DNA of 64,000 nt from Adineta ricciae (Eukaryota; Rotifera; Eurotatoria; Adinetida; Adinetidae). Both the position numbers and the translations under genes were made by a program. Location of the stretch: assembly GCA_905250025.1 (NCBI GenBank), contig CAJNOJ010000061.1:248001-312000 (forward strand). Direction: 5' to 3'. The notes under the pieces were generated by a model. It did not search any database, was not told the origin of the DNA, and saw only the letters and a program-made list of their open reading frames with translations. This document shows positions 1 through 64,000 of this stretch, piece after piece; the stretch's first letter is position 1; every line of letters begins with the position of its first letter.

Positions 1-2171
1 AAATTGAATCAAACTAGAGGATGTTTTTGAACCTTATACAGTAATGTGATTGACTATGGAACAAAAAATGACATTTAGCTCGAGTGAATCAATGCCTATA
101 TCGGTCACAGGCAGAGCAAACCAGCGAAATATGAACCTCTTCTTTGATCTTTCTATTCTTGAAAACATCAATGTTGACGCAGGAAAACGGATGAAATCAT
201 AGAATGAGTAGCTGTCTGGTCGACATTCACATACATAGGTAGTAAATACAACCTGCTGTGTGAGAAGCTAGCTTTCGCGTAACTTTCCATATATAACATG
301 AGCTTTGATAAATCCATTTCCCACGTATCGTATTTCACGTTTCTTTCCTGCAAGGTCATTATTTTGCACATTAGTAATTATAACTATGGTGTGTTTCATT
401 TCTAATCAAGTATCATTCCAGCATAATTTTTCTAATGCGTATTTTGAAATGGGTGCACTTACATATTAAAGTAGTGAAATTTGTTTCAAACAGAATACTA
501 AAAGAACGTCAACGCAAAAAATGTTCTAAATACTATCAAGTTTCGAAGATGAACCATGAAGATTTCTCGCTTCTCATATTTATAGATTCACACGAGGTAT
601 GTATCCAAAACTTTCTGACTCATCAGTGGAATTCCTGCTGTAGTATTACTGTAAACTCAAGTGAAAGAAAATATCCTTCTTTCTTCATGTTACTCCTTTT
701 CCAATCAAGTCTGTGCTATGAGTGAATTCTAAATAAGATGACGAATGAATAATAATTTTAGTATGCACAACTTGTGATAATCTCACAGAAATAACATTGC
801 TATGGTAGACCTCGAATGATCATCGTTAACATGCAACTCGCCGTTATTGTTCGTTTCTCGATTTCTGGCAAACATGATAGAATCAGTACTGTCAATCAGA
901 TTCAAACAATATGCTAACATGTATGTTCGCATAATTTATTCTTTTCATTGAGATATATCGAAACGGAGATACACATCCATCATTTGGTTTCATGTCGTAG
1001 AAAAAGTTTCTTTTTTATAATTAATAGGTTGTTCGATCTATGCACGTTGTCGACAGTCGAAAAAAGAAAGAAGAAAGGCTTTTACCGAATGTCTAATCTA
1101 GGAATGGTGATCTTTGTGCGGGCAGATGCGGATGTTTCGTTAGCATCTTTTCACTGTCATTTTCATTTATTATTCGAGTCCAACATAAGTGTAGAGAATG
1201 AGAAAATGAGCACTCTATCGCTCCCTTGTGTATAGTTAGTATCCGTGAAGTATGAAAACGACGAGGGCTATGCCATAGTCAGTATCGTTGCTTTCGCTTC
1301 GATGAAATGCAGTGAGAAAGCATGTTTTACTTAAATAGGATTCTTCTTTTCCTATCGTAACGTTCGTCTCGAGATTTCTCTATGCATTTCTAGGTTTTTT
1401 TTTCTTTTTCTCTTTCATAAATGAGATAATGAGAAGTTCCGGCAAAGAAATGGAAGTTGATCGGAGAGACAGAGAAAAGAGAAGAATGCCAAGTAAATGT
1501 TATCGTTCGTTTTCTATTCAACGGCAAATGTAAATTGCTCAAATATCTCACAATCTGTAATTAATCAACTTTAGCACAATATCATCCTCAATTAGATAAA
1601 TGATCACTTTATCAGGTGGTCGAGTAGATCACGAGATATGTTGTCTGATGACTTGTTTTCATTATTTCTATGTGTTTGTTTTTGTCCGACGACGAGAAAA
1701 ATAAAACGGAAATTTTCTGTTCGTGTTCTTAGTTAGTGTCTGTCAATTTTATTAGAAGGTCATTTTCTTCGTAATAGCATGCTAGTAGAAAATAAGAGAA
1801 AGTTAGCGCATAGATCGATACGTAGTCGTATTCAATTTGTAATTCGATAACAATTCTGTCGATGTTTTCTTATAATTTTTGTTCAGCAGAAAATTGAGCA
1901 CATGATGAGAAGAAGAAGCAGAAAACAATAGAAATATGTAAGGACAGTCTAGAAGGAAGATGTTGATGTTAAATCTCTAGTCTTCATGAGATGCAGAAAG
2001 CGCGGAAAAGAGAGAGAGAGAGGGACGAAGAAAAAAAATAGTGAGATAAGAAATAAATGAGCTTGTAACTTGCTTTCTTCTTCTTTTTTTTCTTCTTTCG
2101 TCTATTGCCTTTCCCCTATTTTCTATATTCTAGAGAAAAAAAGAGCTTTTCCTTAGTCATTCGAAATCTTT
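1..2171. other. Non-coding stretch, nothing recognised
   Basis: No open frame here looks like a conserved protein. The reading frames at 435-725 and 948-1235 are short, begin at arbitrary sites and have no recognisable domain. Around 2040-2150 the sequence is pyrimidine-rich (runs of TTC and TTT), just before the first coding exon of the gene at 2172, and probably belongs to its promoter or 5' untranslated region. The distal part may be the 3' flank of a gene outside the window. Confidence 0.5.
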
Positions 2172-3398
2172 ATGGCATTTCCAGTCGATACATTTAAAAG
2201 CAATCTTTTCGGTCAATTGAAATCGTACAGTAATGCCGTGCAAGGCGTTTTCGAACAACGGATCGGTAAGTTAACAGCGATTTATTACATGAATCTGAAC
2301 GAAATATATCTCACGTTGATAAACAAGACGGCAAAGAGAACGGAAATTCTTCAATATCGCCATTACTAATCTTTCATGTTACTTTTATTAGGCAACTATT
2401 CATCATCACACACGAATAGGTTTGTTTTGTGCCAGCTGGAAGAAGAAAGGGAATGCATTAATTTTTAACTGGCGAGAGCGCTTATTCGCATCTGATATGT
2501 TTTTCAAAAAGATCCGATAGTATTCTACTTATAAGTTCCGTTTCCAAGAAAGTATCGGCCGTTTGAAATGTCCTTTTACTATTTAATGATACATAGAGTA
2601 CGAGAGAACAGGAAAAGAGAAACATTCTATTTATTGACTTAATGAACACGCAACCATTTATTGAGAGACAGAGAATAACTAATGATATGATTGACTTTAT
2701 TTTTAGCACGACCGATACTCGCGTTTAAACGTGACTTAAGTCGGCCCACTTCAGAAGCGCGTACTACATCAGATCACGATGTTGAGACATCTTCTCGTGC
2801 GCGTCAAGGCTCGACGTCATCTTCTTCGCCACTGGAAATAATTGAGATCGATGCAAGTGGATCGTTCAAATCGATATTTGACAAAGTAAAAAATACCTTT
2901 TCACCATCGACAAAACGACGAACATCGGATAATACAACGACGGTGATAACAGCCGATGATGACTCACAAAAACAAGTAAAAGCTTATAATAAACCCTCAC
3001 GAAAGGCATTCTTACAATCTCGCAAAAGTGTTTCATTTGCTGATGATGTGGATGCGGACAGTGATAGTGACACTAATAATCAATATTCTATTGACGATCG
3101 AAATACAATTGTTCAGAATGCTCGTACACTTGCCGATCAAATACTTTTGGACAGTATTGATGAAATTTCAATGAATAAATATTCCGAAGACGATTTTATC
3201 GATGATTTTCATCACACGATTCGTCCACGACGTATCTCATCGAACAATGTCGAAGATCTAGTGTATCAAGACCTATCCGCGGAAATCGTTGCTTATGTAT
3301 TAAAACACGCATTACGGACAATAAAAAAAGAACAAGAGCAAATCACATCTGGAACAGAGAATACCAATGATGATGATGATTTCATCGATTTAAAATAG
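2172..3398 (+). CDS. Unrecognised 261-aa protein with PP1- and PKA-docking-like motifs
   Basis: Two exons: 2172-2265 and 2707-3398, joined by GTAAG..TTTTTAG; the split codon G|CA restores the frame and gives 261 aa. I do not recognise the family. The N-terminus (about 40 residues, MAFPVDTFKSNLFGQL...) is hydrophobic-amphipathic. The middle is Ser/Thr/Asp-rich and probably disordered. It contains RKSVSFADDV, which fits the RVxF PP1-docking pattern (K-S-V-S-F) and resembles the RVSFAD site of PPP1R3 glycogen-targeting subunits. Near the C-terminus LSAEIVAYVLKHAL is a predicted amphipathic helix with AKAP-like spacing of hydrophobics. The tail is acidic (DDDDFIDLK). A poly(A) signal AATAAA lies near 3490. 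The exon structure is well supported; a phosphatase/kinase scaffold role is only inference from short motifs. Confidence 0.75.
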
Positions 3399-3832
3399 TT
3401 CACCAAGATTATATCTTTGTTTATTTTTCTTATTTCATTGTATATAACTCTTCATTATCTATATAGTTCGAAGTCTTAGCGCATGACAAATAAAATGTTT
3501 TCTCGATTGGAAACACTGAGGTGGATCGGTATGTGTGTTCAACGGCTTAGAAAGAAAAGTCTTATAAGATATTTACTATACTTTATAGAATGACGTGATT
3601 AGAATGTAAGCATGTGTTAGACTTTGAATATTCTTGAGGGAATCTGCGAACATACCATACGATCTGATGAGAAAACAAAATGTCATGATTTATTTTGATT
3701 GTTTAATAATGATTGAATAGCTAGTTGATATGGAAAGGTTGTTTACGAAAGGAAACCATCATATCTACTTTATTTACAAAAATAAATATTTCGTTTTGTT
3801 TTCCAGCTACACATATTTAAAAAGAAAATCAA
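3399..3832. other. Convergent 3' untranslated regions
   Basis: Gap between two convergent genes. It holds AATAAA for the plus-strand gene near 3490 and, on the minus strand, AATAAA near 3769-3774 for the F-box gene. I see no other gene. Confidence 0.6.
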
Positions 3833-5093
3833 TTACGGACTATTCAGTTCTGATTCGTTGGATGCACCGAAAACTAGATTGTTATTAGATTGTAATCCCA
3901 GTAGCCAAATGAAGCCGTCATCAACACCTTTCAATGTATCAACACAACAATCTTGCACTAACCATTGGTTGGCAAAGGAACTCATTTGTAGCTCGCGAAC
4001 AACATCAATAGCTGACCAACGTTTGGTTTCGGTATTTCGTACACAGGAGAGAACCAATAATGGTAAATTTCGAAATTCTCTAGTCATCACTTGTAGTTCC
4101 GTACAGAAATCACTCAATTTGTTATCACGACTAGCTTCAATAACGTAGACAAGACCATTTGCTTCACGGCAAGCATCGCGAACTTGTGGACTGATATCGA
4201 AATCATCGATGTGATTCGAGCGAACGAGGCGATTGCTTGTCGCTAAACGATCACCGGTTTGACGATTTTCACGTTCCTTCATACAGTTGGTGTATAGAGT
4301 AATTAGGTTGAACACATGACTTTGCAGCTTTATTTTTATACCAGATCCGAAGCCGGCATGGCCGGGAATCATTCCCATGGTTTGAAAACGTTTTGATTCA
4401 TCCCAAAGAAGGTTTTTGACTAATGGAGATGTGTAACTTTCTAATCCAGGGCCAAACATAATCAAATCTTTCGATCCGATAAACCAACTTCGAAAATAAT
4501 TCGAAAATTGGGATAAATAAACAAGACTGTCATTGATCTGATTTGAGCAACGGTGAATGGTTGGAGAACAAGTAAGGAAGATTTCTTTTTGTGAACGGTC
4601 TGATTGGACAAGCATATAACTCAGTGGGTTGGAACGCGAACTGACTGCTGGCCAAGTTTTCATATCATGCAATAATCTTTGTTGCCAGACATTGTCATCT
4701 GTTGCTAAACGATACCATTTTTTGCAAACATTCGAGATTTGACAGAGATCGATCGGTCTAAGGAATGAGAACAGATGAAGATAGACTTCATCCGGAAGAT
4801 CAAGTATCGAGAGAGCTGTATTGTTATTATCGTCTGACATTTGTTGTTCATCAGTATTAGCCATTGTTGAGTGTCGGTGAGAAAATTGTTGGCCACCACC
4901 GATGACAAAAACCTTGAAAAACAAAACGATTGATAGTTACGAATAACAGAAACGAAGAAAAACTATATTTCGGTAAATTATTCACCTGTTCTTGATTAAG
5001 TTTGAGTCCAGTTAATGAGGTTAGAAACTTGAATGTGTCACGTCGTTTATCTTCATTAAGCATCTGTTGAATAGTCGCCTGAATGTTTTCCAT
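3833..5093 (-). CDS. FBXO4: F-box only protein 4 (FBXO4)
   Basis: Two exons on the minus strand: 5093-4986 (36 codons, phase 0) and 4912-3833, joined by a 73-bp GT..AG intron; 395 aa, close to the 387 aa of human FBXO4. FBXO4 is a substrate receptor of SCF (SKP1-CUL1-F-box) ubiquitin ligases, with TRF1 and cyclin D1 among reported targets in vertebrates. The F-box is at about residues 75-115 (SILDLPDEVYLHLFSFL, then KKWYRLATDDNVWQQRL). The C-terminal half matches the atypical small-GTPase-like domain of FBXO4: GLESYTSPLVKNLLWDE, GMIPGHAGFGSGIKIKL, EANGLVYVIEAS, and LLVLSCVRN and IDVVRELQM in the positions of G4/G5-like strands. The first exon carries an N-terminal helix with no clear name. 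Start chosen at the first ATG of exon 1, just downstream of a divergent promoter region. Confidence 0.88.
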
Positions 5094-5910
5094 GGTTATT
5101 ATGAAAAAATAGCTATGGTAAATGACATCGTTGCTGTTTTTATACTATGCACTCATGCTCAGAAGCAATCGAAACAGCCACGTCTTCATATGATGACGTG
5201 GATGACGCGTTTGCTAGCTTCATGAGTCATCCATATTTCATTGGCTTGCTTGCTTGTTTGCTTTCTACCTACTCGTTCTGTTTTCATGCTGTGCCGGCAA
5301 GAATATGAGCACAGAGTAACAATCACGATACACGTCAGTAATCGTTTGGCAAAACAAAATAACATGAATCGCTTCGTATGTTTCACTTTCATGCACAACG
5401 CAAATATTTCAATCTAGTCACAGAGAGAAGAAAAACGGAGTAACTAATATTGCTGATTGTGAATACTGTCTAAACTTGTTCGTCTAATTCATTTGGTGTT
5501 AATCTATCATGATAGATATATCAAAAGTAATAATGATGGATGTTATCGATGGAATTTGTATACGAGATGCTGTCTACATAATTCGAACTCATGATGGAAA
5601 AGAAAAGACACCCTTGCACTATGTATTTCAATCAGATTTGAGCTTCTTCGAGCCTATACAATGGAAGAATCATCAATGAGGAAGTACGATGTCACTTTTG
5701 TACTTACGCATAAACTTTTCTACCATTTAGGATGGGTAAAGAGCGTACGACATCATCGCCTATCGTTCTTTCCATTGATGCATTATCTTGACCAATCATG
5801 ATCGTAGTCTTGTTTTTATCGTTTTTCTTTTCTTCACATTTTACACTCAACTCGCCTCACTGTTTCGCGAAACGAAGAACAAAACAAACTTTATAATACT
5901 TACTGATATC
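5094..5910. promoter_or_regulatory. Shared 5' region of FBXO4 and hnRNP L
   Basis: About 0.8 kb between two divergent start codons, so it must contain the promoters of both genes. It is AT-rich with no convincing open frame. I see no specific motif I can name. Confidence 0.45.
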
Positions 5911-8900
5911 ATGGACAAACGTAACACATATCCCAACTCATCGCGGCAAATGTCTGATCCACGTCGCAAGTAAGTTTTCGATAAATCTATATCACCTCAT
6001 TCTAATTCTCATTTGTTTGAAGTATGCTACAACATCAGCGAGGAAATTTTAATAATTATATGCGAGATAGTAATAATAATAGTAATGATAATTCAAGAAA
6101 TACGGGAGCGTATGGCGGACAAGGTATCAAACGTATGCGCGGTGACGATTTTCGAAACGATCAAGGTAGTTCTCATCGTATGAAATGGGATTCATTCGAT
6201 GACAATAGAAACAATACTAATGTAACACCATTGGAAGGAAATGATGTTGATCAACGATCAGAGTATGAGACAAACGAAATACGCCTCTTAGTTTTAAGTC
6301 AATTTTATTTTAGAGCTATGAATCCATTCACAAATTTTACAATGAATGAAACAGCTGTGCTTTGTCTTACCGTTCAAAATGCTAAATATCCGATTACATT
6401 GGTAAACTTTGATTTTACGACGAATATCTTATTCTACGTGAACGTTTAGGATATAATTCAAAAGATATGTTCGATAACTGGACAAATTTTACGTATTTGT
6501 ATATTACGCCGACGTTCTATTCAAGTTCTTGTTGAATTCGATTCGGCCGAAACCGCCCGCCGAATCAAAGTTGAACTGGATGGTGTACGTTTTCTGCGTT
6601 GTTTCCTTCCTATTCTTTTTTTCATCGTTCTCTCTTTCAGGCTGATATCTACTATGGGTGCTGCACATTGAAAATCGATTTTGCTAATGTAAATAATCAA
6701 TTTCCTTGGCATAGATCTATGAACATCGCATTTTTTAGTTGAAGCATCTCGTCGTGCGCGTCAACGATCAAGATAATCTCGATTTAACAGTCGATGATAA
6801 CCGTAAGTATTCAACAAGATTCGATCTTCTTCTTCAAAATATCAAACAGGGATTTCGAAAGCGAAAAGATGATTATAAATGTGAACTGTTTATCTTACAT
6901 TTAACATCAACAACCAACAAACATCTCATAAAATGTCTAGAACTAAATGTATAGAAGCGATGATAATTTATACCAATCTAGCGAATCATTTTTATAAAAA
7001 CTCATGACAAACATGTACGAATTCCTCTCGACAATTATCATCACAACAAAGATTTAAATGTAAGTAAGAGACATCATACAAGTATCTATTCATATCGAAT
7101 TAATTTATACACATATAAACTTCTGTACTCTCAAAGATATTCGACATAACTAAAATTGACCCGTCTATCGATTAGATATAAACGTTTCTTAAATAATAAT
7201 TTTTTGAGATAAAATAAATCTGATACTTTTGAAGCTATTTTGCTGCGTATAAATACTCCCACCGTAAACTTAATCTCCTCCGTATTTGCCATTGTATCTC
7301 GTGCGATATAAATACTTTTCTCCTATAAATAGATTTTCAGTTGAAAATGAATAAATAATTATTGCGATAAACTACGCATGTCTGCTGACTCTAATCTATA
7401 AATCGTTGTGTCCCCCAAGGTTCAAATGATACTTTTAATATTTCATGAGATAAATACTTTCAAGTCGAAAAACGATGAATGATGCTATTTTACAATATGT
7501 TTCTCTTTTATTTAGATTGCAGACAATACGGTTGAACAAGAAACGATCAATGTACAAGGAGATTCTTTTTCTTTCAAGCTTCTTTCAAAATTGATGAGAT
7601 GAGTTCATCTGTATCTGATATCTTGCTTTAGGATATGGCCATCGGAAGACATTATTATCGTCACCACCGCCGTCATCATCAGCCACTAATCGTTTCGGTA
7701 ATGAAACAAATCTATATTAGTTCGTTTAACGTCTCTTAACTTCACTTTAGAACCTTCAATGGTTAACAATGATTCGTTTTCGGTACGTTGAAGAGACTTC
7801 TCCGTAAATATTTGAACAGCGATGATTTTCTTAGGCAAATGCAAGATTTGCTTCACCGGCCATCAATACTCTAGATCGATTTTTAAATCAACGTATGCCA
7901 TCGCAGGATAGATCAGCGTCATCGTGGGAAAATCCAGGAAGTTTTCAATCGTCATTGGTACAACAACAATCATCACAATTATTTGATAATAACTCACGTT
8001 TTCCCGCTTCGCAAATGAGTTCTCTTGATCGTTCACAACGTCTTCCTCCTTATCAAGCCGAATCGGATCGTTTTCGTGAACCATCACCACCACGATCCAT
8101 GAAATCGGACTGTTCGGTCTTCAATGTTGATGGCCTTTCTTCACCGAACTGGAACTGTGAACGCTTATTCAATTTACTCTGTGTTTATGGAAATGTCCTA
8201 CGCGTACGTTCGAGTTCTCAAACAGATTTATTCACTTGATTGTTGCATTCTTTCTAGATCAAATTTTTGAAATCGAAAGAAGGTGGGGCTATGGTTCAAA
8301 TGAATCGTTGTGAAAATCTTCATCAACATTTGAAAAATCTAAGTTCAACATTCATTTTCGGTCAAACATTTACTATTTTGTAAGTTCATCGTTCGAATCA
8401 TCATTTTACTCCTATGTTTTTATTCTTTTTTTTTTCAAAGTAATTCACGACAAAGTGAAGTGCAACCTTTAGCACGGCCATTTCCATTAGAAAATGGCGA
8501 TGCATCCTATATGGAGTTCGATACAAATCGTAATAATCGTTATTTAACAAGTGATCAAGCTATGAAAAATCGACCTGTCGGTCCAGCACATGTGCTCTAT
8601 TATTTTAATACGCCACCGAACATGTCTGAAGTTGATATTGTCCGATTCTTTGAGGATGTCGGTGCTAAACGACCAGTTAAGATAAAAAATTTTCCATCAC
8701 GCAAAGAATCCCATCGTAAGCATTGTTTTCGAAAGCATTCAACTGATAAGCTATCTTTATCTTTTTCTCTACCGTCATAGACGACCGTGATCGACGACAT
8801 AGTAATCAACCGAGAGGTGTGACTGGCCTAGCTGAATTTCGAACAATTACAGATGCTTGCGAGGCTTTGATCCTAGCGAATAATTATCCAATACCTCATT

Positions 8901-9178
8901 CATGTAATTATAACAAATTTTCGTCTGTAATCAGAGCATATACACTCATGGATTTATTTTTAGCATCGAGATGGCCATACTTTTTCAAACTGACATTTTC
9001 TGCTGCACCGATCACCGAAGAGGGTGCACTATTGGGCGAAGAGATAAATACTAGTGCAGCTATAATAACTATCGACAATGATCGACAGCATCGTCAAAAA
9101 TCATCCGACGACAATGATCGAAATGCAAGTTCTTCGAACGAACATCGCCGACGTCGTCATAGTAGCCCGTCGTCGTAG
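5911..9178 (+). CDS. HNRNPL: hnRNP L-like RNA-binding protein (three RRMs)
   Basis: Twelve exons, 5911-5969, 6023-6262, 6314-6401, 6450-6584, 6641-6688, 6739-6802, 7632-7697, 7751-7782, 7835-8203, 8258-8379, 8441-8715 and 8781-8903, plus the last exon 8964-9178. They sum exactly in frame to 611 aa (human hnRNP L is about 589). hnRNP L binds CA-rich RNA in the nucleus and controls splicing and mRNA stability. RRM2 is clear: ICSITGQILRICILRRRS, VLVEFDSAETARRI, then ADIYYGCCTLKIDFA followed by VVRVNDQDNLD, the hnRNP L-specific extension. RRM3: NCERLFNLLCVYGNVLRIKF, GGAMVQM. RRM4: HVLYYFNTPPNMSEVDIVRF, then RWPYFFKLTFS. The N-terminal 120 residues are Asn/Arg/Gly-rich and lack a recognisable RRM1. 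A Pro/Ser/Gln linker separates RRM2 from RRM3. The intron 6803-7631 is much longer than the rest. AATAAA near 9224. Confidence 0.9.
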
Positions 9179-9317
9179 TTTGGTTTTCTTAGCGAATGTA
9201 AATCTTTTCTATGTGGAAGTTCAACAATAAACAAGAATAGAAACGAATTAGAATGACTTTTATACATTAGTACTGGTACAGAAAGAAAAGAACTGGAAAA
9301 GAGAATGTGTCACTTCC
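9179..9317. other. Convergent 3' ends of hnRNP L and lipase
   Basis: A gap of only 139 bp separates the stop codons of two convergent genes; it contains AATAAA at about 9224 for the plus-strand gene. Confidence 0.6.
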
Positions 9318-10591
9318 TTACGTTGGCGGATGATATTTTTTCATTTGAGCGATCAAATCTGAATAGATGACTTTATTTGCAGTCATTCCCCAAACGAAGT
9401 CTAAATGATTGTAATCTGGAATGTATTTCTCGTAGACCAAACTTTGAATATTATCAAATATGTAAGCGACATCCACAGGATCAGCGAGCCAATCTTCGCC
9501 GGACCAAAATATAGCTGTTGGAATTTTTATGGGACGAATTGAATATAGAGGTGGTGTCGTTTGATTGTAATGCAATTGATTTTTTTCTGGTGAACCATAA
9601 TCATATGCTTCGAACAGATTCGACTGTATACCTTGGGCAAAGTGAATCATATTTTTTACAGAGGTTCCACCAGGTTCGTGAGCACCGTAAACAGCAATGC
9701 GGGAAATGTTCATATTATTCGTTTCTGGTCCGCATAGAACGAATAGAATATTTTCACAGACTTCTTTATCGATAATCGTCTCGTCACAAGCATGTTCTGC
9801 AAACCAATGTATCATGGATGATGAAGGTAAAAATTCATTTCGGCCAAATATTAAATGCCAAACACGTTCTATACTGTCTGCTATAGCGGGTGGTGATAAG
9901 TATTTGATAGGCGATTTAATATGGCCGAGTTGTGCTATTGGTGCTAATGCTGACCAAAAGCTAACACTATTTTGTAGAGCACTATTCATACGACCGAATT
10001 CAGCAAAAGCAATAGCTGTTCCTTGTGAATGGCCAACATAAGCCACTTGTGTATGTTTTGTTGCGTTTAAAATATAATAAATCATTGATGGTAGATCATC
10101 ACGTGCCATATCGTCCCAGCTGAAATCCCAGAATTCTTCGTCATGATCAGGATTGTATTTGACGTGGGCACGAGAATAGTAATTTCCACGCATATTTCCC
10201 AGCCAAACATCATAGCCGGCATCAGCTAAGATGAAAGCGAGACTTTGATCGGGAAAGTTCATCACCCATGTTACTGCACTATCAAGAAGCCCATGTTGCA
10301 GAAGAACTGGTCGACCTACTGATGAGCCATTACGACCATGTGAGATGCGAAAGACGCCCAAAATATAACCATCTTCTGTTACGACTTTATGTTCTTCGCA
10401 TGGATAACCTTTGGTTTGTATAAGTTGGGTTATATTGTAATCACAATCTGGATCACATTTTCCTTTTCGATCGAAAGGTGCTGTCCAGCATATTGAAACA
10501 AGGCAAAACAATATCCAAATGCCTAGAATAACAAAAGTAGGTCAGTTCAAATGATATCTCGATTATTTTCAAGACTTTTACCAGATATCAT
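9318..10591 (-). CDS. Secreted acid lipase (lysosomal/gastric lipase family)
   Basis: Two exons on the minus strand: a 10-nt first exon (10591-10582, coding MIS plus one base) and 10522-9318; 404 aa, the size of human LIPA/LIPF. The tiny first exon supplies the start of a signal peptide: MISGIWILFCLVSICWTA. The family hydrolyses triglycerides and cholesteryl esters in lysosomes or the gut lumen. Family marks: GYPCEEHKVVTEDGYIL near the mature N-terminus, VLLQHGLLDSAVTWV (oxyanion region), WLGNMRGNYYSRAH, the nucleophile elbow GHSQG (Ser), the acid in SGEDWLADPVDV (Asp) and the catalytic His in YNHLDFVWG. All three catalytic residues are present. The abhydrolase-1 lipase lid region and paired cysteines (CDETIIDKEVCENILFVLCG) are also conserved. 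Which of LIPA or LIPF is the true orthologue cannot be told. Confidence 0.93.
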
Positions 10592-13020
10592 TGCCCTCGG
10601 GTAGGTTATTTTGCTATCTCGATGCACAGCAGAAACTAGTATTTAAATGATATTTTTGCGTCCACCTATATATTATATACGAGATAATAACCTGAAAGCA
10701 ACCCTTCTGATAACAGTATTTAATATTCGTAGATACAAGAAAAAAAAAGGAATTTTGTATTCGGCATTCAAATAACAACAATGCGTATTTTTTACTTAAT
10801 TCAACATAATTCATTCGTTCGGATTTCATTGAGATAAGGACGCAGTATTCAGTATATCCCATGGAATCTAATAGAACAGAACGAAGCTATTTTAAATCTG
10901 CCATCGAGTTCGCGCCAAGCTTCAATCTAAATCTTTGTGTGTTAATTAAGCGTATTTGCGACAATTATTCAGTTTTATTGTCAATTAACTATTGAATTCG
11001 GGATTGTGGAACAATCTCTTGATGCTTCAGATATCGAACGATAACCCATTGAAGGAAATAATCCTTATAGGAAATATTTGAAACGAATTTTTCAATCACC
11101 ACTTGATTAATAATGGACTAATTGTTGAGTCAATGAATGAGGTGTTTGATTTGTGGAACAATGCGAAAGAATTGTGGAGTTCCATAAATTTCAACTGATA
11201 AGTTCATTTGTTCATTTTCTGATTAATCATAAAACCTGAACAGAATAGCAATATTGTGATCATTAGGACAACGATTTGCCAATGAAGCAAAAGTTTGATA
11301 AATGAAAGAATTTATGAAGAAATCCTATGTTTGATTGGGATATTTGACATCAAGCCTTGTTTTCAATACAGAGAAAATTGACTACCGAAAAATCAGGTAC
11401 GGAAACGGCTAGTTCCGTGATAGTACGGGGATTTCATGGAATCAGTATATTCCCGACGAGCGGATCCGATGGCCGAAACCGACAGAAACATGTAAAAGCC
11501 GGTAGCCGGATTTCTCCATCAGATTCCGCCCAGAAATGGCGAGTTTCCTCAGAGATTTTGTCGGAAATTCATAAAATCCTGCTTCAGGAACCATCGTCCT
11601 AGGTAAATTTCCTTCTCTATCGAACAATCCCTTCTAACAAGTTTTTGTTTCACTCGTTTGCAATTTCGCGCATCTAACAGCTCACAAAGTGTGCCATCTA
11701 TAAATGCTTTAACTTGTATTTCATGTTACATGCTTAGATTATTCGATTAACATGCATCAACTTTTTCACTTATTTTCTTCATCAATGAAGTCTAAAATTT
11801 CCGATATGGAAAATAGCTACTGATTCATGTGAGATTTTTTATCACTGTACATGTGAACGATAACTTGACAATTGGCATTTTTCTCAGCTGTATATGATTC
11901 AAAACTGATAAATAAGACATGCAATCGATAGAACTCATCGAGTTTTAGTTGGAACGAAAGAAACGAGAATTGGAATACACTCATGTGTGAATCCATGTTT
12001 AGTATATCCTACATGTGGATAAGTTGAAATTAGCTCATCTATCGTCGCGATTGATTACCGGTATTCGGTTCAGGACAGCATTGTTGGAAAACTCTCGTCC
12101 ATTTTGAGATTACAGTAGGAGTAAAGATTGAAGCTACTCTCACGAACAATTCTGAAAGAAGGTATTATTGTAGTTAGAGACAGAAGAAACATGCCATGGA
12201 TTAGCACGGCTAGCTGTGAGTGGGCGGCTAACTAGATAGTTTCATGAATAATCCATATCGAACTTATTTTGAGTTACTATACAACTTTATTTGACTTTTA
12301 AACTGACGATGGATGTAAACTCGAGAGTATGGATGAAATAGTATGCTCTTTTGAGTATATAATTGTTTTCTGAAGTAGAATTAATACTTTTTATTTTAAG
12401 TGATGTAGGGATTAACGAACTCGATTGTAATATTTTAGGAGCTGGTATTGCTGTTTTCTACTGATTAATCTGTCTCTATGTGCACCAATAATACTATCCT
12501 TCTATAGGTGATCTATAATCCGATACTCTATTTGAAGCTGTCATTAGGTTGACAAAGTCGCTTAATAAAAAATGAAGTTATTTACATTATCTGATCTAAT
12601 CGATCTGACACGGAAAATCGATCAATCGGCAGTGCTCAATCAGAAGCATACCGATGACTGACTACAAGGTATCGGTCGAGTGTCAGTCGAGCATATATGA
12701 ATGTGAAAGTTAGATAGTCACATATTTGATAAAAATAAGCAAATAACCATACAGTTTTACTCCTTTTTTTCAGAGTACATAGAATGAATCACGAGCTAAT
12801 ATACGCTTTCCAACGATAACTTTATCAAAACAAATTCAGTATTAAACTCCCTTGCAGCAATAATCATCTTTTGTCATCAAATCGGCTTTATATGTAAAAT
12901 TTTGCTTACGAATCATCACTCTCGCCTATTATCGGGTTTTAATGTTAACAACGAACATTTAGGTGTAGTCACAATCAAAATCACAGCAGATGTTAAGCGT
13001 AGTTGCCTAATGAATCATGA
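10592..13020. other. Intergenic, with a GC-richer island
   Basis: No gene recognised over 2.4 kb. Most is AT-rich with many stops in all frames. One stretch at about 11380-11605 stands out by higher GC and many CGG/CCG triplets; it is listed separately. Confidence 0.5.
11385..11605. repeat. Possible MITE-like or transposon-derived island
   Basis: About 220 bp of sequence clearly richer in G+C than its surroundings. It contains a short hairpin (CGGAAACGGCTAGTTCCG) and imperfect inverted matches between the two ends (GGGGATTTCATGGAATC near 11428 versus the reverse complement of GAAATTCATAAAATCCTGC near 11564). An open frame runs through it on each strand but resembles no protein I know. It could be a degraded non-autonomous DNA transposon; terminal repeats are too weak to define ends. 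Confidence 0.3.
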
Positions 13021-13372
13021 TTACTTAGAGAATACGAATGCGTTGATCATCATCCTAATTCTTTCAGAAAAGGGTAAGCGAATCCAACGTATAAGCGTTA
13101 CTTGTTGAATACCATCAATATAAGATGGAGCAAGTCGTACTACTGGTAGAAGCACACTTAACTCTTCGAGATTTGTCATTTGGCGAAGTAGTGGAATAAT
13201 AACTTTGTCATATACCAGCGTATATTCAATCGACATCAAAGTGAAACATCTTAAGTTTGGAAGCTTGTCCTACAAAAAACCATTGGTCAGTTTTTAGCAC
13301 ATACGGAGCAACAATTATACTCACCCTAGAATTCATGAATGTCGATGAAGTTGATATTTTAAGAACATGAAT
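13019..13372 (-). pseudogene. Remnant of the bdelloid F-box/LRR-like family
   Basis: Reading on the minus strand, a short exon near 13372-13326 (coding VLKISTSSTFMNSR) joins by a GTGAGT..TTTTTGTAG intron to an exon from about 13269. That exon codes DKLPNLRCFTLMSIEYTLVYD, then KVIIPLLRQMTNLEELSVLL and RLAPSYIDGIQQVTLIRWIR. This matches the pattern 'LPNLKCFSL..YD.LIVPLLRRM.NLEEL.L.L...R..YIDG' that I associate with a large F-box/leucine-rich family in bdelloid rotifers. Only the middle of such a protein is present, there is no F-box, and stops bound both ends. It is most likely a truncated gene copy. The same could be an unannotated short paralogue; confidence in the family is moderate. Confidence 0.5.
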
Positions 13373-13443
13373 AATCAACGTTGATAATCAAGCAAAACGT
13401 TCATGAAGAAAATAAAGACACAAATCTCTAATTTCATCAATGT

Positions 13444-13573
13444 TAGGTATGCACCGAATCCAATTCCAATTCTCAGATTTGATCGGAGTTGAGTCGATTT
13501 GGGTTTGGATTTGAAATGGATTTGACAAGATTTGGGTTTGAATTTGATTGGAGTTGGATTTGGTGCATACCTA
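13444..13573. repeat. Foldback (inverted-repeat) element, about 130 bp
   Basis: The left end TAGGTATGCACCGAATCCAA and the right end, whose reverse complement begins TAGGTATGCACCAAATCCAA, form arms of roughly 27 nt with about three mismatches. The centre is made of repeated TTGGGTTTGGATTTGA-like units. It lies next to the F-box-family remnant. This is the architecture of a small non-autonomous foldback or MITE element; no coding capacity. Confidence 0.6.
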
Positions 13574-14555
13574 TTCAAAGCATTTCTTAATACACATGCA
13601 GTCAATTAGCACATTGTCCATGCTTTGTATCCCCGTCATCATTACAACTAGGGCGACGAAGGTCACATTGACGTCCTGTTCTACTTTCTTCAGATTTGAC
13701 TGCAATTTGTTTTCATATGAACATGTTTACATTATCTGATCCAAGAAAAAGAAATTTCTATCCAAATATGGAATCTTATGCAGCAAAATACGCTTTAATC
13801 ATTATGCACATATAAAGGTTTTTTTTCATTGAATCAAATTATTTTGCTCTAAAACTAAACTAAACTTCACAAGAAGGATTAAACGACTTCAGCGCAACGT
13901 CGATGTGAACAGCATCATTCTCTGTTTAACAATATTTAACATGGTAATTGATTTTTTAATCACCGTACACGATTAATTAATAAACTGAAGACCTTTAGAT
14001 GTTTGAATCCAGAGTCTTGATCCATTGTTATGTAATTTGATCAAATACTACAGACAAAATGGTATCGTAGACTTTTATGACATTTACAACCTTTTATCGC
14101 CACTGATATGTATTTTCTTTTTCATTCATCCTAAAAGCCGCATAAATCAGATAGAATATCGCGCGTTGTCCTGATGACAGAATATCATTTGCTTAGTTAC
14201 GAATTCGTAGAGTATCTATTCTAGACTAAATTTAATTCAACATAAATTATTTGGTCAAAAAAAAAACGGTAGTTGCCTGTTTACGTCAATAGATGTCACG
14301 AAGTCCATCTATCTAATGATTGGTGTCTTACCTTGCGTGCCTTATCGATCTTAATCGATTTTGCAAAAAAGAGGAAAAAAGGTAGACGTGGGGCCTTCTT
14401 CTTCTTCTTCTTCTCCTTTTTGTTTGTTAATGTTATGGTGACAAACTGTAAATTAGTGATCTATACCAAGTCAGTCGATATACAACTGACACATGTGTAA
14501 TAGGTAACTATCATATTGAACAGTTTTCATTCCAGCCCATTCACATCCTATTTAG
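13574..14555. other. Intergenic upstream of KDM3 gene
   Basis: AT-rich sequence of about 1 kb with no recognised gene. The open frame at 14273-14500 ends in poly-Phe from a TTC repeat and looks spurious. A polypyrimidine tract plus TTTAG directly precedes the ATG at 14556, so an upstream non-coding or coding exon of the KDM3 gene may lie here. Confidence 0.4.
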
Positions 14556-14902
14556 ATGAATCAATATATCGAATCAAATAGAATATCAAGTCATTTATAT
14601 TCAAGTTCACCAAATACATCTCTTGAAGCAGAACCTACTACTCCTATCAAATCTGCAGCATCATCAAAGACGACCAATTTGTTACCATAAGATTCTAGTT
14701 TAATTGATCTTTTTACATTGAATTAACTTCACCAGCAATTAGTGGAAATTTCACCCGCATCTTTGAATACATCTTCGCAGAAGTCTGTTAATTCGTCATC
14801 GAATCTGTACGCTGATCATACATTAATTTCACAACCTGTTTCTACTACTTATTCAAATGGAATGTTGCTTTCCAAATCTAATTCCTCAGACAGCAACTAC
14901 CG

Positions 14903-14933
<31 letters not shown>

Positions 14934-17900
14934 GTACAAACAAACACAGCATGTGATCAAAGTTCGAATGTGTCAGATTCAGGTGTGAAATCGATTGTGC
15001 CAGATAATTCTTCCAACGACTCGTGTGTGTCGAAACTAATCTCGCACAAAGAATACGATCTTTTAACATCACAGACCAATGACAACGAGACTACCTTCAA
15101 TTACGAACTTTCCAGTAAATTTTTCTTACCAAAATCGACAAATTTCGTCATAGTTTTACTTTAGGTTTTATTACCAAAGTAGAACAGGTTTCTGATATAT
15201 TAACAATCGATTCAACAACTAATACTAATCAAGATAAACATGTATAATGATTTGTCATCTTGAAACTATAAACATCCCATCCTATTCTTTCAGCCCTTGG
15301 CAATCATAAAAAAACCATCACGTTCATCTCCTATTCTTCATCGATTATTACTGTCTCCAACAAAGCCTGCAAAAATATTAACAACTGGTAATATATCATC
15401 TCCTCAACATGTTTTAGCAGATAATCATACTGATGAATATCGAAATGATAAAAGTCCGCAATATCGACCGAGGCATTCATCAGTTTATCCATTCGACAAA
15501 CCATCAACACCGTCTGAGAATATTCTCAACAAGTACGTAGAAAGTGACTTTTTTATCAGAGAGGAACAAACCAGCTTGCGTTTTATTCTTTGTTAAGAAC
15601 TTCAAGTATTCCTCGAAAGTCATGCCGATCACCGGTCTATACTCGACGTTCTCAACAGCAGCGATTCAAAATAATCAACACGAAATGCGATCCAGAATCT
15701 TTACTATTTCAGCCAATAGCATTACTGTCCTTGGATACGAATGGAAATCTGTTACAAAGCGATCATCGACAAGTCAATTCTTCGAACAAGAACAAACGAG
15801 CACTTGAATCTTCCTGTTCTGAGCAGATTTTGATTAAACGTCGTCATCAAAAGTCAATCCCAAGTAAAATCTTTCTAATCTCTTGAAAATTCCGTATCTC
15901 TCTCGCTCCTTTCTAGTAATTATTGTCCAAAGACATTATTGTGTCACCTATCCAACGAATATTCAACGATGCGTTGATTGCCAGACAATAGATCCACCCG
16001 ATTTAACAATGCATCTCTCCGGCTGCCGATTTCAATATTGTCGAACGTAAAGATGATATTGATTTTCTTTTCCTAAATTCAAAACGATACGTTTTTCATT
16101 TAGCTTGCAATATCTCGGTGATGATCGTTATGAAGTTGATGGATTTACGACACCTGACAAAGCGAAATCTCAGGATCTTGAACATATCGTTGTTCCGAAC
16201 TCGAGTAAAGTCGAACAATTTTTTGAATAAACGCAGAAGAAATCGTTTGTCACGGCTTTAGGTGATCAACCGGCGCTGAGTTTCATCAGTGCGAACTACG
16301 TACTGACTCAGATATCGAAATTGTTCTGTTTGATGCTTGCATACGAACAAGCTCAACAATCAATACAAACTGAAAGTAAGACTGAACGATTTAACATGTT
16401 GTTTCTTCGATTGTTTCCTTTGAAAAGAGCAAATTATCTGGAAACGGTATGTATCAGGCTGGAGAGAAGTTTGTGATGAATGTTTGACAACATTGTTCAA
16501 TTATCACTACATGTGCAAACAATGTGGATATATGGTTTGCATTGAATGTTTAAATGAGTTCGCGCAAATGACACCTGAAAAGCGCAAAAGTAATCTTTTC
16601 AGAACGAAATGCCTCTTCAACTTATCGAGTTTATTTCAGAATTAAAACGTGCATGTATGCATCAAAATTCGTTTTGTTTGTCAGAGTTTATACCATGGAA
16701 TAGTAAGACAGTGCTAACTAATTGCAATTCATACACATTTTATATTTAGTTTTGACAAAGCTACGTTTGGACTGTATAGATTACCTTTCAAAATTACGAA
16801 TTGATTACTCGATAAGATTTCACCATTCATCACGAAATGAGAATCTTTCAATCTTTATTAAAAGTTTAAAAATGAAACGGTTATACGAGATACGCGATAT
16901 TCAAAAGACCTGGTCCGCTATCGATTGTGATTACGATTCCAATATCGAATTCTATTGTAATGGTCGTTTACCTGTTTTCAACGAATGGCATAGTGAGAAT
17001 GCTAAATGTGTATGTAGAGAGACGTATCCACGATGAATTTCATCTCTTAACATACTTGTCTCTCTAGTTTTTTCAACGTGTATGGGCGGCTAGTTGCCCA
17101 GTACTGGTTAAACGAGTTCATCGTAATCTATCGAAAACTCTATGGCATCCGAATGCATTTAAAGGACACATGCTTGATCATCGTGATACACCAGCATTGT
17201 GGGATTGTGAAACGTTGACACCCATTCCAACAAACGAGACAATTCTAACACAATTCTGGGATGGATTTGAACACTTAGACGGTAATGTTGAGTTGGCTGA
17301 ATGAAAACATTTAGAAAAAACAAGGAACGTTTTCTGAATAGTTCGATTGAGAGATCCTGAACATGGTGGACGCATGCGAATTCTTAAATTGAAAGATTGG
17401 CCAACAAAAAAAGATTTTGCATCCGTTTTTCCAACACGTCTACATGATTTGATGACAAACATTCCGTTTGGTAACTATGAACACAACCAATTCTAATGCT
17501 ATTTTCCTCAAATTCCATTAAGGTGACTACACTCGACGGTCGTATCAATATGATGGCATCACGTATCATGGCGGAGTTTTGAATATTGTCGAACGTTTAC
17601 CAGCGTGTCTTGTCAAGCCTGATCTAGGACCGAAACTCTACATTGCCTATAGTCCGTTTTCTTTTCGAAAATGTTGAGCTTCTTACTAACTTAATGATTG
17701 TTTCAGGTCAGTTAATCAGCCAATCATCGAGAAAAGCTGGTACTACCAATCTTCATATTGATGTATCGGATGCTATTAATGTTCTCGTCTACGTTGGTGT
17801 TGGTGGTCATGGTGAAGATGGATGTGATACTGAAGAAGAACTTCGACGTAAACAAGCTGATTGTTGTGAAAAAGTTTACATTTTGATTTTTGTACAGAAG

Positions 17901-18557
17901 TTGAACAGGAAATACTTCAGTCGAACATCGACGAAGTTCAATTGCAGCGATTAAGGAGCGGCGAGCGACCCGGAGCATTGTGGCATTTGTTTCGTTCGGA
18001 TGACGCGATGAAAATTCGTGAATACATTAGTCGAGTACGTTCCTTTTGCTTCATTGCTCTAGTTTACGGTTTGTCTTTTTAGACTAAACGGAAAGTAGCT
18101 GGAACTGATTCTATACATGATCAAACAGCTTACTTAGAAAAAGAAGATTTAGCTAATTTGAAGTCCAGTTGTCAAGTCGAAGTATATCCTATTGTTCAAT
18201 TTCTTGGTGATGCGATTTTTATACCGAGTGGCGCACCTCATCAAGTAAGTGCTAGAATAACTTGCTCGATTCCAATGCTAGAAACTGTTCTTCTTAGGTA
18301 AAAAATCTTCATTCGTGTATCAAAATTGCCGAAGATTTTGTTTCACCCGAAAATCTCGATCGATGCTTAATAACCACGAATGAATTTCGATCACTATCCA
18401 ACACTCATACAAACCATGCTGATATCCTTCAAGTAAGGAATCATTCTCGAAAGGTTTCAGTTCAATATTTGTCTTTCTCTAGGCGAAAAATATACTTTTC
18501 TACACCACACGCGATGCATTACATTCGTTGAGTGAATCCCATGAGCCTCGTTCGTAA
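14556..18557 (+). CDS. KDM3/JMJD1-type JmjC histone H3K9 demethylase
   Basis: Many short exons; the 5' end is uncertain. The first plausible ATG is at 14556 but its junction to the next exon (from about 14738) is unclear. KDM3 enzymes remove methyl groups from H3K9me1/2 in the nucleus using Fe(II) and 2-oxoglutarate. The N-terminal part is Ser/Thr-rich, with a Thr run from an ACA repeat near 14904-14933. Then come [22 protein letters not shown] and YEVDGFTTP, the KDM3 pre-zinc region. Next is the C6-type zinc finger [20 protein letters not shown] with MVCIECL (16470-16550). The linker [19 protein letters not shown] and FWDGFEH are also KDM3-like. The JmjC domain contains RPDLGPKMY-like [12 protein letters not shown], then [17 protein letters not shown] (iron ligands His and Asp), [18 protein letters not shown] (third His ligand) and [14 protein letters not shown]. 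Catalytic ligands are intact. The order and spacing match KDM3A/B/JMJD1C; the long N-terminus of vertebrate members is missing or much shorter. I cannot say which vertebrate paralogue is closest. Confidence 0.88.
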
Positions 18558-20617
18558 TCGTCGGCACTCAGTGTGCTCAGTTAACTAGAAGTTTAGAAAA
18601 TTCACCCTCTCGAATCTTTCATACGGCAGTTTGAATTTTATTTATTTTGCCGAATATCTGTTCTGTTTTGTTACTTGGTTGTTTGCGTCTCTCCGTACAT
18701 GTTTCTTTCAACAGATAACGACAGGTATAGGCTTTTATTCTTGCTTGTTTGTATAGTGTATATTCTTAAAAGATTTGTGCAGTTTTTGTATGTGATCATT
18801 CAATTTCATTTCATATACCTTCAATTGATTTTCTTTTGGTGTTTTGTTAAAGAAGAAATTTTAGTAAATAGAAGCAAATTTATCTAGATTTGAGCAAAAA
18901 ACCATGTGAAACAAGAACTATTACATATGCATCGATCGTGACTTATAAAATTTTCGATCTGTTGTTTTACATCTTATCGAACTTCACTGTCCGCATGATT
19001 CACATCAATCACTACCGTGAATATCATTGAGATAATCTATTTCCTCCGTTTCTTCTGCATCTTGCTGCCGAGTCTTAAGAAAACGTTTCATACATGCCAA
19101 TGATTCGATCCGAAGATAGACTAAATATATACATAAATGAATATATATGATATTCATCAAATAAGACATACGTTTACCTGCTACATAAATTGACTTGACA
19201 GTTTTATCTATCGGTGATTATTTTGTATTCCGCACCATCTAATAATTGTCTATGATACGAATTCTCTGCAAAATACTTCCGAACGACGTAAATAGATTGG
19301 TTCGTGACTTTAATTGGCTTTGTGGTAAGTGGATTATGCAGTTTGGCAAGTTTAATAAAAACTTTCGCTTCGAACGTAAACCCCCATTTTCTTGGTTCTT
19401 GGTAGAATAACTTCTACAGCGTTCAACGGTAAAATAGATTTTCTAACATTTACTTCTCAAGAAAATATTCACCAAGAAATTATAACCAGTACAGTTGGTT
19501 CAACCGTTCAAATTGTGAAAATCTCATCTATATTAAAGCATTACTGTTGTGTCTTATACAGTTTCACCGAACGCTAGCACGGCTCACTAAAATCTCAGTT
19601 ATTTAGAGTAAAGACAATATTTTCTTAAAAAGACAGCACAAAGTGATCTACTGCATACGATTCCAATCCTCTCAAATCTTCAAATACGGTCGATTTTCAG
19701 CGCTAATATTACCTTCGACTACAGCACTCATTTACCGTTGCGACTTTATTATGGTTTCTTTTTTCTAAAAGTGAAACTGATACAAACAATTTACCAAACT
19801 CTTGTTTTGGTTGTTATTCTCATCGTCAGAAAATTACTTCACCGTAGGCACGAATTGTGGAAAAGAATGTCGGCAGAATAGAGATCATCGAACCTCCTTT
19901 AATTCTTATGGTCGTACAAACCTCTTTTCAGAACTATTTCTTTCGGCAGTCGTCACGGTTACTTCTACCTGTATCTGTACATGAATACTTGAAGAGAGAT
20001 TAAGTCAGCATTCCACAGAAGACGACCTTTGATAGTCGATCGTATTAAAATGCAGATTAGCAAAAACGATGTCGTCAACGATTACTTGACGAAAAGTCGT
20101 ATTTCTGAAGTATATACTGATAAAAATAAATTGTTTGAAAGTATGTCTGATCGAAATGCATATGCCCAATTTTTTACAATAAGAACTTAGATCTCCTTTA
20201 GTTGTATACATAAATGGATAAATAACACACCCTCACCCTAGATGAAATATGCGGGTTAGTTATTTGGCATAGAATTTTGTACATCTCTGTTTCGCTTGAA
20301 CCAACGTGTAATAATATGCTGATATATCAATATTCTTTAGTGTGGAGAAAAATTCTAAGAAATTATCTTTGACTTAGATTTCCACGTATGCGCATTCATG
20401 AATAGAAAAGTTATATGTAGGAAATTCTGAATTCTGCCGCGTAAGCGTTCTGCAACGGCTGAAAAACCTTGCCAATTCTACAATAATTATTATTAGAATA
20501 GTTGGTTTATATTGTTACACAAAACAAATCAAGTAAGTACTTTTCGTCTAGACCAATTGAATATGTTGATATTTGATATTGTCTAGGTATTTAGCGATGC
20601 TTTTCGTTGTTTGTGCG
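18558..20617. other. Intergenic, no gene resolved
   Basis: Two kb between the convergent KDM3 and CMPK2-like genes. Several short frames occur, for example one at about 19990-20195 on the plus strand coding MQISKNDVVNDYLTKSR onward, but none resembles a known protein or splices convincingly to a neighbour. Could hold 3' untranslated regions and a decayed gene. Confidence 0.4.
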
Positions 20618-21591
20618 CTAACCATTTCGAATACGTTCGATCACTATTCCTACAATTTTGTCAATCGACTGGTTACTATCAATTGGATAGATACCTGGTA
20701 TACTTCGATAAATTTGATCCAGTCGCGACCGAAACTGCAAATCAGATGCAATCCTTCTTTCTTCATCATTAACTGGTGTTTTCGTTTGACGCTGATCGAT
20801 ACGTCGGCATCGTTCTTCCTCGTTTAAATGAAGATAAAATATATGAGATGGTTGTACAAGATACTGAGGCCAGCTTATTTCTTCATTAGACGTTAAGTTT
20901 GCACTTCGATTAGCTAAACTATAAGCAGCTGTTGTAGGCCAATATCGATCGAGAATAATGATAGTTTCATCGGAAGCTTTATTGAGTTTACTAGAAACCT
21001 CAATATCCCACAAATGAAAGAAATGCCGTTTGGTTGATTCATTCTGTTCATCGAAGTATGGTCGAAATAATTTTAGTTCGGCGGAAACAGATAATATAGA
21101 GCCAGATATGAGGTTGGAGCCTGCAAGTGCATTGGCCAGTGTGGTTTTTCCAACTCCGTCGATGCCTGTTGATAAATAACTGTATAAATAGAAAGATTCC
21201 TATTTTTTCGCGTGAAATTATTTACAGTTACTATCAGAACTCAGAGACCTTTATTTTTCACAAGTAGTTAATCCAAAGACATTTTTCTATATTTCTGCTG
21301 GTGAGATCATAGAAGAAAAAATATTTGCGCTTTACCTTCGATATCTACACAGTTAGCTTTTGTAATTTTATCTCTACTTAACACATCTTTCAAATGTGTC
21401 TCAGCTGTGTCCAAAATTCGTAGGAATTCGGTGAGCTTTTCAAATTTATTCGACAATTGAACATGGTCACGAAGAGCCTGTATTGTTTCCATTACTGTTT
21501 TCACAGGAGACTTGTATTGTGAAATTTTTCTAAAACGAACACATAAATTGGCATGTTTTGTACAAGAGACACATATGTACAATGCTATTCT
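20618..21591 (-). CDS. CMPK2: CMPK2-like (thymidylate-kinase fold) nucleoside monophosphate kinase
   Basis: Minus strand; at least two exons, ending at 20618. The C-terminal exon 21165-20618 joins by a GTAAAG..AACAG intron to an exon ending at 21336, completing the P-loop VDIEGIDGVGKTTLANAL across the junction. The family phosphorylates UMP, CMP and their deoxy forms (mitochondrial in vertebrates). Other marks: the substrate/LID-side motif ILDRYWPTTAAYSLA matching DRYWHSTATYA of vertebrate CMPK2, ISWPQYLVQPSHIFYLHLNE, EERCRRIDQR (LID arginines). The upstream exon begins at an acceptor at 21591 or 21529 and codes a helical region (TIQALRDHVQLSNKFEKLTEFL, then LDTAETHLKDVL). The start codon and any mitochondrial targeting sequence are not resolved. 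A 35-codon frame on the same strand near 21800-21695 could be a further 5' exon. It is a divergent neighbour of the PurZ-like gene. Confidence 0.82.
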
Positions 21592-22852
21592 CTACAAAAG
21601 AAACAATCTGTATTTTTAAACGAAACTATCAGCATCAGCAAAACAAAAATAGTAAGTGCACAGCATACAAATGGCGATGACAATATGTCTTATAGAAAAT
21701 ATTGTTCTTTGTAACAGGTTCTTTCCACCAAAAAGGTATAGAGGTAACATAAATACATCAACGGGTCAGCTTTTGCAGGGCGGTACTGGGGTAGTTTCAT
21801 CATATAACGATTCTGAGTGGCTCTAAATCAAATACAAATACTGTGGTGACTGGTAAAGAGGCAAATTTATCGCACCGGCTGTGCATCGAGAAAAGGCTTT
21901 TTTCTTTTTCTTTTTTTTTTTATTATGCTCGATATTGTAACATTCGGAAGTGCTTACATTGTATATGAAAGATGAATTAGGCAATTAAGCAATAACCTAG
22001 GATAGATGTTGGGAGTTGTTGACTTCCTTACAATCAGTTAAGACCTTATTCTAGTGATATATGTGCGAGAATGAGACATAAGGATGGGGGAGTTAAAAGA
22101 AGGGAGAAGCAAGAAGAAACGACACAAATAAAGCTACATCGAATGCTGAAATGTTGTACTGGTTATCGAGAAAAAGCTGACTCCAGACATGCAGTATATA
22201 ACGAATAGTCCTCATCGAAAGACATGAAACATCGACGAGAGATTCAGTAAGACTGCGAGAGTGCAGCAAGATAAACGGTGAGTGATGGAGGATGTGTTAT
22301 TTACTCATGTTTGTATACAACCAGAGGAGATAACGTTATAGTTTCTATGGGAAATTATGCATGAATGTGTGACGCAATCGAGTGCATGCTCTCTGCTCTT
22401 ACTTCTGTGGATTTCGATGTACTTTAGGTTACCTATCGCTTTTTGTGTTCGGTGCATGAGTATATAAACGCGTGTTTTATATTAGCATTGTGCGAATGTT
22501 TAGAAGAAGGAATAAATATAGGCGCACTACTATTAACGGACGCATCTCGCCCATCAACAATTGTCACAGTATGGTGTTGATGTCGAGAAGGAGTTTTGAA
22601 TGATAGCGTGTAGTTAGAACGTTGACTCAAGTGAGATAGTTTGTCCGAGTTGTGAATTATCGATTAAGAAAAGAAAGTATAGTCGCCACATCCATCCATT
22701 CATACTATCAGCTTGGTTACGTTCCATCTGAACCGACTTGTAAAGACATTTGCATCACTAGTCTGAAGACGTTATCTTTCATACCTCACAACATGATGAA
22801 TCTTGTTCACTACATATAATCATATACTTATGCAAATTAGGTATTCCTTCGA
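21592..22852. promoter_or_regulatory. Divergent intergenic region between CMPK2-like and PurZ-like genes
   Basis: About 1.2 kb. It should hold the promoters of both genes and perhaps 5' exons of the kinase gene. TTAG at about 22837-22840, preceded by pyrimidine-poor AT sequence, lies 12 bp before the PurZ-like ATG and could be a cis- or trans-splice acceptor. No other gene seen; a minus-strand frame at 22433-22630 has no recognisable features. Confidence 0.4.
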
Positions 22853-23935
22853 ATGGAACAGTCATTGGATATTATCTTTGATCTATGCTTTGGATCATCT
22901 GGAAAAGGACTCATTGGTGGATACTTGGCTACAAAAAATAAATATCATTTTGCCATTGAAAGCTATGGGGTACAAGCAGGCCATACTGTTATAAAAGAGG
23001 ATGGCACGAGATATATTGTACAACAATTACCACAGGCTTTAATCAATAACGATACACGATTGTATATTGGCGCTGGAGCTGTCATTGATCTAGAACAGCT
23101 TCAGAATGAAGTGGATCAATATCTTGGAGGAAAAGAATCTGCAAAAAATCGGCTTTTCATTCATCCAAGAGCATCAGTAATTCAGCAGCGACATCGTGAT
23201 TGGGAAAAAGAGATAATACGATCCGGTAGTACATTTAAAGGTGTTGGTGCAGCCAGTGCTTTCAAAGTCATGCGACATCCCGATCATAAATTAATGCGTG
23301 ATATCCCGGAATGGTCCGATTTCATGGCCGATACAGCTGAAATGGCATGCGACGATTTACGACAAGGCAAAGCAGGCATCTTAGAAGTAGCACAAGGTTT
23401 TGAATTGGGTATTAACCATGGCTTACAATATCCAAATTGTACAAGCAGAGAATGCTCACCAATGCAAGGGTTATCAGATAATGGTATTCCCATAAAATTC
23501 GTTCGAAACATCTATGGTGTCATTCGAACATATCCGATTCGTATTTCAAACGAAATGGCTAAGGAGGATGGCGGTCAAGCATATTCTGGCGATGGTGGAA
23601 TAGAACTCACATGGGAAGAAGTAGAAAAACGGAGTGGTGCACATCCAGGCACATTTTCTTCGAAAGAATATTCCACGGTTACAAAAAAGCTTCGACGTGT
23701 GTTCGAATTAGATATAAACCGAATCAAACGTGCAGTCAAATTGACGGGTGTTACAAAATTGGCTGTCAATTTCATACAGTACATAAATTATCAAGATGCT
23801 GGCATTACCGAATACGACAAGCTCTCTGATAAATCCAAAACGTTCATCGAAATGGTCGAAAAAGCAACATGTGTTCCAGTAATATTGATTGGCACAGGTG
23901 CAAGAAATGATCAAGTCATAGATAGAACAATTTGA
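22853..23935 (+). CDS. PurZ-like short adenylosuccinate synthetase family protein
   Basis: A single uninterrupted exon of 360 codons with no introns, although most neighbours are split every 100-300 bp. PurA enzymes join Asp to IMP using GTP; phage PurZ joins Asp to dGMP, leading to 2-aminoadenine (Z). Family marks: P-loop FGSSGKG (residues 13-19, canonical WGDEGKG), QAGHTV (41-46, with the catalytic His 44), STFKGVGAASAF (126-137), LEVAQGFELGINHG (177-190), YPNCTSRE, GVIRTYPIR (222-230), ELTWEEVEKRSG (251-262), STVTKKLRRVFELD (274-287) and a C-terminal GITEYDKLSDKSKTFIE. The Asp of WGDEGKG, a catalytic base in PurA, is Ser 15. At 360 aa it is far shorter than animal ADSS (about 430-460) and matches the archaeal/phage short class. 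AATAAA is 79 bp past the stop, at 24014-24019. Start chosen because the P-loop then falls at the usual distance from the N-terminus. Likely horizontally acquired (inference). Substrate is unproven: it could also be a diverged archaeal-type PurA. Confidence 0.88.
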   Translation: MEQSLDIIFDLCFGSSGKGLIGGYLATKNKYHFAIESYGVQAGHTVIKEDGTRYIVQQLPQALINNDTRLYIGAGAVIDLEQLQNEVDQYLGGKESAKNRLFIHPRASVIQQRHRDWEKEIIRSGSTFKGVGAASAFKVMRHPDHKLMRDIPEWSDFMADTAEMACDDLRQGKAGILEVAQGFELGINHGLQYPNCTSRECSPMQGLSDNGIPIKFVRNIYGVIRTYPIRISNEMAKEDGGQAYSGDGGIELTWEEVEKRSGAHPGTFSSKEYSTVTKKLRRVFELDINRIKRAVKLTGVTKLAVNFIQYINYQDAGITEYDKLSDKSKTFIEMVEKATCVPVILIGTGARNDQVIDRTI

Positions 23936-24376
23936 AAAGTTTATTCACTTCGAATTTGACCATTGTTCACGATAAACTGTATAATTCTTATATTTTTTCT
24001 CGTGAATAGTTATAATAAATACACAATAATCCTGACAACGCTATGAGAGCAAACGAATCCGTAATAGATAAGAATCGCCTGAGTTGCCTACAGCTTCGCA
24101 CGTTGTTCCTATTTTTATATCTGTTCAATAAATTAATTCAAATAAAATCAGTCTTTTCTCAGCCATCTAGACATAGTCGTACAAATTTGAACGCCTGTAC
24201 TTTTCCACTAGATGTCTATGGATGACAATGTACGTTAATATACCAAATGAATTCGACTCTTCTTCTCTTCTTTTTTCGTTCTCCTTCGCCTTCTGTACAC
24301 TATTCACCAAATAGACTTAAAACCATTCCTATATAAATTTTCATAATAAATATTTCTTTTTGTCTCTTATATCACA
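23936..24376. other. 3' UTR and promoter gap
   Basis: Contains the poly(A) signal AATAAA at 24014-24019 for the PurZ-like gene and a second AATAAA around 24126. The rest is AT-rich promoter-like sequence for the next gene. Confidence 0.5.
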
Positions 24377-25257
24377 ATGGCTCATCATCTGAAACGGTTA
24401 CGGCATGATAATCGAAATTCTGATCCACATGATTTCTCTCATAATCACGATAGTCGTTCACGTTTACCAAATGATGAACAAATTCGTGAATCAATGCAAA
24501 ATTTCACTGTTACAGCTAGTAGTAATACCAAACAATCACGACCAGTACGTAATTTTGAGACAATTTTCTCTTCACTATTCTTACGATTTTAGTTCAAGCC
24601 AGGACCACAACGAGCACGACGTGGCGGTGCACGCGCACACGATCGTCGTTGGCACTCCTCATTATCATTACCAAAACGAGCAATCAATTATGATTTAGCC
24701 GAAAGCTTTCTTGATCATTCCACCAATCCATTATCGTCAAATTTATATAAAGTCAAATTCAAACATTCGACTAAACAATGGCCAAATGGCCGTTTTATCA
24801 ACTATAAAGAAAAACTTGATAAATTGGATGGAAATCCAAGTGACGTAGTATGTACACGAACGTTTTCAGTCGTTGCGAAAAGAAAAAAACTTGCCGAAAC
24901 CAACCAAATCGCCCCGACGACATCGCTATTATCTCTGATTGATCCCGTTACACAAGAAGAAAAGAAGAAACAGGTTACTAAACAATCAACTGTCTACGCC
25001 AACCTATTTGGTGGCGGACGAATCCCTAAAGTAAGTTCTCGTCCTCAATACCGAATGATTAGTCTTCATTTATAAAGTACGAGAGGTTAAAAATATACAC
25101 TTCTAAACTCCAGACATAACGCCAAATGCTATCATTTTCATCTTCATAGTTATCGACTACCAATCAAGTAAAAAAGGCTACATCCATGATTAATCCAACT
25201 CCATCATCGATCGCAATCTCATTACTTGACGAAAACTTCAAAGGTCAGCAATCGTAA
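24377..25257 (+). CDS. Unrecognised basic 237-aa protein
   Basis: Three exons, 24377-24544, 24593-25030 and 25150-25257, all phase 0, with GTACGT..TTTTAG and GTAAGT..CATAG introns; they sum to 237 aa. I do not recognise it. The N-terminus is rich in His, Asp, Arg and Ser (MAHHLKRLRHDNRNSDPHDF). The second exon starts with an Arg/Gly-rich segment (GPQRARRGGARAHDRRW) followed by a more ordered part: AINYDLAESFLDHSTN, KVKFKHSTKQWPNGRFINYK, then a Lys-rich TQEEKKKQVTKQSTVYANLF. No signal peptide or membrane segment. The Arg/Gly run suggests nucleic-acid binding, but that is a guess. The clean splice sites and codon continuity argue that it is a real gene. Confidence 0.65.
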
Positions 25258-30237
<4,980 letters not shown>

Positions 30238-31152
30238 TCGCTCATATTTATATACATGCACATTTTGTTTTTTTCTCGTGTGAGTCAAAGGAAAAAAGGG
30301 AGGGAGAGAGAAATAAAAAGAACAAAGAAACCATTCAACACAGATTCTCTTTCAACAATAATCGTGTTGATCGATTATACTTCGTTTTGATTCTTCTTCA
30401 TTTTTTTTGTTCTTCTTTTAATTTATTGTCATACTGTTGGTTTTCTTTTTCTCTATTGCGTTATGCTCGCAGTGATCTTTACTTCTCACGATAGACAACA
30501 GTTTTTCATGTTTTTCCTCTCTCCTTTCGTACGCACATTCATATCTCTAACGATTGAATATGTGAGAATTTGAAGACTGCCGCGACGATTCTTAGCGCGC
30601 ACACACACACTCTCTCTCTCATTCTTTTGTTCGTTTCTTTTTGTATTTCATTGTACATAAGGATTATTACTGATTTAACACATTGTTTATCATTCGAATA
30701 TTTATATATACATACATATTCTAACGAAAAACTATGTAAGGGATATTATTACAATACTAAATTCATCGATGCAAGATTCTTCCGTATAGAAATAAAACAA
30801 ACGCAAAATGCGCTCTCATGTATCTCTCTCTCTCTCTCTCTTTCTCGACATGTGTGTGTGTGTAGTTTAGTGTGGGAAAAATAACGACCTTGAAGGTGGA
30901 TGATGATCGATTGTATACGCTTTTATTTCAGTTTTTCTTCTTCTCTCTTTTTGTCTCTCTTTCTCTCATACACGTGTTTGTATAGTTTTGTATGACGCTT
31001 TCGAAGTGCGTGTGTGTGTGTGTATAAACAAAGAATTTTGAATACAAACGAACAACAGGAACTTATTAAAAATAAGAGAAATTGAAAACAAATGAGTTTT
31101 TTTTCTGTTCTTTCAAGATGAGTTATAGGAATTGATTCGTTCATTTACAAAT
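30238..31152. other. DYRK1 3' flank with microsatellites
   Basis: No gene seen. Contains simple repeats: CA then TC around 30599-30620, (TC)n at 30822-30842, TG around 30850-30862 and (TG)n at 31009-31023. Confidence 0.6.
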
Positions 31153-34100
31153 ATGTTTCTACTAATTATACTACTCAGCTATCTCCTGGGATGTGCGTCG
31201 ACCATCGCTTTACTACTCTATTTATACACACGTTACGTAGTCTATACGCCAGTAGCTATAAACGAACATCAAGAAGATCAATATGAATCCTTCAAACCAT
31301 TACCTGAAGTGAGTCAAATATCCTACATTAAGATAAATTCATGTCTTTCTGTATTTGCCTTTAGAATGGAGGGGAAAAGAATTCGGCTGTTGAAGCAATT
31401 AACTACCTCTTCCAATTTCTATTTCAAGAATTAAAAGATAGTTCGAGATTACGACGTTATTTAATGCACAAATTAAACACTGAATTCAAAGAATTGAAGA
31501 ATGGTCGAACAGGAAAGATTTTCCTGCAAAATATTGTTGTATGTCTTTTCATGCGAGCAAAATCTCATCTAACTCAACTTGTCCGATTTAGATTCAAGCG
31601 TTTTCCATTGGTAAGGAATGTCCCGTATTCAGCGATATTCATCTTGAACATCAAGAACGCGACGAACGCAACTTAATCAAAGTAATTGATAGCATGCTGT
31701 ACATCACACATAGGAACATTCTACATTTAGGGATTCGTCGCGAATTTAGATGCCGATTATAAAGATGGATTTTCAGTCGAACTTGAAATCACATTGTTAT
31801 TTGGTCATAAATGTCGGCTGTTTGTGAAAGTTAAACGAATTCAAGGCAATCTACGATTAGAATTTCGTCGTGAACCGTTTTGTCATTGGCTATGCGTATT
31901 TCAAAAAGAACCATTGATAGATTTTGAAGTGAAATCCTATGTAGGTTCGGGTGAAAGTCCTCAATTAGCACAAATTATCACCCAACAGCTGCGTCGTGCT
32001 ATTAAACGAAAGCAAACATGGCCAAGTTATAAGATTCGCTTGCAACCATTTTTTCCTACTTCGAAAATCCCAGAACCAACAGAAGTTCTGACTCCAAGTG
32101 GTAAAAATATTATTCCTGGCACATTTGATGTTCTCATTAAGTATTGTGATCGTCTTTCAATTCCACTGGCTATATTTGATAAGCAAAAAGCATCGTCGGT
32201 GTTCGTCTTTTTGACAATTAGTGTTAATGATGATATGTGTGCTGATTACTTACATATCAAACGGGAGCAATGGCCTACGAAAGAAATTCTCTTGAAACGT
32301 AATGTTCATAAATTAATTTTCAAGGAAGTGAGTTATATGGATCGAACAGAGCTATTAATCGAAGATATCGATCCATTACCAGTCGGAATCGAAAATGAAT
32401 CAGCATTCAAAGCAGCATTACACGATAAAAATGTTTTCTTACTTAAAATCCAAGATCAAGACGCAGCAACAAGCAAACAGGTCAATCGTCTTTTAAAATA
32501 CAAGTCAGCTGTTCCAGTAGCTCATGATGGAACTGCAGCAGCAGCAGCAGCAGCAGCAACGACAACCACTCTAAATAATACTGATGAAGATAAGATAAAG
32601 ATTGTTGTCGGTATGCCTGTCTTACATAGTGTTCGTGTACAACGTGCCGCGGATTCACCTACAACACCAGAAGGAGAAAAACTAGTAAAAGTTCTTTAAT
32701 AAACAATGATCTCTACTGAAACGATTTATTTCTTAGAATGCCACTTCTCCGACATTGTCAACACGGTCCGATCATTCGACAACTGCTTCATTATCACCAA
32801 GTACTACTGTTCGACAACGACTGGTACCACCACCAGGTTTTTATTCCTTACTATATCAAATCGCTCTTTTCTCTAATGAAAATTTTTTTTTTTATTATAG
32901 TCAAATTTGATAAAGCAGCTAGTTCAATCGGTTTAACAACTAAACAAGTCGATGTAGACGAGGAAGATACACAAAGTATAAATACAATAGACAGTTCTTC
33001 CAAAGTGCTAGACGAACATCCAGTGAAAAAACCGAAACAAGCAGTAAATTCAGATTTATTTGTTGAGATTATTCCTTACAACTATTCGACTTCTAGAAAA
33101 CATCGGGACATGATATTGTTTTAATAATGATGAACACTGATCTATTACAAAAGTTTCACGCTGAGCCAGTGGCACCACGAAAATCAGAGCCAGTTCGTTC
33201 TTCATTGCTGACTAGCAAAACGAAATAAACGATTTCTCTTTAGTATATTGAATTCAATCATCTGTTTAACTTTCATGTGAAAGAAAATGAACGTTTCCTC
33301 AATGTTTGCTTATGGTGTAAACCACCACTTAATTGTGACGTTCAAGACCCTGGAAAGAAACTCATCCTACTCGGTTATGTAAGGAAAAATTGACTATCAA
33401 ATCCCAATATATGATTTGATATATTCTGATCTAGGCTACGGTTGCTTTATCAGAGATTGTACTTGATGCTCATATGAGTTACAAACATGAAACACAAATG
33501 ACAGTGAATTTCCGATCACCATATGCACCCAAACCGAATCTGTAAGTATGATTTCTTTGATGAATCGACTTTCATTTACATGTGTGTTTGTGCAATTATC
33601 GACATTCGTATCTACATAGAAATGCTTGTTTGACAGAGGAAGAAAGGTAAAATTTATGATCTAGTAAACATATGCATGAGAAAAAATTCTACTCACCTAA
33701 ACTAATATTTTCGTTGTTCAATTGAATAGATTTCTAGAAGATATTCTATTCGCCTATTTTAGTAAAAAACGAATGGAATTAAGTACACACAAAGGTTATG
33801 ACGAGAACTTGGCGAATGGTTTCGTGACAATAAACATCAAACACTGGCCGGAAATCGAAGCGAATTTGAATCCTCAAGAGAAGAAAGAACAATTTATTGC
33901 GAATAGTCCCATCTTAAACGATATATGTACAGAACTGAAAGAGAAAGAAAGAAAACAAGATCAGTTGAAATATATCAATGCAATCAATGAACAACACGAA
34001 CTACCACCACGAAAGTAATTTGAGAGGAAATTTATACTGACTAATTCCTGCTGAAAAGTTGATAGTACTGACACTCATGAAGAGGCAGATGATTCGTATT

Positions 34101-36014
34101 CTCACTTCAGATAACATATAGAAACATTTCATTCAACTGTTTTCTCTGTTTAGACCAACTGATCATATATTCGAAGATAAAACATTTACATTGGCTATTC
34201 ATTGTGATTATTGTACCAAAAAGATATGGATGAAATCTGGTCGCCATTGTCGAGATTGTTTAATAAACATTCACAAAAAATGTGAAGACAGATGTAATGT
34301 CGAGAATCCATGTCCACATGTACCAGTTCCTGCAAAATCTATTCAAATTTCTTCACCCGCTGATGATGATTCGAAGAGCATACTGAATATCGAATTGCCC
34401 GATGCAAATACAGCGAATTCGACTGTCACTACTCCTGTTGGAGATAATATTGACTCGGTGGTAGTCAGAAACAACTTTGAACCAATCTCAGTTCCAGACA
34501 CAGCGATGAATAATCGAACAACAGCACTTGCTACGCCACCAACAACCGTACATCGTCTTTCAACAAAAGCCGTCGCTGCCTTTTCTGTCATTGATTCTAC
34601 TGCGCGTCGATCAATCCGTGGTGCATTTGGAAATAAAAATCTCAATAATCCAGCAGCAAGTACAAGTCCAAGTCTTTCAGCAACGTCCGAACTGTCGAAA
34701 AGCGATGAATCATTAAGCAATGCATCAACAATATCGGGATCATCATCGATCAAAATATCCGCAGCAATTCCACCTGCTCAGACATCGTCAAAGCTCGCAA
34801 ATGCCGCTTCGTCCGCATATAGTAGACTTCGAGAGTTCAAATCAAGACGACTACCTGCCGCCACCGTTGCTGCTGCTACTACGGTCGAAACGCCTCCCAC
34901 TAAAAAGACTTCTACATCGTCGGGTTCAAGTAAGATTACAAAAAACAAATACCAGATCGTATCCAAATGAACTCGTTCTACTTTAGTGCATAGCGAAATC
35001 GTTCCCGAAGTAGATATGCGTGAAGTCATTTCAGTAAGTCAAATCGATGAAATAATGATGCTTGATTGTCTAAGAAAACATGATCTGTTTATCTTCTTTA
35101 GAAAATCTTGTCAGATGAAAGCAATGACGTTAAAGCTCTAGAACCTCTACTACACGAAAGAGATATCGATGATGCGGCTTTGTACGCAAAGGCACGCGAA
35201 TTTGGGCCAGAACTGTTTCCTGAATATACCCTCGAAGAGCGAAAAGGAAAACTTGAAGACGAAGTTAGTTATTCGGAGATGGACACTAGCGAGTTATCTC
35301 TTGAACGATACTTTTAGATATCGCGTTTGCGGCAGGAAATCGATTTGCAATATCAAGTGCGAGACGACATGGTAAAAGAATATGAAAATGGCAACACCGA
35401 TGAAAACGAAAAGCGTAAACTTCGTGAAAGAATTCTAAATATCGATGAAAAAGCGCAAGCATTAGGTACGTATCATCAGCAGCTGCATAAAGTTTCCGAA
35501 AAACAAGAGCGTATCTTTTTATTAGTTATAAAAATAATTTAGTTGATCACACGAAAAGAGATTTCCGACTGTCTTTGTACTTCAAATATGAATTTAGATC
35601 CTTTCGAATGTTTAAAGAAGGTAATCACTCTACTAATAGCGGTGATGTATCACTAGTCTTTCTTCACATAAGAGTCGATGATAAAATCATGAGAGATGGG
35701 AGCTACATGCTTAACTCATTTAGATCAGTTTTCCTTCTCGATTCGAATTCAAAAATGAATTTCTGATTTCTTTCCTAGGTGCATTGACTATTCTGAACTG
35801 TTACGGTAAATCTTCATTATTCTTTGTCTAAAAAATTTGATTGAATATTTTCTTAGGCCTTAAACATTGTCGAGCGCAAATAGAGGCTAAAAACGATGTT
35901 TCTAAACAATTGATAGATGAAGCATTCAATGAAGAAGATACCAATGACTTCGATACCTTCCATGATGATGATGATGACGATGATGATGATGCTGATGACA
36001 TTGAACAATCGTGA
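31153..36014 (+). CDS. PDZD8: PDZD8-like ER lipid-transfer/tether protein
   Basis: Multi-exon gene ending at 36012-36014. PDZD8 sits in the ER membrane and tethers it to mitochondria and late endosomes while its SMP domain moves lipids. First exon: membrane anchor MFLLIILLSYLLGCASTIAL with a short tail ending KPLPE. SMP domain: AINYLFQFLFQELKDSSRLR, FKELKNGRTGKIFLQNIVIQ, FSVELEITLLFGHKCRLFVK, FCHWLCVFQKEPLIDFEVKS, then LRRAIKRKQTWPSYKIRLQP (human PDZD8: KKIIKRKHTLPNYKIRFKPF). After this come C2-like segments (ending FNFHVKENERFLNVCLWCK and KLILLGYATVALSEIVLDA). Next is a C1 zinc domain at about 34180-34315 (HCDYC, CRDCLINIHKKCEDRC, C), a Ser/Thr/Ala-rich linker with a short Ala run near 32540, and a coiled coil (RQEIDLQYQVRDDMVKEYEN). 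It ends in an Asp run encoded by GATGATGAT (35960-36000). I cannot find the PDZ domain. Exon joins near 33115-33240 are uncertain. Confidence 0.88.
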
Positions 36015-36534
36015 TTCCCTTCAATTCTATTATCAGTATCGCAAAACAGTACATAAATCTCTTTTAAAACGAACATTTCCCATGTGCAATAGACACCAAA
36101 CAAAAAAAGAAGGCATCAATCAATGAAATTTTTAAGCAATATCATTGTTACATGTGTATTCAAATTCATTCACACGTTTTTCTTTCCTTTTACTTAAATA
36201 TCCTTGTTTTATAGTCATGCTAAACGGTCCTACTAATCCTATGTTACATTTCTCTCTCATTTTGTTTATTATTCTGTGTATTGTACGATTCGTATTCTCT
36301 ATTTTTATAAAAAAACAACCCGCTAAGCAACACATGGTTTCTCTCTCCCCTGGATTCTCACTCCAATATTGAATAATTTGTATCTTTTTTTGTCATTTGT
36401 CAAAACTAATGCAACATTTCATTTCAATAATATATACACAAGCTTGATGATCTATGTTTTCTTTTTGGGAGGGCGGCCAGAGGCTTTATATGTGCATTCC
36501 TCGCATAGTTTCGTTTTATTTTCACATATTCTTT
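36015..36534. other. Convergent 3' untranslated regions
   Basis: About 0.5 kb between PDZD8-like and the minus-strand gene. AT-rich, pyrimidine-rich, no gene. The frames at 36145-36372 and 36132-36335 overlap on opposite strands and look random. Confidence 0.5.
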
Positions 36535-39128
36535 CTACGAAATAAAAAGATCATCAAATAAACAGTTAAAATATTGAATAAACATAGACCAAAGTGAATG
36601 AATGAGTAACGACGGTTCCCTGTCTCGTAATAATGGCAAATAGTCGAGAATGATCTGTACATTGTCTTCTTGATATCGATACAAACAATCGAGTGTTAGT
36701 GTCTTTTGTGTTTTCATCGATAGATTTGTATCTAATTGTCGTTTGTATGTTTTAATTCCGCGAGATAATTGTTTAATAACTAGTTCATGTGTGTCGAGGA
36801 TCGTTTCGATTGAATTCGTTTTTGATGATGTACAAGCAAGGAGATATTGTAAAAAGTTCGTTTGAAATTGTATTAAATAAAGTAATTGATAGAGATATAA
36901 CGACGACGACGGTAAAAGATAAATGGAGAAGCTTTTTAAATCTAGATATGTCATTTTAATTGCCACAGTGCTCAACAAAGTGCTGGATAGATCAACTCGA
37001 TAAAGGTTATGATTGGAATTAAAATAATGCGGGATTGATTTGGTTTGTAAACAATTAAAAAGAAAATCAGTAAAAAGATGTGCATGACTGAGTAGATCAC
37101 TGGAAACGAAACAATCAGGTGAATATTGTTCGAAGAAGTAGAAAATGGTATGTTTGAAAATGTCGAATGGAAGTTCGCCATGGGTTTTACCATTTAAGTA
37201 ATTCCACATGATGGAAGCGAAACGAATTTGTTCTTCTGACATGAGACTAATCAGTTCAGCTTCGATGGCGGCGTAGGTGTATGACCAAGTGGTATCTGAC
37301 CCGACAGAGAGTAGTTTTTCACAAGCAAGACATTTGTTCGTTGTCGAAACATCTTCGTCGTTGTTATTATTGATTCGGATAAAACAAGTTTCATTGAATA
37401 GTTTTTCGAGATTCACTGGCCAGACGCGTTGCCGTTGTTCGAACGTTTGACGAATATCTTGTGGCCATGAACGAACGCGAAGAACGAAGTACAGTGTCGT
37501 ATGGCCAATATCGAGATCGTAAGAGTAGGCAAACTTCGAATTATTGATAATCGTTTGTCGAACTTTTGTTGGATGTTTCTGTGAGACGTAACCAAAGATC
37601 GAGTTATTATTCGTTTCGTTGAAACACATTTTAACTAAGTTGTGTGTGGTGTTCACGAGAAGGAATGAGTGTAAACGCTTGTTAAGTTTGGAACCGGAAA
37701 GTAAAGATGAGCAATGATCACATGCAGAGAAAAGTTTCGGTAAACGCGTGACATTATTCGTTGTACATGTGATCGATTGTAGGCCAAGTGAACGTGCATG
37801 CTTTGTTATATAAACAAGTTTTTGCTGTTCATCGAAGATTAAGGACGGTGTATGAAATTTTTTTACATGTCTAAAGAAAAGAAGTGAATAAGACGAGGAA
37901 TGAACATTGAGATGTTTTACTTTAAATATTCACATTCCAGTTCTTTGTGTTCGATTAGAATAACTTTTGAACATTGATGTATACGAATGAATTGCTGCTG
38001 AACAACATTGTCAATAACAGTCTTAAGTGTTTTACAATGACGAGAAACCATATTCTGGTGAAACTCGTTAATAAATAAATCATGAACGGAACGAGATGAG
38101 GATGATAAGGACGAAGGAGGAAGAACAGCAGTGAAGTTTTCTTCAGATGGGCAAAGATACGACAATTGATTATTGAGATAGATTTGTTCAGCATAAGTTA
38201 AGGAACGGGAAGTATTGTGTGTATTGAAAGGATTGGTTTTCGTTGAACGACTGCATGATGCAAATGGTGGGATAGCTGTTGAAGATGATGAGGATGGTGA
38301 TGATGAAAGAATTAAACGATCTTGAGAGGAAAATGGTGTTGTATTACGTGAAAGAGAAGAAAGTGAGGAATCGAACAGAGATGGTGATCGTGATGTGTCA
38401 AGAGTTTCTAAAAGTATGATCATTCAATCGAGGCTTGTATACTTTTTGTAATATAGCTCACCTGTGATGATTTCTTGTGTATCGATCATTGTTTCAGTAT
38501 TTAGTTGTTTGTCTTCGTTGATAATAGTAAAATAATCTTGACTTTTATTTTGTTCATTGTCGGTCCGATGTATTTCAATGTCAATATTCAACTTGGTATT
38601 ATCATGTTTATTGTCATTTTCTTTGTTTAAATCTTTCTTTTTGTTAAACAGGTGTCCCACTGTCATCTCTTGTTCAGTTGTTGTCAATGTAAGTGCTTGA
38701 TTGATGTGATTTTCACCAAAGACTACCATCGCATTGCTCGATTTAATTTTTTTACAACATTCAGAGGACAATTGAACAGGCGACAATGTTGATGATGCAT
38801 GTATCAATGCATAGGGCTCATTAGTCGATGGTGTCATCGTAGCTAAAAGTGAGGGTGTTGAATATTGAATAATCGATTTTCTTTTACTCTCGTCATTATC
38901 ATTGCATGTTACACTCGCTTGTTGTACATCGGAGAAATGAGAAAGAAAAATGGTCTTTCGCTCCGATGAGGTATTTAATATTGACGGGGAGGCTAATACT
39001 AATGACGGAACTTGTTTTGTAGGCCGTTGATCATTACAGTACAATTTTGACGATGTGCCAAGTGTCGCAGACGAATGCCGGCGCTGTTTATCGTATGCAG
39101 CAGATTTTTTGCCGATACAATTACCCAT
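36535..39128 (-). CDS. Mab-21-domain-like protein with N-myristoylation signal
   Basis: Three exons on the minus strand, 39128-38462, 38407-37921 and 37870-36535, joined by GTGAGC..TTTTAG and GTAAAA..CTTTAG introns; they sum exactly in frame to 829 aa. The N-terminus MGNCIGKKSA fits an N-myristoylation site with an adjacent palmitoylatable Cys and basic residues, so membrane anchoring is likely. About 380 residues of Ser/Thr/Asn-rich, probably disordered sequence follow. The C-terminal 430 residues resemble the C-terminal half of Mab-21 proteins: RVRSWPQDIRQTFEQRQRVW then PVNLEKLF (compare WP..A..W..R.R..WP), and WSYTYAAIEAELISLMSEEQ with RFASIMWNYLNGKTHGELPF and FKHTIFYFFEQYSP (compare the Mab-21 'F..AE..LL..L...QR....LK.L' helix pair). 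I see no GS..DxD nucleotidyltransferase motif, so a cGAS-like cyclase role is not supported. ITPRIP-type membrane Mab-21 proteins are the alternative comparison. Confidence 0.7.
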
Positions 39129-39352
39129 GGTATCAATTATTTATAATAACTGAAAAAGAATACGAAATCAAATTGAAAACCTTAGAATATCAATGTAATG
39201 AAAAACGAGTGGAGAACAATGAAAATAAATATAAAAGTAGTATATGCATTCAACACTCTCAAATATGTCGCATGTATGCATGCATAAAAATTATGGTTTC
39301 TCTGTCTCTCTTACACATTTGCTATTTATTTGTACTAACAATAGTATGATAC

Positions 39353-39389
<37 letters not shown>

Positions 39390-42300
39390 TATGTGTGTGT
39401 CCTGTCCTTCACTCTCTTCATTCATTTAGTATATAGTTCAATGTTGCTGCTCATGAAAAGGAGGATGATCAGCAAGTCGAGAGGCAAATTTTCGATCATG
39501 TATACATATCGAAATGAACTTTCGTTACTTCCCACTCCTTGCCTATTTTTGTTTCACGTCCCCTATCATTTGTCGCTGAAAGTTTCATAGATGATCAAGA
39601 TAGGTTCGATTAAACACAAATGTGTATAGTCTTAACAGTTAGAGTGATAATTTGATAACCTTCAGGGCTAAGGAGAGAAAAACTCGTTCCGACGATATGT
39701 GTATGATAATGATTGATATCATTTCATCATGTCTGATGAATACGTATCTATATGTGGGACGCATGTGTATGGTAAAATCGGACACTATAGTTATGGTACA
39801 CTGTGATAAAAACCAGAAGGTTATTTCATATGGTTTATATAAAAAAAGAGAGTTCAACTCAATATAATTACATTCAAACTATCGTTATGCACATACGTAC
39901 GTACATCTAGTAATGCTATATGAAAAGCACGGGTCGAATGATTATTACATGAAAGGAACATCAACAAACTTGGCGTATGTACATATACATGTATTGTCAA
40001 TGTCTAATGGATGATAGAAACGGTTACTAACCGTGATGTTTCGTCGAAACACCCATTGTCACTTATTCTTCGTTTTTTTCTCTTTATCGTCTCTCGCGTT
40101 GGGAACCAATATCGGTATGGCGAACGAGAATATGTAGTACCTGTTCATCGCTCGTATGAATAAAAGCAAATGCCGATGGGAGAAGACTCTCAACACATCA
40201 AGGTGATTTCTTTTGTTCGTCAATAAGAAAAAAATGTTCTTAATCGAGATATAGAAAAGAAAATTGAACAAAATGACATATCTGATTTCGTATGGGCACG
40301 TTACGAACAAAGAAAAGAAGAGAAAAAAAAACTAAAAGTTGACAAAATAACATCATTTAGTCATTCGAGATGACTGACATTCGATCAAATTTAATAATAG
40401 AAACTTTTTCTTTTCCTCAAGCAGCGTCTTTTTTTGTCATTCAAAACATCTGTCAACAGGCTTTTTATTCATTTACGAAACTTGACAATGATCATTGCTT
40501 CTATCTTTAAACAATCCAAAGTGATTCTTTTCAATGTCGCGTCGCTATTTGTTTCATGTTGAGCCGCCTTCGACAACGCGCATGTGTGTGTCTATGTACT
40601 TGGATATGTATGATATGAGATTATTGTCTCTACTTACTGACTGTAAAGCTGACCTAGAACGACTACGACATCGAAAAATTTGATTAGTACACGTACACAT
40701 GCATAGATGTATATGATATAATGATGTCACATAGACGAGAGAAAGAAAAAGACGCAGCGAACCTTGGGAAGTGGTTAATGGCATCGAAGAAATTGAATAT
40801 TTCATTACACTATTGACTCTAAACTATTGCCTGTCAGTCTCATTGAAGACAAAAAAAGATCATGTCAATATGACGAGAAGACTATGTACCATTTGGTCAA
40901 CTCCTCTCATACGTCAGTCGATGATGAACATGATTATATAATATATCTAGGGAAGATGTTTACAAATACATTCTTTTCTCTACGAATGTCTCTTGTACAT
41001 ATGACATCGTGTACGCATACTCACGGATAATAGCGAAGTACGTCAACCTGACGACTCTTGTTCTCTGTTTTTATGCAAACTAGAAAGAGAAAAAACGATA
41101 TTACATCATATCTCATTGTATTCACTGATGGTGTTTGTACTTCGAAGTAATTATTTCAAACTAGAACTCCTACAGGCAGACAACAGATCGAAAATGAACA
41201 GACGGAGAAAGAAAACTGAAGAATAGGAATTCAAGCTGTTGCTTTTAAGCTTGCGATTCACTGAAATAAAATGACCGCATTATATGAGCAACGATTGTTA
41301 AGGTAACAGAACGAGAATAATAGATATCCTTTTGCGTTGATGAAAACCTCAGTACCGATTACAACGAAATCTGATAAGTCGAAAGAGAAAAAATAGAATG
41401 AGAATCTTACCCATAAGAGATCATTTTATGACAACAATCTGATCGTCATAAACTCGCGATACACTCATAACTTACTTATATGTAATGACAATGATCTCTT
41501 GTTGAAAATGTCGTCATACGAGTGTATTGATCATTAAATAACTTCAACAGTGCTGTATATACAATTTGTCGCATAACAATGTGAATATTTAGAATGAAAG
41601 TTTTCTTTCTTCTCTTTTCGATTGATCAGATTGTTAAATAAAGGAAAAAAGTGAAAATGATATTTAGTATCGTGGTTTGAATGGATTAATAGTTACATAC
41701 TGACGACCGTCGTAAGATTATATAGTGGTTATATAGAGTATCTTCTTACATACATATGTTCTAGACGATAATGATAATGTTGTATATGTACAAGAGTGGT
41801 GCAGTGTGTGCGCTTGTCTAATCAGAAAGAATGTTCAGAAGCAATGGTCTGTCTTCGAAATGAGTTCAGAGTCATTGATGTGAATGTACACACATGACAT
41901 TGAGTATGGTACTATGAAGGACACGCGTCTGTGCAAATAATTATTTCAACAACTCTCATCGTTTTTCTTTCTCTGGCTTTAGTTCATCACTTGAAAACAA
42001 AATAGAAAGAGAAATTTAATGAAATCGATTTCATTCCATTCAATGATCATCAACGCATATTGAAAGAATCAAGCATTTCTCTTTGAACAGGATCGTATGA
42101 AAAGTCATTCCAGCTGATGAATGTATACATCAGCGGGATAGAAAGGCATTGTTCAGAGAAATAACAGCTATTTTTGGTAGATTCACTTCAGTTCTGCTTG
42201 ATAGATGATATGTCATAATATGATGGGATGTCGCTCTTATTCACCTATGTTTTGTTTCATTCATTCATCCTTTCTTTCTGACATATTCTCTTCTCATTGA

Positions 42301-42424
42301 TTAGGCAAAAGAACAAATCGGTTTTGACTTGCTGGTTGCTTGCATAAATGCACACGCAATCCACTTTTTTGATTTCTTGTCGTTGCAAAAAGACAGTTTG
42401 AAGATTTTCATAATAAGTTAGCAT
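39129..42424. other. Long intergenic region
   Basis: 3.3 kb with no recognised gene. Contains an (AT)n run (listed separately) and a few short open frames on both strands that do not resemble proteins. The first few hundred bases should hold the promoter of the minus-strand Mab-21-like gene. Confidence 0.5.
39354..39385. repeat. (TA)n microsatellite
   Basis: About 32 bp of uninterrupted TA dinucleotides, followed by AATATATGTGTGTGT. Simple tandem repeat. Confidence 0.95.
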
Positions 42425-42900
42425 ATGTCGGGGAAAAAGGGTAAAAGCAAAGGAGCGTCTGCTGATGGTGATTCGGGCGAAGCATCAGGTGGTGGCAGCA
42501 AAGGTGGTAATTCAGTCAAAGTAAATATATACGATCATAAATATGGAATAGAATTATTTTATTCTCAAGGTTCGACATATTTTATGTGAAAAACAATCGA
42601 AAGCACTGGAGGCTTTGGAAAAACTCAATAATGGTATGAAATTCGACGAAGTTGCGCGTACATATTCCGAAGATAAAGCTCGACATGGAGTAAGATGCGC
42701 TTGATGTAGTAGTTAGATAGATTGATTCATATCTTCTCATGTAGGGAGATCTAGGCTGGATGACGCGCGGATCAATGGTCGGGGAATTTCAGGATGCAGC
42801 GTTTGCCTTACCTGTTAGTACATTAGCCAAACCAGTGATATCATCTCTTGTTAAAACCAAATTCGGTTATCATATTATAATGGTCGAAGGCAAAAAATAA
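42425..42900 (+). CDS. PIN4: Pin4 / parvulin-14 peptidyl-prolyl isomerase
   Basis: Three phase-0 exons, 42425-42520, 42570-42689 and 42745-42900, summing to 123 aa (human PIN4 is 131). Parvulins of this type catalyse cis-trans isomerisation of prolyl bonds; Par14 acts in the nucleus and nucleolus in ribosome biogenesis and can bind DNA through a basic N-terminus. The N-terminal 32 residues are basic and Gly/Ser-rich ([20 protein letters not shown]). The rotamase domain follows: [59 protein letters not shown] and [14 protein letters not shown]. The conserved His (RHILC) and the final FGYHII are present; there is no WW domain, which separates it from Pin1. AATAAA lies at about 42924, and the GALNT gene begins only 85 bp after the stop. 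Confidence 0.95.
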
Positions 42901-42950
42901 AATGATGTTTTTCTTTTTTTAAAAATAAAGAACATCTTCGTCTTGAAGAC

Positions 42951-42985
42951 ATTTTTTAGATATGATATAGATCGATGTATAAATA
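42951..42985 (+). promoter_or_regulatory. Possible trans-splice acceptor upstream of GALNT
   Basis: CATTTTTTAG at about 42950-42959, lying after the PIN4 poly(A) signal and 26 bp before the GALNT start codon. A polypyrimidine tract plus AG in such a short gap looks like a 3' splice site, as expected for a spliced-leader acceptor between two genes of one transcript. Inference only. Confidence 0.35.
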
Positions 42986-45473
42986 ATGTCGCTTCGATTC
43001 CGTCGAAATCGTTTGATAATCATATTGATTATAACGATTTTGTCGCTGATCTATTTGCTCAATGATTCGTCAGAGACTTTGAAGGTGGATGACGAAGTCA
43101 TCGTACGTAGAAGGTCACATTCCAGAGTGAAAATCGATGAAAGAACGACGACGGCGGCAACGAAGAAACCTTTTCGATCTGTACGAGAAGAAATTGTCGA
43201 AATTGATGGAAAACAAGTGAAAAGAATTGATTGGCACGATTATGAATCAATTGAGCGTGAAAATGCTCGCACTGGTGGGTTTTATCTTAACTTAACTTCG
43301 ACCTTGCAGAATACCATTTTACTATTGAATAGGTGTCGGTGAAGGAGGGGCGGGTGTTGAACCCAGCGCACAAGAACGCAGCAGTGCAGAATTCAAACGA
43401 CTCTATCGTGACAATGGTTTCAATGCATTTATCTCAAATAACATTTCATTGGAGCGTTCAGTCAAAGATATTCGACATCCTGAGTAAATAATTCTCTCAC
43501 TCCAATACGAGTCTATTTTTTTGTTTCTGTCTTAGTTGTAAGAAGCGATTATATCTTGCTGAGTTACCAACAGTAAGGCATAATGTAAACTTTAGTAAGT
43601 ATACTAGTTCGTATGTTCCATTTAGGTGAGCATCGTTGTTCCTGTTCATGACGAACATTTGACTACATTGATTCGAATGATCCATAGTATAATAAATCGT
43701 ACGCCTGCTCATCTTCTACAAGAAATCATCTTGGTTGATGATAACAGTCGTAAAGGTAAACTTATTCAATGCGTAAAAACTTTACCGCTGATATTTTTTT
43801 TATTAACAGAAGAGTTGAAAGGTCCCCTTGATAAGCGTATTTCCGTTTTACAGAAGACACGTGTGATTCGTCTTCAAAAACGTGAGGGTTTAGTTCGCGC
43901 TCGAATCGCTGGTGCACGTGAAGCAAAAGGGGAAGTGTTAATCTTTTTTGATTCACATGTGGAAGTCAATATCAATTGGTTACCACCATTGATTGAACCG
44001 ATTGCATTGAATTACAAAACAAGCGTTTGTCCGTTTATTGATATTATTAAATGGGAAAATTTTGCATATATCGCTCAGGATGAAGGTAAAGAAAACGGGA
44101 TGAAAAGTGATACCTACGTTCGGTCAGTCTTTAGGAGCTCGTGGTGCTTTTGATTGGAGTTTGTACTATAAACGGCTACCTTTATTATCATCGCATGCAC
44201 AAAATCCATCAGAACCATTCGAGTAAGCGCTCACAAATCAAGTCTCTGTTAAGGTGAATATTTCTCTTCTAGTAATCCGGTTATGGCGGGTGGTCTTTTT
44301 GCTATAAGTAGCAAATGGTTTTGGGAATTAGGCGGTTATGACGAAGGTTTAGATATATGGGGTGGTGAACAATACGAGTTGTCATTTAAAATCTGGCAAT
44401 GTGGTGGTCGATTAGTTGATGCGCCGTGCTCGAGAGTTGGACACATCTATCGTCAATTTAACCCCCACGGTGGATTTGCTTTGGGTGATTATTTATCCCG
44501 AGTAAACATATCTATCAATGGATATCTCATTGAATATATTTTTCCATCATAGAATCATAAACGTGTTGCTGCAGTTTGGATGGACGAATATGCTGAGTAT
44601 GTGTATAAACGCAATGAACATATGAGGTATATTCGTTTTTGATTGAATTAAGCCTATCCATTTGTTTATGTATGTAGAAATATAGATCCAGGTAATATTG
44701 AAAAACAACTGGCAATACGAAAGAAATTAGCCTGTAAACCATTTAAATGGTATTCAATCGAATAATTATGGCCAATAGTCATCTTATCAGTTGTATTTCT
44801 AGGTTTATGGAGCATGTTGCATTTGATCTACCTCAATACTATCCACCTGTTCCTTTACCACCGTATGCAACAGGCGAAGTAATATTGGCGAATTATTTTG
44901 GTAGATAATGAATTCGAAACTTTTCTCAAATGATATAGATTCGAAGTATGGTTAGCTCTCTGTGCATCGACACAAAATTCGGCGGTGAGCACGCAACATT
45001 CGGTCTTGATCGATGTCTTCGTGATCATCGTGATCGGAGTGGTGAACAAGTAATCGACGGCTTCTAAATCTCATTGAAACTTTCTCAAAACTTCACTTTT
45101 CTAGCAATTCGAGCTCAGCTGGCGACAAGACATTCGACCAAACGGACGTGAACTATGTTTCGATGTACCACAACAAGAGAAACGTACACCAGTTATACTA
45201 TTCAGTTGTCATGGTACTGTCAACTTTCATTGTCTATCGTTTGTTCTATTTCTCATGTGTACAGGAATGCGTGGTAACCAGCATTTTATCTATGATTTCA
45301 AGTCGTTTCATATTATCCATGTATCCACACACTTGTGCTTAGATTGTGAGTTAGAAAGTAAGAAAGTGTTCATGGAACGATGCAACCGAACAAGCAAAAC
45401 TCAACAATGGATATTTTTGTCGTATAACGAAACATTGATTCTCAAAGATATGCGACAATATTTTCTTGAATGA
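42986..45473 (+). CDS. Polypeptide GalNAc-transferase, GALNT10-like
   Basis: Multi-exon type II membrane enzyme of the Golgi that starts mucin-type O-glycosylation by moving GalNAc from UDP-GalNAc to Ser/Thr. Seen in order: short cytosolic RFRRNR, one membrane segment ([16 protein letters not shown]), a stem, then [18 protein letters not shown], the GALNT entry region. GT-A catalytic domain: [61 protein letters not shown] (metal-binding DxH), [75 protein letters not shown] (catalytic-loop and Gal/GalNAc-T motif). The tail is a ricin-B lectin domain ([20 protein letters not shown], then [14 protein letters not shown] and [10 protein letters not shown]). [13 protein letters not shown] and [20 protein letters not shown] match GALNT10 best. 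Introns are 45-75 bp, all GT..AG. Confidence 0.92.
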
Positions 45474-45801
45474 TGTGAAATTTTTTTTGCGTTCTTTTAC
45501 GAAGTAGCTTCTGTGATACAATTTATTATTTTTTTTAATATTTGGTTAATATAAAGTGTGTCAGGGCCCTCAAATGTGACGACCAACGAATCATTTTTCA
45601 TGATAAATGAGACGATCAATATAGCGAACGAACATTGCATATTTATTGACGCATGTGTATCCATCTCTTCACGAATAAATGCAAAGAAAGGAAAAGAAAT
45701 GTTCACCTCGTCTGAATATCATCATTGTTTTTGTTTCGTTCAATGAAAGTTCAGCGATGTTATCCCATTCTTTCACATCGTGTCGTTGAGCGCATACGTT
45801 C
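45474..45801. other. Gap between GALNT10-like and CDK genes
   Basis: 328 bp, AT-rich, no gene. Contains 3' UTR of the GALNT gene and the promoter or leader of the kinase gene. An open frame at 45558-45746 has no recognisable features. Confidence 0.5.
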
Positions 45802-47437
45802 ATGGCTAGACTACTTCTTGTGAAATCAGATGTTTACGAACTAGGAGAAATTATCGGACAAGGTGCTTATGGGTAAGATCTGTTCCTTGTGAAAAAATGA
45901 TTTTCGTAAAGAACGGTATGTTCCTTTGTCTCATAGGTGCGTATTCAAAAGTCGAAATGTAGCGACCAATGAAACGGTGGCGATCAAACGGATGAGCATG
46001 TTGCGTACTCGAGAAGGTTTACCACCTTCAGTGATTCGTGAAGCGGCTCTACTGAAAAGAATTGGAAAAGTTGGTAGTGATAATTTGATCTGGTAAGAAT
46101 CTATCCAGAGCCTTGCATTTCTTTCATGTTCACGATTCCTTTGTCTTTGTTTTTAGTTTGAAAGAAGTGTTTAGTGAACAATCAAGTGTTGATCAACAGA
46201 ATATATACTTTATTTTTGAATATGTTGAACAAGATCTTGAACGTTATCTAAAAATTCATAATCTCCTGCATATTGATCAGATTCGAGTTCGTAGTCTGAT
46301 AGGACGTGTGTGATGAATAATTTCTCTTTCATTTTCGATTTTAGAATTTCACTCAACAATTATTAACAGCTGTTTCAGTCCTTCATAGTCATTCGATTTT
46401 TCATCGCGATATTAAACCACAAAATATTCTTATTACAAACAGTGGTTTGTTGGGAAAAGATTTAGAATGATTAACGAAAAACATTTGTTTTGCAGGTATA
46501 CTGAAACTAGCTGACTTTGGCTTGGCTCGAGAATATCATGAACATAAAGTTTTCACTACTGTGGTAAAATATGTCTTGACAGTCACAAATATGTATAAAT
46601 ACTGTTTGAATATTAAGGTCGTGACAATGTGGTATCGGGCACCAGAAATTCTTCTATCATCACCCTATTGTACATCAGCTGATATGTGGAGCGTCGGATG
46701 TATTCTTGGCGAAATGGCTTTAGGTCGACCATTGTTTTCTGCGAAATCTGAAACTCGTCAATTGCGGCGCATTATTCAGTAAGTGTAGATTCTTCTCAAA
46801 GGATCACGTAGTACTAACACTACAAAGATTCGCTAATTTCCATATGGTATTTAGTTTAATGGGTTTACCGATTGAGACTGACTGGCCACAAGATTCGCAC
46901 ATTGGGAGACAAGCATTTGAGAACTGTCGTCAACCGATCATTACTCTGGAACGACTTGTTCGTTTTCCAGACAGCTGTGCATTCGATCTCCTTCGAGTAA
47001 GTTTCATTGATTCTTCAACGTATGTGTCATGTATTATACGATCGATCTCATGTTCTTTCTAGTCATTACTTTCATTCAACCAAAGTCTCCGTCCAACAGC
47101 TAATCGCGCGTTAGACCACCAGTTTTTTCGTCGAACCGATCATACCTCATGTACTGTTACTTGGTCATCGGAGGATATTGCTGAAGCGGCAGCTGCTGTG
47201 CCAAATCTTGATGCGTACATTGACGGTGATCTGACTACGAACAATGATGGTGATCAACGAATTGAAAATAGTTGCTCAAGACATGATCCGATAGATTCCA
47301 GTTACTATTATCAATTATGGTCGTCTCCTGATGATGAACAACATATGCTAACAATCAACAGTCATATGAGTAGTGCTGCTGGTGATGTACCTCAATCACC
47401 GATTGATATTCTTTCCTGGTGGCCCGATAGTCCATGA
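45802..47437 (+). CDS. Cyclin-dependent kinase of the CDK4/6 group
   Basis: Multi-exon Ser/Thr kinase. CDK4/6 pair with D-type cyclins and phosphorylate Rb to drive G1/S. Motifs in order: Gly loop [14 protein letters not shown], catalytic Lys in VAIKRM, C-helix [16 protein letters not shown] (the PSTAIRE position reads PPSVIRE; human CDK6 has PLSTIRE), [15 protein letters not shown] (EHVDQDL in CDK4/6), [28 protein letters not shown], then [40 protein letters not shown] and GLPIETDWP (CDK4/6 have GLPGEEDWP). The activation-loop Thr is in VFTTVVVT. A roughly 80-residue Asp/Ser-rich tail follows the kinase fold ([13 protein letters not shown] onward), longer than in vertebrates. The intron at about 46565-46618 splits TTVV|VTMWY cleanly. 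Confidence 0.88.
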
Positions 47438-48066
47438 CATTAATTGTGTTGAACTATTCTGTTTCTTGTAAAATGAGTTTTTCGAATTGTGTATTAATTT
47501 CTCTTCTCTATATCTATTCTGTTCATTAGTATCATGAAAGAAACGAAGAAAGTTTTTTTTTAATGTGTTAAGCTCCTGTTAGGATTCGATTTCAATTCCA
47601 CCTAATGTCAATATTACGAGTTTATTTTCAAACATTTCTCGATAGGCTTCAGATCACCGTACGCTAAAAATGGCCACGAAGTCTCATCACAATTACCGCT
47701 GTCCTCTTTCTCATATTTCATTCTGATTAGAAGAAATCGTAGTTTCGCTTTTTTTCTCTCTTGTTACATTATTAAACATTGATCAAGAAAAATCTCTTGT
47801 TGAACTTTAACGAAGCAATCGGTGTCATACTATCGATGATGTCAAAGGAAAAAAACATTCCGTGTCTTCCATTTCTCCAATTGTTTACACTGGCAACTAT
47901 TTGTTTAGTTTAATAGCAAGTCGGGCAATGGTAAAAAAAGAAGCTTTTATTTTCAGTGGCCGTCTTTGATTGCTGTTTGTCAAAAATGTATGCATTAGAA
48001 CAAAATAAATATTCAAGCAATGAAAACTTTCTTTTCTACAGATTCACGCATGGCTGAAGGGTTGAT
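47438..48066. other. Convergent intergenic region
   Basis: About 0.6 kb between the CDK4/6-like gene and the minus-strand SHIPPO-like gene. AT-rich, with AATAAA near 48005 on the plus strand. No gene seen. Confidence 0.5.
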
Positions 48067-49149
48067 TTACGAATAGTTAGTAGTAAAATAGATTCCACGT
48101 GATAGATACGACCCAATTTGCTTTTGAGTTGGAAAACCGATCACTCTGTCGTACATGCCAGGACCAGGCGCGGTTCGTCCTAGTTTCGTTGGGAAACGTT
48201 CAGTATTGCTTCGAAATGGAGAGGCTATTGCTGGACCTGTCATGAACGAAGAATAGTGATGTTGATCGGATGTAGTATTGATTTTCTGTGAAAAGCAACG
48301 TATGGGTTAGTTGTATTTCAAATAGGAGGGCTTACTGGAAGAAGAACGTCTCTTTTACTTTTTGATTTGAACGAATTACTTCTACAAACAATCGAATAAT
48401 CCATCACAATCGAAATCATAAATATTCTATTTTACTCTGATTTGATTGAATTTGTAGGAGAAAGGTTTTTGGAATGATTTTGTCTTCCGAATAGATTACG
48501 TCTTGATTTTATATTCTAAAAAGCAAATAAACTCGATTTGATGAGAAAAAAAACTATGTCGAAGATACCTTGTCATGATTTACAGACATCGCTTTTTGTA
48601 ATACGTTGAACCGTTCGGGACTTTTGAAACCGTATAGCAGGGGTAATCGTCTCATTCTAAAAATAACGGGTCTCATTTGCTAAAACCAAAATTATATTTA
48701 CCGTTCTGCAAAGTATTCTACTAGTTCCGCGTCGGACAATGAGTCTTTTTCTTTTGCATCGAGTGATTCCGAACTTCGTCGTTGTGAAGCCGAGCCATTG
48801 TCACGTACGATAGGCCGTGGGAGGTTTTCTTTGGCAAATATGTTCAAATGACTATCAAACGCATCAAAATTCGGGACGTCCTAGACAAATGACGTTTCTT
48901 GTGCGACGAAATCAAGTAGTTGAATTATCTGTTTTTTACTTTCATCGGCCCCTGCCAATCATTTTCATACTCCGTTCTTCTTGATGGTCGACGACTGGTT
49001 TGCCGGAACGCTTCTTGCCGCGACAAAGATCGTCTTTTTCCACTTGCAGACGTCTCTGATGTTGATTCACTTTCATAATTAGCATCTGCAATGTTGGAAT
49101 CTTGGTCGTCATGTTCGAAGAGGGCAGTCGAGGAGACAACGTCTTGCAT
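48067..49149 (-). CDS. Unrecognised 273-aa protein with a PGP-Y (SHIPPO-like) motif
   Basis: Six exons on the minus strand: 49149-48940, 48880-48702, 48656-48569, 48515-48436, 48381-48336 and 48285-48067. All have GT..AG introns and they sum exactly in frame to 273 aa. Not a family I can name. The first 70 residues are acidic and Ser/Glu-rich, then basic Arg-rich (GKRRSLSRQEAF). The middle contains DVPNFDAFDSHLNIFAKENL and ELVEYFAERMRRLPLLYGFK. The C-terminal exon has GPAIASPFRSNTERFP, then RTAPGPGMYDRVIGFP. APGPGxY is the core of the sperm-tail PG-rich (SHIPPO/STPG) repeat found in microtubule inner proteins of cilia, so a ciliary role is plausible. With one repeat only, that is inference. 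An upstream in-frame ATG at 49203 is possible; I chose 49149 because it gives a tidy N-terminus. Confidence 0.65.
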
Positions 49150-52100
49150 GATGTTTTTCTTATGAAAGTCTGACAAAAGACATGTGAACAATCGAAATTG
49201 CAATATGTTTTTGTTGCTCTATGGGGTTACTTAAGTTATTGTTTTCTCGAACGACAAAGACGATGCTGAAAGAAAGTTTGATGCATTGTCGTTCTCCGTA
49301 CTCGTCATACACAGTGCAATGCAATGTAATGTAAAAAGAAGAGAAAAAGGGAATAATAAAATTACGTTACGCAGTTGTAGAGCAAGAAGAAAATATGGTT
49401 GAATAATGGAGGAAAAAGAAGAAACGAATGATGATGGATTGGCCATCATCAACGTATACTGGTTAGAAACAAATTGTTAAGTTCAAGAAGTCAGATGCAG
49501 ACTAGTCGTAAGTCACGTCATCTTTTCAATAGAATGATTCGTGTCAAAACTTGAGCACGTTGCAGAAAAAAAAACATATGAAAATATCGATGATCTCAAG
49601 TGAGTGACAAAATGTATTGAAGTATGCATCGAAACTATCTTTATTCATGTACAATTTATTCTGTCTGTGACTTTCGTTAATGAGCAATCAAATGCGTCGA
49701 GTATTGGTAGTATTGAATTTGTTTGATTATGGAGTCAAGTCTTCAGGGGACAAGCAATTGTCTTGAGTAATGAAACGTTTTGTACTGTTTCACAATGAAC
49801 ACGAAGTGTAATTATCATTTGAACTAACGAACACAAAACATAATTTGTCAAATTGTTGTTTCAGATACAACCAGATGGAGATCGATATATTTGTTTGAAT
49901 GATATGATAAGTCACCGCAAGAAGTAGAAAAGAAGATAAATTATTAATCGATTTCTCTTTTTTGTTTCAAATCAAAAACTCGAAACAAGAAGATAAAAGA
50001 CAAACATCTATAGAATCTAATCATCATTAATTCTCCATCCTACTGGAATAGATTGTCTACGTAGAGAGAGAGAGAGACAAGATAAATGTCTGCGATTGTG
50101 TAAGGTACGTTATATGCTGATTGTCTTCGACACTGGATGGTGTCGGCGCGGCATATCGTTAAACAAAAAGAAGACGAAAATAGATAGTTGCTTGTATTCT
50201 CATTGACGATGACAACGTTTGTTTCAAGCAGGTAGTTAACATAAACAGGGGGTCTACCGTCTTCTTCCTTTGAAGATCATAAGTGCGTCATGATGCAACA
50301 AACGGAAGTCTTGATGTTGTTCTTAAATTAACTTTGAAATCTCTGAATCTATCGAACAAGTAGAAGGCTTCATACTGTGACTAATGTAATCAGATAGCAT
50401 GATACATATTGTGTGTTTTTTGAGTATCTATCAACCTAATCATACATAAACAAATCAATGGAGATCACTTGAAAACAATCAATTACATTGTTCTTTTCAT
50501 TTTGAAAGAGAAAAATATTCCTATGCATAATTTCAGTTTTCGTTGGTGAACTGTTTTAAATATGAAAATATGAACTCGAAGCAAAGTACAGTCTATCTGA
50601 TTGACTGGAACGAAAAATGTTCAATACGATCAAATTCGAGCGAAACGTGATGCAATGAAGCTGTGTGCTTGATTGAAATCTTTCGTTCACCACTTGTCAT
50701 ATCTCCTTACGCTTCTTCTCAATGGTGTGACTGTTGCTGCATAAATTAGAATTTGAGCTAAGCCTGATCTTTTAAACAGCCAGGAAAAAAAGAAGAAGAA
50801 GAAACACCTGATTCTGATCAGGCGCATCTAATCTTTTGACAAGTTTGACTCATCTTCTTCTGATGTTGTTGATGAATATGTTCCAAAGAAGAAGAAGGAA
50901 AAAACGAAGAGAGCTGTAATCAAACGGAAATGTGTCATTGAATTCGACGCACGCGGTTTTCTTTTTCACATTGAAACACCACACCTGTTCGACTGTTTTG
51001 TTTTGACAATTCGATTCGTTGAGAAGAGAAAAACAATTATCATTAATATTATCAATTGATTTGTCTTTTCTTATTCTTCTCTCATGGAGAAAAGAGAGAT
51101 AGATAAGAACTAGCATGTGCAATACGAAATGTGGACATTAATCGAACTCCTGTGTAGGACTCCGAGGAGTCGTAAAAATGATCATTTGCGATATAGGTTG
51201 TCTCTATCGTGAAAACAGCTTATGTATCATAATCATTTTTTTGAGAACGACTTTTTTCTTTCCGATAAGCATCAGAAGTCCCTTGAATGTTTGCTAGCTC
51301 TTTCATTCTAATCATATATGTTGATTTGCTCTTTTACACACATGCACATATTAATGACTATTGTCGGTTTTCAGTCTCCCCTTTTTCTTTTTTTCGCTGT
51401 TAAAAAGTAGTAAGAAGAATTCCCTAGTCTAGATGATTTCTCTAAAGATATAAGAAAAGGAAAAAACGTTTGATTGAGTGGAACAACGATCACACGTACC
51501 CTTTCTCTCTCTCTCTCTCCCTGGCTTTCCGTCTTCCTCTGCTTCTCTCACATTCCCATGTTTTGTACTTATATAATCATCCAGAAGAGATGACGAAGCA
51601 AGCAAAAAGTCGGTCTTTGCGCGCATAGACGATGAAAAATGAGTTGTTCGTAAGTATAGATGTTGATCATGATCATTTTCTTAGCACCAATAGGGAATTG
51701 GCTTGTACTTTATCGTTTGTTCTTATTGGCCCATCTCGTAAGATAAAAAAAGATACAGAAGGAAAGGAAGGAAAACACAAGTTGTTGCCAGTGACGAAAA
51801 GAAGGAGAAGAAAAAAAGACGACAACGATGAGAGAGAGGAGTTTCTTTCCATCATTTTGACCTTTTCACGCGCTCGTCTTTTTTTCTCTGCTTCTCTCTC
51901 TCTCTTTTTGCGATCTACGAGGAAAAACAGATTAATCGTTTCATTTTACAAATTCCCTTGCCTTTCTTCTTTGTTACGGCGCGCAAGGTCTCGTAGGAGA
52001 GCTCGTACACAGTCCTTTTCCCGATTCGCGATTCTCCCATTGGTATCCGCAGTCTCTCGATGAGAATAAAGAAAGAAGAAAAATAACATTACATGTCATA

Positions 52101-52722
52101 CAACCATAGAAAACAGAACATAAGGTACTGACTGAAACATTCGATTCGAAATTTTCTCTCTTGACTATTCTTAATCAATTAGATCATATATCGTTGATAT
52201 TTACAGATTCGAAAGTTAATCAGCACGGATCTGTTTTCAAGAAGAACCTCGGAGTCGTTCCCTCGAGTGGAGCATCAGAGATATGAGTGCTTTATTATTT
52301 ATTTATTTTATTTCGTATCCCTATTGGTCTATTTAAGATTGAAGTAGATTTATTGGATATTACTGCGAAGTCGATATATAAAGATAAAATATATCGAAAC
52401 AATTTATCTTGGAGTTATTGAACGGTGGCGCGACGTGACACAAATAATCGTCAACGACGAATCGGTGCTCCTACTGAAGTCGATCTTTGTTCTCAACCGT
52501 CGAATCCATACGGTAAATAATCTGTCTCCGAAGACCAGTAGAAACAAGAAGAGTATTTCTTTATGTCTACATATCAATCTCATGAGACATTTACCTTCTT
52601 AGAAAGATGTCTCTTCGAGCTAGTTAAACATACAAGCGTTTCTCCCAGGCAAATAGAAAATCTCTATCATAGAAGAAACTTCAAAATCTCTTGAGAAACA
52701 CCTCTATTTTTATTCTTTCCAG
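49150..52722. other. Long intergenic region upstream of EBF
   Basis: 3.6 kb with no gene I can support. It includes low-complexity stretches: TC/CT runs at about 51503-51520 and 51893-51906, and an AG run at about 50063-50075. The plus-strand open frame 51632-52063 is rich in Arg, Lys, Ser and Leu and looks like a low-complexity artefact. Long upstream regions are typical of developmental transcription-factor genes, so enhancers of the EBF gene may lie here. An upstream EBF exon with frame RRDTNNRQRRIGAPTEVDLC ends at a GTAAAT donor near 52514 but shows no ATG. Confidence 0.5.
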
Positions 52723-57175
<4,453 letters not shown>

Positions 57176-59986
57176 CAATTACATCTATTCATCATTCTCG
57201 TTTTTTCTTTCGTTCTTCTACATCTATATTTATTTTCTCTTTTCTGTCGTATTGACGTACATCTAATTATCTGTGTGTGTGTGTTTGCGTGTGACTCTCA
57301 TTATCGGAATGCAAATCAATTTTTCCTCTCTCGTTTTCTGTGCACTTTTTAAAAAAGTATTGTACAAAACAATAACAACACATTTGCGGCCTCCGTCGTC
57401 TGTTTATTTGTGCATGGATCAATGCAAGAATGATAATAACCATCGTTTTCTTTTTTTCTCTTCGTTTTACCTTATTGATTCAGTTTTTTTCCTTTCGTTG
57501 TATACTAAAGAAAAGAAAACCAATACGAATGAACTGAACTGACTTTGAAAAATCATTTGTATGAACAAGAAGAATCTTTGAACAGCCGGTGTAAAGTTAT
57601 TTGCATGTATCATAATTAGCTTTCTATAGACAAAGAAATCAATGAATGGCTCGTGTATTTTGATATTGTTGTCACCCCCTACAGTTTTTGATAGATCTCC
57701 TTTTTCTTGTCTTTAATCAAGCTCATTTGACTTTTTCCACTAATTGATCATAAAATGATTTTGATGAACTAATAGAATATATGATAATGCTGATGATGTG
57801 ATTTCCATAACTAAAAAGATAGAGCTAACTGAATTTGATTTCGATAGATGAATATCTCTTCTTTGAACTAGTCTGATTATTTCCAACGAGAACGACGACA
57901 AAGAATGGATGTGTTAATGTGAATAGACAGAGACACGCGATGATTCTGGTCATTGTCCATTCATTGTTGTCCAATGATCTCATTTCATATTTACGACCAG
58001 GCATGGAAAATCTCCTGAGAAATAACGCAGAAGAAAGAGAATTCAAATATACAATGACAAGTTGAACGATCACCGGTCGTTGCCATCGTCTATAGATGTT
58101 TTCAACTCAGTGACAGATGGGTGTTGTCATGTTAATCTAGCAATGAAAAACACAGCGAACAATATTGAATGTACCTCAATCGATCGATTGATCAATCGAA
58201 CAACAGTGTTAATTGATGATCGATGAAGCTGAAAGCGTGCTCATACACGCGCGACCAGAGAGCCGCAGGCAGTTGACTAGTGATCGACGTCTACTAGATT
58301 AAGCTTCTAGTCAAGATGTATTTCCAAGACACAAACCGAAAATAACATCTTTGTATTTTTACATTTGGTATAGCAGAAACGCTTATTGCAGAGATAACTA
58401 TCAATCGAGATATATGTGACACAATATCCTTATCAGATCGATTGCTATCATTAGATGAGTATAATTTCAATAGAATAGAAACAATTGCAATATAATCGGC
58501 CAGCTTGTCTATTCAAGTTTGATTAAGAACAAGTTTTCATTGAAAATATCATACCAGAAGGCAATTTAGCGTATGTTGAACATTTACTACTCTTATTTTC
58601 GAGAAAATCCTCTAACTAGTCACCATAAAATGATATAACACATTAACGATCGTTTCTGATCTTCCATTGATTAGTCCATACATTCACGTTCTCATCCGTG
58701 GAGTATATTATTGTATATACTCCGACGTGTACCCATCCTGGCTGCATTTTATTTACTATAAGAAAATGAATATAGAATTACAACAATAATACGACGTATC
58801 TTCTATCAGCTAAGCATTTCTTCTATACGAAAGTATTTTGGTACTTCTCGAGACTACGAAGAGTACTTAGGCTTAGTTTATCTTCTGTTAACACGTCCAA
58901 TGGTCGAAAGAACAAAACCTGGACAAGTTCACTCTTGAATGCAATTACATATCGTATCGTCATGTCTAATAAGGAGAGAAGGCAACAACATTCCATATCG
59001 TGTTTGGTGGGAGAAAACCAAAAGCGAATTAATAATGCCATAACATTCCGATGACATTAACTCATGAAACAAAACGATGATTACATGTCTAATAACCAAA
59101 CAAGACAACTCCATCGATTGCCGATATGACAAGAAAAAAACAACAGTTACATATATTATACTTCGTTGTTTATCGATTGACCTTTGTCAAGAAATTATGA
59201 AAGCAAAAACGATATATTTTGCTTTCCATCCGGACGTGTAACCGTAGAATGTAATTATGCACACATACATTTGAACCAATACTCTATGTAAGACTGTTTT
59301 CTTTCACCATATAGATTCACCGATGAATTTATTCAAATATTCAATCTCATTTGAAGCCATCAACATCGTATTTGATAACAGATGAAAAAGTTGACTACGC
59401 AACCTTTTATCTCCTGTCAAAGGTAAAAGTCAAAGTCGTACGGCAAAGCAGATAGTTGTTCGAGTAAAAGATCTCTTGCACTGATAAAACTTTTTCGAAA
59501 AAGTTTAAGATATAATCGTTCTTTTTGCACTAAAAAAACTTTCGTCGTGATATATAATTCAGTAAGGTATGATCCTGGAGGAATTCTAAGGTCAAAGTCC
59601 TTTCTTTTCTGACCTATTTTTATACGTATGCACTAGTCTACGTACACACAAAGGAAGAGAGGAAAAGAATTGCGTTGGTATATAAGTAAAACTCTCGTGA
59701 CTGATTGCCTATGACATCTATCGGGTCCTAAGTAAAGTTTCTTGTAGCTAATCACTAGTCCTTATCTGCGAAAGAACGAATAGTAAACAACGTAACGCTG
59801 ACGTAGTCAAGACTCGAGCCAATAATGTCAATCTATTAATCATTTTCTATGAAAATTCGATTAGAACATGTCAAAAATTGTTTTTAGTTCTAGACATTGT
59901 TTCTTTATTAATTATGACGAAATTGGCGAATGCAATAACAAATGGTGATACTCATTCGGTATGCCTTGATTTATAGATAAATTTTG
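57176..59986. other. Intergenic between EBF and SMSr genes
   Basis: 2.8 kb, AT-rich, no supported gene. At 58700-58723 there is a short perfect inverted repeat, GGAGTATAT and ATATACTCC with a 6-nt loop. A minus-strand 59-codon frame starting at 58004 (MPGRKYEMRSLDNNEWTMTR, then a hydrophobic stretch) could be a small membrane peptide but has no further support. Confidence 0.45.
57825..58004 (-). other. Possible small ORF with one membrane segment
   Basis: 59 codons from ATG at 58004 to TAG at 57825. Starts MPGRKYEMRSLDNNEWTMTR and has one hydrophobic run (IIACLCLFTLTHPFFVVVLV). No homology recognised, no splice sites needed. It may be chance. Confidence 0.2.
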
Positions 59987-61637
59987 ATGAAAAAGCTATT
60001 TTTGAAGCATGCGACTCATTCATCGATTCTATCCTGGACAACGGCTGATGTTGAACAATGGCTTTGTTCGTTGAATTTATCGAAATTTGTTGATAAATTT
60101 TGTAAACAAAATAGCATCGATGGTTTGACGTTATTACTGATGAGAGAGGATGATCTTAAACAAGAGCCTATGGCAATTAAACGTTTAGTCGATGTGAAAA
60201 AACTATGGTATCATATTTGCTTACTGCAGTGTCAACAGAAGAAGTTCTATCCTTCACATTTATTCAACAACCAAAACGAGCTAAATCCTTTGTTTATGTC
60301 GACGAAACAACAATGTTTAGATGATGATGTTGTTGAGCATAATCACTCATCTTTGTCGCCAACGCATCTATTGGATTCCAATACGCATAATATCTACAGT
60401 TCGTGCAAAATTCATGCTGAAGAGAAACCGATTTTCAACGCATCAAGAGGTGAAAAACGAAAACTACTAGTCAGTTTCATTTATGCATTGATTAGTGGAA
60501 TTTGGACATCGTTTATTATGGTTGTTGTGCATAATCGTGTTCCAAATGTACAAAAGTAATCAATCAAATCGTGCTTAGTGTATAGTCATCGACGTTTATT
60601 TTCAGGTATCCACCGTTACCCGATCTTTTTCTCGACAATATTCCGCATATATGTAAGTGAAATGAAGAAATCACGACGAACTCGATTGGACTCTGTGCTT
60701 TAGCATGGGCATTTTCCGTTAGTGAATATATCATCGTTGTTATGAGTTTGACATTCTTATTAATCTTAATTTTTCACAAATATTGGTAAGTAGAAAATAA
60801 TTTAGAAAAACTTTCTGCATTCATTAGTAATATGTTTAGGAATATCATCTTGCGGAGATTTTTTGCCTTAGGAGGAACTATTTTCTTTCTCCGATCTGTC
60901 ACTATGTTAGTCACATCATTGAGTGTAAGCTATCTATATCACCGGATGGAACACATGTTTACTTAGTATTTTAGGTTCCCGGTCACCATCTTGAGTGCAC
61001 TCCATTGGTAAACTAAAAAATATCTTCTTGATTTCCAAGTTTGTTTGTTGTTTTTAGCAATACGGCACGTCGATAGAAATCTTTACCCGGTGTCTGCAAA
61101 TCTTTGTCTTTCAAGGATTATCTATCCAAGGTGTACGTTCATGTGGTGATTATATGTTCTCTGGTCATACAGTTGTTCTCACCCTATTGAATCATTGTAT
61201 CACAGAATGTAAGAAAATCAAACGAAAGTACCAACCTTAGTTTCGTTTTTTTAGATACAACATCTGATTTCTATGTTGTACATTTGATTTCTTGGTTTTG
61301 TAATTTATTTGGTATGATTTTAATTCTCGCCGCACATGAACATTATACCATTGATGTACTCATTGCATTTTTTCTAACAAGTCGTCTGTTTTTGTACTAT
61401 CATTCATTGGCTAACAATGCGGCTTTACACTCACGAACAGACACACGTCTATCCATCTGGTTTCCTATGTTTTCCTACTTTGAAAAGAATATTCAATGTA
61501 TGGTTCCAAATGTGTTCCGCGTGCCATGGCCATTGACATTGTTTCGTGTTCACGAAGATATCGTCGATGACAAACAATCCATTTCATGCGATCAAAATCG
61601 TTGCAATTTTCATAAGCAAAAACGAAAGAATGATTAA
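59987..61637 (+). CDS. SAMD8: SAMD8-like sphingomyelin-synthase-related enzyme (copy 1)
   Basis: SMSr/SAMD8 makes ceramide phosphoethanolamine in the ER and has an N-terminal SAM domain. The SAM domain is at residues about 15-80 ([40 protein letters not shown]). A membrane segment follows ([20 protein letters not shown]), then [60 protein letters not shown], the LECTPLQYGT loop, [20 protein letters not shown] (catalytic His of the PAP2-like triad), then [20 protein letters not shown] (second His and Asp). All three catalytic residues are present. Exons are separated by introns of roughly 45-60 bp; several short exons lie between 60606 and 61205 (for example TCA TGG GCA spliced at TTTAG). The start is the ATG at 59987, directly after TTATAG; upstream coding exons cannot be excluded. 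Stop at 61635-61637. Confidence 0.9.
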
Positions 61638-62610
61638 GTGTCGATCACTTACAGATCTTGCCCATCTAGATAATTTCTTTCTAAAAATCTTAACCAGTGC
61701 AGTTACATAAAATGTGTTCTTTTATTTTTTTTTCTTTCTTCTTGAAATGAATAGCTTGTGAAGACATAGCTATAAATATGTGTATGTTTTTCTTTCAGAT
61801 ACCGATATCAAATGACGACATTACAAAATTAATCTGATAACAGACGCTTTACATAAAATTGAGGTAAATAAGAACGATGTGGTAAAAAAAAACATTTTCT
61901 TCTCTGTCATTTGAGGTAAAATAAAGTCGAGTTTGTATCTGTATGATTTCCTCTTAAAAGGCCTCTGTGTCAGATGGTGTTTTCAGTAAAGCAAAAGAAG
62001 TGCTAGTTTGACATCTGAGTAATGGTAGAGAATCGTGTTCGTTTATTTTAAATCAAAACTGATGAGTGATGAGCACGACATCGACGGGACGACGAATGAA
62101 GCATTCCAGGGACTTTGTTTTTAATCTGTTGATTTGGTTGAACTTCACTAAATATCAACATTGATTATTCGATCTCGACTGAGAGATAAATTCTGCTGAA
62201 TTAATACTACTTATTAGATAGATTCATTCTAAGATCGAGAGTGTGTGTGCGCGCATGTCGTTCGTCTACTATTCTTCGTGACAAGAATTACCGGTGTAGC
62301 ACAAAACAAAAACAAATACATAGATCATAAGACTTGCCGTTAATTTTTTATTTATGAATGTTTGTCTCATCTATCATGAAATCATGAGATGCTTTTTTCC
62401 TTGTGTTCTCCTACTCTCTCTTACTCTGGCCATTTTAATCACATCATGACATTTTTCTTTCAGTTCGATTTAGTAGATATTGATTAGATCGATTTTTCTC
62501 TTTCTTTTTCTTCGCTATTCTCTGTAGACATTCCTTAAGTTATATATTTTTCAGTACTATATTCACATTTTCTTGGTGTTTTTGTTATCCGGCTTCAGAA
62601 AGAAAAGAAA
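61638..62610. other. Gap between tandem SMSr genes
   Basis: About 1 kb, AT-rich, no gene recognised; contains the 3' UTR of copy 1 and the promoter of copy 2. Confidence 0.5.
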
Positions 62611-64000
62611 ATGCTTGTTTCAACTCCATCTGCTACTTCGCACCCGTTAACTAATAGCTTAACATCATCGAATGCATTACACTCGTCGCTTCCATCGTCG
62701 TTTTCGACATCAACGTTAGCACCCTTATCAACAACTAATCCATCGATATGGACGATTAAACAAGTTGAAGAATGGTTGATAAAACACGGTTTAAATGATT
62801 GTATTGAGCTTATCTGCTATGAACATCGCATGAATGGTCAACGATTAATGAATTTAAAAGAGGAAGATGTTCTGGGTTTGAGAGGCACTGGAAAAAATAA
62901 TGAACTATGGTTACAAATCAAGCAATTACAACAATTCTATTCGAGTAATTATCATCTGTGGACATCGAGGTCATCAACTGCTCAACAACGAAACTTTGAA
63001 CAATCTCTTCCAATGACAGCATCTTCGTATTTTAACCCATCTGCCTTACATTCATCTATACCACTTCGATCTCTTGCACCTTTGAACCAACTTCGCACAG
63101 CACCCTCGTGTGTACCTGCTATACCGGCAACATCATCATCTGACCCAGTAATTCTAACAACGCAATCACAAGCATCGATAACATCATCGTCTTCAACTTC
63201 GTCATCAGGAGCTTCGCATACAACTATACAAATGAACCCACATCAGGAACGACAGACTTTAGCAAAAACAGCATCGATTACCACAAATCAAACTCAATCA
63301 GTCACACCAACGACCATATTGATCGAGCGTGCACCTTTATCTGTGACACGTTCAACAAATAATCAACAACAACAACATCATCGACGATCTTCTTCTCATA
63401 GTATGTCAACATCAAATGCATCTGTTAATATTCTTCCACCGTCATCTACGTCCACAGCGCAGCGTGTCACGAATCCTCTATTGAATCCACATCGAACGCC
63501 AGCCGATCAAATTGAAGATCAACCAGTTACAAGTTGTTGTTTTGTTGCTTCAATACGTTCCGATCGAAAGAAGACTTTATCCGCATGTCTTCTTGCGCTG
63601 AGCACTGTATATTTCTGTTCGTTCATTATCACAATCGTTGATGAACGCTTGCCAGACCCCAAAAATTTTCCACCATTACCGGACCTTATTCTCGACAATG
63701 TCAAACAAATTCCATGGGCATTTTCAGTTACTGAAAAAATCATTCTCGTCGAAGTGCTCACTCTCATCACGATTATCGTCCTGCATCGACATCGGTAAAT
63801 AGACATTTTCATACTCTCCCTAGCTAAATACTCATCTTTCCATTTTTCGTCAGAAGACTTTGAATATTGGTAAGTAATGAAAGTCCTCTTAACACGCAAC
63901 AAAAAGGAAAATTGATCTCACTTTTCTTATCAATTCTAACGTATATTTACATAAACATTTCTAATGGAATATCTTGATTATAAATATTTACTGAAGTATA
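62611..64000 (+). CDS. SAMD8: SAMD8-like sphingomyelin-synthase-related enzyme (copy 2, 3' end outside window)
   Basis: Second, tandem member of the same family, cut by the window edge. The N-terminus is Ser/Thr-rich and disordered, then the SAM domain at about residues 50-110 (IWTIKQVEEWLIKHGLNDCI, KEEDVLGLRG, WLQIKQLQQFY). A 200-residue Ser/Thr/Gln linker follows, much longer than in copy 1. Then a membrane segment (LSACLLALSTVYFCSFIITI), VDERLPDPKNFPPLPDLILD and VKQIPWAFSVTEKIILVEVL, which align with [20 protein letters not shown] and [14 protein letters not shown] of copy 1. The first exon ends by a GTAAAT donor at 63795 or by a different junction. The catalytic His/His/Asp part lies beyond the window, so activity cannot be judged. 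Confidence 0.85.

Follow-up and report, generated by a model that had tools for sequence, protein, structure and literature searches.

The locus described here raises the question of whether an animal, the bdelloid rotifer Adineta ricciae, encodes an enzyme able to make a building block of 2-aminoadenine (Z) DNA. The synthesis of such DNA is known from phages, with a few archaeal PurZ relatives in databases, and the position of the PurA catalytic Asp13 is described as occupied by Ser in each of 147 phage sequences (147 of 147) and by Ser or Gly in four archaeal ones (PMC12884076). The original prediction was that one rotifer gene resembling adenylosuccinate synthetase carries a PurZ-type substitution at this position. 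We analysed this gene within the window, that is the whole stretch of 64,000 nucleotides under study (positions 248001-312000 of the 456-kb contig C61), and within the rest of the assembly (130.5 Mb, 1,033 contigs). Among the titles and abstracts of the open-licence PMC literature that were listed, none was found to describe a eukaryotic PurZ-like gene.

A PurZ-like gene of the adenylosuccinate synthetase superfamily

The P-loop FGSSGKG, with Ser at the position of the PurA Asp, and the catalytic His of QAGHTV had both been predicted for this 360-residue frame and were confirmed by alignment (Table 1). The protein also carries the segments ELTWEEVEKRSG and STVTKKLRRVF. It matches Pfam PF00709 (E=8e-37), the NCBIfam PurZ model (4.5e-64, 216.5 bits), PHROG_1211 (4.6e-59) and the phiVC8 PurZ structure PDB 6fko (3e-41). 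Its 216.5 bits fall below the curated cut-off of the PurZ model (NF038379, 300 bits), which is passed by phiVC8 (397.2 bits), S-2L (349.8 bits) and Wayne (366.7 bits), and the NCBIfam model of archaeal short PurA gives 212.2 bits, likewise under its curated cut-off. PADLOC returned no match for the protein, and scans with the single sequence returned no relatives. The gene is present in one copy across the whole 130.5-Mb assembly.

Table 1. Features of the PurZ-like gene and of its surroundings in the window
Feature	Position	Strand	Remarks
Upstream host gene	15264..18538	+	order preserved on C20 and C69
Interval holding the kinase gene and the PurZ-like gene, 6.1 kb	18539..24667		1.66 kb on homoeologous C20
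Thymidylate-kinase-family gene, exon 2	20618..21165	-	PF02223, 5.4e-13
Thymidylate-kinase-family gene, exon 1	21336..21492	-	paralogue comparison
PurZ-like gene (adenylosuccinate synthetase superfamily)	22853..23935	+	single exon, ATG to TGA, 360 aa
P-loop FGSSGKG, residues 13-19	22889..22909	+	aligned on S-2L PurZ
Ser15 codon in place of PurA catalytic Asp13	22895-22897	+	aligned to S-2L PurZ Ser23
QAGHTV, residues 41-46	22973..22990	+	catalytic His44 kept, Gln41 for the usual Asn (alignment)
13-residue insertion, residues 232-244, after Ile231	23546..23584	+	matches S-2L PurZ insertion site; not in PurA
YSTVTKKLRR, residues 273-282	23669..23698	+	aspartate-binding loop and subsequent arginines (alignment)
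Gln309, aligned to S-2L PurZ Gln308	23777..23779	+	PurA and PurZ0 (Wayne) have Asp here
AATAAA polyadenylation-type signal	24014..24019	+	about 80 bases 3' of the stop; motif match only
Downstream host genes	24668..28634	+	24668 to 26426 blocks collinear with C20 and C69
Protein kinase exons	27439-28634	+	order preserved on C20; none found in the C69 stretch examined

Substrate pocket and predicted structure

In order to compare the substrate pockets, we mapped the residues onto those of S-2L PurZ as described in PMC8342488. In that description, Ser23 adjoins the 2-amino group, Gln308 contacts the base of ATP or dATP, and an insertion that adjoins Val241 and lies close to the 2' position of the ribose is linked to exclusion of the 2'-OH. 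S-2L Gly22 and Ser23 correspond to rotifer Gly14 and Ser15, and Ala50, Gly51, His52 and Thr53 to residues 42-45. Ser131, Thr132, Arg146, Gln190, Cys204, Thr205 and Arg240 of S-2L are identical in the rotifer protein. S-2L Thr273, a Gly in PurA, is Ser274, and Asn305, Phe306, Gln308 and Tyr309 correspond to residues 306, 307, Gln309 and 310, the Gln308 position being Asp in PurA. Val241 is Ile231 and is followed by the insertion, which the PurA rows do not have. Thus, the PurZ-specific substrate contacts S23, T273 and Q308 are matched by Ser15, Ser274 (Ser for Thr) and Gln309. The rotifer protein departs from S-2L at Gln20 (Cys12), Asn49 (Gln41), Tyr203 (Asn195) and Pro336 (Ala350), and Gln at the Gln41 position is found in 7 of 132 aligned sequences, the rotifer protein included.

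The AF2 model of the protein is of high confidence (pLDDT 93.1, pTM 0.92) and resembles the PurA and PurZ folds, with Pyrococcus PurA as the top match; the 13-residue insertion has a pLDDT of 62-65 and its shape is uncertain.

Relatives of the rotifer protein and their gene contexts

A tblastn search matched 201 phage records, with Bacillus phage vB_BpsS-140 (41%) at the top, and 20 plasmid records. Scans of IMG/VR, for which the loci are those among the matches listed, and of GTDB genomes extended the set to L244; the GTDB scan contributed four loci, one in Heliobacterium chlorum (42%), one in a Christensenella MAG and two in Bacilli MAGs. Among the matches listed, the protein stands closest to phage genes and to genes on Bacillota chromosomes, and not to archaeal PurA.

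We then sorted 180 distinct relatives, from at least 246 loci and recruited non-randomly by patterns around the rotifer protein, by the catalytic and donor-base positions. The catalytic residue is Ser in 137 of the 180 listed, Asp in 42 and a gap in one. Ser combined with Asn or Gln at the donor position accounts for 105 of the 180, with DatZ nearby in 55 cases, MazZ in 40 and a PolA-type polymerase in 67; Ser with Asp accounts for 30 (DatZ 7, MazZ 2, PolA 13). The 42 with Asp at both positions have none of the three in the stretches examined, and the remaining three listed have a gap or another residue at one of the two positions. These counts associate the residue pair of the rotifer protein (Ser and Gln) with the Z-cluster class.

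Several contexts of these relatives may be described in their own right. A bacterial cassette made of a Ser-type gene, an adjoining DUF7002 gene and an NMP kinase lies at L006:5822-10099, L008:5818-10102 and L171:5965-13020; the kinase is an N-terminal fusion on rhizobial plasmids, and in Heliobacterium it is a guanylate kinase gene followed by SIR2_2. L006 has in addition a divergent YfbR/DatZ-like HD gene. DUF7002 occurs near 5 of the 246 loci listed, and no paper of the open-licence PMC literature was found to use the word. A further Ser-type gene, on a Sinorhizobium medicae plasmid (L247:2995-5057), is directly followed by an uncharacterised 340-aa gene. In phage vB_BpsS-140 (L001:11923-23145) the Ser-type gene is accompanied by dut and adk, DatZ not being found in the stretch examined, and the record of this phage has no annotated gene at 48.9-52.5 kb. 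On a Rhizobium leguminosarum plasmid (L010:4345-10599), a D-type short PurA lies with FolE, PurB, QueE, IMP dehydrogenase, a nitrile hydratase subunit and QueC, a cluster that looks like a 7-deazapurine pathway. The Ser-type genes of the MAGs lie at L172:3310-4407, with a germination protease gene nearby, at L173:6001-7092 and in L174; the Bacilli MAG of L172 also has a short fragment that resembles AdSS and whose P-loop is altered to GLYEKEGKGK (L302:3499-3675, minus strand).

The near relatives bear on what the rotifer enzyme may do. Five of them (L173, L174 and L198 excluded) score 177-222 bits on the PurZ model, as against 350-397 for phiVC8, S-2L and Wayne. Judged by sequence, the rotifer protein is in a subgroup without functional study and is not a curated PurZ. 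DatZ, MazZ and PolA were not found in the 6-25 kb flanks of L001, L092, L171-L174, L178 and L198. In the MAG genomes of L172-L174 (1.0-1.5 Mb, completeness not given), PF00709 matched the Ser-type gene and, for L172, also the one short fragment; a full-length ordinary PurA was not found, and neither was PurB. The Heliobacterium genome has both PurB and PurA. Since these three MAGs gave neither PurB nor full-length PurA, the enzyme could have the acquired origin proposed below and another role, with a different substrate or with the succino-product as its end point. It might, for example, be a ligase of nucleotides or natural products that serves defence or the removal of nucleotides, and not the making of a DNA base. 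We regard this as unlikely but worth serious attention. The Ser-type relatives outside phages, with DUF7002, guanylate kinase and SIR2 in Heliobacterium and with NMP-kinase fusions on rhizobial plasmids, would fit such a role, as would the pocket changes Cys12, Gln41 and Asn195 and the relatives' flanks, in which no Z-partner was found. However, the MAGs are possibly incomplete and the flanks short, and the rotifer protein retains all invariant residues together with the PurZ-type donor-base and 2'-loop features.

Phylogenetic placement

An IQ-TREE maximum-likelihood tree was built from 59 taxa without eukaryotic ADSS, the L174 sequence being used without its start. The rotifer protein lies within a 44-taxon Ser-type clade together with the PurZ proteins of phiVC8 and S-2L (UFBoot 100, SH-aLRT 99), and six D-type taxa stand apart (98.8/100). 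Inside the Ser-type clade, support around the rotifer protein is weak. In an earlier FastTree it was paired with L092 and L001 (0.916), and once L171-L174 and L178 were added, these formed a group of their own. Regrafting it over the 113 branches of the fixed tree gave a best position as sister to the chromosomal genes L172 and L174 and the phage contig L178; 16 of the 113 positions were unrejected, all within the 44-taxon clade and leaving the protein either inside or outside the classical PurZ group, and all D-type branches were rejected with the rest of the tree held fixed (AU p <= 0.0012). With the rest of the tree free to change, a constrained search joining the rotifer protein to the D-type clade was 34 log units worse but was not rejected, with a p-AU of 0.156 (0.09 in faster searches). 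A control constraint that did no more than separate D from Ser types came out 10.7 log units lower, indicating that the constrained searches are not fully converged; the longer ones were stopped at 80 s each. Membership of the Ser-type, PurZ-like clade is the best-supported placement suggested by these sequences. The original prediction had counted on a position outside ordinary PurA: no placement inside it, with the IMP-binding residues kept, was obtained and the D-type branches of the fixed tree were rejected, the constrained joint clade with D-type enzymes not being rejected (p-AU 0.16).

The same tree bears on a further reading, in which the protein is a second, archaeal-like adenylosuccinate synthetase (ADSS) that acts on IMP. 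The close scores of the PurA-type and PurZ models (212 and 216 bits), the best fold match to Pyrococcus PurA and the p-AU of the constrained clade would agree with it. However, the catalytic Asp is missing, Gln309 stands where PurA has Asp, the Ser-type clade reaches UFBoot 100 with the D-type branches rejected on the fixed tree, and the genome already has canonical ADSS loci, so that we consider an IMP-using enzyme improbable. These loci are separate from the PurZ-like gene and intron-split (C207/C169, 94% alike, and C48); that of C207 reads AQWGDE, then GKGK past an intron, and keeps the catalytic WGDE.

It is also hardly probable that we are looking at a decaying or inactive acquired gene. 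It is a single copy at one homoeologous locus only, and it keeps 40 of the 44 columns conserved at 90% or more, the fourth lowest value of 56 rows. Against decay, the 360-codon frame is intact, all 21 invariant columns are kept (55 homologues, alignment A6), the terminal branch of 0.61 lies within the range of near relatives (0.39-1.14), and the AF2 model is of high confidence.

The gene lies in a bdelloid genome

The window belongs to a degenerate-tetraploid genome. Two further contigs, C20 and C69, resemble each other at 94-95% over 4.2 kb, and both are homoeologous to C61, their blocks being 67-84% identical and in preserved order; the lipase gene, the gene at 15.3-18.5 kb and the blocks at 24.7-26.4 kb are common to all three. 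A search of the assembly gave two N6_N4 methyltransferase matches, one of which (L292) has an SPPY motif and, judged by eye, a C-terminal chromodomain. This is the architecture described for bdelloid N4CMT (PMC8885841). The degenerate-tetraploid gene order and this N4CMT-like gene with its chromodomain indicate a bdelloid host; together with the 456-kb contig, they bear out the prediction of an animal genome. The PurZ-like gene is a real, unusual and foreign-looking gene in this animal genome. Contamination by a bacterium or phage, or misassembly, suggested by an intronless and phylogenetically foreign gene, is so improbable that we treat it as ruled out, because in the middle of the contig the gene is flanked on both sides by host genes with introns, in an order that C20 and C69 preserve, and because its GC is host-like.

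This GC is 0.395, against 0.357-0.398 in four neighbouring frames. Codon use carries little weight: the mean log probability is -1.00 for the gene, -1.23 for the kinase exon, between -0.90 and -0.99 for the four host frames from which the table was built, and between -1.03 and -1.15 for three relatives from bacteria or phages. No PurZ-like remnant was detected by tblastn (E 10) in the C20 and C69 stretches examined. A search of the assembly with 5.6 and 5.5 kb gave no second allele of the PurZ-like part of C61, indicating that this part is collapsed, hemizygous or unassembled. The protein kinase downstream is a single copy in the window and is tandemly duplicated on C20 (L278:2229-5263); the first 9.9 kb of C69 gave no match to it. 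A telomere-like repeat, TGTGGG x5, matched 28 times; the backward control is the same repeat shifted, hence uninformative.

The kinase gene (20618-21492, minus strand) stands head-to-head with the PurZ-like gene, is missing from the homoeologous interval, and resembles animal CMPK2. Its paralogue on C1 has an identical intron position, indicating that the kinase is a host duplicate, and a joint transfer with the PurZ-like gene was rejected on this ground. A nucleotide kinase next to a PurZ-like gene also recurs in bacteria; here it may be chance.

Proposed function and origin

The PurZ-like gene was apparently taken from bacteria or their viruses. It has Ser-type residues, is embedded in a host contig and is absent from the homoeologous locus. 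The donor to the bdelloid lineage would probably be a bacterium of the Bacillota or one of its phages. It would have been kept as a working enzyme, as suggested by the intact frame, the invariant residues and the ordinary branch length.

In PurA, O6 is phosphorylated and Asp displaces the phosphate. By its residues, the rotifer enzyme would bind a 2-aminopurine 5'-nucleotide, probably dGMP, transfer the ATP gamma-phosphate to O6 and let aspartate replace it, giving N6-succino-2-amino-(d)AMP. Ser15, Ser274 and Gln309, together with the insertion close to the ribose 2'-OH, lead us to read it as an ATP-driven (d)GMP:aspartate ligase, and we consider it just about probable that the gene encodes such a horizontally acquired, PurZ-like enzyme. 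The PurZ-type reading of the original prediction is retained in part: it agrees with the catalytic Ser and His, the rotifer host and the maximum-likelihood placement, and with further pocket residues that the prediction had not named, and it fails at the curated cut-off (216.5 of 300). Judged in this way, that the protein works like PurZ is the stronger claim, and that it is a PurZ fails at the cut-off.

By analogy, host adenylosuccinate lyase and nucleotide kinases could carry the product on to dZMP and dZTP, as Vibrio enzymes do in vitro for the phiVC8 pathway in the account of PMC8342488. DatZ, MazZ and DpoZ were not seen beside the rotifer gene. Searches of the assembly gave five YfbR/HD matches of unassigned kind with PF12917, and no match with PF04447 (dATP-dGTP_PPHyd) or DUF7002, models that also gave none in the control genomes. 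The expected result would be a small pool of 2-aminoadenine nucleotides in the animal, without the dATP-removing enzymes that would let phages swap all A for Z. That the bdelloid makes 2-aminoadenine deoxynucleotides with this captured enzyme and also uses them is a tentative and rather doubtful reading; the uses may lie in its DNA, for example where damage from desiccation has been patched or within mobile elements that are silenced, or in a nucleotide directed at parasites. The animal may be able to make the 2-aminoadenine building block and, if the reading of making and use is true, it would be the first eukaryote with Z-nucleotide metabolism. The finding also points to apparently unstudied Ser-type enzymes on bacterial chromosomes and plasmids.

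Comparison with known systems

The rotifer protein is alike PurZ of phiVC8 (6FKO) and S-2L (7ODX) in the catalytic Ser, the Thr/Ser aspartate loop, the Asn/Gln donor-base position, the short length and the fold, and its loop insertion is as in S-2L. It differs from them in its identity of 32-33%, its score below the cut-off, its animal host, the lack of a surrounding Z-cluster, and the residues Cys12, Gln41, Ile231, Asn195 and Ala350. PurZ0 of actinophages (Wayne; 7VF6) has the catalytic Ser in common and a Thr aspartate loop, but its donor-base residue is Asp, it lacks the insertion, and it lies outside the 44-taxon clade. The short D-type PurA (Pyrococcus 5K7X/2D7U; Rhizobium L010) differs by its catalytic Asp, its Gly aspartate loop, its Asp donor base and the lack of the insertion. 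The Bacillota Ser-type genes (L171-L174) are 35-42% identical to the rotifer protein, and those of L172-L174 share with it the Gln donor position and a YPIRISN stretch; to our knowledge the function of these chromosomal genes is unstudied.

Within bdelloids, the closest parallel is N4CMT, a bacterial DNA methyltransferase captured by these rotifers (PMC8885841). Like the PurZ-like gene as read here, it is horizontally acquired and related to the chemistry of DNA bases, but N4CMT is an unrelated enzyme and acts on DNA, not on nucleotides. Bdelloids already write 4mC, a bacterial modification, and a captured PurZ-like gene would extend the question of the DNA alphabet to eukaryotes.
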